From Tricholoma matsutake (lineage: Eukaryota > Basidiomycota > Agaricomycetes > Agaricales > Tricholomataceae): a stretch of DNA of 64,000 nt. Positions 1 through 64,000 of the stretch are shown here, in pieces. The translations under genes were made by a program, and so were the position numbers. The notes under the pieces are model-generated. The model was not told the DNA's origin. It did no database searches and saw only the letters and a program-made list of their open reading frames with translations. Every line of letters begins with the position of its first letter. Positions within the stretch are counted from its first letter, which is position 1. The stretch is from positions 1,364,001 to 1,428,000 of the forward strand of contig AP026549.1 in assembly GCA_026075535.2 (NCBI GenBank), in the 5' to 3' direction.

Positions 1-1832
1 CCTCAAAGTACTGCCACCAGTGTTTTAAGGCTTCAAAGATGGCCAAGAGTTCCTTGTCATGGGTGTCATAATTTAGTTCAGTGGGATTAAAGGAGTGGGA
101 GTGAAAAGCAACCAGATGGATTTCTCCATCCATAGTGTAAACCAAAAGGATTGCCGCTAGGGCATAGTCGGAAGCATCGGTTTCGAGTACCATTTGTGAG
201 TCAGGTACCCATTGAGTTAAGATGGGGGCATGAGTGAATTCTTGTTTGAGCTTTTCAAATGCGTTGCAGCACTTCTTGTTGAAGTCCCAGGGTGCGGATT
301 TCCATGTCAAGCGGGTGAGTGGAATGACAATGTCTGAATAGCCATTAATGAAGCGGCAGTAAAAATTGCAGAAGCCTAAGAAGGATTGTATATCCTTAGC
401 TTTCCTAGGCTTGGGCCAGTCGAGCACAGTTTTGACTTTATCCTCAGACATCCACAGTCCATCCAGTGAAAGGATGAAACCTAAATATTCAATGGTGTCT
501 TTGTGGAACTCACATTTCTGTGGAGAGGCATAAAGTCCATTTTTCCTGAGACAGCGGAGGACTTCTTTGACGTGAGCCCTGTGCTGGGACTTGTCATCTG
601 AATAGATCAGGATGTCGTCGAGGTATACAATTACACACACATCCAGCATGTCACTGAAGATGTCATTCATAAACTGCTGGAAGGCAGTGGGTGCATTAGT
701 GAGTCCAAAGGGAACCACCAACCACTCAAAGGATCTGTAGCGGGTGCAGAAAGTAGTTTTACATTCATCACCATCAGCAATGCGGACTAGGTGATAAGCA
801 TGTCACAAGTCTATCTTAGTGAACAAGTGGGCTTTACAGGGAGAGTCAAGGAGGTCGGAAATGAGAGGAAGTGGGTAGCGGTCTTTCTTTGTAAGGCGAT
901 TAAGTCCTTGGTAGTCAACACAAAGTCAGAGACTACCATCCTTCTTCTTGACAAAGAGAATCGGAGCACCATGCAGAGACTTGGATGGGTGGATGAAACC
1001 TGAGCAGACGTTTTCATCAATGAAGACTCCTAAGGCTTCTAATTCAGAGGGAGAGAGAGAATACATGCGACCTGGAGGAGGGGGAGCATTATCCTCTGTC
1101 TCTATCTTGAGGTCATAAGGACAATGTGGAGGAAGGGTGTCTGCTTTAGTCTTATTAAAGACATCAGCAAATTCATGATACTGTGGCGGAATATCGGAAA
1201 GGTCGGATGGGTTAGTGGCTTGGGCAGATAACCCTTCTGGAGAGAAGGTCATCTGAAAAGCTACTGCCCCAGGATGTTTGCTAGCATGCACATAAGCAGC
1301 AGCATTGATGAAAGAGATGTCGGGGGGTGTAAACTTGGGAGGAATGGTGGGTTCAGAACGTGCAGAGGAGTCGAGGATTTCTGCCGGAAGGTTTGGGGGC
1401 AAAGGTGACATCAGGGGTGCTGGACCTCTATGATCTGCAGAGCAGAAAGCGAGTTGGCTTGAAGACCAGTCAATCAATGGATTGTATTGCTTCAGCCAGT
1501 TATGACTGAGTATGGCGGAACAGGAAGAGTTGAGCGAGGTTACATAAAATGACAAATTGAACACTTCACCGGCAGGAAAGGTGATTGGAAGTTTGACAAC
1601 CTGAGTTATGGTGGAGTTGCAAGATCCATCAAAGAGTCGTAATCCAATCGGGTTAATGGCTTCTGTGCTGAGTTGGTTATTCAACACAAAAGAGGAGTCA
1701 AGGAAGCAATGGGAGGAGCCAGAGTCAATAAGGGTTCAGAAAGGGGCAGAAGAGTCAGGAAATGTTAAAAGAATGGTTATGGAGTCAGGGTCAGAAAGAG
1801 TGGACACATTGAGACGAACGTAGGCAGCCAAG
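1..1832 (-). pseudogene. pol: pol of gypsy A: protease, reverse transcriptase, start of RNase H
   Basis: The protease active site (LIDSGSS) lies near 1715-1735. A folded region follows through HNWLKQYNPLIDW, then the RT thumb-proximal region (YSLSPSELEALGVFIDE, FVKKKDGSL). RT motif A (FTKIDL) is near 815-835, motif B (PFGLTNAPTAFQ) near 680-715, and catalytic motif C (YLDD) at 614-625. The RNase H segment with DKELLAI reaches base 1. In-frame TGA codons replace arginine at 1736-1738, 926-928 (DGSL-stop-LCVDY) and 803-805 (KIDL-stop-HAYHL); all three fit CGA to TGA. Otherwise the frame is open to the window edge, so inactivation looks recent and mutational rather than by large rearrangement. 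Confidence 0.88.
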
Positions 1833-1887
1833 TGTGTAAGGTCAATGCAACCCCCAGCCCCAATGGCTGTTTCCTGAGGGTTGTGGA

Positions 1888-2600
1888 TTATTTTTCCAAG
1901 TCCGTGGATTCAGGAATCACAGCGGATGCACGGGCTTTTGCGGCTTTAGATTTCAGGCAGTTTCCTGCTACATGCCCTTCTTCACTGCAGTAGAGACAAA
2001 GTCTTTCCCTCATGCGACATTCTTGTTCCTCCCCAGTAAGCTTGCCATTCTTCCCCAGCTTATCAGAGATGGACAACTTGGGCTTGTCCCAGGGAGTGTT
2101 CTTTGTCGTGGAAGACTGCTGGTTGGAGGTATTACCATGAGTGGAATTTGAAGAGGATTGATTGGTGATGACGAAGAACTGATAGAGTCCTTCTGGCTGA
2201 GGTTAGACAGAGAGCTACCGGAAAGAGTGTCGGTAGGGGTCATGAAGGAGTGTGGTGAGATGAGTGAAGTGTGAGTTCGTATATACTGTTAAGAACTGAT
2301 CTGAGAGGGCTTGTTGGAATCCAATCGGACACTGCAGGTGTTGTTTACAGAAGGTTGTTGGGTTGTTGCAGATTCTGCGGGAGGGGAAACAGAAAGGACT
2401 TGGCTTCAGCTTGTATGAAGCTGCACCCTTCACCTCGTCTGGTGTCCTAATTTCAAGTTGGAGGTTTGGAGGTAGGAGTGGGAAAGTGCAGGTAAACATG
2501 GGAAGGAGTACGGAGGGACTTAGGTTAAGTTCAGATGAGGTTAGAACTTCAGAGGGAGACTGGAGGTCGAGTCAAATGGAGTTCAGACTCTTAGAGAACT
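1888..2600 (-). pseudogene. gag: gag of gypsy A, degenerate
   Basis: Gag binds element RNA and forms the particle. The clear part is the C-terminal CCHC zinc knuckle (CLYCSEEGHVAGNC, spacing CX2CX4HX4C) near 1965-2010, after a Ser/Thr/Asn-rich linker and a lysine-rich stretch. The frame stops with TAA after STDLEK, before the protease domain, so Gag and Pol may be separate frames or the break may be a lesion. The upstream part (2250-2600) is split between frames and no start codon can be fixed. It is not a close relative of the gag of element B or C in this window. Confidence 0.65.
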
Positions 2601-2649
2601 GAGGTTGGAGTAGAAGGAGGTTTGGATTGGCAGATTAAAATTGAGTCTA

Positions 2650-2991
2650 TGTCAATATACGAACTGAGGAATACAAGGCAAAACTAACTAAGCTTAAATA
2701 CTATAGTCTGGAATAATGCAGAACAGGAACAAAGACTGTGGCAGTGTCTCGACTGCGTAGATAAATTATCTAGTGGGAGCCACACAGGAATCTGTAGTCG
2801 AATTTGCAATAGAGATGGCAGCCTTGGGAAGGCAGCCGTGGATGCTGTACAAGGTGGCCTGGTGCACAGCAGTGTGGGCAGTGCAAGGCGCCTGGGAACA
2901 AAATTGGGAGGCATAGACAAAAATCAGGTTCGACATGTGGGAAAGGGTTGGCAGATGTGGGTTCCGATCAGGTGAGGAATGGTTCTTGACA
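2650..2991 (-). repeat. 5' LTR of gypsy A (342 bp)
   Basis: On the plus strand the segment starts TGTCAATATAC and ends GGTTCTTGACA, giving 6-bp inverted TGTCAA/TTGACA ends, the usual TG..CA LTR termini. It lies directly upstream of the gag reading frame in the element's own orientation, and a TATTTAAG-like promoter motif lies inside it. No primer binding site with a clear tRNA match follows it. The boundaries are inferred from the inverted ends and position only, because the partner LTR is outside the window. Confidence 0.7.
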
Positions 2992-3006
2992 ACTTCACTT
3001 ATTGAG

Positions 3007-3140
3007 CCCTCACGTCTTCATGAGGGAGTAGATAACTAATATAGATTTGAAAAAAAAACCCCATGCAAATGCAGGGGAGAATTTAATTATACGATTTAAT
3101 TATACTATTTTAAATTCTACAAAAAAAACCCACCCCCCCA
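3007..3140. other. Left hairpin cluster of repeat X
   Basis: Three consecutive small inverted repeats are visible: CCCTCA..TGAGGG (3007-3012/3021-3026), CCCC-ATGCA..TGCA-GGGG near 3058-3076, and CCCCCCC..GGGGGGG near 3132-3155. The same three occur in copy 2 (27807-27826, near 27860, near 27930). The base differences between copies keep the pairing but fit independent CpG decay of an older, more GC-rich stem. Confidence 0.6.
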
Positions 3141-3314
3141 CTAAACAGGGGGGGGAGGGGGTGGTGGTGCATCGCATTGGCTGTCTCATCAGCCCTGTCC
3201 CATCGTTTCCCCTCCCTCTCATCTCTGTCATGTCTCACCTCCCTCACCTTGCCTCGCCCATGGCTTCCCTCCCCTCCCTCGTCTCCCCTCCCTCGTCGTT
3301 CCACCCACTGTCCA

Positions 3315-4014
3315 TGTTACAATTTTCTGTTATTGTAACCCACGATGACCAGACATACATCGGCAAGGCCGGGCACTTTAATTTTTCTATTCGACTCGAC
3401 TCACCTCCGACAGAAGACGCCTTGACGCATGGTGACTCCATGCACCTGAACCCACTCCCACATGCACCGTGGTACGACAACCCCTTTACATGAGGTCCAT
3501 GACATTGGATCCTTGACATTGGATCCGTGACATCGGATGCCTCATGCAAGGCATGAGGCCTGTCTTTTCTACTGTTCTTTCTATTTATACTTGATAATGA
3601 TCCTACATTCCGATTGGACGATAGACATCTTTGAACCATATATAAGCTGTAGTAATACTGTCTGTATTCCTCAGCTTGACCTAATTCAACCAATGGTCTT
3701 AGACTCAACCAGAACACTCGACAACTAAGGAAGTCCCTTAGTTGTGATACACTCAAACTCGACAGCTTAGGAAGCCCCTAGCTGTGATAACCCGAACTCG
3801 ACAGTTGGAAAGCCTCCAACTGTGATACATGAACCAATGGTCTACTCAGAAAGCCTCTGAGTACAGAAAGCCGTGACAACTTGAGGAAGTACCCAAGTGA
3901 AGGCAGGAAGCCCGATACACTAGGAAAGTCTCCTAGTGCGATACGAGACAGTTGGAAAGCCTCCAACTGTAACACATGAAGTCAAGGCTGAGTTAAAGAC
4001 CTATAGTCTTAACA
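3315..4014 (+). repeat. 5' LTR of chromovirus B (700 bp)
   Basis: It begins TGTTACAATTTTCTG and ends AGTCTTAACA. A TATATAAG box lies near 3638-3645, so transcription probably starts near 3665-3675, which puts the hairpin array (3721-3970) in the transcribed R-U5 region and in the 5' untranslated leader. It differs from the 3' LTR by scattered transitions and by a rearranged duplication between roughly 3500 and 3550 that makes the 3' LTR 47 bp longer. Confidence 0.95.
3721..3970 (+). other. Array of about seven stem-loops in the 5' LTR
   Basis: Hairpins with 5-nt loops repeat about every 39 bp. Arms and loops are 3721-3730/3736-3745 (10 bp, AAGTC), 3762-3771/3777-3785 (9 bp plus one bulge, AAGCC), 3801-3809/3815-3823 (9 bp, AAGCC), 3843-3850/3856-3863 (8 bp, AAGCC), 3879-3886/3892-3898 (7 bp plus bulge, AAGTA), 3918-3925/3931-3938 (8 bp, AAGTC) and 3948-3956/3962-3970 (9 bp, AAGCC). 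Stem sequences differ while pairing is kept. Many stems are preceded by CTCGACA- or GAGACA-like bases and followed by GATAC. The array is repeated in the 3' LTR. Confidence 0.9.
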
Positions 4015-4304
4015 AAAGGTCAAGCTGATCTACAAAGTCCACCTACCTAGGTGCAGACACAACGTCTTTCAGACAAAGCCCAGACAGACCTCCGACAGGA
4101 GCATCGACATCAGGAAGAACCTCGTGGTATAGATACCAAGGTCGACTAGTACGATACTCAGAACCAGCACAAAGGTGGTTCTCGAAGTGAACAGAAGATG
4201 AGGAACCAAGATACCTCACTGAAGAAGACTTCAGATCGACAAGCAAAGAAGAAACCCCAGAACGAGACCCATTCTCCTTATCCAACGACGACATCCCCGA
4301 TAAC
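4015..4304 (+). other. Leader between 5' LTR and gag of chromovirus B
   Basis: No coding signal before the gag start. The bases after the LTR (AAAGGTCAAGCTGATC) do not resemble a tRNA 3' end complement. A short palindrome, CACCTA..TAGGTG, lies near 4041-4054. The segment would be the rest of the 5' untranslated leader and may hold packaging or priming signals. Confidence 0.5.
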
Positions 4305-5156
4305 ATGTCTACTGAACCCACCACATCAAACAAGGAGATTAGAATCTGAACCCCCTCCGACTTCACAGGGGACCGAACCAGAACTGCAAAGTTCTTACAA
4401 GAAGTGAAACTCTATCTGAGAGTAAACCATGGAATCTATGACACAGATGAAAAGAAAATCATCTTCGCATTGTCATTTATGAATGGAGGAATCGCTGTGC
4501 CCTGGGCACAGACATGGGCAGAAAAGGAAGACCTAGGGACATGGTCAACCTTTGAAGCGGCACTCAAAGTAGCATTCACCCCAATCGATGAAGCTGGCAG
4601 AGCCAGAACCGAAATGAAAACACTAAAGCAGGGACAGGACCTGGAGGATTACATTGTGCAATTCCGAATCCTGCAAGAGAAGGCGGGGATCAATGACAAT
4701 ACTGCCCTGATCGAACTCTTCATGGATGGGTTAAACCCCAAGCTCCTTGAAAGAGTATTCAACATGGAAACGATCCCCACAACCCTTGAGGGGATGATCA
4801 ACGCTGCCTCCAAATATGACGGACAATGGAGGAGAGCAAAAGCGATAACTGGGAAATTACAGGAGAGCTGGGCGAAGAAACTGGCGAACTCTAAACCAAA
4901 AGAAACCCCACTAGAAATCGACCGACTCTCTGACCAGGAGAGGGTCGAACACATGAAGAAGGGGCTATGCTTTGTGTGCCACCAACCCGGGCACAGAGCA
5001 ACCAAACACAAGAAAGGGGAAATGAGAACCGAGAACCAGTCATTCCCAAAGAAGAAAGGCGAAGAAGCCTACTCGAAGATCTGAGCAATCATAAAGGACC
5101 TCGATGAAGAAGAAAAGAAAGAAGCTCTCACCGCAATTGAGGATGAGGGTTTTTAA
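4305..5156 (+). pseudogene. gag: gag of chromovirus B (283 codons, two TGA stops)
   Basis: Structural particle protein. The ATG at 4305 is the first in a frame open to 5156 apart from TGA at 4347-4349 and 5082-5084, both where CGA would restore arginine. A retrotransposon gag domain spans about codons 35-190 (FALSFMNGG, then LKQGQDLEDYIVQFR and LFMDGLNPKL). A zinc knuckle follows at about codons 222-235 (CFVCHQPGHRATKH); its last ligand is His rather than the usual Cys, which could be a lesion or a variant. The frame ends in TAA straight after GGGTTTT, the proposed site of -1 slippage into pol. Confidence 0.88.
5147..5153 (+). promoter_or_regulatory. Candidate -1 ribosomal frameshift heptamer joining gag to pol
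   Basis: GGGTTTT sits in the correct X-XXY-YYZ register of the gag frame (G GGT TTT) one codon before the gag TAA at 5154-5156. Slipping back one base leads straight into the protease frame (LKRWPASMPGTTEL and on). GGGUUUU is a known class of slippery heptamer in other viruses; a downstream stem or pseudoknot was not modelled. Confidence 0.6.
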
Positions 5157-8100
5157 AGAGGTGGCCTGCCTCGATGCCAGGTACCACCGAACTTTCCATC
5201 TGCTCTGTACTGCTAGCCACTTTGAAAAATCAATCTATGTGCTTAGATGTCAAAGTGGCAGGGACAGGCAGAGGAAAAGACATTGAAACCGAAGCCCTAC
5301 TCGACTCAGGAGTGGGAGGGATATTCATGAGCCATGAATTTGCAGAAAGCAGTGGATTCGAATTGCACCCAGTAATCAGAGTCAAGAATGTGGATGGAAC
5401 CCCAAACAAGAGAGGGGAAATCTCCCACTGTGCCAGAGGACTCTTAACGATCAACGGAAGGACTTTCCCAATGACCTTCCTGATTGCAGGACTGGGAAAG
5501 GAATCAATCATCCTAGGTCTGCCATGGCTCAGAAGAATCAACCCAGTGATCGACTGGAAGATTGGAACCTTCCAGTTCAGGATGAAGGACGAGACTTACC
5601 CAGAGTTCTCATATGGGAAAGGAAGAACCCTTATCGGAAGGGTGCGAACCGAGAAACCCAATGAAGGGTACCTATCATGGCGCCAGAGGGGAACCAAAAA
5701 GAAGAAGGACCCCTTCGACATGATGAAAGAAGAGCGACAGGCATGGTGCTGAAAGATTGTTGCCAAAGAACAAGAAAAGCAAAAGCTCGCCCTCAAGAAG
5801 AAGACTGCTGAGGAAGAATGAGCACGATGGAAAAAAGTGGCCACCAGAGAACTGGAGAGACTGGCCACCAGAAAAGAAGAAGGACGACTGGCATCAGCCT
5901 GAATAGTCGCAAAACTAAGGGAAATGCTTACCCCGAAGAAAGAGAAACCAATGAATGAAGAATGGCGAGCAGATTGCCAAAGAATCATCACCAAGGCAAG
6001 ATTAATGGGGGGAGCCCTCCATGCTGAACAAGAGGAAGCAAGATGCCCATCGAGACAAGAAAGGCGATGATCGAAGAAATAGACGATGAAGAGATCGCAA
6101 TCACGACTCTTCAGAACGCGGAACCCATTGGGCCGCAAGACAAAGAAGACACTGGGAAGGAAAACCCAGCACAGGCAAACCACGAACAGGCAATGGAACA
6201 GGCAATGGAATAGGCAATGGAACAACTGAAAGAGACACCTGAACCAAAGATCGAAGACAATGAGCTACTGGTCGCCTACATCTGAGGAGAACCCATCATC
6301 AGAATATTCGAACCAGCTAGGACACCGCTGACAGAGGAATATGACGAGCCAAGATATGGATATTCTCAGACGACAAAGAAAATCTCTCAGATCATGAAGG
6401 CAAAAGGATCACCGCGATATGCTTATGGACAAAACATCTGGATTAGGGCAAAGACATCAGTCTCTCAACACCTGACACACAAGAAGGAAGGAGACCCCAA
6501 ACAGAAGACCCTAGATGAACTACTCCCCGAACAGTACAAGGAGTACCAACAGATATTCGAAAAGGAAGCATCAGAACAATTCCCAGAATCAAGACCCTGG
6601 GATCATGCAATCGAACTGAAACCGGACTTTGTAGTGAAGGATTGCAGGGTTTACCCATTGTCACCGGCAGAACAGAAGAAACTCAACGAGTTTCTAGACA
6701 AAAGCCTGCAGAAAGGATACATCCGACCATCGAAATCGCCCATGGCATCGCCATTCTTCTTCATTGCGAAGAAGGACTCGGACACGCTATGACCCTGCCA
6801 AGATTACAGGTACTTGAATAATGGAACAATCAAGAACACCTACCTGCTGCCACTGGTAGGAGACCTGTTGGACAAACTAAGAGGGGCAAAATGGTTTACA
6901 AAATTGGACATCTGATGGGGATATCACAACGTCAGGATCAAATATGGAGATCAATGGAAAGCAGCCTTCAAGACAAATTGGGGGCTGTTTGAGCCAACGG
7001 TGATGTTCTTTGGATTATGCAACTCACCAGCGACCTTCCAGGCAATGATGAACGAGATATTCTGCAACATGATCAGAGAAGGATGGCTCATGATTTACAT
7101 GGATGACATCCTGATATTCTCCAAGGATCAGAATGAACACCAGGAAAGGACAAAGAGGGTACTGCAAAGACTGGCAGAAAACGACTTATACCTGAAGCCG
7201 GAGAAATGCAAATTCGATGTCCACAAAGTGGAATTCTTGGGTCTGATCATCCGACCCAACGAAATTGCCATGGACAGCACGAAACTGGCAGGTATACAGG
7301 ATTGGTCAACCCCAACAAATGTAAAGGCAGTCAGATCTTTCCTGAGATTTGGAAACTTCTACAGGAAGTTTATCGGACATTTTGCGGAGACATGCAGACT
7401 GCTTAATGAACTGATGAAGAAGAACAAGACGTTCGACTGGACAAAAGAATGTGAACAGGCCTTTCAAACGCTGAAAAGGAAATTCGCAGAAGCCCCAGTA
7501 CTGCTGATGCCAGACCCAACAAAGCCATTCACGATCGAATCAGATGCCTCAAAACATGCGACAGGAGGAGTGCTGAGACAAAGGGACACGAATGGGGACT
7601 GGCACCCATGCGGATATATATCGCATGCACTAACACCAATGGAACAGAACTACGAGATCTACGACAGAGAGCTACTGGCGATAATACGATTGCTAGAAAC
7701 CTGGAGACACTACCTGATGGGTTCAGAACACCCAGTGGTAATCCTGTCGGATCACAAGAACTTGACGTACTTCTGAACGGCACAGAAACTGAACAGGCAA
7801 CAGGCAAGATGGAGCTTATTCCTATCGGAATTCGACTTGCAGATCATCCATGTGCCTGGATCACAGATGGTACAGAGCGATGCGTTATCACGAAGACCAG
7901 ACCACATACCAGAAGAAGACAACGATAATGAAGACGTCACAATGCTGCCAGAAACAGTATTTGTGAAATTCATTGACACCGAAATGCATGACTTACTTGC
8001 AGGGAGTATCATGAAAGACGATCTGGTGAAAAGCGCAATCAAGGCGCTAAACACCAAAGGAACACTGCCGATAAAGTCGGCATTGGAAGACTGGAAGATA

Positions 8101-9423
8101 GAAGACGGCCTTCTATTCTTCCGAGACAGGTGCTACATCCTGGACAATGGAGAACTACGGAAGAAGCTGGTGCAAAAATACCATGAAGGAGTAACCAGCG
8201 GACACCTGGGACAATGGCAGACTACCAAAATGATCAGGAGGGACTACTGGTGGCCAGGAATGATGACATACATCAAGAACTATGTCACTGGATGTGCCAC
8301 ATGCCAGAAAATGAAGGTCAATACCCACCCGACGACACCCCCACTGCAACTGATCAAATCCGAAGCAACGAGACCATTTGCGATGGTGACGACAGATTTT
8401 ATAACCGACTTGCCAGAGTCCGATGGTTATGATGCACTCATGGTCGTTGTAGACCATGGGCTTATGAAGGGGGTAATTTTTATCCCTTGCAGGAAAGCGA
8501 TAGATGCATTGGGAGCGGCCACCCTCTACCTAGACAATGTCTACAAACGATTTGGCCTCCCAGACAAGATCATCTCCGACAGAGATCCCAGATTCGCCTC
8601 ACAGCTATTCCAAGAGCTAGGAAGGCTGCTTGGAATCAAGCTGGCAATGAGCACAGCGTACCACCCCCAGACTGATGGGGAGACAGAACGGGTGAACCAG
8701 GAAGTGGAAGTATACCTACAGATCTTCTGCTCGAACAACCAGGAGAATTGGAAGCACCTCCTCCCAACTGTGGAGTTCACACACAACCAGAGGACACACT
8801 CCATACAAAAGAACTCCCCGTTCTACCTCATGATGGGCTATGAGCCCAAGGCGATCCCACTCCCCTACCTGAAGCCAAACATACTGGCCATAGCAAAATG
8901 AATAGTTGCACTGCAATGGGCCCGAGACGAAGTGAAGGCAACTCACGAGTTGGCCAGACAAATGATGGCGGAAAGAACGACAAGGCACTTCACCCCGTTC
9001 AAAGAAGGAGACAGAGTGTGGCTAGAAGCGAAAAACCTCAGAACGACACACCAAACCAAGAAACTTGCACCGAAAAGAGAAGGACCATTCTCTATCAAGA
9101 AGGTCCTGAGCCCACTCTCCTACCGACTGAAGCTGCCAGAACAGTGGAAGATACACCCAGTGTTCCACGCAGTGCTCCTTTCCCCATATAAAGAAACCGA
9201 AACTCATGGACTGAACTTCCCAGAACCACTGCCCGACCTGATAGAAGGTGAATCGGAGTATGAAGTGGAAGCAATCATTGGACATAAGAAGAAAGGAAGG
9301 ACCATGCACTTCTTAGTGAAGTGGGTCGGATACCCAACCTCAGAGAACTCCTGGGAACCTGAGGGAAACCTGAAACATGCCAAGACAATCCTAGGGGCAT
9401 ATAAACAGCGACGACAGCTGTAG
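5153..9423 (+). pseudogene. pol: pol of chromovirus B: protease, RT, RNase H, integrase, chromodomain
   Basis: The protease (ALLDSGVGG near 5300-5325) is in the frame reached by -1 slippage. A charged, repeat-bearing linker (5750-6390) holds one frameshift between about 6005 and 6065. RT follows with [16 protein letters not shown] and intact YMDD (about 7099-7110), then RNase H (IESDAS, DRELLAI). Integrase keeps its zinc binding H/H/C/C (HEGVTSGH, CATCQK) and DDE residues (TTDFITDLP, SDRDPRF, GETERVNQEV). A C-terminal chromodomain (YEVEAIIGH...WEPEGNL, about 9255-9400) makes it a chromovirus, a type known to target histone-marked chromatin. Stops at 5750-5752, 6790-6792, 6913-6915, 7774-7776 and 8899-8901 are TGA at arginine positions; one TAG replaces CAG near 6210. 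Confidence 0.93.
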
Positions 9424-9493
9424 AAACCAAGACCAAAAACACCCACCAAACCGACTACAGAAGGACCACCCCTAGAAAAGAAAAAGACGAACC

Positions 9494-9772
9494 ATGCTCA
9501 CTGGAATAGAGATTCTTGCCATTGTCGTTGGCACGATCCTAGCTGTTGTGACAGCCCTTACCTTCGCATTCTGCCTTTACGCAATCTTTCGACCAAGACC
9601 CAAACCCCCGATTACAGACATTGAATTCTCCATCCTACAATGCCCTATGGAGAACCCATCTCTCTACGAGAATACCACCCCACTGACACCACTGCCTGAG
9701 GCAGCACAAACCAGAAGAACCCAATCGTGGTCCGAGTTCAGACACGAGTTATTCCTCCATTGCACCCCTTGA
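9494..9772 (+). CDS. Small single-pass membrane protein ORF downstream of pol in chromovirus B
   Basis: A 92-codon ORF from ATG 9494 to TGA 9772, 70 bases after the pol stop and about 100 bases before the 3' LTR, the place of env or an accessory gene. Residues about 6-32 form one strong hydrophobic segment (ILAIVVGTILAVVTALTFAF), followed by a basic-proline turn (RPRPKPP) and a 55-residue polar tail, suggesting a tail facing the cytosol. There is no signal-peptidase-like site or glycoprotein ectodomain, so it is not a classical envelope protein. Unlike gag and pol it has no internal stop. No family is recognised; chance openness over 92 codons is possible. Confidence 0.55.
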   Translation: MLTGIEILAIVVGTILAVVTALTFAFCLYAIFRPRPKPPITDIEFSILQCPMENPSLYENTTPLTPLPEAAQTRRTQSWSEFRHELFLHCTP

Positions 9773-9873
9773 CCCCAGCCCATTCACCTATCCAGACCAC
9801 ATCTGACCAGACCCTGGAGGAGGAACGAAGATGTTATTCAAAGTCAGTGACTTCGAAGATAGAGAGAGGGTGA

Positions 9874-10620
9874 TGTTACGATTTTCTGTTATCGTAACCC
9901 ATGATGACCAGACGTACGCCGGCAAGGCTGGGCACTTTAATTTTTCTATTCGACTCAACTCACCTCCGATGGAAGACGCCTTGACACATGGTGACTCCAT
10001 GCACCCGAACCCACTCCCACATGCACCATGGTATGACAACCCCTTTACATGAGGTCCATGACATCCGATGCCTCATGCGTAGCATGAGGCTTATCTCTTA
10101 TTGTTCTCTGACATGCTGCACTGCAGCACTCTGTGGCATTGGACGCCTCATGCAAGGCATGAGGCCTGTCTTTTCTACTGTTCTTTCTATTTATACTTGA
10201 TAACGATCCTACATTCCAATTGGATGATAGACATCTTTGAACTGTATATAAGCCATAGTAATACTGTCTGTATTCCTCAGCTTGACCTAATTCAACCAAC
10301 GGTCTTAGACTCAACCAGAACACTCGACAACTAAGGAAGACCCTTAGTTGTGATACACTCAAACTCGACAGCTTAGGAAGCCCCTAGCTGTGATAACCCG
10401 AACTCGACAGTTGGAAAGCCTCCAACTGTGATACACGAACCAACAGTCTACTCAGAAAGCCTCTGAGTACAGAAAGCCGTGACAACTTGAGGAAGTACCC
10501 AAGTGAAGGCAGGAAGCCCGATACACTAGGAAAGTCTCCTAGTGCAATACGAGACAGTTGGAAAGCCTCCAACTGTAACACACGAAGCCAAGGCTGAGTT
10601 AAAGACCTATAGTCTTAACA
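9874..10620 (+). repeat. 3' LTR of chromovirus B (747 bp)
   Basis: It begins TGTTACGATTTTCTG and ends AGTCTTAACA, matching the 5' LTR throughout, including the hairpin array at about 10327-10576. Within the array the first loop reads AAGAC instead of AAGTC and the rest are unchanged. It has extra sequence near 10060-10140 (a duplicated ATGAGGC-type block) absent from the 5' LTR. Confidence 0.95.
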
Positions 10621-11190
10621 GTCCACCCCATGAGCAGTTGCTCATGAGGCTGGTGGTGTGTGGTGCATGGTATGTTGGTGGCAGTGTTTGTCCATCATCC
10701 CCTCCCTCCCTCCCCCTCCCCTTGAACACCCTATGAGCACAGCCCTGTCCCATCGTTTCCCCTCCCTCTTGTCTCTGTCATGTCTCACCTCCCTCACCTC
10801 GCCTCCCCCATGGCTTCCCTCCCCTCCCTCGTTGTTCCACCCACTGTCCACCCCACGAGCAGTTGCTCACAAGGCTGGTGGTGCATGGTGCATCGTATGT
10901 TGGTCATGGTGTTTGTCCATCATCCCCTCCCTCCCTCCCCCTCCCCTTGAACACCCTATGAGCACAGCCCTGTCCCATCGTTTCCCCTCCCTCTTGTCTC
11001 TGTCATGTCTCACCTCCCTCACCTCGCCTCCCCCATGGCTTCCCTCCCCTCCCTCGTTGTTCCACCCACTGTCCACCCCACGAGCAGTTGCTCACAAGGC
11101 TGGTGGTGCATGGTGCATCGTATGTTGGTCATGGTGTTTGTCCATTGTCCCCTCCCTCCTTCCCCCTCCCCTTGAACACCCTATGAGCAG
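10621..11190. repeat. 225-bp tandem repeat within repeat X copy 1 (about 2.5 units)
   Basis: Units start at GTCCACCCC at 10621, 10846 and 11071, giving a period of exactly 225 bp; the third is cut short at about 11180. Each unit has a GAGCA..TGCTC hairpin, a CCCTCC-rich tract and a CATGTCTCACC block. Copy 2 of X has a single unit at 28096, so the array expanded in copy 1. Open frames of up to 180 codons here arise from the period being divisible by three. Confidence 0.88.
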
Positions 11191-11502
11191 ATGCTCATAG
11201 GCATGCATGGGGTGTCGCCATTGTCTCCCCTTCTGGTCATTGTCTCCCTTTCCCCTTGTCATTTTGTCACCCTTGTTGTTCATCCCCCTCATCATCTGCA
11301 CCCATGAACCACCCTATGGGCAGCTGCTCATAGGCATGTCATTTGGTGCTGTTGTCATCCCTCCACACTGTTCCCATGTTCTCACACCCCATATACACCC
11401 CGCGAGCAGTCACTCACAGCGGTGATGGGGGGTGCTGGATGTCATTGGTGTCGTGGGGGGTCCATGCACTCATGATTCACCCTACGAGCAGCAGCTCGTA
11501 GG
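11180..11502. other. GAGCA..TGCTC hairpin modules of repeat X copy 1
   Basis: A perfect palindrome with 10-bp arms (CCTATGAGCA/TGCTCATAGG) spans 11180-11201. A one-mismatch version lies at 11313-11334, and one with 9-bp arms (CCTACGAGC/GCTCGTAGG) at 11481-11502. A weaker member is near 11399-11416 and related ones open each 225-bp unit. Spacing is roughly 90-160 bp. The same series is in copy 2 at 28105, 28210, 28361, 28449 and 28528. Confidence 0.7.
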
Positions 11503-12001
11503 CATGGGGTGGGTGTGTTGTTGGTTTGACAGTGACATGGCACAAGGGGAGGGGTCAGGTGGTGCTTACTGGGTGGGTATTTCCCTTCTGGGGTCTCCTG
11601 GTGTTGCTCCCTATGCTCCTGACCATGATCAATACCCTCACATCCTGTTTTGATGGGGAGGAGGGGGGTTGCCAGGGGCGTCATTGGGTGTGGGTTTAGC
11701 TCGCATTGGTCCATTGTTACCCATGTAGATTAGAACCTAGAAACAAAACAAATGAGTTAGTTAGTTTACAAAAGTAAGAAACGAATGAAAAAAAAAAACT
11801 TACTATGGGCCCAAACAATGATTGCATCATTTGGGCGTCGTTCAGCATTGAAACTGGTCATTTCCAGTCTCGGGGGCTTGTCTAGAGATGGGGCTGAAGT
11901 GGGAGTGGTGGGAGTTGCTGGGTTGAGGTGGTTGAGGTGGGGGGGATGGAGGTGGCGTGCTTGTTGTCATCATTGGTGGTGGTGGTGGGAGTGATGAGCT
12001 G

Positions 12002-12044
12002 GCAGGTGTGATGACATGGAGATGTGCTTTGTCATCACACCTGC
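12002..12044. other. 15-bp-arm palindrome in repeat X
   Basis: GCAGGTGTGATGACA (12002-12016) is followed after 13 bases by its exact reverse complement (12030-12044). In copy 2 (about 29042-29084) the right arm is kept but the left is damaged. It lies just inside the right-hand tRNA-like box pair and the GGAATCC-rich right end of X. Confidence 0.75.
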
Positions 12045-12091
12045 GGAAATGGTATGTAGTATAGTATGATCACTTACCTGTAATGACTGTT

Positions 12092-12156
12092 TAGCCTAAT
12101 GGTATTGTTGTCAGTTTAGGCTTACATAATCTTCTGCAATGTCAAGGGTTCAATGC
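12092..12156 (+). promoter_or_regulatory. tRNA-like A and B boxes at the right end of X copy 1
   Basis: TAGCCTAATGG (12092-12102) resembles a Pol III A box and GGTTCAATGC (12147-12156) a B box, about 45 bases apart as in tRNA-derived promoters. Copy 2 has the pair at 29133-29143 and 29188-29197 with a better B box (GGTTCAATTC). The intervening sequence does not fold as a convincing tRNA. Confidence 0.5.
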
Positions 12157-12478
12157 TGGTGTGCATGTTGACTTTTTCATACTATATTACTAAGCAAGGC
12201 TGCTTTCATTCCTATTGGAATCCTATGTTGTCTGATGTCTTAGCATGACTTCGGAATAGTCCTATGTGATTCCTATGACCAGAAATTCCTAGGAAATTCC
12301 TCGGAAATTCTGATAGTCCAATCGGAATCACATCAGACTGGATTAGGACTAAATCTGCTATTTCATGTCAATTTGGCTGGTGAAAATGACATTGGAATAT
12401 GGTTGGAATCCAATTGGACTCCAATTGGAATCATCGGAATCATTGGATTCCTATAGGAATACGGGGGGGAGTGTAAAG

Positions 12479-13017
12479 ACCTCTCTCAATGCGTGGAATG
12501 CATCTGGGCTCAACATCAATCGCTGGACCCCTGAATGTGAGGCATGGTACCAACAACTCCATCAGTTGATACATCAAGGCATGTCTTGTCCACTGAGCAG
12601 CTGGGATTGGAGAACCATGCTCAGGTTGACTTCAACTGCAAGGACTCTGGTGTATCAGATGGATGCAGCAGCAGTGACATATCTTGAATCTGATGAAGTG
12701 GGATTGTTGGTGGACAGCTTCATCACTGTCAGGCACTGTGCACTTTGTTGAAAGTCTGTGTCTACAATGCACTGTGAGGTGGATGTTGTCAGAACTGGTA
12801 GCTGGACTCTTTTATCTCCTCACCATATATTTCTTGAACCTGTACTTACATCAAAATATTTACTGGCCTCTGCTTTGTGTACCATTGTCACAATATCCTG
12901 AAAGAAATCAAAGTCAGAACTGTGTGATAGTGAAGTGTGACCACTTGTTGGGTCCTATGATGTGTGGTGTGCAGGCGATGAATGGGGCAATGAGTGGGCA
13001 ATGAGTGGGCATTGACT
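12479..13017. other. Right flank of X copy 1; possible coding remnant, unassigned
   Basis: After the X end, a plus-strand frame stays open from inside X to 12751, with the part outside X reading WTPECEAWYQQLHQLIHQ and LVYQMDAAAVTYLESDEVG. Its composition looks protein-like, so X may have landed in a gene or another element, but no family is recognised and no upstream part is found. The remaining bases to 13017 hold nothing further that I can support. Confidence 0.3.
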
Positions 13018-13245
13018 GCAAAAACTGTTTGCAGTTTTCATGCAGAACCGGTCCAGTAGACTTTTTGGGACTTAATCTGCTGAAATTAGGTTTTGCGGGG
13101 AAATCGACATGTTAAGTATAGAAATAGCTGAGCAAAAACTGTTCATAGTTTTGGTGCAGAACTGGTCTGGTAGACTTTTTGGGACTTAATCTGCTGAAAT
13201 CAGGTTTTGCAGAGAAATTGACATGTCAAGTATAGAAATGGCTGA
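13018..13245. repeat. 114-bp tandem duplication
   Basis: Two adjacent units start with GCAAAAACTGTT at 13018 and 13132 and share ACTTTTTGGGACTTAATC and AATTGACATG-like blocks with about 85-90 per cent identity. They lie in unassigned sequence. The pattern resembles an old tandem duplication rather than a mobile element end. Confidence 0.8.
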
Positions 13246-14570
13246 TGTAATGGGACTGCAGCCCAAATCCAGACCGAGTTTTGCATCTATATCAGTATAA
13301 ATTGTGTCGGCATTGCTCCAAAACTATGCCAGCATGTATGCTACAAACTGTTTACAGCATGGATTCCTACATAATAAACCCAGTAAGCCTCTCAAATCTT
13401 TTTCTGGCACATAGGCTGCCGATGCATTTTGCAGGGATTCCTATATATTACATGCGGTAATACCTGCTGGATATCCATTTAGGCGGCGCCTATATTTTGA
13501 AATCCCTGAAGTGTGAGGTTCATCCCCGGTAATCACCGCAACGTTAGATCGCACATTTTTCCCATGGGGGCCAGGCTCTTGAAAATCCAGCCTGAATCAG
13601 ATCAGAAAAGCCAAATAATACCTCATTCTCAATACTGAGAACTTAAAATAGAGCCAGTGCATGGGAAAAGATGGCATTATGACAATCACCTTATCGCAAG
13701 GTGTCTGTGGCTGTGTTGAGCTCTGGGATCACTGATGATCTCAACAGTTTCAATTTAGAACCACTTACCACTCCTCCAAATGACCAACCCACTTTCCCTG
13801 ACCCCATTTCGACTTCTTTATCTGCTCAAGATCAGGTTATGAAGATTACAATTTCTGGAAGTGATTCTACTGTGAAGGCAGCTGGAGTTTCAGCTAAAGG
13901 GAAAGGGAGGAAGAAGGATTAAGTGTGAGATGTTGTGAGAACGACATCTGGAGGTAAGGATAGCGTGATCCTGGTGATGCGCACTCCAGTATTTTCCTTT
14001 TCATCTTTCTGTTCTGTTATCTCATTTATTTCATCTCTATGGTTTCTTTCCTTTTCTTTTATTCTATCTCTTCTCATATGATGACTTATCTGTATTTCCA
14101 ATTCCTTGCTGCTCACTACTTGACAACGAGCTGGACTCTTTATTTAGGTACCTGACATGCCCAAATTCTTACTTATATAAATGTTTAACGAGCAGTTTTG
14201 TAACTAGTAGATCAGAGAATTCTGGGCCTATTAAACTGTCTATTGAGTGAACTTAGAGCTTTGTGTGCTAGAACTGTGACTCATCACACTTGTATCACAC
14301 ATCAGGACTTGATCATGACTCACATCACCTTGCTTGTCAAGGTCCTTCCCAGTTGAAATTTGTGGGAACTGTGCCACCATGGGAGTCTCTCGGCACCACA
14401 TGGTCAGGTGTGATTCCTGTGGTGAAGAAGTTGAGCTGTAGCAATTGTGAAATGAACTACTAAGCTCCAGAAAGTATCAGAAATCATTGATTGTGTTGTT
14501 TAAAACCCTCCAGAAATAAAAAAATGAATCCTGGGAAGCAAGTGCCTTACATCTCATGCAATTTCTGTGT
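13246..14570. other. Unassigned stretch with one short C-terminal-like ORF
   Basis: A plus-strand frame at 13701-13922 encodes about 73 residues, Pro/Ser/Thr-rich and ending in KGKGRKKD, and has no ATG of its own. It could be the last exon of a lost gene. Otherwise the stretch has many stops in all frames and no recognisable motif. The last bases (GTGT, 14567-14570) are the target site of the LTR element that follows. Confidence 0.3.
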
Positions 14571-14709
14571 TGGAGATGTAGTGAGTCTCCTGCCTATAGC
14601 TATGGCAGGGACAGTGTAGTGATAGGATGACTCTCTATATACAGGTGATTGGCTACTGACTACATGGTCACATGACTACCTGGAGTAGGTGCCCAGACAC
14701 CCTACTCCA
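14571..14709 (-). repeat. 3' LTR of the non-autonomous element (139 bp)
   Basis: Same length as its partner at 17339-17477 and differing at only about eight positions, mostly transitions (for example TGATTGGC against TGATCAGC). Ends are TGGAG..CTCCA. Confidence 0.9.
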
Positions 14710-14935
14710 TCTGCCCACCTCCAAAAAAGGCAACATCCCCATCACCACAGAAAGAAACCAAAAAAAAAAAAGCTGAAAACAAAACAATAGGTATAGGAAT
14801 AATATAAACAATGTAACCAGAAAAATTCTATGCATGATATAAAAAATATAGTAGTGAAAGACTCAACATGGGGGTGTCCATCCCGAAGCTTGAAGTGCCT
14901 GATGCAAATCAAGGAGATGGGGGTCTTGATCCCAG

Positions 14936-17044
14936 TCAAGTACTGGAGATGCCAGCACAGGAGTTGAAGTAGGAGCTGCAGATCCAATGGGAATGGTGAG
15001 GACTGGCCTCCCTGGTCCAATACCAAAGGGGTGTCATTGAGTGATGAAAGGTTGGGGCTGAGGTGGCGGGACTGGATAAAAAAATTCTCAATGCTGTAAA
15101 AAAAATGGTCGGGTTTGTCATTGTTGTTGAGTTCTGAATGGTTGCATATGGCCCACTTTCAGATCTGAGGTTTCGCAGCTGGGTACTGGGAGCAGTAGGT
15201 AATGATGTGGCATCGTCAGCCCAGTCGAAACGTGCTGGTACAGGTGTTGAACTCGGTGGTATACGGCTTGAGGGGGGTGAGACAAGAGATGGGGGCTGTA
15301 GAACAGGGCCAGGGGGGAGTTCGGACATGGTGGCAGCCGTGGGAGATGGGGGGGACAACGAAACAGCTCGTTTATGGGGGTTGTGGGGTGAGCTGGGGTG
15401 TATGGGTGGAGATGGGGGCCTAGACAGTGAACAGGGGGTGTTGAAAGGTGTCGATGGCATCATTAGTGACACGGCAGGGGTGTAGGACACAGGTGGTGGT
15501 GAAATGGTTCATTTTGGGGGGTTCGTGGATGAGCTAGGGCTTTGGGATGCATTTTGGGGGTATTTTGCTGGTTCTGGCTGCGTACATTGTCGTTCTGGAG
15601 CTGCCAATGGTGGTCCTGAGTTGGGCAGAGCAGGGGATTTGGTCATTGTCGATGAACACATCGATGATGACATGGCGGTCGCGCTGGGTGTTTCGGAGCG
15701 AATGGGGGTCTGGGGAGCGAGTTGGGGGGAGCAGGGTGACATGGGATGGCTCCTGGATCATTGTTTGCAATGGTGGGGTCTGCAGTGTTCATCTGTCAAG
15801 CAGACAATGTGTTTCGACAAATGCAGCTGCTCGTCATCTCCTGAATCGGTTTCCTCAGCTGTAGACAGTCCTTGTGCATCGTTTTCGGCCTCCTTCGCAG
15901 TCTTTGGGGTGTCAGCAGTTGTCTGGGTGCTAGCTGTGGCCCAGGACATTGTTTTGATGGTTGTTACTGCAGGTGTTGCTGCCATTGTTGGCAGTGATGT
16001 GGTGGTAGCAGTAGGCAGTTCTGGATGTGAGACAAGGGGCTGGGGAGTTTGCAGTAGGACTGGGTGTTGACTTGGCAGGGTGTGGTGTTGTTTGCGAGAA
16101 GCTGGGGGCCAGTTTGGAGCAGGGGAAGAGGTTGTGGTCATTGATGGCAGCATTGACATGGCTGATGGGGGCTGTGCAGGCACATCAATGGTGCTGTGGC
16201 AACAGTGAGGGTTGGGCTGGGGGGTTTGACAAGAGTTTGGGTGGCCATTTCATTAATTTTAGGTGTGGCTTGGGTACTGAAGTCAATGGTGGTGGTAATG
16301 TTGGTCTGGGAATTGGCATTGATGGTGATAGTGGCATCAGTTTGGGTCTCGACCTCCTCCAGGAGAACTGCTTTACAGATGAGCTCACATGCATAGGCCG
16401 CCATCAATGGGCAGAGCCCAGCGCTGTGTCCCTCCATGAGCCATTTCCATTGTTCCTCTGCTTTCCCTTCCTCCCTTTCTTTTGCATGTTTGGCCTCCTG
16501 AGCTTTCTTCTGATCTTCTTCTCTAATCATCTTGAATACATCATCGTCTCTCAGTGCGCTGTCTTTGAGTCCTCTCTTGTACCCTTCATCGAATCCGTCA
16601 CCTCTTCCTTCCTCATACCTTCTTTGTCTGTTTCAAGCTCCTGCTTCTTCCCCATCTTCAGTCCTTCCTGAACTCCTTCCTGCCATCCATCAAGTCTTGC
16701 ATCCTCCAGGAGTTGCTGTACTTCATCATGGCTGTAGGTAAATGGTTCATTTGGTGATGGTGCGGCAGTGGCTGTGTTGACGCACATCGCATCATTGGCA
16801 TCATTGGCTGCCTCGTTTGTAGATATCTTTGCTGTAGTAGTCATAATGATGCTTGTATTAAGTGTTTGAGCTGTAGTTGCACTAGTTTCAGCTTCTGTAC
16901 TCGCAGTACTGCTCATAACAGTGTTTATGGCTGTGATGTTTGTTTCAGGTGCATATTCTTGCGCCATTTTTTGTTGTTGCTTCATTTGCCTTGTCCTGGA
17001 CCTGGCATGCTCAGTGGTAGAAACTGGTAGTAGGCTGGTTCTGA

Positions 17045-17133
<89 letters not shown>

Positions 17134-17261
17134 TGTCTGGTTCTGGTTCTGGTTCCATGGTTCTGTGGACTAGGTTCTGGGTGCTGGGACAAGAGACTTG
17201 AGACTAAAAGTGGGAAGCAAAGAGCTAGATGTGAGTTTTGAACCATTGTGACATGGTGCAT
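14936..17261 (-). pseudogene. Proline-rich ORF of the non-autonomous LTR element
   Basis: One long minus-strand reading frame broken by TGA codons at 15756-15758 and 15509-15511 (both CGA-like) and by at least two one-base frameshifts (near 16590-16610 and 16180). From the N end it has a dipeptide-repeat region made by a GGTTCT microsatellite; an Ala/Thr-rich stretch; a region with G-X3-G spacing (DGWQEGVQEGLKMG, continuing in the next frame as YEEGRGDGFDEGYKRGLKD); a charged helix (REEDQKKAQEAKHAKEREEG); long Pro/Ser/Thr linkers; and a C-terminal block with PARFDWADDATSLP. No catalytic motif is seen. It may be a Gag-like structural protein or captured host sequence; I cannot name a family. 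Confidence 0.65.
17036..17155. repeat. (GGTTCT)n microsatellite
   Basis: About 18 near-perfect copies of the hexamer, with a few variants at each edge (GATTCT, GTGTCT). In one minus frame it encodes Arg-Thr repeats, in another Glu-Pro repeats, and on the plus strand Leu-Val. Given the surrounding ORF, the Glu-Pro frame may be the original. Confidence 0.95.
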
Positions 17262-17307
17262 GAGAATGAAAGCAAGAGTGACAAGAAAAAGAACAGAAGC
17301 AGCTGTG

Positions 17308-17335
17308 AGTGCATCGAATCACACTCTCATCACCA
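17308..17335 (-). other. Putative primer binding site, tRNA 3'-end-like
   Basis: On the plus strand the segment reads as the 3' end of a tRNA: a T-arm-like TCGAATC core (17314-17320), acceptor-like bases, then CCA at 17333-17335, three bases before the LTR. The donor tRNA is not identified; several bases depart from a canonical T arm. Confidence 0.55.
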
Positions 17336-17338
17336 AGA

Positions 17339-17477
17339 TGGAGATGTAGCAAGTCTCCTGCCTATAGCTATGGCAGGGATGGTGTAGTGATAGGATGACT
17401 CTCTATGTACAGGTGATCAGCTACTGACTACGTGGTCACATGACTACCTGGAGTAGGTGCCCAGACACCCTACTCCA
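17339..17477 (-). repeat. 5' LTR of the non-autonomous element (139 bp)
   Basis: Partner of 14571-14709. On the minus strand it is followed after three bases by TGGTGATGAGAGTGTGATTC, which pairs with a tRNA-like 3' end (T-arm-like ATCGAATC, then CCA). Confidence 0.9.
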
Positions 17478-17481
17478 GTGT

Positions 17482-18651
17482 GGCGATGTTGCAGAACTGA
17501 CATGACCAAACACTGGGTGTCCAGGAATGTCCCTCAGCACGACTCTTCTCAAACACCAAATCAAACTGCCACCACTCCATCAAACAAACAGCACCTTGTC
17601 TATCGTGATGTCAGTGAACAACCTTTCAGACCACCCATGTGGCCCCAAAGACAAAGCTGTAGATAGGATGAGACTTTCTATTTGAATGGAACTCCTAGGT
17701 TTAACTGTTCCTACTGTCTCTTTCTGTGTTTACATCTGATAACAGTCTGCCAGCTGTGAAAATCCAATTGGGTTGGCAACCTGCTGGTTGACATTCACCC
17801 CGGGCAGCATAATGCCATGTGGAGCACCACAAACACCTGCCGGAGAATAGAAGTCCTTTCAATGCCCCTAGACCACCAATATTATGACTTCATTCTATAG
17901 CCATGTATGTAACTGTCCTCCAAAACAACCCAGTGATGATTGCCTGTCCCTGCCTGTCCAAGATTACTTCCGACTATTCCTGTGTTTCATTGCAGTGAGA
18001 CGACATGCTCGATGCTCAACACCATATTTAGCTGCTGCAATCAGAACAAATTAGAGCTGCTATGTCATCCCACTCTGCAGTATCCTCACATAGCACTCAA
18101 GTTTTAACTGACTGACCTGTAAGCTTCATGACTGCCTTCAAACTGTATGGCCTGACCTTTTCCTCCTCCCTACAGCCACCAGCCACTATCGTTTGGGGCC
18201 TTCTCTTTGCAGGCAGAGGCAATGAGACTCTCCCTGTCCCTGTCCCACTTGAAGTTGGGCCGTCCGCATTTGTCTTAGCCTGCAACCTCAACAAGACTTT
18301 GTGGCTGTATCCTGACTTGGACCAGGAATCGGCAGTGGACATGCCCTACCACCAAGAACAAGTGTGGCAGGGTAATTGTTCTATTGGTGCTCTGTTGACC
18401 AGGAGGTCACAATGTGTGAGGCAAGGTAAGCAAACTCAGTAGAACATTGATAGGTCCACCTTGTTGTTCAAGCTTGGAAAACACATCTATGATCATCGTC
18501 AAAACTCTACAAACCCATACAAACCCCTCCAAAGCTCTACAAACCCCTCCGAAGCTCTACGACGCTCTATGAAGCTCTACAAAGTCACGAGAATGCTTCA
18601 AAATCCTTCACAATGCTTCGAAACTCTTTACAACACCTCGAAATTCTTCGT
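17482..18651. other. Unassigned stretch between two non-autonomous elements
   Basis: A plus-strand frame at 18128-18442 (104 codons) is the only sizeable one and matches nothing I recognise. Bases 18495-18650 are built from short CTCTACAAA / CCCCTCCAAAG / CTTCGAAA variants, similar in flavour to the arms of the next element. No RNA gene or element end is evident. Confidence 0.3.
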
Positions 18652-20819
18652 TGATTATGCTCGACCCAGAAACCCAAACAAAACCTACCAAAATGGCCTT
18701 GGATGGTATAACATGAGTTAGAGGAAGGGTGTGAGGTGGTACTAAAGGTCACCAAGGTCAACCTGATGGACACGTAAGACGTCCGAGTGGGTACAAAGGG
18801 CTTCGAGAATGTTCAAAGGGGCGCGAGATCTCTCGATGTAAGTTCGAGGGAGATCAATAAGGTTCAAGGGGTAGAGGAGACATTCGAGGTAATTGGGAAT
18901 GGTGTAGATGGTTTATGAAGGGTGTAGAAAGAATATGTGAGTGAGGCAGTAATGATAGTGACAAGGGGCAATAATGATATACGATGGACGAAGGGTTCGA
19001 GGGCTAATATGAAGTTTTGAGGAAGTTTGCAATGATTCACAGAACTTCAGGCTAGACGAGAGGCTTGGACTCAAGAGCTGAACTCTTAAATCAGACAATA
19101 GTGAAGTAAGATGATTTCTTTTCTCCTTCTCAAGTGAGTAACTATTACAAGTTTAAATAAGTTCTGAAGAGGTACTACCAAAAAGGGAAGGAGAACATGA
19201 GGCCTACATGAGGTGAAGTCTAGGATAAAAGATAAACCTCTATCACTGAGTAAAACAATAAAAGATAAGAATTAAAGCTCTGGAGTCCTGATATGTGCAA
19301 AATGTACTCGTCCTATGTCATTACAAACTGTCTAAATGTCGGAAATTCACCTCATTGCATCCTAAGTCATCTTACACATGCTCAGTCAGTGGCCAAATAG
19401 CTTGGTCAACCTTGCTATTACTTGTCGGTGTGTAGTAAGAGTGCCCAAGGCCATGATGATGGCAGCCAAGCGCATTCGAAGTGTTCCTAAATTGTTTGAG
19501 GGGGATCGAGGAGGATTGAGGTAGCGCGAGGCTGCTCGAAGCCTGTTCGGGAGTGTTTTGCGAGGCTTGAAGGTGTTTGAGGGGTTCCAAGTGCCATGGG
19601 AGATTGATGTGGAACTGCTGTGAGTGGTTACAGACCTTATAGTGCGAGGTGGACCTATCATCATATGCCTTTGGCCACCATAGTACAACTCCCCCGACCT
19701 TCGGACAGCTCAGGATATACACTTGGAGCATTGTCGATGGGTTCCAAACCAGTATCGAGCAATATTGCAGTGATATCGGCCTTCGAACAAGTCCGATATT
19801 TCCTCAACTGACTTCGAAAATCATCGAACATTGCAAATTGACATTGGACACTATATTGCTATCTGAATACTCATCGCACACATGCCAGACGTATCCCCTA
19901 CCATCGTCGAACAATATCACACCAATATCAGGCCATGAACAAAGTCCGAAGAATCTTCGAAAATCTTCGAAAAACATTGAACCTCGAAAAACATCGTCGG
20001 ACACAGTATTTCCTGTTCAAACAATCTTCGGATGCATGCTGGACACATGGGACACTATATCGCATATATCGAACACATTTCGACTGCATGTGTATGCATA
20101 CAATCCCCTTGAAGCAGTTTCCGATCTTTTATTCAATTTATAACAAGGACAGTCTGGTTTTAGCTATTCTTTCTTATTATTTCTTCATCATGTGTTATAT
20201 TCACCCTTTCTAGGCTCGCTTTATTGTTCTGATATACTTATATTGTCTTTTGCCTCGAGTTTTCCACATGTTTGCCTCATGTTCTCTAGCCTTTTTAGGT
20301 ACTTTCTTTATTTTATATAAAAAGATGTACTAGATACAAAGAAAAACAAGGAAGTTGTTGTCTTCCTCCCAGATCACAGTGATTTGAGAGTTCAGTTTAG
20401 TCTTATTCAGTCCAAAGTTTGGTGTTTTATGCTAAACTTCCTTGAAATTCCTCGAAATTCCTTGCATTACACTATTTTCACTCTTGTTTCCCTCGATTAG
20501 CCTTTTCTTCACTTCTACTACTCGTCTAGTCCCCTGATCTTGGGTCCGAACATATCTGTGCACTCGAAATTCCTCGAGACTTCCTCAAAAAGCATCACGA
20601 CATCTCAAAAAGCATTGCGACATCTCAAAAATCATCGCAAGTCCTCGAAACACATTCTTTTAGCCTCGGACTGCTTTGACCAGCAGTCCTTTTATGACTA
20701 TTTGATGGTTGGTCTGACAGGTGACATCTAGAGGGCATCACACCCTTCCTCTGACTTGTGTTATACCATCTGAAGCCTTTTTGTGGGTTTTGTTTGAGTT
20801 TCCAGGTTGAGCATCATCA
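18652..20819. mobile_element. Non-coding inverted-repeat element related to the KDZ transposon
   Basis: The ends are inverted copies: left TGATTATGCTCGACC.., right (reverse complement) TGATGATGCTCAACC... Similarity continues inward through GATGGTATAACA and GAGGAAGGGTGTGA, and further in near 19080-19200 against 20270-20400. The same terminal words (TGATGATACTCAACC, GAGGAAGGGTGTGAG) are the ends of the KDZ element at 39599-45695, so this is probably a deleted, non-autonomous relative. It has no transposase-like frame. Target duplications are not clear. Confidence 0.72.
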
Positions 20820-23000
20820 ATGTGTGGGCAAAGGTTGGTAAATGAGCAAATGGCTCAACAAAAGGGAGAGAGGCATGCAGTAATGCACCAGAGAGAAGAC
20901 AGTGCGAGCCATGTAGCGAGAGGTGTGGTCGACATCAATCGAAGACTCAAGCCACAAGATTATGTTCCAATATTGTCGAAGGCAGATATTTGACACATCG
21001 AAGGGAAAGTTGATTGTTTGGACATTAGCGAGTAACAAAGTGAACCTCTTCACTGGAAATACTACTTGTTGTAATGGAATTTCAAGAGAACTAAAGAAAT
21101 TGGGGCCAAAAGACTTCAAACTTGAATACTTAGCTTAACTTCTACACCTTTGTGTGTAGTAATCTTGGGTAGCCTTCGAGAACTCGGAGGGAAACTTAAG
21201 AGGAATGTGAAATGAGAGTCCAAAGTTACTTGTCCCATTCGAGAGGTGGGGAGACACCTTTATACAAGTCAGATACCAAAAGTGAGAAAACCATGTCACG
21301 CTCATTCTCTTGTGCCGACAGGACCAATCAACCAGAGAGATAAACTATTAAAGAAGCAGAGGCATGGAATTTGGAAAGTGTTGTTGATCTTCAAGATATG
21401 GTCGGTGTTTGCACAGCAGATGATGTTGCAGTGGTGTTGTCAAGTTCTCGTCTCAGGGTTTCAGCAACTGAGGATGACTTGGGGAGATGACAGTGTCGAG
21501 GTTCTCTATTGACATCATGTCACCTGTGCCCCAGCAAGTGCGGAGAACACTCAAGAGGTGTCCCTCGACCCTACCATCCGATTGATCGACCCATCATACT
21601 AAGAAGTTGACTAGCCAGTGGAAGGGGAATTGGCTCAAATCCCGGATCATCGTCAAGATGAGTTATAAATCGAAAATGGAAGTGTCAGATGTAAAAACAA
21701 TTAATAACCAGAACCATTCCATCTTGCTGACAGCAGAGCTGTCGGCATGCAAGCCGAGGAAGCGTTGAAACATGATGGGATGTGTGATTGATGCATCATA
21801 TGAAGGTATGAGTTGTTCGTGCTGTGAAGGGTCAAATAATGTACTGTAATGGATGAAGACAGAGTTAGTAACTGGAAGTACTGAAGAATGTAGGAAAAAG
21901 GGAAGGGTATATGGCAGTCCAAGTGTGCCAGTGTGTGAAGGTGCATCTACAACAAAATTCCCGAGGACAGGGAAGTTGGCGAACAGGCCTACTACCCCTT
22001 CCACACAAGTGACCCTGACCTTAGGCAGTGGTGTCAGCTTCATATTCTATTTTCACACACAGCATGATCTGTTTGACCAAGAGAACCATTGTGTTCGGTG
22101 CCTCTCTGTCGGAATGTCAAACCCAGTCTGTGGTGATTTCTTGGCACTGAAAATCGATGCACCGGGGCATGCGGTAGATTTGTGTGAATGGGGCAAAGGC
22201 CTTGTCAAACATTTGGCACTGCAGTGAGCTCTGTCTTTCAGAAACAGTACACATTGGTAATAACCACTCTCCACAGGACCATCAGCAACAGAGAATTGCG
22301 GCTAATGTCGCGTGGACTGTGAAACAGTGTATGCACCCAGTTGTACCCGATACATGCAATCAATTGTAGTAGTTTATAGCTGCATACAACATGACAGTTC
22401 CATATTTTAAAAATTTGTTCTGATGTGCCCATAACAAAATGGACTGCTCTAGAACCATTTCATCTGTTGCCAACTTGCAGGGTGTTATTTCAAAGCAGAT
22501 GAGACGATGGTTGCCTTGATCACCATCTCATTGGATCTTGGAATCAACAGACTTTGAACCATAGATGATTTGTGCATAGAGCAATGGATTTCTTTTGGGC
22601 ACTCACAATGCAGCATAATTGACATGGACCTGGGGCATATTCACATTACAGATATGCCAGGTACAAATGTCAGCCTTGGGGATGGATTCACAGTGTACTT
22701 TCTGGACCAGGCACTCCTGTCACCCAGAAACTGAGCACTCCGTGCAGCTGGTGATGACCTTTGTTGGAAATGTGATGTAGTGGTTCTGAAGAATGTTGGG
22801 GAGACAGGTGTGGGGAACATAACAGAAGCAGATTTCAGCTTGATTGAAGATGTGCTTCACAGGTGTGTTTACAATGCCCCCCCCCCAATTCTGGCTGGTA
22901 TTGATGTGGCTGGGGCAGTGCCATTTGGCATGGGATACTGCACTGCTAGATAGGCTCTTTACTTGTTCACCACATAGAATTGTTAAAAAGGCATGTCCCA
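20820..23000. other. Unassigned stretch, no recognisable gene
   Basis: Several frames of 90-125 codons occur on both strands (for example plus 21853-22227, minus 21663-22043), but they overlap each other, lack known motifs and have no convincing exon structure. A poly-C run sits near 22875-22884. Nothing here can be named. Confidence 0.3.
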
Positions 23001-23008
23001 TTCAGTAT

Positions 23009-23875
23009 TTACAGTGCCGTGTTAGCAAAAAATGGGCAGCAGCAATTGAGACAGGTGACTCCTAACCGCCACCTGAATGGGTGATCTGTCAAAGCATTCA
23101 ACTCTCCTTTTCTGGTGTTCCATTCAACACTTTGAATGCCTCGTCCCCCCCTAATGTGCCTTGTGATTGCACTGCACGCAAATTGGCACATGTGTTCCCA
23201 GCGCGCTGTCGTTAACAAGAAAGTAAAGCCCCTGTTGTGAAGTTTGGTCACCTTGGCTTGATCAGGAATCCGATATCCTGCAACCACTCGTCTCTCATAG
23301 GTGAGTGCCAGGTGAAATGTCCATACCCATCTTGGGGTAATAGCTGCCATTGACATCATTGAATGGGCAGATAACACTATGCTCAGCACCAAGCGTGTTG
23401 TGCTTTCTGACAACATGACATCCAGGTGAGAGGATCCATGGGAAAATCGACAGTAGGACCACATTGATGGTCACCACTGCCACCCAACTGATTCTTTTTT
23501 CTCTGAGTATCCTCATGACACCAAGAATTCCCTGACATTTCACCCTCTACCTCTTGGAACAGCGATGTTCATGTTGTTAGCGACCCATGGTTGACAGGGA
23601 TCTGCAGTTATGGACTGTAAGGCAAGCTTTATGTGCCTGTTCAAATAAGCCCCAGCAATCGATCTCATTAACCAGTGGGTGCGGCCCAGTTGCAGGACAG
23701 ACAACAAATCTAACCATTGCATTACCTCGTAAACAAGTTCCGCAATGCTCAATGCAGACATCACAACAGGTAAATGGGCAAGCATCAGCATCACATGGTT
23801 GGACTTGTTATAACTCTCTTGGGTCACCTTGTTGCCATGTCTCAGAGGTGAGAGACCCAGGCATCCATCGGTCAA
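23009..23875 (-). pseudogene. Possible F-box-like protein remnant
   Basis: The minus-strand frame 23875-23540 carries LSIAELVYEVMQWLDLLSVLQLGRTHW, which resembles the helical core of F-box domains (a ubiquitin-ligase adaptor motif common in basidiomycete families). Following frames (23543-23295 and 23464-23009) are hydrophobic then basic but shifted relative to it, so the gene would be broken. The F-box reading rests on one short stretch and could be wrong. Confidence 0.3.
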
Positions 23876-24950
23876 AATTGTTATGCCTGGAACTGGATTG
23901 ACTCACTAGTGTGGGTACGCAGTGGTCTGATGCAACACACACTCACGATCACTTTCTTCCTGCCCTGCGACCATCTGAAACTGTGTGGCTAACCCAAGGT
24001 ACAAAGTATGTTGCAACAACAGTCGTCTGAGACCTTTACTACCCACCTGAGTGCAGATGAACAGAGACCCATACCAGTGGATCATATCTGATGTGCTAAG
24101 CCAGGGAAATGTGCTGGTGAGCAACACATATGGTGTAGATTTTTTCCGCCAGACACCAAGACACCACACTCATTCAAATTACATCAATCCCCATATGGGG
24201 CAGGTCAAACTATTTGACATACTAGGGGAAGTGCAATCAGCTAATTCATTTGAAGAGCAAATACGTAGGAATGGTGACCAAGTTGTGAGCAGTGATCTCA
24301 GTCTTTTGACAGTAGGCTGATGTTCCAGTGTGCATTTTACCTTGGCCTTTGAGCGCCCACTAGGTTTGCTATGGATAGTATTGTGTCTCTATTTACAGAC
24401 CAGTTATCCACACTCTCTGACTTGATTCATTCCAAATCCTCTGAATATTGTCATTTGAACAACGTACCAATCACTGTCGTATGCCGCTGACTTGTTCACT
24501 CATGTGTACAGGCAGTGAGGGTGGTTGATGAATGGGTCCATCACATCAATGGCAACAAAGGAATATCACTCCTATGGAACAATAGGAATGGAGGTGGCAC
24601 ACACAGCAGTGAGTGCAGACATTCTAAAGGAGAAGCAACACATTAATACATGGCAGAGCTAAGAGCAGGGGACTTTGTCTGTTGCTCAGTGCAATTGTTT
24701 CTCAAAGACTTTGGGTTCCCCAGAGTCATAGTTAGGGTATGCACTGCATCTATTTCTGGTGGCAACCAGACTCATGGTCATGCATAGAGGTACTGTATTC
24801 AAGCCCTTTGGGTAATGCCTTGTATTATAGAGTGTGGCAATGAAGCAGAATCAGACTTGGACAATAAATAAATGCTAGTTACTACAAAAATAATGTCAAT
24901 ACATCATCACGATGTGTGAACAAATTAAAGTACATCAATTAATGATGCCA
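23876..24950. other. Unassigned stretch downstream of the Helitron helicase
   Basis: In the Helitron's orientation this lies beyond the helicase stop and should contain the element's 3' end (a short hairpin followed by CTRR). CTAG words occur near 24222 and 24338, but I could not find a convincing adjacent hairpin, so the end is not placed. No gene is supported. Confidence 0.3.
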
Positions 24951-24959
24951 GTTCCCATC

Positions 24960-27343
24960 ACCTCTAATTTGTCAGGCTCTTTGCCCCCCAAGTCAGTTCT
25001 GCCAGCCGACAAAGCCTGTCATCTTCAATCTCCAGTGCTCAAGAGGGGTGAGTTGTGAATAAAGCATTCTCAAATTCCCGCAACAGTCTAATCGACGATT
25101 GTCCACAACTCCTAGACAATGCCACATAGGCATTAAAGGGTGTTAGCACAGCTCAAGCAGGTTTGGCCAGGTCAATGACAATGTGCTCTAAAGTTTGGCC
25201 CTGTGACTTGTAATCAGCAAATGCATAAGTGGCTGTCATGGGTATCTGTCATCTGGTAATCTTGGTCCCCATCTTCTTCCTGTTGATAAAAAAAGATGCC
25301 TCTGCAGGGAACACTGGGATGACGCCTTCCTCCAAGTTCATCGACTTTGGAAAAGAAGGCCTGCTGGGCTTGAACAACACCACTGCAGGAGGAAGATGGA
25401 GTTCAGTGGGGCTGTCCTGTACACTCATAGTTGCTGGTCCATCCCTCGCATCAAGAATGATGCCTACAATTTTGCCTTGAGTCCCATTTGCCAAATCCAC
25501 CTCAGTCACAATGTTTTCCATAATCATTACCTTCATTCCAACAGCCAACTCTACTATCTCTTCCAACCTTCCTGTCTCCTTTGACCTCATACCAGCCACT
25601 GTGACTTGGTTGGGCAAAGATAACACTTCCCTATCAGACCCTGCAGTGTCTTCAGCATGAAAAGCATATAGCTGAGAACCTGTGCAGAGGCAATGTTGGC
25701 GCGCAGCGCCAGTGTTCCACTGCACATGAATGGCATGTCGAGCAGTCACCAATGTTGTGTCATTCCAGGGTGTGACTGTGAAGTCAGGGCAGTCACATTC
25801 CAGACTCGTCAGCAACAGCCTGCACACTTCCTGGAGATCACTTTTGTCACAGGCATCTTCTCGCAGTCTGCCAAGGATTGTGTTCCACATGATGTCCGTT
25901 ACTCAGATCTGCTCTCATAACTCCACCACTGTACTGAACTGCTCATATAGATGTCAACCGAGTTTACCTCAAACTGAACTGTCCTCTGTCTCGTAGAGTG
26001 CCACATGTGGGTTGGGTATGGGGGGAAACTGATGAAAGTCACCCGACATAATAATGTGCATGCCGCCGAATGGCAATGTGGAGCTGTCACCTTCATCAGA
26101 TTTGAATAGTTCATAAAGTACGTCTGACAGGCTTGTTGTCACTCCTTTTGTGAGCATTGAATATTTGTCAATGATCAGGTATTGTTGTCCTGTAATGCTC
26201 TGCACTCATCTTGCTTTCACCTCTTGTCTGCTTGACAACACCCAGCTCAGTCCCAAGACATTTTTCCAGGGTATCCCTGCCCATGAGTGTAACATCTGAC
26301 CCCCAATTAGCATGGCCACTATGCCTGTCATTGCTGTCTTCCCTAGCAGCCCTTGGACACCCAAAACAGAGAAAGTCTCTGTGATTTGCTTGGTCAGCGT
26401 TGTTTTCCCTGTGCCTGCTTGGCCCTGGACTATCATCAGGAGCTGGAGAGGTTTATGTCCTGCAAGATTTTCAAGAAGATGTGCTGCCACAATGTTGTGG
26501 GCAAATCGCAGATCCTGCTTCAGACTCTGCAGTCCCACTCTTGTGGAGTTGTATTCCCCAAACATTTGTCAGACCTGGTGCTGTGCTACAGCTTCCACTT
26601 CTGATTGTATGGCTACCTTTGAATGTTGGACAGTGCCTCCTCCATCATCCTTTTTCTCACCACACCCATGCACCCTGGAAAATGTCTTGATCACCCCTTC
26701 CCATTTGGTGAACTGTCCTACATCATCTGCGGTCACAATGCAAGGTGGTTTGTTGGATGCTAGAAGGATAGGCGTATCATCAAACACACCCATGTTTTTT
26801 GCTACTTCCATTGCAGCATCGCCATAGCAAATTTTGTTTGCCACCCATGAACTGTGTCATACAATGTCAACATCACTCTCCTCCAATGGCATAAGATTGG
26901 CAGTTTCATCATTAATGACCACCACAGCGCCCACTTGTGTATCCATGTCAAGGATGCCCCCCCCATCTTCATCCTGTTGTTGATGGGATTTGGCCGCTTT
27001 CTCATAGCATGATAATACTGTATGTTTTCTATGATGCGCCATGCCCGTGCATTCACAGAAAAGATGAAGCGGTTGAAGGCATTGGCAAAAGATGTCTCCT
27101 CTCCCCACAGCTCACCAATGCTGTTCCATGGCTTGAGAAGGAGCAAGATGCTGGCACAATACAGCTCCTGACAGTCTGGATCATTATTTTTGAGCAGCCA
27201 TTGTCCCACAATGTGAGGCAGTGTTTTGTGCCCACACTGCCTGACAATCCTGCAATGCGTCGTCCTGCCTGACGATGCCCGATATGGGAAGCGGATGCTC
27301 CTGGGTTGTCCCACAGTCCATTTTTCAGGGTCAACCACGTAAA
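24960..27343 (-). pseudogene. Helitron RepHel protein, C-terminal Pif1-like helicase
   Basis: It resumes after the X insertion with VDPEKWTVGQPRSIRFPYR (27338 down). Helicase motifs are Walker A GQAGTGKTTL (about 26398-26427), motif Ia AMTGIVAMLIGGQMLHSWAG, motif II IIDKYSM near 26155-26180, motif III GDFHQFPPI near 26025-26050, and the C-terminal NAYVALSRSCG near 25100. In motif II the usual catalytic DE is DK, so ATP hydrolysis would be lost. TGA codons sit where arginine is expected near 26205 and 25165. The function in the family is DNA unwinding during transposition; this copy cannot act. Confidence 0.88.
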
Positions 27344-27633
27344 CTTTGCACTCCCCCCCATATTCCTATCAGAGTCCTAGGAGTCCGAGTTTTCCAATAA
27401 GAGTCTGATCGGAATCCGATAGGAGTCCTACTAGTCTGACACTAGTCCTAGGAGTCCGATAGGAATCTGATCAGAATGTATCTTGATGACCATGTACTTT
27501 TATTTCCAAGAAATTCCTAGTAAATTCCGAGTAAAGTCCTATGCAATTCCAACAGGTAGTAGTAGTCAGAATACCACACCATTTCAGAAGACTTAACTTG
27601 GTGAAAGTGCTTACAAAATAAATGGGCAGAGCA

Positions 27634-27702
27634 GGAATTGAACCCCAGACCTTGGGATATAAGTGACATGACTACTAAACAAGTGCTCAACCAGTTGAGC
27701 CA
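27634..27702 (-). promoter_or_regulatory. tRNA-like A and B boxes at the left end of X
   Basis: On the minus strand TGGCTCAACTGG (27702-27691) fits an A box and GGTTCAATTCC (27644-27634) a B box at tRNA-like spacing, pointing to the left end of X. A full cloverleaf is not convincing (acceptor arms do not pair), so it is more like the head of a tRNA-derived SINE than a tRNA gene. Confidence 0.6.
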
Positions 27703-29132
27703 CAGGAGCATTAATAAATATGTAATATCAAGTCCATTTAAAGCACTTAGGATTAGGTCCCTTATTTTTAACCTCTCTCACAAGAGCTCAAAAAAAAATT
27801 GTTGAGCCCTCGCATCTTCGCGAGGGAGTAGATAACTAATATAGATTTTTTTTAAAAAACCCACACAAATGTGGGGGGGAGAATTAATTATACTATTTAA
27901 TTATACTATTTAAAATTCTACAAAGAAAACCCACCCCCCCGCAAAATGGGGGGGAGGGGGTGGTGGTGTGTCATGTCGGCTGTCTTGTCAGCCCTGTCCC
28001 ATAGTTTCCCCTCCCTCTTGTCTCTGTTGTGTCTCGCCTCTCTCACCTTGCCTTCCCTCCCCTCCCTCGTCTCCCCTCCCTCCTTGTCATTCCACCCACC
28101 ATCCACCCCATGAGCAGTTGCTCGCAAGGCTGGTGGTGGGTGGTGCATCATATGTTGGTGGCGGTGTTTGTCTGTCATTCCCTCCCTCCCTCCCCCTTCC
28201 CTTAAACACCCTATGAGCAGATGCTCATAGGCATGTGTGGGGTGGGTGTCACTGTCATCTCCCCTTCTGGTCGTTGTCTCCCTTTCCCCTTGTCATTTTG
28301 TCCCCCCCCCTTGTCACCCTTGTAGTTCATCCCCCTCGTCATCTGCACCCACGAACCACCCTATGGGCAGCTGCTCATAGGCATGTCATTTGGTGCCATC
28401 ATCATCCCTCCATGCCATTCCCATGCTCTCGCACCCCATATACACCCCACGAGCAGTTGCTCACAGCAGTGATGGGGGGTGCTGGATGTCATCGGTGTTG
28501 TGGGGGGTCCATGCACTCACGATCCACCCTATGAGCAGCAGCTTGTAGGCATGGGGTGGGTGTGTTGTCAGTTTGTCAGTGATGTGGCATGAGGGGAGGG
28601 GTCGAGTGGTGCTTACTGGGCAGGCATTCCCCTTCTGGGCTCTCCTGGTGTTGCTTCCCATGCTCCTGACCACAATCGATACCCTCACATCCTGTTTTGA
28701 TGGCAAGGAGGGGGGTTGCCAGGGGTGTCGTTGGGTGTGGGTTTGGCTCACGTCAGTCCGTTGTTACTCATGTAGATTAGAACCTAGAAACAAAACAAAT
28801 GAATTAGTTAGTTTACAAAAGTAAAAAACAAATGAAAAAAAAACTTACTATGGCCCAAACAACGATTGCATTGTTGGGGAGTCATTTGGCATCGAAACCA
28901 GTCATTTCCGGTCTTGGGGGCTCATCTAGAGATGGGGGTAAAGTGGGAGTGGTGGGAGTTGCTGGGTTGAGGTGGTTGAGGTGGGGGGGATGGAGGTGGT
29001 GTGCTTGTCATTGTTGGTGGTGGTGGTGGGAGTGATGAGCTGGCAGGTGTGATGATGCGGCTATGTGCTTTGTCATCACACCCACGGGAATGGTACGTAG
29101 TGTAGTGTGATCACTTACCTGTAATGACTGTT

Positions 29133-29197
29133 TAGCCTAATGGTATTGTTGTCAGTTTAGGCTTACATAATCTTCTGTAATGTCAAGGGTTCAATTC
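29133..29197 (+). promoter_or_regulatory. tRNA-like A and B boxes at the right end of X copy 2
   Basis: TAGCCTAATGG (29133-29143) and GGTTCAATTC (29188-29197) mirror the left-end pair and point to the right end, so the two candidate Pol III promoters of X face outward. The same pair is in copy 1. Confidence 0.55.
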
Positions 29198-29506
29198 TGG
29201 TGTGCGCATTGACTTTTTCATACTATATTACTAAGCAAGGCTGCTTTCATTCCTATCAGAATCCTATGTTGTCTGATGTCTTAGCATAACTTCAGAATAG
29301 TCCTTTGTGATTCCTATGACCAGAAATTCCTAGGAAATTCCTAGGAAATTCTGATAGTCTGATTGGAATCACATCAGACTGGACTAGGACTAAACCTGCT
29401 ATTTCATGTCAATTTGGCTGGTGAAAATGACATCGGAATATGGTTGGATTCCAATCGGAATCATTGGAATCATCGGATTCCTATAGGAATACAGGGGAGT
29501 GTAAAG

Positions 29507-32500
29507 ACCTCATCAACCACTGCGGGTACTTTGACTTCCTCCCCATCATACGTGTCCAGGAAGTAATCAAGAAATGAATATCCATCCAATGCTTCTCCTT
29601 GATCAGTGTATTCTTTTAACTGGTCCCACATCAGAATCTTGTTCCACATGCACATAGTCATCCTACAAGACGTATGATGACACAGCAAGCTGGGGGACAA
29701 AAAAAAAAGACTCACACTTGGTTCCACCCTCACATCACCCCCCACATCCAATGTTGCCATGTAATACCTGTCCGAAAATTCAACACATGCTAGGCACATT
29801 TAGCTGTGAATCTGCTCACTTTTTCTTTCTCAGAATGGGGTAACACTGTTTCAATGCGGCCATGGCCCCATCCCAATAGATGGGAACAAAGTGGTGGGAA
29901 AGATAGTGGTCTCCCCACCCCATCAAGTAGCTTACCACTTCTGGTGCAGACAACTCTTGAAGCCGGCTCAGGCTGTTTGCACAACGTTGCAACAAGCACT
30001 TGTTTGCATCTACCCAATCAGCCCATTGAGACTCTTGTGCCTGGTGGTAAGCAAAGTGTTTTGCAAGCAGCGCAGAGGTGTTGGATGACTTGGTTTGTTT
30101 TTTTAGCAACATAGTTTGTGATGTAAAACGATATGTCTTTGGTCTCTTCTCTGTTTGTTATCAGCTTGATGTCATGATTGGCCTGAGTGGTTTGCAAAAT
30201 TGCAAAGTTCCAGTTGGTCAGGTAACCACATGTACAGTGTAGGCCCCAATTCCCATCCTGGTCAATCCAGTCTTGGCTGGAGAGAGGGAAAGGTGCATGT
30301 CTCTTGCAACACATTCTCCCTTTCACTATCTTTAGGCAGTTATCAACAGTGCACTGATGCAGTTGAACAGCCCTGGCCAGATCGCATTCATGCTTTTTGC
30401 TGTAGTATGCATAATGCTTGGAATGTGGATCAACAGGCCGAGAATAAGACACATGCTTCTGTCGTGGCATTTTTGCTAGGTCGCTGGCTGTCACCCCATC
30501 CAGATCGGCACGTATGGTTGACTTTATGAATTGAGCCAACCTCTCCTAAAACTGTGCAGATTGTAATGCCTCTTTCATTTCCACTGCAGTGGGAGCAGAT
30601 TCTAGCCACAATACCATATGCAGATGCAGTGTCCCACAACCTTGCACCTCCACAGTTCCAATGTATGTGGAGACCTGACCCAGTATGCCATCTTCTCAAC
30701 AGATGCGGGTCCTTTTCTCATCGATTGTCACACCCATCAGTGTTTCCAATATGAGATTTATTGTGAAGTGGAAAAACTTCGCGGCTCCATATGGGTCTGC
30801 TGCCACATTCGATGCATGACCAGTAGCATCTGGTCCATCTGTCTGGTTGAACCAATCCATGTCAATTTAACTGCCAGTGAACACCTGTGCCACTGGATCA
30901 TGAGTCTCTGCAGGATTGATGGTGAGCCAAATGGACAGTGGATTCATCAGCAGTGTTGTGGACCATATCTTGGCACAAACACTGGTCCTGGACTCATCAG
31001 TTCCCTGCACCTTTGCGTGTATGGCTGACAGCTGGCTTCTCAGTGACTGCATGCCAGGGTCTGAAAAATGAACCCTGGGGGTTTCCTCCCCACTTGCCTT
31101 TCTCAGGTCTGCAACCAACAGCCACAATAGCAGTGCTTTGTTGGCAGCAAAACTGGAGCACTTCAACTGCAACCACACTGACCTGCACACCTGCCATTTC
31201 TGGATGACACCAAAGACCTGAAACACAAAATGGAAGTGTTTTCAGAAGCACCAGTCTGCATACTGCAATGCCCACTGAGCATGCTTTTCATATGGGACAG
31301 GCACCACCCTGTCGACTTTGAACCCACCAGCACCATATGGGAATAATTCTGTGAAGCACCCCAGGAGATGGTGGGGATCACTTGGACCACCATCAGAACG
31401 CTGGCCGTTTGTTTCATCCTCCCAGGGATATTCATTCATGAATGCACTGCTCCTTTGAATAGTGTAATCTTCCGAGTGATGCTCTGTAGTGTTGGACAGC
31501 ACATGGGCAAAAAGGTCTTCATCTGGAATGTTGTTGCCAGCCACATCTACTACCCCCAAAGCCTGCAGTGGAATGATGGCTGCATCTGATTTTGCACCCT
31601 TTAGTTTGTGGTGAACCTCCTGACAAAATGACAGCTGCTTACCTACTGACTCGCTGCACACCATGTCTTGCTCATCTTTGTCCATGCTTGTTACACCTGT
31701 CTGAGAGTCAGCACCAAAATGTCTGACCGCTGTAGCAGAAAACCCCACAAACCTGCTGGTCTACTGTCAGGCTCCAGACCTGAACTGTGTTCACTGTCAT
31801 CCTCAGGAACATACCCAGCTTGCTCAGAAGCCAGTAGGGCTGTATCAGATGAGTACCTAGTAACAGCGAATAGCTCATCCAGAATGGCATTGACTGGCAA
31901 AAGCCCTAGGCATTCAGGACAAATCTCAATATCTGCATAAAGGGGATTGTGTTCCTTCAACCAGACCAATGCAGCACTGACACGAGCTCACCATACCTGC
32001 AAGAAATTGGGCAGAGTCCTCTCTGGCAACCCAGTGGGCCCAACAAAGGTGATACTGATCTTCGCAGCCAACATGCACATAGGAGGAGGAAAAACCTTGT
32101 CAGAGACAATGTCTGCCACATCCTGGGTGTTCAACCTGTATGTGGAAATGTTCCCATGCAGAGTGCTGTGCATAGTCTTTGCATCCCAATAACATGCACC
32201 CTTTTTCTTTGGATACAACTTCACAACATAAGCTGCTGAGTAATACCTTGCCACCAATATCTGCTCTGGCAATGTGAGAGATGACAATTCCAATGGCATT
32301 TCCCTGACCCACATACCATTAGGCAGTGCATAGCATGGGCACTTGTTCCTCTGGAGCCGTGGGAGGCAGTCAGTGCATATTCGCCCTTCACTATTCGATT
32401 GCAGCACAGGCCAGTGGACCAACATGCCATGGAATAAATCATGCACTGGGTGTGACATGGTAGGGATGATAAGGTGTGTATTTGGCAAGTCACGGACAAC

Positions 32501-32956
32501 AACACCAGTTGTTTCCATCCTAGCCAATTTGCAGGTGCAAGTGATGCATACTGCAAGCGCCAGAGCTTAGTTGCTAGTACTGTCAATAAACCATGAGATA
32601 CAGCATGAGACCACATCAGGACACAGAGCTGCAAACGCCTGCATCTGGTCCCACACCTGTTCCTCATCTACTGTTGCTGCTATGTACTTCCCTTTTTTTC
32701 TGGAAGCTGACACACCGGTTTTGCCTGGGCATTTCCACTTGCGAGTGGCAGGATCCATAGCAGTGGCAGTGAGCACCATTAGTGATTCTTTGTCCAAGGT
32801 CAAGATTTGACTGATCAACTCAGACTTGTTCCGACATGTTGTATGATCTACTAAGCCGTATGGTTTGCAGAGTTCAATCAATGCTGGTTTGGTTATCACA
32901 GAGAATGTAGTTGTGTTGAAAGACATCTCTCTCAACACAGAGAAGTGAAAAGACAA
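29507..32956 (-). pseudogene. Helitron RepHel protein, N-terminal part (Rep nuclease)
   Basis: Reading leftward: 32956-32567 with a SAP-like helical stretch (LIELCKPYGLVDHTTCRNKSELI); 32527-31988 with CTDC-type cysteines and LPEQILVARYYSAAYVVKLYPK, resembling the region usually found before the Helitron N domain; 31748-31242 with FTELFPYGAGG; 31226-30867 with SIWLTINPAETHDPVAQVF; the HUH motif GTLHLHMVLW (HLH codons at 30618-30626); and the catalytic tyrosine motif FYITNYVAKK (about 30103-30126). A conserved tail, ELSAPEVVSYLMGWGDHY, lies near 29880-29930. Rep nicks and joins DNA strands during rolling-circle transposition. Breaks include a TAA near 30870 and several frame changes. Confidence 0.87.
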
Positions 32957-33605
32957 TTTGTTGTATAGTAAAGTTCAACCCTATCACCTGCTAAATACTG
33001 TGATACTATGCTAAGCAATGAACATCAACGATCCTCCAGTCTGCTGGCAACCGATACATCCGCTGTCACCTGTCCCTCATATATGATGTACCTGCCTTGT
33101 TCCAGATCTTGGCTGCTTGTGACTGCGCAGTACCATCAAGCAATGTCTGATGCTCTGTCAACCCCGTCTCCATCAATGTTCTGTTGGGACACAATAGAGG
33201 GCTTAACAATTGGATTGTGAAACTGTCTGTCAGCTGACGCACACTGGAATCATGAGCCAGCAATGCAAATCTGTGAGACAGTCGCAGTGGGGTCCTGTCC
33301 TGCACAGGGCGAGCTGCCCCAGCCAGCTGGGGCTGTGGGTGAGGCAATGCCATCCTGAAACACAATGTCTATATGGGTGTTGCCATGATTTTGATATGTT
33401 ACAGAGATTGACACGTCGCACATTTCAGGGAAGACTCTCACATTGTGCACAAAAATTGAGATGACTTTTATGCCTTGCTTTACACCTGCTGCGCTGCTGA
33501 GATGAGACCGTCTCTGAAATGAATTGTACACAAAAGTTGAGACAATGCACCACTGGGTCTATGGAGCAAAGGCGATCAGCCCCCCTGGTACCAACAGCAC
33601 CAGTC
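32957..33605. other. Intergenic stretch between the Helitron and the next ORF
   Basis: Overlapping frames on both strands without motifs (for example minus 33365-33066, 99 codons). It may contain the 5' end of the Helitron and the promoter region of the plus-strand ORF at 33650; neither boundary can be set. Confidence 0.3.
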
Positions 33606-33613
33606 TATAAAAG
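33606..33613 (+). promoter_or_regulatory. TATA box upstream of the ORF at 33650
   Basis: TATAAAAG lies 37 bases before the ATG at 33650, in a sensible position for a short-leader transcript. Confidence 0.45.
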
Positions 33614-33649
33614 ATGCTGTAGCCTGCTCACAGACAGCACAAACACACA

Positions 33650-34147
33650 ATGGTGACTCCCATCGATTGCAACACCCTCTCCCAGTTACCATTTTATGCA
33701 GGTGTCAAACACTTCATGAGGACTGTTGGGTGGAAGAAACATGCAACATCATGGTTGACAAGAGTGATGGTGGTTGACTGCACTGTTATAGCTGTTGGCC
33801 AGGTGTTGGATGACCACCTGTGCTGTGGACCACTTGGAAATTTCTCTGAAGGAGGGACATACAAGAAAGTGTTGCATGATGCAAAATTTACGCTTGTGCT
33901 CAGCTGACCCACAGACAAGGTGTTCACTGCTGACTTTGATAAGGCAATCCAAAACCTGAATACTGCCCAGATGCATATTGCGATGCCTGATTCACACCAC
34001 CATATGCTGGAAGAAGTGACCACCAATGCCACATTGCATCTCACAACCCAGACATGGGAATCCCTTGTATGCGTCCCCAGTGCTGTGATGCTTTCAAGCA
34101 CTGATCAGTTTTCAGGACAATGGTATAAACATGAATGGAGATGGTGA
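33650..34147 (+). pseudogene. Unrecognised ORF with one stop (about 165 codons)
   Basis: It starts MVTPIDCNTLSQLPF at 33650. TGA at 33905-33907 (context LVLS-stop-PTDK, CGA-like) splits it, and the same frame continues to a stop near 34147. The middle is hydrophobic (VMVVDCTVIAVGQVL) and the tail is rich in T, H and N. No family is recognised. A TATA box at 33606 and the single CGA-type lesion suggest a once-real gene, perhaps cargo of the Helitron or of gypsy C's target site. Confidence 0.4.
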
Positions 34148-34373
34148 TGACAGTGTCAACAACCTTGACAGTGACCGTGAGTGGTTGCTCCCCTTCTGCG
34201 TTAACTTTGTCTGATGTGCAGCAGCATACTCCATTGATCCCAAGACTGATCACTGGCCTGTCCCACAGGCATATGCTGCAAAATTGAATGCTACCAAATC
34301 ATGGCTTCCACTACTTCATCGTCCATTTCCGAGCATGGTCTAATTTTAGACAACATTTCTGTTTCCGAGCTAT
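34148..34373. other. Junction between the unrecognised ORF and truncated gypsy C
   Basis: No coding signal. The truncation point of gypsy C lies here; no LTR end or target duplication is visible, so deletion or ectopic joining is likely. Confidence 0.35.
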
Positions 34374-36653
34374 CTATAATAGATGCCCTTGACCCATAGC
34401 ACAAATGCAAAAGTATTTGGGTTTGAGTAAGGTAACATTTTTATTGTCCTCCTCCACCCCCCTTTTATGATCAATACATCTGGATAATGCATCTGCTTTC
34501 CTCATTAAGCTTCCTGCTTTGTGGACCAAGTGAAAATTGAAACGCGATAGGAATAGTGCCCAATGTGCTTGCTGGCGATTAAGCTTTTTAGCAGACATGA
34601 AGTATTGCAGATTTTGATGATCCATCCAGATCTCAATCTGATGCATACATCCCTCCAGATCTCAATCTGATGCATACATCCCTCCAAATAATGCCTCCAC
34701 ACCTCCAATGCTCGTATTATCCCCAACATCTCTTTGTCATGCACATCATAATTCCTCTCCACATCATTCAACCCTTTTGACAAGTATGCACAAGGATGCC
34801 ATTTGTCATCTTTGCACAGCATTGATAATACCGCTCCAGTAGCAAAATCAGATGCATCAGATTCCACTCGCAAAGGGCATGTGAAATCTACTGGGGCTAA
34901 TATTGGTCCCTCCACAAACTTCCTCTTCAACTCCTCAAACACTGTCTGCTGCTGCTCTCCCCACCTCCATACTACTCCCTTTCGCGTAAGGTTATGTAAG
35001 GGTGTGGCAATTTTAGAAAAATTGTGCACAAAGCGACGATAATAATTTGCGAGTCCCAAGAAGGCTTGAACCTCCTTGACACAGGTGGGTGCAGGCCAAT
35101 CTGTGATCGCCTGTACCTTGATTGGATCCATTTTGATCCCATCAGGGCCGATCAATAATCCTAGGAACTCGATCTCACTTGCCCCAAACACACACTTCTC
35201 TGGTTTCAAAAATAGATCATTCTCCACCAACCTCCTGCACTATCACCTCATGATTCTCTTCATCCTCTGTGAATATCGGAATGTTGTCAATAAATATTAT
35301 TACCACGCCTTTGTCTATTATGTCCTTGAAAATGTCATTCATCATATTTTGAAAGGTCGGGGGACTATTAGTCATCCCAAAAAACATGACAAGCGGCTCG
35401 AAGGATCCTCGACGCATGGCAAATGCAGCCTTCCACTCATCTCCTTTCTTTATTCGTACATTGTTGTATCCCCATCGTAAATCCAATTTTGTAAAGACCT
35501 TGGCTTTTCCCACCTTATCAATTATTTCTGAGATCAATGGCAGGGGGTATGTGTTCTTCACTGTCCACTCATTCAGATACCTATAATCGGTACACATCCT
35601 CTTTCTTTGGTCTTTTTTGGGCACAAAGAATATTGGTGATGTCTGCGGTGATTTTGAAGGTCGTATGTATCCTTTGCGCAATTGCTCCTTCAGGAATGCA
35701 TCCACTTCTTCTTGTTCCATCAGAGATAATGGATATACCTTTGACTTCTTCGGTACAAACCTGGGCTTCATCTCAATCGCATGATCCCATGGCTTCTGCA
35801 CTGGCATTCGCTCAGACTCCTTCTTTTGGAACACTGACAAATGTTCATGATACACTTTTGGCACCCATTCCTCCACTGGCTTCTCCACCTTCACAATATT
35901 CTTGTCCCATGACTGTCCTCCACGAACTGCTCTAAAGGTTTGCTTTTGCTCTTCTTTCTCGATCATGATCGGAACTTCCCCATTTGGCATTTCCTCATCC
36001 TCTACTTCCTCCATTGTAACAGAATACTTTCTTGGATGTTCTTTCTCTTTCTTTTTCCTTTTTTCTTTCTTCATCTTCCTCCCATACACATTATATTCCT
36101 TAGGACAACGAGTCATTTGTACTTTCCCAGTTTTCCAATCAATTTCGGGATTATGCTTCTGTAACCACGGACATCCTATTATTAGATTGGTTTTCCCAAG
36201 ATCGGACACTTCGAATACGGCTTGCTCCTGATGCTCCTGATACTTTAGTACCATAGTCACCTCCTCCTTGATAGTTCCTCCACAATTGACTGTTCCATCA
36301 ATATTGTACACCATTATAGGTTGCACCAGCTTGCATGTGTTAATACCATTTCTGGTAATTAAGGATCGATTAATAAATAATCCTGTAGCACCACTGTCAA
36401 GCAATGCTTCCACATCAATAGATGCATGCGTGTCCACTGTCTTCAGTCCCACAGTCAAGGTAATTTTGGGTTCTATTTGCGCAGAGTGAATAAAGAATTT
36501 AGGGGTTTTCGGAAATGACATGTGACAATTTTCTTTGTCACATGATTTGCAACAGTTGTACTCCTCCTCGATTTCCTTTTCTGATTTACTCTGGGTTTCC
36601 TCGGATACTAATACATTGTAATGATTCTGGGTCACCAATGGGGAAACCTTCAC
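34374..36653 (-). pseudogene. pol: pol of gypsy C: protease, RT, RNase H; no integrase
   Basis: 36653-35217 holds a CX2C-type cluster ([11 protein letters not shown]), protease ([15 protein letters not shown]), a basic linker, and RT through [10 protein letters not shown] and [12 protein letters not shown]. Motif C reads FIDNI where YMDDI is expected (second catalytic Asp to Asn, codons at 35283-35288). A frameshift near 35220-35230 moves to the frame 35230-34505 (LFLKPEKCVFG, RVESDASDFA, DKEMLGIIRALEVWRHY). A 29-bp tandem duplication (34626-34654, 34655-34683) shifts the frame again; RNase H continues at 34646-34374 to LSRCIDHK and ends. The pol frame begins at a GTG overlapping the gag stop. 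Confidence 0.9.
34626..34683. repeat. 29-bp perfect tandem duplication in gypsy C pol
   Basis: The unit CCAGATCTCAATCTGATGCA... (29 bases) occurs twice back to back without a difference. As 29 is not divisible by three it breaks RNase H. The identity of the units means the event is recent. Confidence 0.95.
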
Positions 36654-37747
36654 TGGGACTCTTCGACAAAATTCTTCTGCCTGCCTTCCTCTGGCTTCAC
36701 TTCCTCGATTGTAGCTTCCCTAATCTTTCTTTTCTGCTTGCAATTCTTAGAAATGTGTCCTAACTGCCCACAGTTAAAACATTTAAGTGGGGCTCGTCTC
36801 CCCACTTGATCAACCTCCATTGCCTCTGCTGGTGCTGCTGACTCTGTAACTATAGGTGTCACTGCCATGGCCAGTGGCTGTGCCCTCGGAGCTTGCGCCT
36901 GAGGCGCCTTTCCTTTCTCGGACTTTCCTCCTGATGACTTTCCAAATTTACTACTTCCGTACATCAACTTTGACTCTGCCTGTTCCTGCCGATATTGCCG
37001 GTCAAGGTGCATTGCCCAATTATACCACTCGTCCAACTTCTCTGGGATAGAAGGTAGTCGGTAGATAGACTTGAATAAAGAGGGATTTAATCCTGCTTTC
37101 AAAAACTCTACCAACGCGGCTTCTCCCATGTCCGTTTGCAAAGCTTCTGCTTTGAACTGCAAAATAAATTCATCCGCCGTTAAGGAACCTTGGCGCATGG
37201 TCTTTAATTTAGCATTGGCTGTTGCCTTTGGATTAGGGTCTCCAAACTGTGCCTCCAATCTCTCCAGAAATTCCTTGAAGGTTGCAAATGGTTTATTTCC
37301 TGCAGCAATTTGATTAATAGCCTCATTTCTCCAGAACTGTGCTTTCCCCCCCTGAATGTATGAGAGAGCAAACATAATCCTAGACTTGGCTGTACAAAAC
37401 TCTGGCTTCCTCCCATGGATGTACAATACTATAGAGCTGATGAAGGATTTTGTATTCTCCATGGTACCATCAAAGATTTGCAGGGGCGTGTACTTAGGTA
37501 AGTGCACTTTTCCATTTCTGGATTTCTCCACTGTCTCATCCTCCTGCAATATCCACTCCACCATCTCCTCCATCTCATCATCTTCTTCTCCTGTCATCTC
37601 TGGCTGTACTTCTGCTTGTCTGGGCTGTGATGCTGCCAATACTGACACTAATTGCAACATTTGCGCTGTGAGCGCATCAATTTTTGCCTCTAGTGCTGGT
37701 ATGGGAACAGGATTAGGACCAGGATTAGAAGTTGAAGGTTCGGACAT
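36650..37747 (-). CDS. gag: gag of gypsy C (365 aa, intact)
   Basis: An uninterrupted frame from ATG 37747. It has a short acidic-proline N end, a coiled region ([22 protein letters not shown]), the retrotransposon gag core at about residues 90-260 ([48 protein letters not shown]), an Ala/Pro/Lys-rich linker and a canonical CCHC knuckle near residue 325 ([14 protein letters not shown]). It ends four bases into the pol frame, which is in the -1 register; no classical slippery heptamer is seen there. This is one of the few open TE genes in the window. Confidence 0.9.
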
Positions 37748-37883
37748 AATTGTAGAATTTGTGATGAATCACTTCTTCGACAAATTCAAAATTTTTCTTC
37801 GAGACCTCTCCAAACATTTATGGGTCACGTGATAAGGTTCGTCGAGGTTCATCAATGGTTCGTCGTTCGTTGGGCGCCTATTT

Positions 37884-38642
37884 TGACACTTCGGATCAAT
37901 AACCCTTCCAACAGTGCCTGATCTTGGAGATATCACTGAATTTGGCTTGTAACTAAAATAGTCGTCCGAATAGAGTGATGTAAATTGTAACTAAACCAGA
38001 TCCAATAGGTTGTCTGGTTGCAACTGTCCTAATGACAAGTGCTGCCTCTCAATCACTGGTGGTTGCAATGTAAGGCAAGGCCTGGCATCGGCTTATGAAA
38101 GAAAAGGTAGATTACGTATATACAAGTACTTCCGGCTCGTGCCGAAAGGATGAGTAATCGGATGTGGTGCGGTGAAACAATGACGTATGCGCAAGTAAGA
38201 GAAGGCGCACTGATATGGGAAGTTGTGTTCTTCTGTTAGGGCGACACCCACTATCTGCTAGCTAAGACCATGTGGGTTCTCTCTACAAGAAGGGGGTGGG
38301 ATCCGTGCTCATGATGGGGGAATTGATGGTTTTGATGCGAGGGGTTATTAATAGATGAGTTTGTTGAGATAGGCCTTTCACACTGAAAGCGTAGGTGGAA
38401 TACCTAAGAGAACACAACTGGGGTCCCCTAGGCATATATTTAGGGTTTATATACTATGTTACATATATTGTACATTGTTGTTACTGACACACTCATACAT
38501 GTGTGTACATTTTGATGTGTGCGAAATAAAATTCTCATGCTATCAAAATGTAGTGTCATTTGGCGTCATGTAGCGTAATTCGACATAATAAAATAAAAAT
38601 GAAAGTTTATTAGGTAATGGGGTGGTTTCCTAACAGATGTCA
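37884..38642 (-). repeat. 5' LTR of gypsy C (759 bp)
   Basis: Plus-strand start TGACACTTCGG and end CAGATGTCA give 5-bp inverted TGACA/TGTCA ends. Its left edge is close to a GGCGCCCAACG word (minus strand) that may be the primer binding site. The partner LTR is missing, so the limits depend on these signals and on where gag of element D resumes (38643). Confidence 0.65.
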
Positions 38643-39500
38643 AGTGCAATGAAGAAGCCAATTGGTGGATTACCGAGTTTGATGTGTTAGAGCCTGCTAG
38701 TACAAATTTTGCCCCCTCGTGAATGTTGTTGAGCGGATATGGATCATTGGGATAATGATCAGGGAATTTGAGTTCGAGTTGTTGAGCAATTCGAGTCTAT
38801 AAGCTGGGTTGGAATCCTTGAACATAAGCTCTGCTTTGCTTGGCTTCTGAGATCCTATTCTTTGCTCACAAAAAGTGAGTAATGTTGTAGAATGCCCAAT
38901 AATACATTCCTAGATTGTTTGCATCAAATATCCCAATGCGTAGCTGTTCTCCCACTAATTTGTCCATGTCCGATATGCTCCACTTGCATTCATCTTCCGA
39001 GCTGGGATGAGTTTATGTACTGCCATTTGAAATTCATTGAATGAAGTGCCTGGCTGATATGCTGGAAGTGATTCCCAGAGTTCAGAAGAGTCGATGTTGA
39101 GAGAGCAACAAGCAGGTTTCTTCATTAGATTCAATTCAGTGACGCTGCAGGTTGGGAACAATAATTCAAGCTCTTTGAAGTATCATCGGAGCTCTCAAGG
39201 TTGAGTAGGGTTGAATTTCGGAGTGGTCGAATGCCCACGAGCTGGCATAGCGGTTTGTGTAGTCATGAATGTGATGACTCTAGGGGTAGGGGTTAAGACT
39301 TGTGTGAAGGATGGTAGAGGTGTCAAAGTTGTTGGAAGGATGAACAAAGAAGTTGATGATGAGGACAAAGAAGTAGATGATGATGTTGAAGGTGATGATA
39401 TAGGTGAAGGAAATAGTCTATGATGAGTAGATTCTGCTTCAGAAACAGGAATTAGAATATCTCCCAATTGTTTGAGAGACTTGAAGGCATGGCGAGTATC
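38643..39500 (-). pseudogene. gag: gag fragment of gypsy D
   Basis: Reading leftward from about 39500: LPQLRPTQARNLHIDTRHAF, a Ser/Thr/Pro stretch, then MPARGHSTTPKFNPTQP-stop-ELR-stop-YFKELELLFPTC, TAELWESLPAYQ-type gag core and DMDKLVGEQLRIGIFDANNLGMYYWAFYNIT, cut at the gypsy C LTR. The two stops near 39180-39195 and the one near 38870 are TGA at arginine positions. The RRYF-x-ELE and MDKLVGE words are typical of a basidiomycete gypsy gag family different from A-C. Its 5' side ends at the KDZ element (39599). Confidence 0.72.
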
Positions 39501-39598
39501 AATATGAAGGTTTCTTGCTTGTGTTGGCCTAAGCTGAGGAAGTCGAGATTGGTCCGATGATGAAATGATTCAGAAACCCTCGCGGTGGGCTCCAAAAA

Positions 39599-40758
39599 TG
39601 ATGATACTCAACCTGGGAAAACCACCAAAACAGCCAATGAGGCAACCGATGATATTTGCATGAGTCAGAGGAAGGGTGTGAGACATTCTGAATGTTCGTG
39701 GTCCAACCTATGGGAGGACAACTAGTTGATACTAGTCGTAAAGGTAGTTCTATAAGAGATGAAGGTGTTTGATGTGGTCCGATGGGGTATCAATTGATAT
39801 CGAGGACAATCGATGATAATGATGGTGAACGAGGTTTATTGTCGATGGTTGATGCGTGAATTCTGAGGACCTTTTGATAGGTTGATAGTATACGAAGGCT
39901 ATAGCTGATGGCTACAAAGTGTTGGGATAGTTACTAGTGCTAACAATAAGAGGGTTGAAAGAGGAACAAGGATGAGGATGATCACAGAGGTTTCTCATTG
40001 ATCAAGAAAACTTGTAAAAGCTTAGATTGTTTAGAGGATAGATTGGATTCTTAGAACTCTATACGAGGCAATAGGTGAAGACGATTTCTTGTATTTCCAA
40101 GTAGATACTACAGAGTTTTATATGTTTTAAAAGAAACTTCCTAAAATGGTATAAGAAACATGTGTAGAACATGAGGCAAAAGATATGAGTTAAGGCATGA
40201 GGCCAAAAAGGAGACTGGAATCCAAACAAGAAAGAGATATCATATGATAAAAGAGTAATAAAGGGTATAGAACTAAAAAGGGACTGTCCTTTGTGTATAA
40301 ACCATGCTAAGTCTCACAATAATCCATCCAGTGGGTTCTGTATGCAATAGGGACTTGGAACGAGGCTGACCTACTATCAGCAGGTTTGAGCACGAGTTGG
40401 AATACTTCCTGGCACATGGTATTCCACCATATAGATAACAAATGTGGCACCCGATGTCACTCGTAGTCTCTCGATATCAATCAATAATGCTCAACAATGG
40501 TCGACGATGTTCGATCATGGTCACGGCTGTTCAAAGTTGATCGGGGATGTTCAATGGTCATTTAGAGGGATCTTAGGGGCTTTCGAAGTAGTCCTAAGGT
40601 TGTGCGATGTGGTTTCTCGGTACAATCGATCTTGCTGGTGATGTTTCAACATGGTCAATATGATATTGCAATTGATAGACTGGGTCATGCTGCATCTGGG
40701 ACATCATAGCAGTTAGCCAATGTGATTAGAATGTGGTTAAAGTGGTGAATTGGCCTTT
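39599..40758 (+). repeat. Left terminal inverted repeat of the KDZ element
   Basis: Inverted copy of 44526-45695 with many substitutions and small indels, recognisable by GAGGAAGGGTGTGAG, AACATGAGGCAAAAGATATG, the CTACTATCAGCAGGTTTGAG block and GGTGAATTGGCCTTT. It is non-coding. Confidence 0.88.
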
Positions 40759-43530
40759 GACCCAAGGAGACAACCTATCACTGTCCTACCTGCTGCTGCC
40801 ATCCCACCTGCCACTGCCATCCCACCTGCCAATGCCATCCCAACTGCCGATGCCTTGAACAACAGTTATATTCATGTGGTCCATACAAATGGAATACATC
40901 ACTTAGCGATGGTTACCTGCCAGTGTCAGGGGGAACACCGAATTCCCTTGGACCTGTAACCAGTAACTTACTACCCACAAGCTTCACCAACATATGGACT
41001 CTGTTCACCGTGCAGGTCCTAGACCATTTTTGGCTCTGCAATCTGGAATTAAAGGCATCAGCCTATCAGTTTTACCAGCTGATTCAGCGTGTAACATTGC
41101 CAATGAGGCCTGCCAAAGTGGTCAATCTCTACCATGAGCTTTGGCGCATGTCCTGCCTATGGTGTTGCTGTGTTGGATGAAAAGATTGAAGTGGGCAGGG
41201 TATGGACACAATCAAAGAGATCCTTTGAATCCTGAACCAGGATCACTTGCCAATTTCTGTCCAGCCTGTCCTCAAGTAGGCATTAATATACCAGAAAAAT
41301 GGAAGGATGATGTGAACCAGTGGGTGTCAAAATACCTCAGTGCAGTGGCATCTAAAATGATACTATGCAATGCAGATTTGTTTTTAAATGCATATTCGTG
41401 GCCGATGGCAATTTCAAAGCTGATCATGTTCGGCAGAAAAACTCCAATACTGATATATGGCTATGGGATGGAGGTGGGATGGCCCCAAATCAGGCTGAAT
41501 ATAAGGTGTTTCTCCAAGCGGCTATAGAACAATTAACAGTAGGTACACCTTCCCTTGGTGGTGGCCAATGCCATTCCCAATGCTGTCCCCAAAGCCGGTC
41601 TGATTTGTATTTGGGTTTCCAGAAGGCTCCTTGCAAAAATAAATTCCTAGCTGTTGTGAATGCTTTTCTGGCATTGAAGGCATGTGACAGGACTGGAGTA
41701 GCAGCCATTGCATGTGCACAGCATGGATGTTATGTGCCCAATGCATTGGTAGACCTATTTCGTGGAGAACAGCAAAAGAATGTTGACTTTGCTTTCCTTC
41801 AAGAGCTGAAGACCACCAGAGTTGACCCTCAACAGGGAGTCATGCTCATTTACAACATTGTCTGCCAGTAAATTATCCACCTTCAGGAACATATTGGTGC
41901 CCATCTTCCGGCTGGCTTGACCATTGACCAGGCCATTGGGCTTATGCATGTTCATGGCCACAAGGATGAATGCTTTTTTTGCTATGCTCCTTCTTTCATT
42001 CCAGGGTCCGGCATTGTAGCAGGAGAAATACTTGAGTCTCTGTGGGCATCACTGAATTCCATTTCCCCAATGGTCAGAACAGCAACCTTGCCACATCGGG
42101 CAGAAATGCTTGATGATCATGCTACAGATTCAAATCACAAGAAAATGCTTGGCATGACAGTCACACTCTGCTCAAAATCTTGGGAAGCCCTTGAGAACTC
42201 TACACAACTTGGCCAATACCATGGTGAAATAATGGCAGCATTTGGCCAACTGGCAATCGAACGATGGGAGGATGAAGTGAGGGCAGCAGAATCCCTAAGG
42301 TTCACAGATATCAGGGTAATGGATATGTATGCCACTCACATATCAGAAATGGCATTGGGAGCGGGAGTGGGCATGGGATCGGCCTTCAATTTGGCATCAG
42401 CACTGGTTCATTCCATGGTCGAGGAGTGGATTTGATTTTGCTATTCATTTTGAACAAATGTAGTGAGTTGTACTGCCTACCACCGATCACAACCCATCAT
42501 TGATTGTCACCAGGATTGAATTATGAGACAAAGTCTGTTGACTTGGTAAATCACCTCACATTTCTGACATGCAAGCTGTTGAATGGGAAAGAGAAGCTCT
42601 CACATCTCACATAGTAACCTTAACACAGTTACAAAATGCTGCTGACACTGCCAATCATGACATTGCTCCCTCATGGATCACCTGTGATAATGAAGGTGAA
42701 TTTGATAACCCCAGTGACCTGGATGATGACAGGGATGTGGCATCAGGCCTGTCAGATCTCCCAGCCAACACACATGCTATTCCAGTTGAGGAGCAACAAG
42801 TATACCTCCCCTCCACAAGATCTAGGCAAGCCAACTGCTGCACCAGCTGTGGGAGCTCATTGCTGACAAATCATTTCAATATTCACACATCATTCAAGCA
42901 GCACCACAAAAGGGAATTTGCACCTGGTCACAAGACAAAATTGGCTTGCATGCCCGAATGTATAACCATTGCTGTAGCCAATTGCTGGCACTGGATTGTG
43001 ATGATGACACATTGAGTATGTTTCAGCAGTTAACCAAGGATGACCTCAATGCCAGCACAGCTATTTTGAATCCAAATATACCTGGTTCCACCTCTCTTTG
43101 TCTGTCCTGGATTTGGCATAATTCCCACATTTGTACTGGTCTCATGGCTGATGGTGGTGCTGATGCCAATGCTGCTGCCAATGCTGCTGCCAATGCTGGC
43201 TGATTCTGGGAATGTAAATATATTTTGTAGCCATCCGTATTCATTGTACTAACATTTTTCATAGTCAGGTGAGTACATTGGCTTTGTTCATGGGCTCAGA
43301 GAAATCAATGGAGGGAGGAATTTCTACTGGTCACATATGAAATGCAATGGATTGTGCAGTATTTCATCTATCACAGCCAATGGTGGCAGTCAGCCTTGCA
43401 GTCTGAGAATATCCTTCCTGGTCTGCTAGCCTATGCTAATTGCCAGCACGCTTCATGGTATGAATTAGCATTGAGGGCTGACAATGCATTTAGATCAACA
43501 AATGCCAATTATATCTCCCCTCTGTGACTG
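40750..43530 (+). pseudogene. KDZ transposase, degenerate multi-exon gene
   Basis: Family hallmarks in order: CxC-type N region (VTCQCQGEHRIPLDL, then SFTNIWTLFTVQVLDHFWLCNLELKASAYQFY, VNLYHELWRMS), SLANFCPACPQVGINIPEKW at about 41245-41300, FVADGNFKADH at about 41395-41425 (first acidic catalytic region), HGCYVPNALVDLFRGEQQKNVDF and LIYNIVCQ at about 41720-41870, HGHKDECFF..GEILESLWASLNSISP at about 41950-42075, LDDHATDSNHKKM, then a C-terminal helical region ending MQWIVQYFIYHSQWWQSAL near 43340-43400. Frames change at about 40960, 41370, 41875, 42900 and 43210; some may be introns, others lesions. It catalyses cut-and-paste transposition in the family. Confidence 0.84.
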
Positions 43531-43661
43531 AAAAGGGCCTGTATTATGTAAACATGATTGATTGTAAACACAATTATCTTGATCACCAACCACAACCAGT
43601 AAAACTATGTTGAGCAAAAGTCTCTCAATCTTCAACCCTTTTTCTTTGCAATCAGGCCCGA

Positions 43662-44411
43662 AATGGCAACTCCAAATGTGGACACAAGAGATCATTTTGT
43701 ATGTGGAGTCCCAATTCCATTGAGTTTTGTTGGAGTTAGACCAGGCAAACTTTGTCAAACAATGTTGGATGCAGAAATTTCTCTATGCCAAGCTTGTATG
43801 TTGAGATCTTTCCTAAATGAAGTAAGTATACATCACTGACAAGTATGACAGATGTATGTCATGTCATACATTGGCATTGGCACCTCCATTGGCCTTATGA
43901 TGGATGTGCCAATCCTTCTTCGATCCTTGGCCAACAGTCTCACCGATGTGAATTTGGACCACCTACCCCTTGGATTCCATCCATCTCTCTTGGCCTCGTT
44001 GGATGATGGTGTTGCCAGCAACAGTCCTAGCTGACTCGTGGATTCATATGCATGTGATTGGTGGAGACACAATAGTGAACTGGCACTGGGGCAAAGTTTT
44101 GCCAGTGACACCCTGGATAAGTGCCTCAATAGCTATCAGCAGTATATCCCTTCCCCTGTGATCACCAGCTCCCCACCAACTGATAGCCAGCCAGCAGACA
44201 ATGCTGCCGATGGCTGAGCCAACTGCCAATCTTGCATCAACCTGCGGGCTCTCATTGGGGACATGTTCAATGAAGCACATGGGATGCGTGACTTTGTAGA
44301 TGGCTGTGAATCATCAGCAGAGGTTGCAATGAATGTGAATCTCAGGAAAGCAGCAGGGTTCGAACAGCTTCATGAGCTATCCCTGCTCAAGGAGCTTCAG
44401 TCCAAACCATG
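43662..44411 (+). pseudogene. Second gene of the KDZ element, unknown function
   Basis: ATG 43662 starts MATPNVDTRDHFVCGVPIPL..LDAEISLCQACMLRSFLNE, followed by a GTAAGTAT splice donor at about 43820. The next exon gives LDHLPLGFHPSLLASLDDG, a TGA at an arginine-like site, VDSYACDWWRHNSELALG, another TGA, then CQSCINLRALIGDMFNEAHGMRDFVDGC and KAAGFEQLHELSLLKELQSKP before a second GTAAGT. Paired CxxC motifs (CQAC, CQSC) suggest zinc binding. It lies inside the terminal repeats in the transposase orientation, so it belongs to the element. No family recognised. Confidence 0.5.
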
Positions 44412-44525
44412 TAAGTTAACAACAGCACCAGAAATGGCACCAGCAATGGCACAGGCATTGGCATTGGCACAGGCATTGGCATCAAAAAACAACTGTGGAC
44501 ACGCTGGGAGATGTCTCCTCGGCTG

Positions 44526-45695
44526 AAAGGCCAATTCACCATTACAACCACATTCTAATCACATTGGCTAACTCCTACAATGTCCCAGAAGCAGCATGAC
44601 CACTCTCGACCAAGTCTATCGAGCGCGATATCGTATTGACCATGTCAAAACATCACCAGCGACATCAATCATACTTAGAAACCACATCGCACAACCTTAG
44701 GACTACCTCGAAACACCCTAAGAACCTTCCGAACAAACATCGAGTAGCCCTGATCAACTTTGAACAACTGTGACCATGATCGAACATTGTTGACCATTGT
44801 CGACCATTGTTGAGCATTATCAATTGACATTGAGAAACTACGAGCAACATCGGGCACCACATTCGTTATCTAAATGGTGGAATACCATGTGCCAGGGAGT
44901 ATTCCAACTCATGCTCAAACCTGCTGATAGTAGGTCAGCCTCATTCCAAGTCCCTATCATGTACAGAACCTGCTGGATGGATTATTGTGACACTTAGCAC
45001 AGTTTATACACAAAGGACAGTCTCCTTTTAGTTCTTTCCCTTTATTACTCCTTTGTCATATGATATATCTTTTTCTTGTTCAGATTCCAGTCTCATTTTG
45101 GCTTCGTGTTTTAACTCATATCTTTTGCCTCATGTTCTTACACATGTTTCTTATACTATTTTAGGAAGTTTCTCTTCAAACATATAAAACTCTGTAGTAT
45201 CTACTTGGGAATACAAGAAATTGTCTTCAAATATCGCCTCATATGAAGTTCTAAGAATCTGATCTATCCTCTAAACAATCTAAACTTCTATGAGTTTTCT
45301 CAATCAATGAGAAACCTCTATGACCATCATGGTCCTCGATCGACCTTCCATCAAATTATCGTTAGCACTAGTAACTACTCCGACACTTCCTAGCCATCAG
45401 GCTATAACCTTCGTATACTATCAATCCACCAAAAAGTCCTTAGAATTCACATGTCAACCCTCGACGATAAACATTGTTTGCCATCAATCTTGTTGATCCT
45501 CTTCCATATTAATCAATACTCCATTGGACTGCACCAAACACCTTCCTCTCTTATAGAAATACCTTTATGACTAGTACCAACTAGTTGTCCTCCCTTTGGT
45601 CAGACCACAAACATTCAGAACACCTCGCACCCTTCCTCTGGCTTGTGCAAATATCATTGGCAGTTTTGGTGGTTTTCCTGGGTTGAGTATCATCA
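44526..45695 (-). repeat. Right terminal inverted repeat of the KDZ element
   Basis: Partner of 39599-40758. The divergence between arms is substantial, so the element is old. Confidence 0.88.
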
Positions 45696-45699
45696 CCAT

Positions 45700-46210
45700 C
45701 ATAAACATCCCCACTGTCCATCATCAATTGTCCCCACTGTCTGTCATCAGTCATTCCTGCCATCTGTCGTTAGTTGTCCCTCATTTGTCATTCCTGCTGA
45801 CCATCATTTGTCATTCCTTCTGTCCATCATTTATCGTTCCCTCTGTCTGTCATTCATCATTCATGCTGTCCATTGTTTGTTCCTGCTATATGTTGTTAGT
45901 CATTAATCACCTGTCATTAGTTGTTCCTGCTGCCTTGTTGATTGTTCCTGCCATATGCCATATGTCATTAGTCAGCTGTCATTAGTCATTCCTGCTGTCA
46001 TTCCTGCCGCTTCATTGGTCGTTCCTGCCATATGTCATTGCTGTCTGTGGTTAGTCATTCCTGCCATCCCTCACTAGTTGTTCCTGCCATCCTTTGTTAG
46101 TTGTTCCTGCTGTTTGTCATTAGTCATTCCTGCCACCCCTCGGTAGTTGTTAGTTGTTCCCGCTGTCTGTTGTTATCTTCTGTTGTTATTCCTTGTCCCC
46201 TTGTGTTAGC
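45700..46210. repeat. Degenerate TCATTAGTCATTCCTGC minisatellite
   Basis: About 20-25 imperfect units of roughly 20-25 bp built from TGTCATTAGTC and ATTCCTGCTGTC words, directly right of the KDZ element. Open frames across it (45596-45985) are by-products of the repeat. Confidence 0.8.
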
Positions 46211-46464
46211 ACCCACAATCCCCCCTGCCAGCAGTGGCTCACAGAGGTGGGGGTGGGTGCTGGGTGGATGTCATTGTCATCAAGTGGCTGGTGGTGGTAA
46301 GTAGTGATGTGGTGGGTACAGGTTGGTAGGGTGCTTACCCTACCTATAACCCACTTCATTTTGGTTTAAAACCTACAAAGAAAGAAAGAAAAACACATTA
46401 GTGTGATGATCAATGATCGATATCAATCAACAGCATCACATGTGATCAATTGATCACTTACCCA
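46211..46464. other. Stretch resembling repeat X hairpin modules
   Basis: CCAGCAGTGGCTCACAG at about 46220, followed by GGGTGGGTGCTGG and GGATGTCATTG, resembles the ACGAGCAGTTGCTCAC / GGTGCTGGATGTCATC module of X (11400-11440; 28450-28490), and a later GTTTAAAACCTACAAAG parallels the X block before AAAACAAATGA. It may be a diverged fragment of X. No gene is present. Confidence 0.35.
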
Positions 46465-46846
46465 TCAAAGACTGGTTGCAGTCAGTTGCAGTCGGTCTTT
46501 TAGTGGTCCATCAATATCTTTTAGACAATGCAACTGGCAACACAACCACTTCCTTTGCAGCTGCCACACAGACCAGACCACGGTTGGGTCCAGTTCAGTT
46601 GCTGGTCTTTTTTCAGTCCATGCAACTGGACTTTCAAACACTACAAGGTTCTGTAGTAGGTGGGGCTTTAATGTCGCCAGTGGCATACTCATACAAACTG
46701 TTGAGTGAAAGAGCAATAGTGACATCTTCACACCATTCTTTGTAGTTAGACTTGAGTTTGTCAAGTTTCTCCCCAGAGTATTGTACCGATAGTTTGATAG
46801 GTGAAATGGAGACAGTAGTGGGTTCAGAGTCAGCAGCCATGATCAA
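46465..46846 (-). pseudogene. gag: Ty1/copia-type gag N-terminal fragment
   Basis: Starting at 46846 (ATG near 46838), KLSVQYSGEKLDKLKSNYKEWCEDVTIALSLNSLYEYATGDIKAP has the NYKEWxxxVxxxLxxxxLYEYxxGxIxxP pattern of copia Gag N ends. After a frameshift near 46640, SPVAWTEK..and a tryptophan-containing stretch continue to about 46465. No protease, integrase or RT follows, so only the start of a copia element remains. Confidence 0.68.
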
Positions 46847-46849
46847 ATG

Positions 46850-47389
46850 AGGTTTGGATATAGCAGGGGAGAGGTGTGGAGGGATGTGCTAGGCAACAAA
46901 GGAGGTCTACACGACCATATAGGGTCCGAGGCACAAAGGTGATCGATCGATCAAAATTGATGTCATGAAAAAATGTCAAGTGGCTAGGAAGTTTCTACTG
47001 TCGATTCAATGATGAAAATGGCCCATAACCTGTAGAAATTTGATTCCTAGAATATATGAGAATACACTCAGTCCTTGTATAAGTGACTATATTTGATGTG
47101 TACTGTACCTAGAATATATGAGAATACACTACAAGTACAGTAAGCAAACTATATGAAAAGTATGAGAGTTGATGCTCACCTCAGTCCTTGTATAAGTGAC
47201 TGAGGTGGTCGAGCAACTATCTACTGTATATATATATGATTTCTGTCAGATAAAGAAGCAAAGGGATAAAGGGATAAAATGTTTGTTTAAGCACATCAAA
47301 GGGGTACACTAAAAATAGCATATGCATCACATGCGTGTCACACATGTTAGTCATTGCCCTATCATGGTATAGTTACTGACACTGTTTCA
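46850..47389. other. Flank of the copia remnant with short direct repeats
   Basis: CCTAGAATATATGAGAATAC occurs at 47046 and 47108 (62 bp apart), and CAGTCCTTGTATAAGTGACT near 47069 and 47183. These could be pieces of a copia LTR or a small tandem array. A (TA)n run lies near 47228-47238. No gene. Confidence 0.4.
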
Positions 47390-48051
47390 GTCCTTCCATC
47401 CTCATTACAAGACATCTTATTTTGTGAAAGCATGAGTGGATCAAGGCTGCTGAGGACATCACATGAAGGGAATGGCAATTGTACAAGCCAACAGGAGTGG
47501 TGAATCCTACAGTGCCATTGGCATTGAGCTCCATCAGTTCATTTTTAATACTGTAATTGGTTTGTGTTCTAATGTGTTATGTACAGACTTATTACTCAGG
47601 CATCAACAAGTTTGTTGGCAAAATATTTTGCTGCATTGAAGGATAGGTCTGCACCTGTTGATGCCTTGGAGGAATGGCCCAGTAGTGCTCTTGTTGTAAC
47701 AAGCTCGGATGGTATCACCTGGTGGACAGCAATGCAAGCTACAGGCCATCCTCTTGCATGCATGTCTCTTGACTTTCTTTCAACCCCAGGTATGACATCT
47801 TTGGCATTGACAAAATTTTTGTTAATGAAATTGCAATAGCAACATCGACTGATGTCGAGCAGGCATTTTCTCATGGTGGGCTCACTGTTTCCAAGATGCA
47901 GCACTCCTTGTCAGATGAATCTACCTGTGCCTCAACTGTGCTTGGCTCCTGGGTGCCTTCATTTCCTGATCTTATTCCCTGCAATGATATAGTAACTTTG
48001 TTTAAAAATAAGAGCAAGCAGATGGGGAAGGGGAAGGCTAAGGACACTTAG
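47390..48051 (+). pseudogene. hAT transposase, C-terminal fragment with an intron
   Basis: A frameshifted upstream part reads HPHYKTSYFVK and HEWIKAAEDIT-stop-REWQLYKPTG. From 47579 the frame is clean: WWTAMQATGHPLACMSLDFLSTP, then a 50-nt GT-AG intron (47790-47839), then ATSTDVEQAFSHGGLTVSKMQHSLSDEST to the TAG at 48049-48051. The last block is the hAT dimerisation domain, and joining the exons restores it exactly. The N-terminal BED finger and catalytic core are missing. Downstream (48110-48313) short GGGTACCC-type repeats and a GTGCTATGCCTTA end resemble a hAT 3' terminus. Confidence 0.86.
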
Positions 48052-48415
48052 ATAGCAGCTGAGGATGATAGTGTTGTACTTGATGTAGATATTGTGTTGC
48101 CTTCTACTTGAGATTAGTTACTTGTATATTACACTATCTTGTGGGTACTCATATGGGTACCCATAAGTACTTGTATACTCATGAGTTTTGTACTCATGAA
48201 TCTGAGTCACCCATGGGAATATACCCATACAGATCTGGGTATGGGTTTTGAAAATTTTAATACTTGTGAGTTTGGATCCAGGTCACCTGTGAGTGCACTC
48301 GTGCTATGCCTTAGACCTCCTAAATGCAATGGGGGCAAACCCTAACTTCAAAATGGGACCCACACCAACTCTTACATCTAATTTCATTTTCCAAATCGAA
48401 AGTGCAGACCTAGCC
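48052..48415. other. hAT 3' end region and gap before the next gene
   Basis: 48135-48260 is rich in inverted GTACTCAT/ATGAGTAC and TGGGTAC words, typical of hAT subterminal regions. CTCGTGCTATGCCTTA (ending 48313) is similar, inverted, to the TAGGGCTGAGCACTG end near 55876-55890 and is the likely terminus of this hAT copy. Confidence 0.5.
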
Positions 48416-49299
48416 ATGCCTGATATATCTGAAGATGATCATTATGCCAGCTGGGGCCATTATCAGTTCACTAGTGGGAGCATGACCATCTCGTCAGTTT
48501 TAAAGTCCTGGGATTTGGTGGGGAGCACTGCAACAGCATGCATGTTGATTGCTGCCACCATCAAGACCTGCAAAGTGGCACACCATATCTGTTTTGAGAA
48601 GGGGATCATGACTACAAATTACCTCAGTAATGCATATTTGGCAAATATTGTCGAGTCAAACTTGTGGAATGATGTAGGAGGGGTAAGTCCAATTTCCATT
48701 GCATTCTGTTGATGACTGATAAGTAATAATTGATAATATATTAAGCCAGTTGCGACAGGACCTGATGAATGAATTGTGACACCCTTTCCACCATCACCAA
48801 CACCACCTTCAATGTCTTCACCAAAAGCCTCTTCATTGAACCCACCAGATATGTCGGCAGGTGCCCTGCCATCTGATACAGCATCAGAGGCAATTCCACT
48901 GGCAGGTGGTATGAATGTGGAATGGAAAAAAAGGCTGCAGGTAAGTATTTAATCTGTTTTTTTTTAAATCTTATTTTTCTTGTTAGGTACTTACAAAGGA
49001 GGAGTTGAAGCTGTGGATCATGTCAAAAGGCCTTGCACCAACCAACAAGCAGTGGACAAAGGATGGTATGCTTTCAGATCAATTAACCACTTCTTAGATC
49101 TTATTATTGATTCTATATTGATATAATATCTATGATTATTGCTGTCCCACAACACCAGCAAGCTTCGCAAAATGACATTCCATCATTCATTGATCAGGTA
49201 TGTTTCATGCTGAGTCAGCAAGAAAGTGTGCTTACAGCTTCTGCTTAGCAACAAGCTAAGAAAGCAGCACAAAAGGCTGGCAGTGTTGCTGGGGTCTGA
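48416..49299 (+). pseudogene. Small multi-exon gene with two stops, unknown function
   Basis: Four exons fit in frame: 48416-48682 (MPDISEDDHYASWGHYQFTS..), 48746-48940 (PVATGPDE-stop-IVTPFPP..), 48987-49065 (VLTKEELKLWIMSKGLAPTNKQWTK) and 49163-49299 (ASQNDIPSFIDQ.. to TGA), about 226 codons. Introns are 63, 46 and 97 nt with GTAAGT, GTAAGT and GTATGC donors. Exon 1 is helical and mildly hydrophobic (TACMLIAATIKTCKVAHHICF); exon 3 is faintly SAP-like. The stops are a TGA in exon 2 (CGA-like) and a TAG in exon 4 (SA-stop-QQAKKAAQKAG, CAG-like). Host gene or element cargo cannot be decided. Confidence 0.5.
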
Positions 49300-49524
49300 A
49301 ATATATCCACATGCTATATCTTTATGTTGCCCCGCCTTTTATTTTATTTTGTATATGCATTATATGACCGAATATGACTATGCTTGACTCTGACTGAATA
49401 TGACTGAATGTAACTATGCTTGACCATGCCTGACTATCTAAGACCTGAAGCAAGTATAATTTGAGTATGACTCTGTATGACCTGGACAGGACTTGACACT
49501 ACTATATCATAACTACACAATTCA

Positions 49525-49785
49525 TACAGGGTATGACTATAAGTGACTTGGGCAGTCAGGCATAGTCCCAAATCATGACAAATTGGTTGGATTAAGTCTT
49601 ATGGGGTGACTGCACATGACCTAATGGGACTATCACTCGACTTTGTTTTTCTAACTACAGGGTATGACTATAAGTGACTTGGGCAGTCAGGCATGGTCCC
49701 AAATCACAGCAATTTGGTTGGATTGAGTCTTATGGGGCGACTGCACATGACTTAATATGGCTATCACCTGACTAAGCTTGTTTAC
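49525..49785. repeat. 131-bp tandem duplication
   Basis: TACAGGGTATGACTATAAGT starts at 49525 and again at 49656; both units continue through GGGCAGTCAGGCAT and GTCTTATGGGG with a few transitions. TGACTATG/TGACTG words fill the upstream 150 bases. It is non-coding. Confidence 0.85.
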
Positions 49786-50283
49786 TGAGACATGTGACCC
49801 CCCACTTCAACCTAGCAGTTTGGGCAGAGGATGCTTGGACTCCGGCATGGCCCCGAACCTTGAGGGAGATGGACACAAGGGATGTTGAACTTGAATGGGC
49901 AGTCACTGGTCACCAGTGAACAATGTTGCCAATGCATGTTTTCAGTGAGATATGAGAGCCACCTCAGAGGGGAATCACAAACGACGAGCGCATAGAGTGT
50001 GTTCATGACTAGCAGGCATATATGGGCAGGCGAGTGGAGTTCAAACTTGAAGATTTGGTGTTCATAAAACTTTGGAGAAACAGGCAGCAGGAGGCACCCG
50101 AGGTTTCAGATGAATCGATGAAGGGCAAGGGGGACGCGAACGTTGAACATACGTTGAACATCGAGGCCTGAGGGAGATAGCATTGTGGAAGCAAATGTAA
50201 GGTGGTGGAATCCGTCGAAAGGCGAATTTACGATCAATTAACTGGCTAAAACAATTCAGTCCCGTAAATTGAGACGATTAACT
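49786..50283. other. Downstream flank of the intact gene
   Basis: No gene found. CpG content rises from about 50,020 on, marking the left edge of the CpG-rich island. GATCAATTAACTGG and GAGACGATTAACTTC near 50240-50285 are AT-rich sequence close to the gene's stop and probably include its 3' end signals. Confidence 0.35.
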
Positions 50284-51793
50284 TCACTTAATTAAGCCTC
50301 GGTGATGATCGTACACTGGAACCTTGCCAACCGGGAGTGCTTTGAGGAGTCCTTCCGACAACTTGTTCGACGTAGGTATGCCGGCGGCTTCCCGACACCA
50401 GTCCTGGATCGCCTTGTCCCACGAGGCAGACTCCTCTGCATCCCAATCATCATAACCATCTGCATTCTTCCCGCTACACAAAACGTAGCCTGGCATTCCA
50501 GAGTCCCCAACGTCAGCCATCCAACCTAAGTCATCCACATTTCCAGAGTGGCTAGGGCCAGCAACCTGCTCCGCCTCGTCATCTCGACGTGCCCGCTTTG
50601 CGTTTCGATTTCGTGCAGGTCGTGGCGCAGGCCAGGGGAAATTGGTGCATTGTTGGGCAACAGCTACTGCGTCGAGAGTTTCTAATGTTTTGGCGCTCTG
50701 AGATAGGTTATTTGAGAGCGAGCAAAGAAAGGAATAGCAGCGAAGGAAGTCTATGGGGACAGTCAGGTTCCATGAGCCATGGGCTGACCATTCTACAGCC
50801 TTGGGAGAGACCAACTAAGTTGTGGAGACAATTTTAGAACAACGCTAGACGTACCACTCGGTCCTCACTCCAGTTGGATGAGTACACCTGAAACCGACCT
50901 GCGGCGCACACGGCACCCCATACAATGATGTCTGGGAGGCCAAAAGCCCGTCTTTGTGACTGCGCGGTCCGAAGATCGATGAGTAGTTGGTTTCGATTAT
51001 AGAAGCCAGGACGCTTTTTGAACTCGCCACAGAAATCCATCAACGAGTTTTCATCTTCGACGGTAGGCTGCCAGTAAAGACGAGAGATGATCTCTTCACG
51101 GACTTCGACATCTGTTCCCTTGCGAATGGCGGTGTGAATTTTGTCCATCATCGCCTTCGGGATCGGCATCATAACAACAGTGTCAGCAAACGCCTTCGGA
51201 CCAACACTAATAGAGGGGCAAACGCTGTTGAACAGCTTGACAGGGTTTTCCACGCTAATATACTGAGTACGAGAACAGTGCGAGTGGGACGCAGACGTAC
51301 CCTACTTTGTGCGCCCCTTCCTTTCGGGATGCGAATGCCAATTGTATCAGCGAATCTACACCTCGCCTCTGCGCGGACTCGTTTTGGTCTTCGTCAACTG
51401 CCTCTCGAACGGAATAGTAGAGGCCGTAGAGATGCTCGGCGACAGGGATCATATTGTGGACATCACTAGTATGGACGGAGTCGCCGTTGGATTGGCCCCA
51501 ATCTCTCAAACTTTGATAGAACTCGTCTTGACGGTGGAAATTCGTATGCTTCGGGATCTACGATCATCGAATCAGCTCTAAGTGAGATCCGGATCAATAA
51601 GTGGACGACAGACGCGAGTGAAAAACTTGGGTAGAATGAAATGACTCAGCTCCTCAAAGATGGAGCTAGTTGTTGTCAATGGGCTGGTGATTTGTTGAAG
51701 ACTGGCGCCAGTCGCCCACGCTGTAAAGTGAGGCGAGTTCGCCAGTCTGAAATGACTCAAAGCATGCACTACAAACTTGCCAGTAGTGCTCAC
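50284..51793 (-). CDS. Intact four-exon fungal gene, 450 aa, unknown function
   Basis: Exons 51793-51614, 51557-51301, 51254-50855 and 50799-50284 join in frame (1353 nt). Introns are 56, 46 and 54 nt, all GT-AG; the first has a GTCTGT donor and a CTGAT branch site, the other two GTACGT donors. There is no internal stop. Recognisable stretches: RQDEFYQSLRDWGQSNGD, RLYWQPTVEDENSLMDFC, AFGLPDIIVWGAVCAAGRFQVYSSNW, WNLTVPIDFLRCYSFLCSL, then a nuclear-localisation-like NRNAKRARRDDE and an acidic Trp-rich tail. The central 'conserved core then FxxCYxFLCxL' pattern looks like an uncharacterised basidiomycete family, which is my inference. CpG is abundant, unlike the surrounding elements. Confidence 0.85.
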
Positions 51794-52440
51794 GTGGACG
51801 GTGCAATGCTCAATACTTCGTCATCGTGGGATCCTTGCATCCTTGAACGAGCAGTGGAGGTGCAAGTTGAACGTTGAACCCCAGTGAAAAGTCGGTCGAG
51901 CTGGATCAAGCAGATTCGAGGCCAAATAAGACCAATCGAGCCAAATCGAGGGCGATTGTTGATTTCAGCTCTTCTCATCAATTCCCATTTGTTCAATCCC
52001 TTTCTGTCTCTCTTTGTCATGTTGTCTGATCCCCGATTTCATCTTTCTATCCACTCTTGCCTGTTGTCCTTCAATAACTCACTTTCACCCCTGCCTGCTT
52101 CTTTGCATCGTCTTGTTGTTATGCGCTCTGCTTTATCTTTTACTGACACTTCTCTTTCAGCAATGCAGCTTAGTCACGGTCATCTTCAGCCAGGAAGAAT
52201 GAGGATCGCGAGGAGGGAAGGTGCCTCGCCCCTGAGACAATGTTGTCTTACATACCTTTGATACACATAGACCTAGAAAGAGAGAGAGAGAGAGCAAGAA
52301 GAGTCAATAAACAAACAAAACATGGATATGAGCAGGGAACATACCGGGTCTGATACCTTTGACACACGTAGACCCTCATAAGGTTTCGCCACAGACTAGG
52401 ATGATACCCACAGATTACTCGTATAAAGTGCCCTAATACA
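51794..52440. other. Upstream region of the intact gene; possible divergent transcript
   Basis: 51960-52160 is pyrimidine-rich, as in fungal promoters. A good plus-strand splice acceptor (TACTGAC branch, CTTTCAG near 52148-52160) is followed by CAATGCAGC, hinting at a divergent gene start, but no extended exon follows. An (AG)n run lies at 52276-52293, and a GATACCTTTGA-ACACGTAGACC word is duplicated near 52250 and 52350. Confidence 0.35.
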
Positions 52441-55400
52441 GTTCCCACAACTGCCCATGGGATGGGCACTGCCTTTCATGAATTTGAAATTTAATATTTC
52501 TAGGTGGTGAAATCTCTATTAGAATGTTTGCAAATTGCCTTTCGTGATCTTCAAAACCTAATGTGAAATTATTACTTTCACTATACCAATCATGAGGTTG
52601 AAAGCTAGCCTTTCTGAAACTATAGAGCACGGAGGTCCCTATTTGCATGAAGGGCAACAAAAGTATTGTTCTCAGCCTCGTATTTCAATGCATGACCTAT
52701 AGGGTATTGGGTTTGATGAGATCAACTTCCGCAAACAGAATGTTGACTTATGCATCATTTGGTGGGTAGAAGACCAATGTTTCGAAACATCGAGGATGAG
52801 CATAAGTGCCAGAGGGTAGCTTGGGGCATTAGGGTTTTTCTTGCAAAGCTCATCGGACACCAGCTCTAGCCAGCATGCCTTCCATTGTGGACTTGAATGA
52901 ACTGCACAGACAATTTTTCAAAGCTAGAGGGTTATGAGCCAAGACTGAAAAGGATAACACAGTTAAAAGCATTTTCCTTATCTATTGTAGGTAGAATAAA
53001 TTTGACGGTGGCCTGTGGTTCCTCAGATGCCAGGTCAACCTCGTCTTCACCTCCTTGGGTTGCTGCATTGTTGTCGGCTTCTTCACTAAGTGATGCACTA
53101 ACAGAGTCCTGGTAATTGACCCATGGAGAGTGGGTTTTCTTATCATTGCTGCTCCATTTTGCACCTATAGCCTCAAGGAGCTTGGTAATCCATCAACGTA
53201 GGGCAAGGGACAATGTTAGTGTGTTTCAAACCTTAAGTGCTGCAAGATGAATTGTGTGTGGCATACACCAAAGCCATGCCCAGACTGGATTAATGATGAT
53301 CTTCATCTTCTCGGCACACAAAATGATTTCATCAACAAATGTATCCATGTTCAAAGCATTGTCTGCCATAAATGCGATTGCCTATACAGAGAGTTTGGAA
53401 GATGGTCTGCCTTGAAAACAAATGAACTAACCTTCTCTTGGATACCAAATGCACTGAGTGTGTCCCAAACAGCATCAGCAATATTTTTGCCAGTGTGTTG
53501 GCCAAGCAACTCACAAAAATCAATAAGACACTCCTCTGTTGGAAGTTAAGTAAGCTGAATAGTAAAATGAAAATTCCTGACAGACCTAGTTCACCTGTAT
53601 CAGGATTTATGTAGTGCATAATGATGGCAAAGAAGGCATAATTGTTGCCTGATGTCCAGCCATCAAGCGAGACAGCCACCTTACCATTGATTTTTCTAGT
53701 TACTATAGTCAGGACACGAATAGATCTTTAAATTATCAACATACCATGAACAAATCCTTCATTTCTTGGATGCCTTCAGTACCCATCTTCATGACACGGC
53801 ACTTGACTGTGAAGCGGCTGGGAATCTTGAGCGATGATGGGGATTGATTGATGTAGTTGAGGAGATTGGCAAACTCAGGATTCTCTACCTCTTCGAATGG
53901 TTGGTCTGAGGCTACAATCCACTTGGTAAGCAACTCTTCAAACTTTTCCTGACTCCAGGGTTCCTAAATATCGATGATAAAATGAAACAGCCACATAAAT
54001 AAATACCACATACTGCCACTTTCTCCTGTTGCTGCACAAATGCATTCTTGAGTGATTGTTGATGAGCATCATGGTGTTGTGTGAACTCAGCAAGTTTTGT
54101 GGAAGAAAGCTTGATCTCTCCTGATGCAATTTTCTTCTCCTCTGGTGAGAGCAGCACTTGCAGGGCACAATCTTTGAGGTAAGAATAGAACTTGAACATG
54201 TCAGGTGAGCAAGTCCTGAGATTCCCAATAAGGCCTGAAAGATAGATGCAAACACACTCAGGCTTGAGTGGAATTCGGTGACTCATGAACTGTGGACTTT
54301 ACCATTGAGATTATTCCTCATTTTCTTCGTAACCCTCAGAATCTTTTTACTGCCATGATAGCATTGGTAAAACCTGTCACCCTCTTCGGCTTTAATATTA
54401 TGTGGAGTGCTCTTGAGAGTGTTATAAAAATAATAGATTGGGTTTGATGTCTTAAGAGGATTTGTTAGTAGTAGAAATATTTTTAATGAATGGACCCACC
54501 TGTTTGGCTTCCCTTGAGCTTCCATCCACAACAAAGCTGCTGGAAGGGGTAACAGAGGGAGTGGTGGCTGGACAAGTCTGAACAGCATCAGCTGTAATCC
54601 TTTCAGTATGTTTCCGCTTCCCAGCCTGGGATCATCTAGTATTATTTGGCACTGTCTTTGAGGGAAGAACATCGGCAAGCTAATGCTAGCTTGAGAATGA
54701 TGTAAAAAATACTGACACTCTACCACTTACTTCTTCATTTGAAATGTCACCTTCTGACATGTTGTTAACCTCGGAAAGACTGTTGGCTCTGTCCATTTGG
54801 TATTCATCATCACTGGTGTTGTCAGGGTCAACACCCAACAAGCTATCCATGACCTTGGCATGCTTGGTGTTTCTCTTTGAATGTTGCTTTGGCTGGCGGT
54901 GTTTCCTATCTAGATCACCCCACTCATTGAGGTGCTCTGCAGCGAGGATGGTTTGTATCCCGGAGTTCTTGTTTCACTGAGGTCTAGCACAAAGAGCTGG
55001 AATATGGGGCATTAATAATTGCAAGATTGACCATATGTCAGGCATACCTCCATTGTCAGTGACAGTCTCCCCTTCCATGGGCAGAAGAGGCATAGGGTTT
55101 TTGTCGCTGGGGGAATTAAACCACTGGATGTCCTTGGCATCTTTGAGTTGGCCATTCTCATCGAGAGCACACTGGTCAGGGTGAGAGGGAGGAGGCATAT
55201 CAACAGAAGCACAAATGAAGCTGAGGTGCAGTGATGTCTTCCTCAGTGAAAATGTTGGAGGATTAAATATGCAATCCACAGCTTGCCTCCTGTTACTCTG
55301 GATTGGCCAGCTCCAAAAATAGGATGAACGACGAGCGGCTATCCACATTCACAAATGACCAACAAAAGTTAAAAAGTAGTTCCACCACACGTTCTGTAGA

Positions 55401-55890
55401 TTTTCCTGTCAATAAAACAGGTCCAAAAATAGGATTAAACAGGTCAAAGTAGAAACCCAAATTGCCAAGAGCCATCGACCAAAACTGCTATCTGTTCCAT
55501 GATTGATCCAAGAGGTTGGCCCAAGGAATTTGATGAAAAGAGCCAATTTTGCAGTGGGGGGGGGGATTTCGAACTGCTGGAAAACCAGTCAATTCACAAA
55601 AATGAGCATGCAAACTGCTGCACATTCATTCTATTGCAAATAGCTAATTATCATATCATGGAATGATGGAAACAATGTAAACCAAGTCGACGTGATACAC
55701 ATGTCACATGATTTTGAAATTCATACCGTCATATGGCTGTATATGGCCATCACTTGACAGTATGATATGGGGGTGACTGTGGCATCACCCATCCCATAAA
55801 GTTGTGTCTTTGAGGCTACACGGTATGGTGATGGTAACTGCATTATGGGTGCCCGTATGCCCATAAATATGGACACAGTGCTCAGCCCTA
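52440..55890 (-). mobile_element. hAT transposon, minus strand, 5' end at 55890
   Basis: The right end reads TAGGGCTGAGCACTG on the minus strand (55890 inward), a hAT-like terminus, followed by GGGCATACGGGC subterminal words. A multi-exon BED-type transposase runs leftward to about 52660 and loses coherence before its dimerisation domain; no left terminus was found. It is similar in type to the hAT 3' fragment at 47390-48313, which has the part missing here, though the two are separate copies in opposite orientation. Confidence 0.82.
52660..55475 (-). pseudogene. hAT transposase, multi-exon, 3' end lost
   Basis: Exons recognised: CALDENGQLKDAKDIQWFNSPSDKNPMP (about 55180-55060); after an intron LCARPQ-stop-NKNSGIQTILAAEHLNEWGDLDRKH to SEGDISNEE (54990-54735); SKTVP..GKRKHTERI..SSSFVVDGSSREAKQ; the BED-like finger NPIYYFY..RFYQCYHGSKKILRV (54440-54310); MFKFYSYLKDCALQVLLSPEEKKIA (54210-54030); FEELLTKWIVASDQPFEEVE (53945-53880); the catalytic-region VSLDGWTSGNNYAFFAIIMHYI (53680-53600); CLIDFCELLGQHTGKNIAD and FMADNALNMDTFVDE (53530-53320); LAALKLLEAIGAKWSS; LMLILDVSKHWSSTHQMM. 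Introns of about 45-55 nt separate them. Stops at the RNKNSG site and near 54630 are TGA at arginine-like positions. Confidence 0.85.
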
Positions 55891-56289
55891 ATTGAAAGCC
55901 AGCCCCTCCGATCCCAGAATGTTAAACTGAACAGCTGCTGAAAGGCTTGTTGAAAGTCTTTGTGAAAGTCATGCTTTCACACAGACTTTGACCAACCAGA
56001 AAGAAATTCTTGTATGGATCAGAAAGCATGACCAGAAAATAAAACTTTCTGATCTAATTTCTGAAAGCCTTGCAGGCAATTGATAAGTTAAACATCACCT
56101 TACAGAAATACTTCCAGTATCTACACTGAAATGTCATGAGAGATTTAACCAGAAATATTGATTTTCAAAGTATATTTCTAATGTTTGTAGAAATTTAGTC
56201 TCAAATATAATATTTTGCAAAGAATTTCTAACTATATTTCAGAAAGGAGAAATTATGAGGCTGGCCTTGTGTTACAACCAATGCCATTC
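55891..56289. other. Unassigned stretch right of the hAT element
   Basis: AT-rich, with TTTCTGAAAG / CTTTCTGA inverted words near 55940-56060 and 56225-56245 that could belong to a small inverted-repeat element, but no clean ends are seen. No gene. Confidence 0.3.
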
Positions 56290-56811
56290 TCTGACCCCTC
56301 AGTACCAGGTTGGTGATTGAGTTTATCTTGACTCCAGTGACATCTCCACTACACATCTGTCCAAGAAACTCACTCATCATTTCCTGGGACCTTTCCCCAT
56401 TGTCAAGTGTGTTGGAATGCATGCCTATCATTTATGCCTCCCAGCCTCCATGTCCAGACTCCACCCAGTCTTCCATGTCATCAAACTCCTTCCAGCTCCC
56501 CCAGATCCATTCCTGGGATGCCATTCATGTCCACCACCGCTGCCTACAGTGATCAAGGGAGAACCCCAGTACAAAGTTGAGTCAATCTTGGACAGCCAGT
56601 TGCGTTGAGGAAAACTCTAGTATTTGGTTCACTGGAAGGGTTATGGGTATGAGGAGAACTCATGGGTCAAAGAATACAATGTGAATACCCCTCAGTCAGT
56701 CAAGGAATTCCACTGATGGCACACTGCTGCAACACGTCGCATTCAAGTCACTGACTTTGGTTGTATCCGTTTTCAAATGCATCGGGGCAATGCATCTTAG
56801 AGAGGGGGTGA
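56290..56811 (+). pseudogene. pol: Chromovirus (gypsy E) integrase C-terminus and chromodomain
   Basis: Frames give KLSKKLTHHFLGPFPIVK, LCLPASMSRLHPVFHVIKLLPAPPDPF (GPF/Y-type region), then QYKVESILDSQLR-stop-GKL-stop-YLVHWKGYGYEENSWVKEYNVNTPQSVKEFH-stop-WH, a chromodomain with its aromatic residues (Y, W, W) kept. Stops include two TGA at arginine-like sites. It is followed by GAGAGGGGGTGATG, a polypurine tract, and an LTR start. Upstream pol is missing, so this is a 3' remnant. Chromodomain sequence differs from that of element B. Confidence 0.82.
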
Positions 56812-57170
56812 TGTAAGGCGACTAGGGGGTGCCCTGTGTGTTTCTCCTATTTTTTACGTTCATCCTATATCTTTCCTCACTGCATTTCCTTCTGTTCTTC
56901 ATTTCCTATGATTTTTCCTTATTTTATTACTAATTTCCCTTTCTATCACATTTGTGCATGTTGACAGTTTTATATTTAGAGGCAGAGCACCCCTTCCAAC
57001 ATCTACCCCTTGGTATGATGTCATTCGGCAGCCTTGATCTGCCTATCTCCGCCTTTTCTATTTTTAGATTATTATTTGATTTTTGCAGTCTTCACACATA
57101 CTGGGCATTGGCAAAGGGGTCCTTAGAGTTTTCTCTTCAGATTTCCCTTTGCTAGGTGTGCCTCCAATCC
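56812..57170 (+). repeat. 3' LTR start of gypsy E (end uncertain)
   Basis: TGTAAGGCGACTAGG begins right after the polypurine tract, as LTRs do. A TATATTTAG motif lies near 56970. The expected ..TTACA end is not found before the 112-bp repeat array begins near 57215, so the LTR may be truncated or its end mutated. Confidence 0.55.
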
Positions 57171-57214
57171 CTGTAATATGTAGTATAATTTAACTTCAGA
57201 TTGCCATTTGCTAG

Positions 57215-57715
57215 AGGCTGAGGTTGCACCATGAATTGTGCCCAGGTGAACATAGTTTTGCTGGAAGGATAAATTGTGCGCCAATGGACAATGGAAACTG
57301 TGCGCAAAGGCACATGATTTTTCTCACAGTATAAATTGTGTTCCAACGTGCTATGGATCAGTCGCCCTGAAACTGTGCCCAGGAACATAAATTTACCTTT
57401 TCTGTGAATCGTGTGCAGATGCCCATAAAATTTCCCACTGGATAAATTGCATGCCAATGCACTATGGATCAGTCACCCAATGATTGTGCTGTGGAATGTA
57501 ATTGTACCTTCTCCATGGATTGTGCCATGCAGACACACATGACTTTGCTTGCAGGACAAATTGCATGCCAATGCACTATGGATCAGTTGTCTAAAAAATG
57601 TGCTGAGGAACAGAACTTACCTTCACTGTGAATCATGCACAGATGCACATAACTCTCCTGGGTAAGATAAATTGCTTGCCAATGCACCATGGATCAGTTG
57701 GCTCAAAAACATATG
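57215..57715. repeat. 112-bp minisatellite, about 4.5 units
   Basis: Units are anchored by CAATGCACTATGGATCAG-type words at 57351, 57462, 57576 and 57687 (spacings 111, 114, 111). Each has AAATTGCATGCCAATG, an AACTGTGCCCAGGAAC-like part and a TGAATCGTGTGCAGATG-like part. Units have diverged 15-25 per cent. Function unknown. Confidence 0.85.
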
Positions 57716-58353
57716 AATTTGTGAGCCAAAGAATAAACTACATGGGCCACAGGGTGGATTCAAGTATGGGAGAAATTTTGATCAAGTAAAGATGTGTGCA
57801 GCATAGTAGTAGATACATGGCAGCATATATGCGGCTGTGGTGCATGTGACACTAGGATTGAGTGTGACTTGTTGATGTTCCAATGCTCAGAAAATGCACC
57901 GAGTGTATATAAGTAACAGGTCCAATGCACAGTACCACCATTAAACACTTTGTTGTCCCTTTCATTTGACATGGTGTCCCTGCTTGGTACAGTTGGCTGT
58001 CTACCACCAATCCAGGCATCACTGAGCAGTCATGTCATGTGACATCATTCAAGGATGGATGTACCTTATGGAGATTGGGTTGGTTTATGACCTGCCTTGC
58101 CAGTGCCTTGCTCTAGAGGGTTCCCAATATGTTTCACAAAATACAGACCTGTCATGGTGTATTCCTTCCCATCATCATCTACATGCTAAATGTGTTGAAC
58201 CCCAAAGTGTGCAACAACCTGTACACAGACCAAGGCCTTGACTGGGCTTTTTTCATGAACATTGGAGTCCCAGATGTCGACGTGTTGAGTCCAAATTGCC
58301 CTGTATTCTATTTGAAGCTCGTCCCTTGGACATGGAGGCTAATGAACTAGGAA
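57716..58353. other. Unassigned stretch before the nucleotidyltransferase remnant
   Basis: Overlapping plus-strand frames (58032-58241, 58129-58350) read NNLYTDQGLDWAFFMNIGVPDVDVL and may be upstream exons of the gene that follows, but no splice model is clear. Nothing else is recognised. Confidence 0.3.
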
Positions 58354-59336
58354 ATGAAGCCCGCCCATGTTTTGCCGCTGGAGCTGATGGAAGGAATTCG
58401 CAACACTTCAAGAATCAAGGTTGAGATGGAATTTGAAGCAGTCAAGGATCAGCTGATTGTCAATTCAATGTATGGGGCTGTCAGTTTCATTCTGAGCTTC
58501 AATTCCAAAAATGGATCCTTGGACCAGGTGGCAGTGGGGGTTTGTGGATCCAACAATTCTATAAGAGATGGCTGAGGAATGATGGCAAGAGAAACTGATG
58601 ACACTCGACTCCAGGCCCCATCTCATATCCAAAAACCATTTGCTGCTGCTTGGTTGTGCTCTGAAACCTCATAAGTACCACATCCTGGTCATTTACATCC
58701 AAGAATTCACTCTGTAATGTGGAAGACCATGCGCATCATGTCCCACAACAACAACACTCCACACTGCTGCATGTTGATTGAAGCCATGACCGCAGCTTCC
58801 AATCTGGTCAGTGAAGACATGCAAAGAGATTTCCTTGTCATTGGCAGTGCAGCATTAGTTTGATATGGCTCTACTTGCAGGACATGGGACATTGACATCG
58901 CCATCACAGCCAAGACCTTGGATGCATTCATGGAGAAGGCAGGCATAGATTCTCAATTCAGAACACATTCCAACATGTTGTGGACATATACCTGCCAGGG
59001 GGAAGGAATTGAAAACTGCATGGTCGAGATTGAGTTTTTGGACATTGGAGGAGAGTTTGTCCCCAAGCTGCACGGGATGACCAAGTTTGACACTGTCTAC
59101 ATTGCATTGCTTGCTGACATCGCATTGATGAAGGCCCTTGCATATCAAGATTGGGAGTAGGCAGATGATCTCAAGGATCTGAACTTCACATTTAGTATGA
59201 TGGTACGGAGGGGGGAAACATTCACAAGATATCGCTTCAAGCAGAGTGAGATCGAGGTGATTAGCGAGGTGGTAGAGACCAAAGGTGATGCTGAGGCAAA
59301 AAGACTTCTTATGCAAGTGGCTGGGACAGCTACCTA
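58354..59336 (+). pseudogene. Nucleotidyltransferase-like gene, broken
   Basis: The core at 58765-58910 reads LIEAMTAASNLVSEDMQRDFLVIGSAALV-(TGA)-YGSTCRTWDIDIAIT, matching the GS..(D/E)-x-D active-site pattern of the minimal nucleotidyltransferase fold. The helical region follows (LDAFMEKAGIDSQF, EIEFLDIGGEFV) to YIALLADIALMKALAYQDWE, a TAG at 59158-59160, then DDLKDLNFTFSMMVRRGE to tandem stops near 59336. The TGA inside the active-site helix is CGA-like. The 58354-58575 frame (MKPAHVLPLELMEGIRN..) is in the same orientation and may be an upstream exon. Substrate unknown; similar small genes occur as families in basidiomycetes, which is my inference. Confidence 0.5.
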
Positions 59337-59369
59337 ATAGCATTACAATATCGATATCAATGTTTCAAC

Positions 59370-60044
59370 TCACCTCACTGCCATTTTCCTCTTGAAAGCC
59401 TGAGCGATTTCATGTCTCCTGAGTTTGAGTTTGTAGGTCCTCTTATATCGATCCAAAATCTTCTCCAACCTGCTCCTTGACTCTCTTCTCATTAATGGCA
59501 ACAGCTTCTTTCTTTGACTTGGCATCTCCAAGAACAAATAATGCACTAAGGACTCCACCTCCGATCTTGGTCCATAAGTTCCCATTGAGCTGTACCCATT
59601 GTCTTCTAACCATCAGATTTGTGCGAGAAGTGCATCTAGATACCACAGGATGCTAGGAATATATACTTTGGTCTGTGGCTGATGGCTCATCGACTGACAC
59701 TGAACATCAGGAAGGAAGTGTGTGTTGAGATCAGTCAGCAATCTTGGCTTGAGGGTGGCAAACTTGGGGCTAGGGTGCATGTCCAATTCAAGTAGAACAG
59801 GGTTGAGTGCCTCACAGCCCAACACCTGAATTGAGAATGGACAATTATTATTGATGGGCTCATCCGGAGGGGGGTCAATGAGGAGGTGGACAGCTTCTTC
59901 ACTCCATATCTTGATGATGAAGGTGCCATCCGTTCGCTCAAAGATGTGTGGTGGTGGTTGCAGGTAATCCTCTCTGTAAGTATAGATGAGAGCAACCTCT
60001 GCCCAGCATCCTGTGTGTAGTAGATCTGCAGCAACCACACCCAC
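59370..60044 (-). pseudogene. Unrecognised ORF convergent with the nucleotidyltransferase remnant
   Basis: Frame 60044-59613 (143 codons: DYLQPPPHIFERTDGTFIIKIW, VLGCEALNPVLLELDMHP, YIPSILWYLDALLAQI) is followed by 59646-59443 (VRRQWVQLNGNLWTKIGGGVLSALFVLGDAKSKKEAVAINEK) in another frame, suggesting one gene with a frameshift or intron near 59610-59640. The sequence is protein-like, with a helical C end. It converges tail to tail with the nucleotidyltransferase remnant 34 bases away, so the two may be related or paired, but I do not recognise the family. Confidence 0.42.
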
Positions 60045-62230
60045 TTGCTTGCTGCGGATCAGGAGGTCAAGGGGCTTAGGTTTGTGGGAGTCAGAACCCT
60101 GGACTCAGAGCACAATGATGATGTGTGGACTCACCTGCTCAGAGAAGACTTCCACACCCATCCATATCAAAGCAAAATGACCCATCAGGATGCATGGGTG
60201 ACAGTGTGCATCCAAGACATCAAAGACATCATCTAGATAGCCTTCCTGCATTCCTACGTCTAGTAGTGGGCTGGACTAATAAGTGAGTAAGTCTTAGTGG
60301 AGGTCGTGCCTTGGTTGTGCCAGTGTGTATTTTAAACTCCACCCCAATTGATTCACTGGCATCCCAACTGAGCCATGGCAAATGATTTGGGGCTCCAGCT
60401 TCATCTCAAGCTATGCACAGTAGTCAACGATGATCTGAAGGTTGGGCTGTGATCTGAGCATTAGCTCGGATCAGATCAGCAAGCAATTTGAGCTGCTGGG
60501 TGGGTGGGATCAAAATGCTTGATTTGTGACTCTGTGCTTAGGTAGAACTGAAGGAACTAATATTAAATCTGATTATAAAACACAACTACTAGGGAGGGAG
60601 GGTCAGGTTGAAAATAAGGAGCGAGAATGATTATGATTAGTGAGATTTTTGAGTCTCAATGTAGGAGTAAGGAAGAAAAGAAACTGCAGGCACATGACTA
60701 CTGCTTAGCTACTTTGCTCAGCAGGACGCTGCTGCCAATCCACTTGTTCCTCACATGTTGGCACCTTGGGCTAACGAAGAGCAGCGTGTGGTTAGCAGGG
60801 AAAGTTGAGGATGATGAAGTCTATTGCCATGATTGATTTTACATGAAACCACAAAATTATGACGATAAGCGACAACCATGTTATGCCCTACAATGAATGG
60901 ATCAGGTAACAATAGGGGAGCTCAAAGTTGAGCTGCAGTTTTTGAGCTGCGACAGTCTGGTAATGTCTCATCGCATTTCATAACACATAGGTTGCATTGT
61001 TATCTGATCAAATCAGGTTCATGGCTTGCATGTTGAGCAACATATGTATTCTGCGTGGTATCCACATGTACCAAAAATGAAGGTATAGCTGTGTACTGCT
61101 GCTGCTGCACAATGTAATATTTGCAATTTCCTGCTTGTAGTTGGATGCATGTCAAAGTCGAGGTCACCCAAAGCCGAATGCATATCATATAATACACTGC
61201 TGGCACTGACCTGTGTTTCCCACAGAAACACAGACTCAGAAACATGTTTTAAGACTTCTGATTTGTATATCCTTTAGATATGCTCAAGATGTATTTAGAA
61301 GAAATACCAAGGAAATATTTTACATGTATCCAAACTGTATCTGCAAGAAACTGAAAAAGTGTATCCTACCATGTTTCTTTCAGATCCATTCTGGAAACAT
61401 TTTTCATTTTTCCTTTAAAAAATATTTGGGGAAGTAGAGAATATATATGTCAATGTCATAGGGTCAAAATATATAGACCTGTGTTAGTAACTAGTTGGTA
61501 AAACCCTTGGTGGTCCACTTCATAGTCATCTCCAAATTTGTGTCCCATGTGGCAAATCATCCACCTAACCTGATCAAGTTGCTTTTTGACCATTCTTGCT
61601 GTCTACACAACATCTAAGGACACTTGTCCATCCATCAAAACACCCAAGCAAGTGGGAAGGATCATACATTCTTGCTTGAGGACCCTTCACCCTTAGGTGG
61701 CCCATTTCCTGCCCTTTGACAGCATTTGAGACTGCAGAGATGTTTGATGAGTCACAAATTGCTTTGTGTTTGCCCTGCTTGCCCCCTGTTTTTGAGTACA
61801 GGGCAATTACTGAATGTTAACCAAAGCTCAGTAAGTTCAATTAAGCTGACAGCCAAGCTCTTAAAAGTCTCATACCATGAGCAATGTGCAAGCCTTGGTG
61901 AGTAAACATGACATCATAGTCTCTGAGTTTCACAGGTCTGATGACAGTTACCCATGCATTGACTATATTGTTGGGAAGAGGGACATTTTCCTTTGTGAAG
62001 ATTTTTGAGTTGTGAAAGCTGTGATTCAAAGCCAATGTTATGTCAGCAGAGGCCACATAGGTAAGCTGGACTACATTGAACACTCCATGTATGTACTATA
62101 GTAACAAATGAATGCACTATTACAATGCTTGCTCTTCCATACAGTAGATGTGCATTAAGAATATAATATAGACATTGGTAACCTATAAAATAGTGCCAGA
62201 CACAGGCATCAGTGTCGGCATCAGCATCAG
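60045..62230. other. Long stretch with no supported gene
   Basis: Only short overlapping frames (up to about 80 codons). AT content is high around 61240-61500. No element ends, RNA genes or domains could be identified by eye. Confidence 0.35.
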
Positions 62231-62425
62231 CACTGGGCACAGAAAGTTATAAAGTGCATTGGCATTGGCAAACAAGACACAGGCATTGGCATTAGGTATG
62301 GAAATGGAAATGGCATTGACATCAGGCACAGAAAGTTATAAAATGCATTGGCATTGGCAAAGAAGATGGATAATGGGTAGGGGCAATATGAATGTGTTAG
62401 ATCCAGCCAAAAAAACCATGTTCAT
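62231..62425. repeat. 89-bp duplication with GGCATT repeats
   Basis: ACAGAAAGTTATAAA.TGCATT starts at about 62240 and again at about 62329, each followed by GGCATTGGCAAA. Between them are GGCATT and GGAAAT short repeats. GGCATTGGCA words also occur at 44455-44485 in the KDZ element. Confidence 0.75.
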
Positions 62426-63472
62426 CCTAGTTAAAATAACAATGTTGGTCCTAGCTACATAGATGTAAAAACAGTAAGGTAGGCCATGTCATTGAGTAAT
62501 GCCACATCAGTGAGAATCAGCAGGGGATTGGCCATGGTGTCATTGGCACTGTCATGGGATGATGGTCTGATTGGAATTTATGAGAACCTGCTTTCAAATG
62601 ATTTCAAATTATGCTCCATCCTTTCCTTCAAAGTTGCATATGTCTTCAATGTAATATCTTGCTGTTCCAGCTTCTCAACCCCAGTAGGAAGTCCATCCTT
62701 TACCTAAGATTTTTATCTATTCAGTTAGTTTGAGTCACTCAAAATTGATGATAACAAAAATGTTGATTATAGCATATGCTCCATAGATTGTGATAGATTT
62801 CATGCAATTATCATTGATTGTATCTATGGTAATAGATGGCAATCGACCATATTTTTGGTTACTATAGATCACCATATATTTCCTTAGACTATGGCTTTTT
62901 CTTGTTGTAATAGATACAAATCTATTGATTCTATTACCAATGATTACTGACAATTGCAAGTGACTCCCATCGATTAACCCCCCAACTCTATTGCTCCAAA
63001 CCCAAAGATGAAAAAAGCCTAAGTCCATCATTGTGAGTCTGTGAACAGAAAGCCTAGATTGTGATAGAGGGCATGGCAAATCCAATCTGAGTGACAGCAC
63101 GTGAATGAATGGTAAGTGAAAGTGAACAAAGCCAACAGAAAGTGCACATGAGTGAGGTGAGTCCATGAAAGAGCATGAGTCCGTGAAAGAGAGCACAAGT
63201 CTGAATCCATGGGCAAGCATGCATCCATAAAAACAAGCCCGAAAAAAATGCGTGAAAGGGACAAGACCATATGTGGATGTGCAGGAATGTGACGTGGTGC
63301 AAGTGAAACTGAAGCCATGGTGCCAAAAAGAATTAAGCTGCAAGAAATGAATGAGTAGATGTATGAAACATAGCATGGATATATACCTTTTGTCTTCTTA
63401 TTCTCGTTATGAGCTTTCCTCTGGTGGTGGGGCACTGTCAGTTAGTTTGTTGCCAATGTAGACTTGACTTAC
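62426..63472. other. Stretch with no supported gene
   Basis: Three overlapping minus-strand frames at 62735-63435 share a region rich in CATGAGT / GAGTCCATGAAAG short repeats (63140-63240), so their openness is probably repeat-driven. 62760-62960 holds imperfect inverted words (CTATAGATC, ATTGATTGTATCTATGG) that might be a small inverted-repeat element. Nothing can be named. Confidence 0.3.
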
Positions 63473-63992
63473 CTACACAGCATCCGCCTGTTTCCACCAC
63501 TGGTATTGATGTGGAGGAATGAGAAAACCTGGGAAAAACAACAACAACACAGACCTTTATTTCTTCCTCTGCTAGCCCAAGCCAGTACACCTTGAATTCA
63601 TCCTCTGTTCCCCCTTTGTGACTTTTGAGCCAATCCTGCCGACATGAATTCCTAATGGCACCATCAGAAAAACATCATGTGAAGTAAAGGGCTTACTTGT
63701 CACTAATGGAATCGCTAACAACTGCAGGAGTGGCTACCTTCCTTTTTTTGCAAGCAGGTCCATTGGCAAATTGGGGCAGCCCCTCTGTGAGTGGTGGATC
63801 AGATGGCGGAGTGGATGTCAACACAAGTGTCCTGACCACTGTTGCTGGTGCTGGAACAGTCTCCTCATGCACTCCTGTTGTCACTGGTGTCTATGCCCTG
63901 TCTGCACATGCATCCGTTGACATTTGCAGTACCATGTGCAAATCCAAGTCTGGCTTGGAGGTAGGTGATTGTGTCATTGTTGCTTCAGCCAT
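63473..63992 (-). pseudogene. 5' part of a short-exon gene, with stops
   Basis: ATG 63992 (MAEATMTQSPTSKPDLDLHM). Exon 1 63992-63697, intron 63652-63696 (45 nt, GTAAGC..TTAG), exon 2 63651-63555 (NSCRQDWLKSHKGGTEDEFKVYWLGLAEEEIK), intron 63500-63554, exon 3 63499-63473 (WWKQADAV then TAG immediately before GTAAGT). Joining exons 1 and 2 keeps the frame. Exon 1 ends with a nuclear-localisation-like CKKRK and contains a TAG at 63891-63893 (CAG-like). The 'Cys..W..P/K..EF..YW..L..EE' pattern of exon 2 looks like a small DNA-binding helical domain, but I cannot assign it. Later exons were not traced. Confidence 0.48.
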
Positions 63993-64000
63993 TCGGTTGT

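Follow-up and report, generated by a model that had tools for sequence, protein, structure and literature searches.

What is a row of hairpins, each with its own stem and nearly the same five-base loop, doing inside the long terminal repeat (LTR) of a fungal retrotransposon? The question is raised by a Ty3/gypsy chromovirus of Tricholoma matsutake that spans positions 3315-10620 (+) of the window, the whole stretch of 64,000 nucleotides analyzed here (Table 1). Pfam recognizes four of its six gag-pol pieces (Ty3 capsid/Gag, RT, RNase H, integrase domains, a Tf2-1-type SH3, and a chromodomain), with the integrase zinc domain above the Pfam cut-off and the integrase core match below it; the other two open pieces have no Pfam match, and the Pfam zinc knuckle was not matched in Gag. 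Viral contigs searched with one RT piece returned no relatives of the element. A tandem repeat of period 225 seems to enclose it (window 3190-3314 and 10618-11292), with three copies to the right of the 3' LTR, the third 62% alike, and a 96% alike piece to the left of the 5' LTR. Elsewhere the window holds a second, truncated Ty3/gypsy element (34505-37768, -), which has a gag with a Pfam zinc knuckle and, judged by eye, a tRNA-type primer-binding site (PBS) before gag, as well as pieces of a KDZ (Kyakuja-Dileera-Zisupton) transposase at 41356-42435 (+).

Table 1. Positions in the window of the element, the signals of its leader, and its hairpins
Feature	Position	Strand	Remarks
Target-site duplication GTCCA	3310-3314 and 10621-10625		flanks the element
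5' LTR	3315..4014	+	700 bp; ends TGTTAC...TTAACA
TATA box TATATAAG	3639..3646	+	first base 33 nt before primer C (3672)
Self-primer TCAGCTTGACCT, presumed RNA 5' end	3671..3682	+	12-nt complement of the PBS; in the predicted fold
Closing (second long-range) helix, 5' strand	3695..3707	+	pairs with 3989-4001
Hairpin H1	3721..3745	+	10 bp, loop AAGTC; extra unit, present in 5/48 alignment rows
Hairpin H2	3762..3785	+	9 bp plus bulge, loop AAGCC
Hairpin H3	3801..3823	+	9 bp, loop AAGCC
Hairpin H4	3843..3863	+	8 bp, loop AAGCC
Hairpin H5	3879..3898	+	7 bp plus bulge, loop AAGTA
Hairpin H6	3918..3938	+	8 bp, loop AAGTC; subfamily B has two fixed compensatory pairs
Hairpin H7	3948..3970	+	9 bp, loop AAGCC
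Closing helix, 3' strand	3989..4001	+	pairs with 3695-3707
LTR-end hairpin AAGAC-CTATA-GTCTT	3996..4010	+	competes with the closing helix
PBS AGGTCAAGCTGA	4017..4028	+	2 nt after the LTR
gag-pol remnants, several open pieces	4350..9423	+	capsid/Gag, RT, RNase H, integrase, SH3_Tf2-1, chromodomain
3' LTR	9874..10620	+	747 bp; carries the array too
Array copy in 3' LTR	H1 10327-10351, H3 10407-10429, H4 10449-10469, H6 10524-10544, H7 10554-10576	+	

The earlier note on this DNA described seven stem-loops with five-base loops (AAGTC, AAGCC, or AAGTA) inside the LTR, and this description holds: seven hairpins occupy 3721-3970 of the 5' LTR, their centers 31-41 nt apart. Five are perfect (10, 9, 8, 8, and 9 bp), and units 2 and 5 have a one-base bulge (9 and 7 pairs). 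The flanking bases, also described as common to the units, are shared in part: only units 1-3 are preceded by ACTCG, GATA(C/A) stands after the same three and, one base shifted, after unit 6, and units 4, 5, and 7 differ. A second copy of the array lies in the 3' LTR, 6,606 nt downstream. Relative to 5,000 dinucleotide shuffles, which contain 0.015 perfect hairpins (stem >=7, loop 5) on average and at most 1, the stretch 3718-3974 contains five, and the folding energy of the array stretch departs from shuffles by z = -6.4 (sense) and -4.8 (antisense). When the perfect units of the window copy are compared pairwise, 33 pairs differ on both sides, 41 are identical, and none differ on one side, the zero being due to the choice of perfect stems only; their loops agree at 39/45 base comparisons. 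No further array was present in the 64-kb window among the 25 perfect 5-nt-loop hairpins listed, Rfam covariance models gave 0 matches at E <= 1 against 3300-4400, and a bacterial model detected no tRNA or tmRNA in the window. A potential anti-loop partner, GRCTT, is not enriched (1.84 per kb in 4015-5100 versus 1.89 in 5100-9873).

A context absent from the earlier note is that the self-primer is the exact 12-nt complement of the PBS; shuffled versions of the PBS average 6.4 nt, and 12 is reached by 0/300. This complementarity therefore points to an element that primes itself in the manner of Tf1 and whose R-U5 leader carries the array between primer and PBS. The distance from the first TATA base to the primer is 33 nt in 77/77 array places with TATATAA (another 10 of the 87 places are without it in the stretch examined, and some places repeat) and in 38/38 sampled 5' LTRs with a leader. 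Together, the TATA spacing and the self-primer suggest that RNA starts near 3672, upstream of the array. The array had been placed downstream of the TATATAAG box in a presumed 5' leader, which agrees with these positions; a transcription start downstream of 3970, named at the time as contrary to that reading, does not. This PBS follows 32 of the 87 array places and not the other 55, which comprise 3' LTRs, solo LTRs, and short pieces left unsorted.

The two LTRs of the window element differ at 37 aligned sites in U3 and 8 in R-U5 (17 and 4 outside CpG). Across four LTR pairs, U3 diverges more than R-U5, mainly at CpG, and non-CpG differences number 33/1262 in U3 versus 18/1274 in R-U5 (p 0.03). 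U3 itself carries a palindrome, GCCTCATG-N5-CATGAGGC, once in the 5' LTR (3539-3559) and twice in the 3' LTR (10070-10090 and 10145-10165).

The array is a property of a large family. In the genome searched (161,040,721 bases, 13 contigs), the pattern of LTR end plus PBS marks 414 junctions with <=2 mismatches, and the reversed-pattern control marks 0; copy numbers are lower bounds, with genome searches scoring only the best candidates. Forty junctions were sampled from 100 listed of the 414: contig 1 contributed 36 of its 43 listed junctions, and contig 2 its first 4. All 100 match the pattern exactly, hence all 40, and the 7 contig-1 junctions left out lie mostly near places already found by similarity searches. 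AAGY-loop hairpins occur in 40/40 sampled junctions, as detected by a scan that anchors on AAG[CT], with two to seven units each (six units in 25 junctions, five in 7, four in 3, three in 2, seven in 2, and two in 1). Two loci with a 383-nt R-U5 (L036 and L037) carry an extra H2-type unit that is, by sequence, a unit duplication, and three (L128, L136, and L151) have short arrays.

We aligned 38 of the 40 junction loci with 9 of 20 fetched subfamily-D loci and the window copy, the last of which supplied the structure; the leader is absent, by rearrangement or deletion, from the remaining two junction loci (L133 and L135), which were kept out. The resulting 48 rows are related, and their cells do not count as independent events. 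Standard pairs account for 97.0% of cells versus 95.4 in shuffles, two-sided changes affect 11 pairs and 48 cells versus 5.2 and 9.7, and the covariation score is 0.073 versus 0.049, with 0/500 shuffles reaching any of these values. Of the five covariation measures, only the count of further pair types stays at chance (31 versus 29.9, reached by 146/500 shuffles). Sliding the partners by 1-3 columns lowers pairing to 30-39% and leaves at most 6 pairs and 8 cells two-sided. In subfamily B rows H5 lies shifted, which lowers its paired count. The 48 copies thus support the proposal of the earlier note that structure is under selection while the loop stays constant, and the family-wide alignment that the note recommended as a check for uncompensated stem decay uncovered compensating changes instead.

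Several of these changes can be followed individually. The H6 stem reads CACTAGGA/TCCTAGTG in subfamily A and CAGTAAGA/TCTTACTG in subfamily B, and the outer pair of H5 changes from A-T to G-C or G-U in nine subfamily-D rows. Stem CAGTTGGA/TCCAACTG stands against CAGTCAGA/TCTGACTG in L134, L150, and L152; in these loci, and possibly others, an H1-type unit occupies the H2 place, so some two-sided changes represent unit replacement rather than substitution. Among 134 unique arrays there are nine distinct perfect 8-bp stems, six of them in >=3 arrays, and the basal pair of H7 is A.C in 26/75 arrays. Paired changes of this kind might also be mutational in origin. Arm-to-arm template switching can yield two-sided changes in one step, and palindromes corrected in this way would accumulate them without selection. 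Such a process predicts neither the slower change of stems and loops relative to spacers nor the presence of hairpins in 40/40 sampled elements, and we consider it very unlikely to account for the array.

The rates of change themselves separate the parts of the array. In the 48 copies, loop positions 1, 2, 3, and 5 vary at 0.3, 0.6, 1.7, and 2.0%, and position 4 varies at 15%, yet is C or T in the loops listed; outside CpG, spacers vary at 8.3% and stems at 3.3%. Among 75 unique arrays, subfamilies A (51), B (11), and C (10) were compared by majority base, and three odd-length arrays were left out. Subfamilies A and C differ at 0/102 stem, 1/30 loop, and 18/132 spacer sites, and subfamilies A and B at 9/101 stem, 2/30 loop, and 24/130 spacer sites. 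Of the nine A/B stem differences, four make up the two compensated pairs of H6, a further four are located in H5, which is shifted, and the last is the lost basal pair of H7. A loop that persists on changing stems suggests recognition of the loop itself rather than mere spacing, and the preservation of the stem sequence itself between subfamilies A and C implies that selection is not on pairing alone. As far as sequence comparison goes, these patterns indicate that evolution keeps both folding and loop across the genome copies.

Inverted repeats are present in the DNA just as they are in the RNA, and the hairpins could in principle be cruciforms or protein sites in LTR DNA. Single transitions in stems, with 30 G.U versus 20 A.C, do little to decide against this, as the excess is too weak as proof that the sense RNA is the selected form. 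A reader of duplex DNA, however, suits the unit-to-unit differences of the stems less well than a loop reader does, and DNA-level palindromes leave unexplained both the helix that closes the array and the position between primer and PBS that is kept in 38 copies; we regard them as quite improbable.

The RNA reading draws instead on the predicted architecture of the leader. In the window copy, the primer:PBS duplex is predicted to close the leader, with the closing helix inside it and the array filling the loop. Across 38 loci, the closing helix has a mean duplex energy of -18.9 kcal/mol, compared with -8.1 (sd 2.7) when its 3' strand is shuffled. The best folds of the window leader and of 6/11 other copies, the 11 having been picked as variants and not at random, contain it; in the other five (L119, L127, L136, L141, and L151), the LTR-end hairpin replaces it. 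The two structures use the same AAGAC bases and are mutually exclusive, and could form a switch.

This geometry is what a pure RNA scaffold or insulator would offer, in which local folding by the hairpins would bring together the primer and PBS of a long leader and the loops would have no partner. In keeping with it, the 38 sampled leaders have their hairpins between primer and PBS, and in the predicted folds one or two long-range helices enclose the array. Nevertheless, in a nearest-neighbor model the primer:PBS pairing probability is 0.99 in the native leader and averages 0.99 in 60 leaders with a shuffled array, 16/60 of which equal or exceed the native value; since the duplex forms equally well either way, no scaffold role is visible in that model. 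Loop bases are also kept far better than spacers, which a scaffold alone would not favor. The earlier note had listed a priming structure among its possibilities, and of this the location of the array, between self-primer and PBS, stands, whereas a contribution of the array to priming finds no support in the shuffled leaders or in a second family that looks self-priming and has no array.

That second family resides in the same genome. Five places encoding SH3_Tf2-1, whose downstream stretches were examined, belong to it and not to the array family. Its LTR measures 366, 426, and 426 bp in three copies, and no hairpin with a stem >=7 was found in the LTR of five copies. A 10-nt stretch, AGAGTTTTCT, lies 51-111 nt before the LTR end and is complementary to bases after the LTR (0/300 shuffles); the post-LTR stretch used here is that of the large majority of places listed, from 1,928 matches in total to a pattern that requires a G 21 nt on. 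Like the array family, it has a Tf2-1-type SH3 and an LTR stretch complementary to the bases after the LTR; it differs in its primer, in a TATA 28 nt before the primer, in the short distance from primer to LTR end, and in the missing array. It thus seems to prime itself from a short leader, and the array would be an addition of the array family rather than a need of self-priming. The scaffold is an unlikely explanation, given that this family, whose self-complement is 10 nt long, gets by on 51-111 nt and lacks an array. Judged from LTR length alone, the second family may be marY1 itself, for which a published account gives an LTR of 426 bp (PMC10211490). The same figure led us to reject marY1 as the identity of the window element, with LTRs of 700 and 747 bp. 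At one locus (L111, reverse complement, about 880-1100), a hairpin-array LTR in the opposite orientation adjoins an LTR of the marY1-sized family.

Other roles in the leader deserve mention, including dimerization by stem exchange, control of gag translation, and control of poly(A) or RNA stability in R. The array lies in R-U5, 5' of gag, and its units are stable at -6.1 to -13.6 kcal/mol each, both of which suit such roles. Nothing specific favors translation, poly(A), or stability control. Dimerization had been suggested in the earlier note; in the form of kissing loops it is doubtful, as AAGYC is not self-complementary and cannot pair with itself. Taken together, we judge roles of this group unlikely.

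We therefore return to a reader of the loop. Our preferred reading, to which we give an even chance, takes the region as the R-U5 leader of a Ty3/gypsy chromovirus that primes itself and the array as a multivalent platform for an RNA-binding protein of the element. Transcription would start at the self-primer, and the primer:PBS duplex would prime reverse transcription by analogy with Tf1. The hairpins would present the AAGYC loop repeatedly to a protein encoded by the element, most likely Gag and less likely RT or integrase, which would mark the genomic RNA for packaging and compact the leader; Gag binding and packaging were among the roles listed in the earlier note. With repeated binding sites, the number of hairpins may vary without loss of kind, and the two to seven units in the sample are as expected. 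A more specific version, possible but put forward tentatively, is a tunable multivalent assembly array, in which two to seven interchangeable AAGYC hairpins would be shown to Gag inside the self-primer loop and would couple packaging and the start of reverse transcription in one RNA domain. Should a protein of the element indeed read the loop, a fungal retrotransposon would carry a packaging code in repeated form. To our knowledge, little is known of how self-priming elements mark or organize their genomic RNA beyond a few yeast models, and here one genome offers the comparison: 414 junctions (40 sampled, with 2 to 7 units), subfamilies with compensated stems, and an array-less family that looks self-priming.

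Finally, the element can be set beside known systems. In published descriptions of the Tf1/sushi chromoviruses, the RNA 5' end serves as a self-primer complementary to the PBS after the 5' LTR (PMC10085805, PMC7175516, PMC4600332). The window element agrees with this group in a PBS complementary to its own presumed RNA 5' end and in its chromodomain, RT-RNase H, and integrase, and its likeness to the Tf1/Tf2 type extends to a second helix that joins the U5 end to the leader and to a Tf2-1-type SH3. Relative to the three duplexes of the Tf1 "pretzel", duplexes 1 and 2 can form, whereas for the third, 3' of the PBS, the best candidate in a single tested copy reaches -17.6 kcal/mol, no stronger than the mean of -18.6 for shuffled sequence. 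The hairpin array inside the leader belongs to the window family and has no counterpart in the excerpts of Tf1/Tf2 descriptions compared. Sireviruses likewise carry several palindromes in one LTR; there, the repeated motifs lie upstream of the TATA, mostly share a constant CGG-CCG core, and have been interpreted as signals for transcription (PMC2829016), whereas the array lies downstream of the TATA, is without that core, and combines variable stems with a constant loop. The packaging signal of MMTV, in which Gag recognizes looped-out purines together with the PBS region (PMC8096270), is a single bifurcated stem-loop in a retrovirus rather than a repeated array, and serves as an analogy only. 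A covarying array of constant-loop hairpins in a self-priming leader was not encountered in the literature searched, which was partly aimed at matsutake, marY1, packaging, and Sireviruses, with the original Tf1 structure papers outside its scope. Self-priming with a structured leader is already known, and what the matsutake element adds is a covarying array of constant-loop hairpins within that leader.
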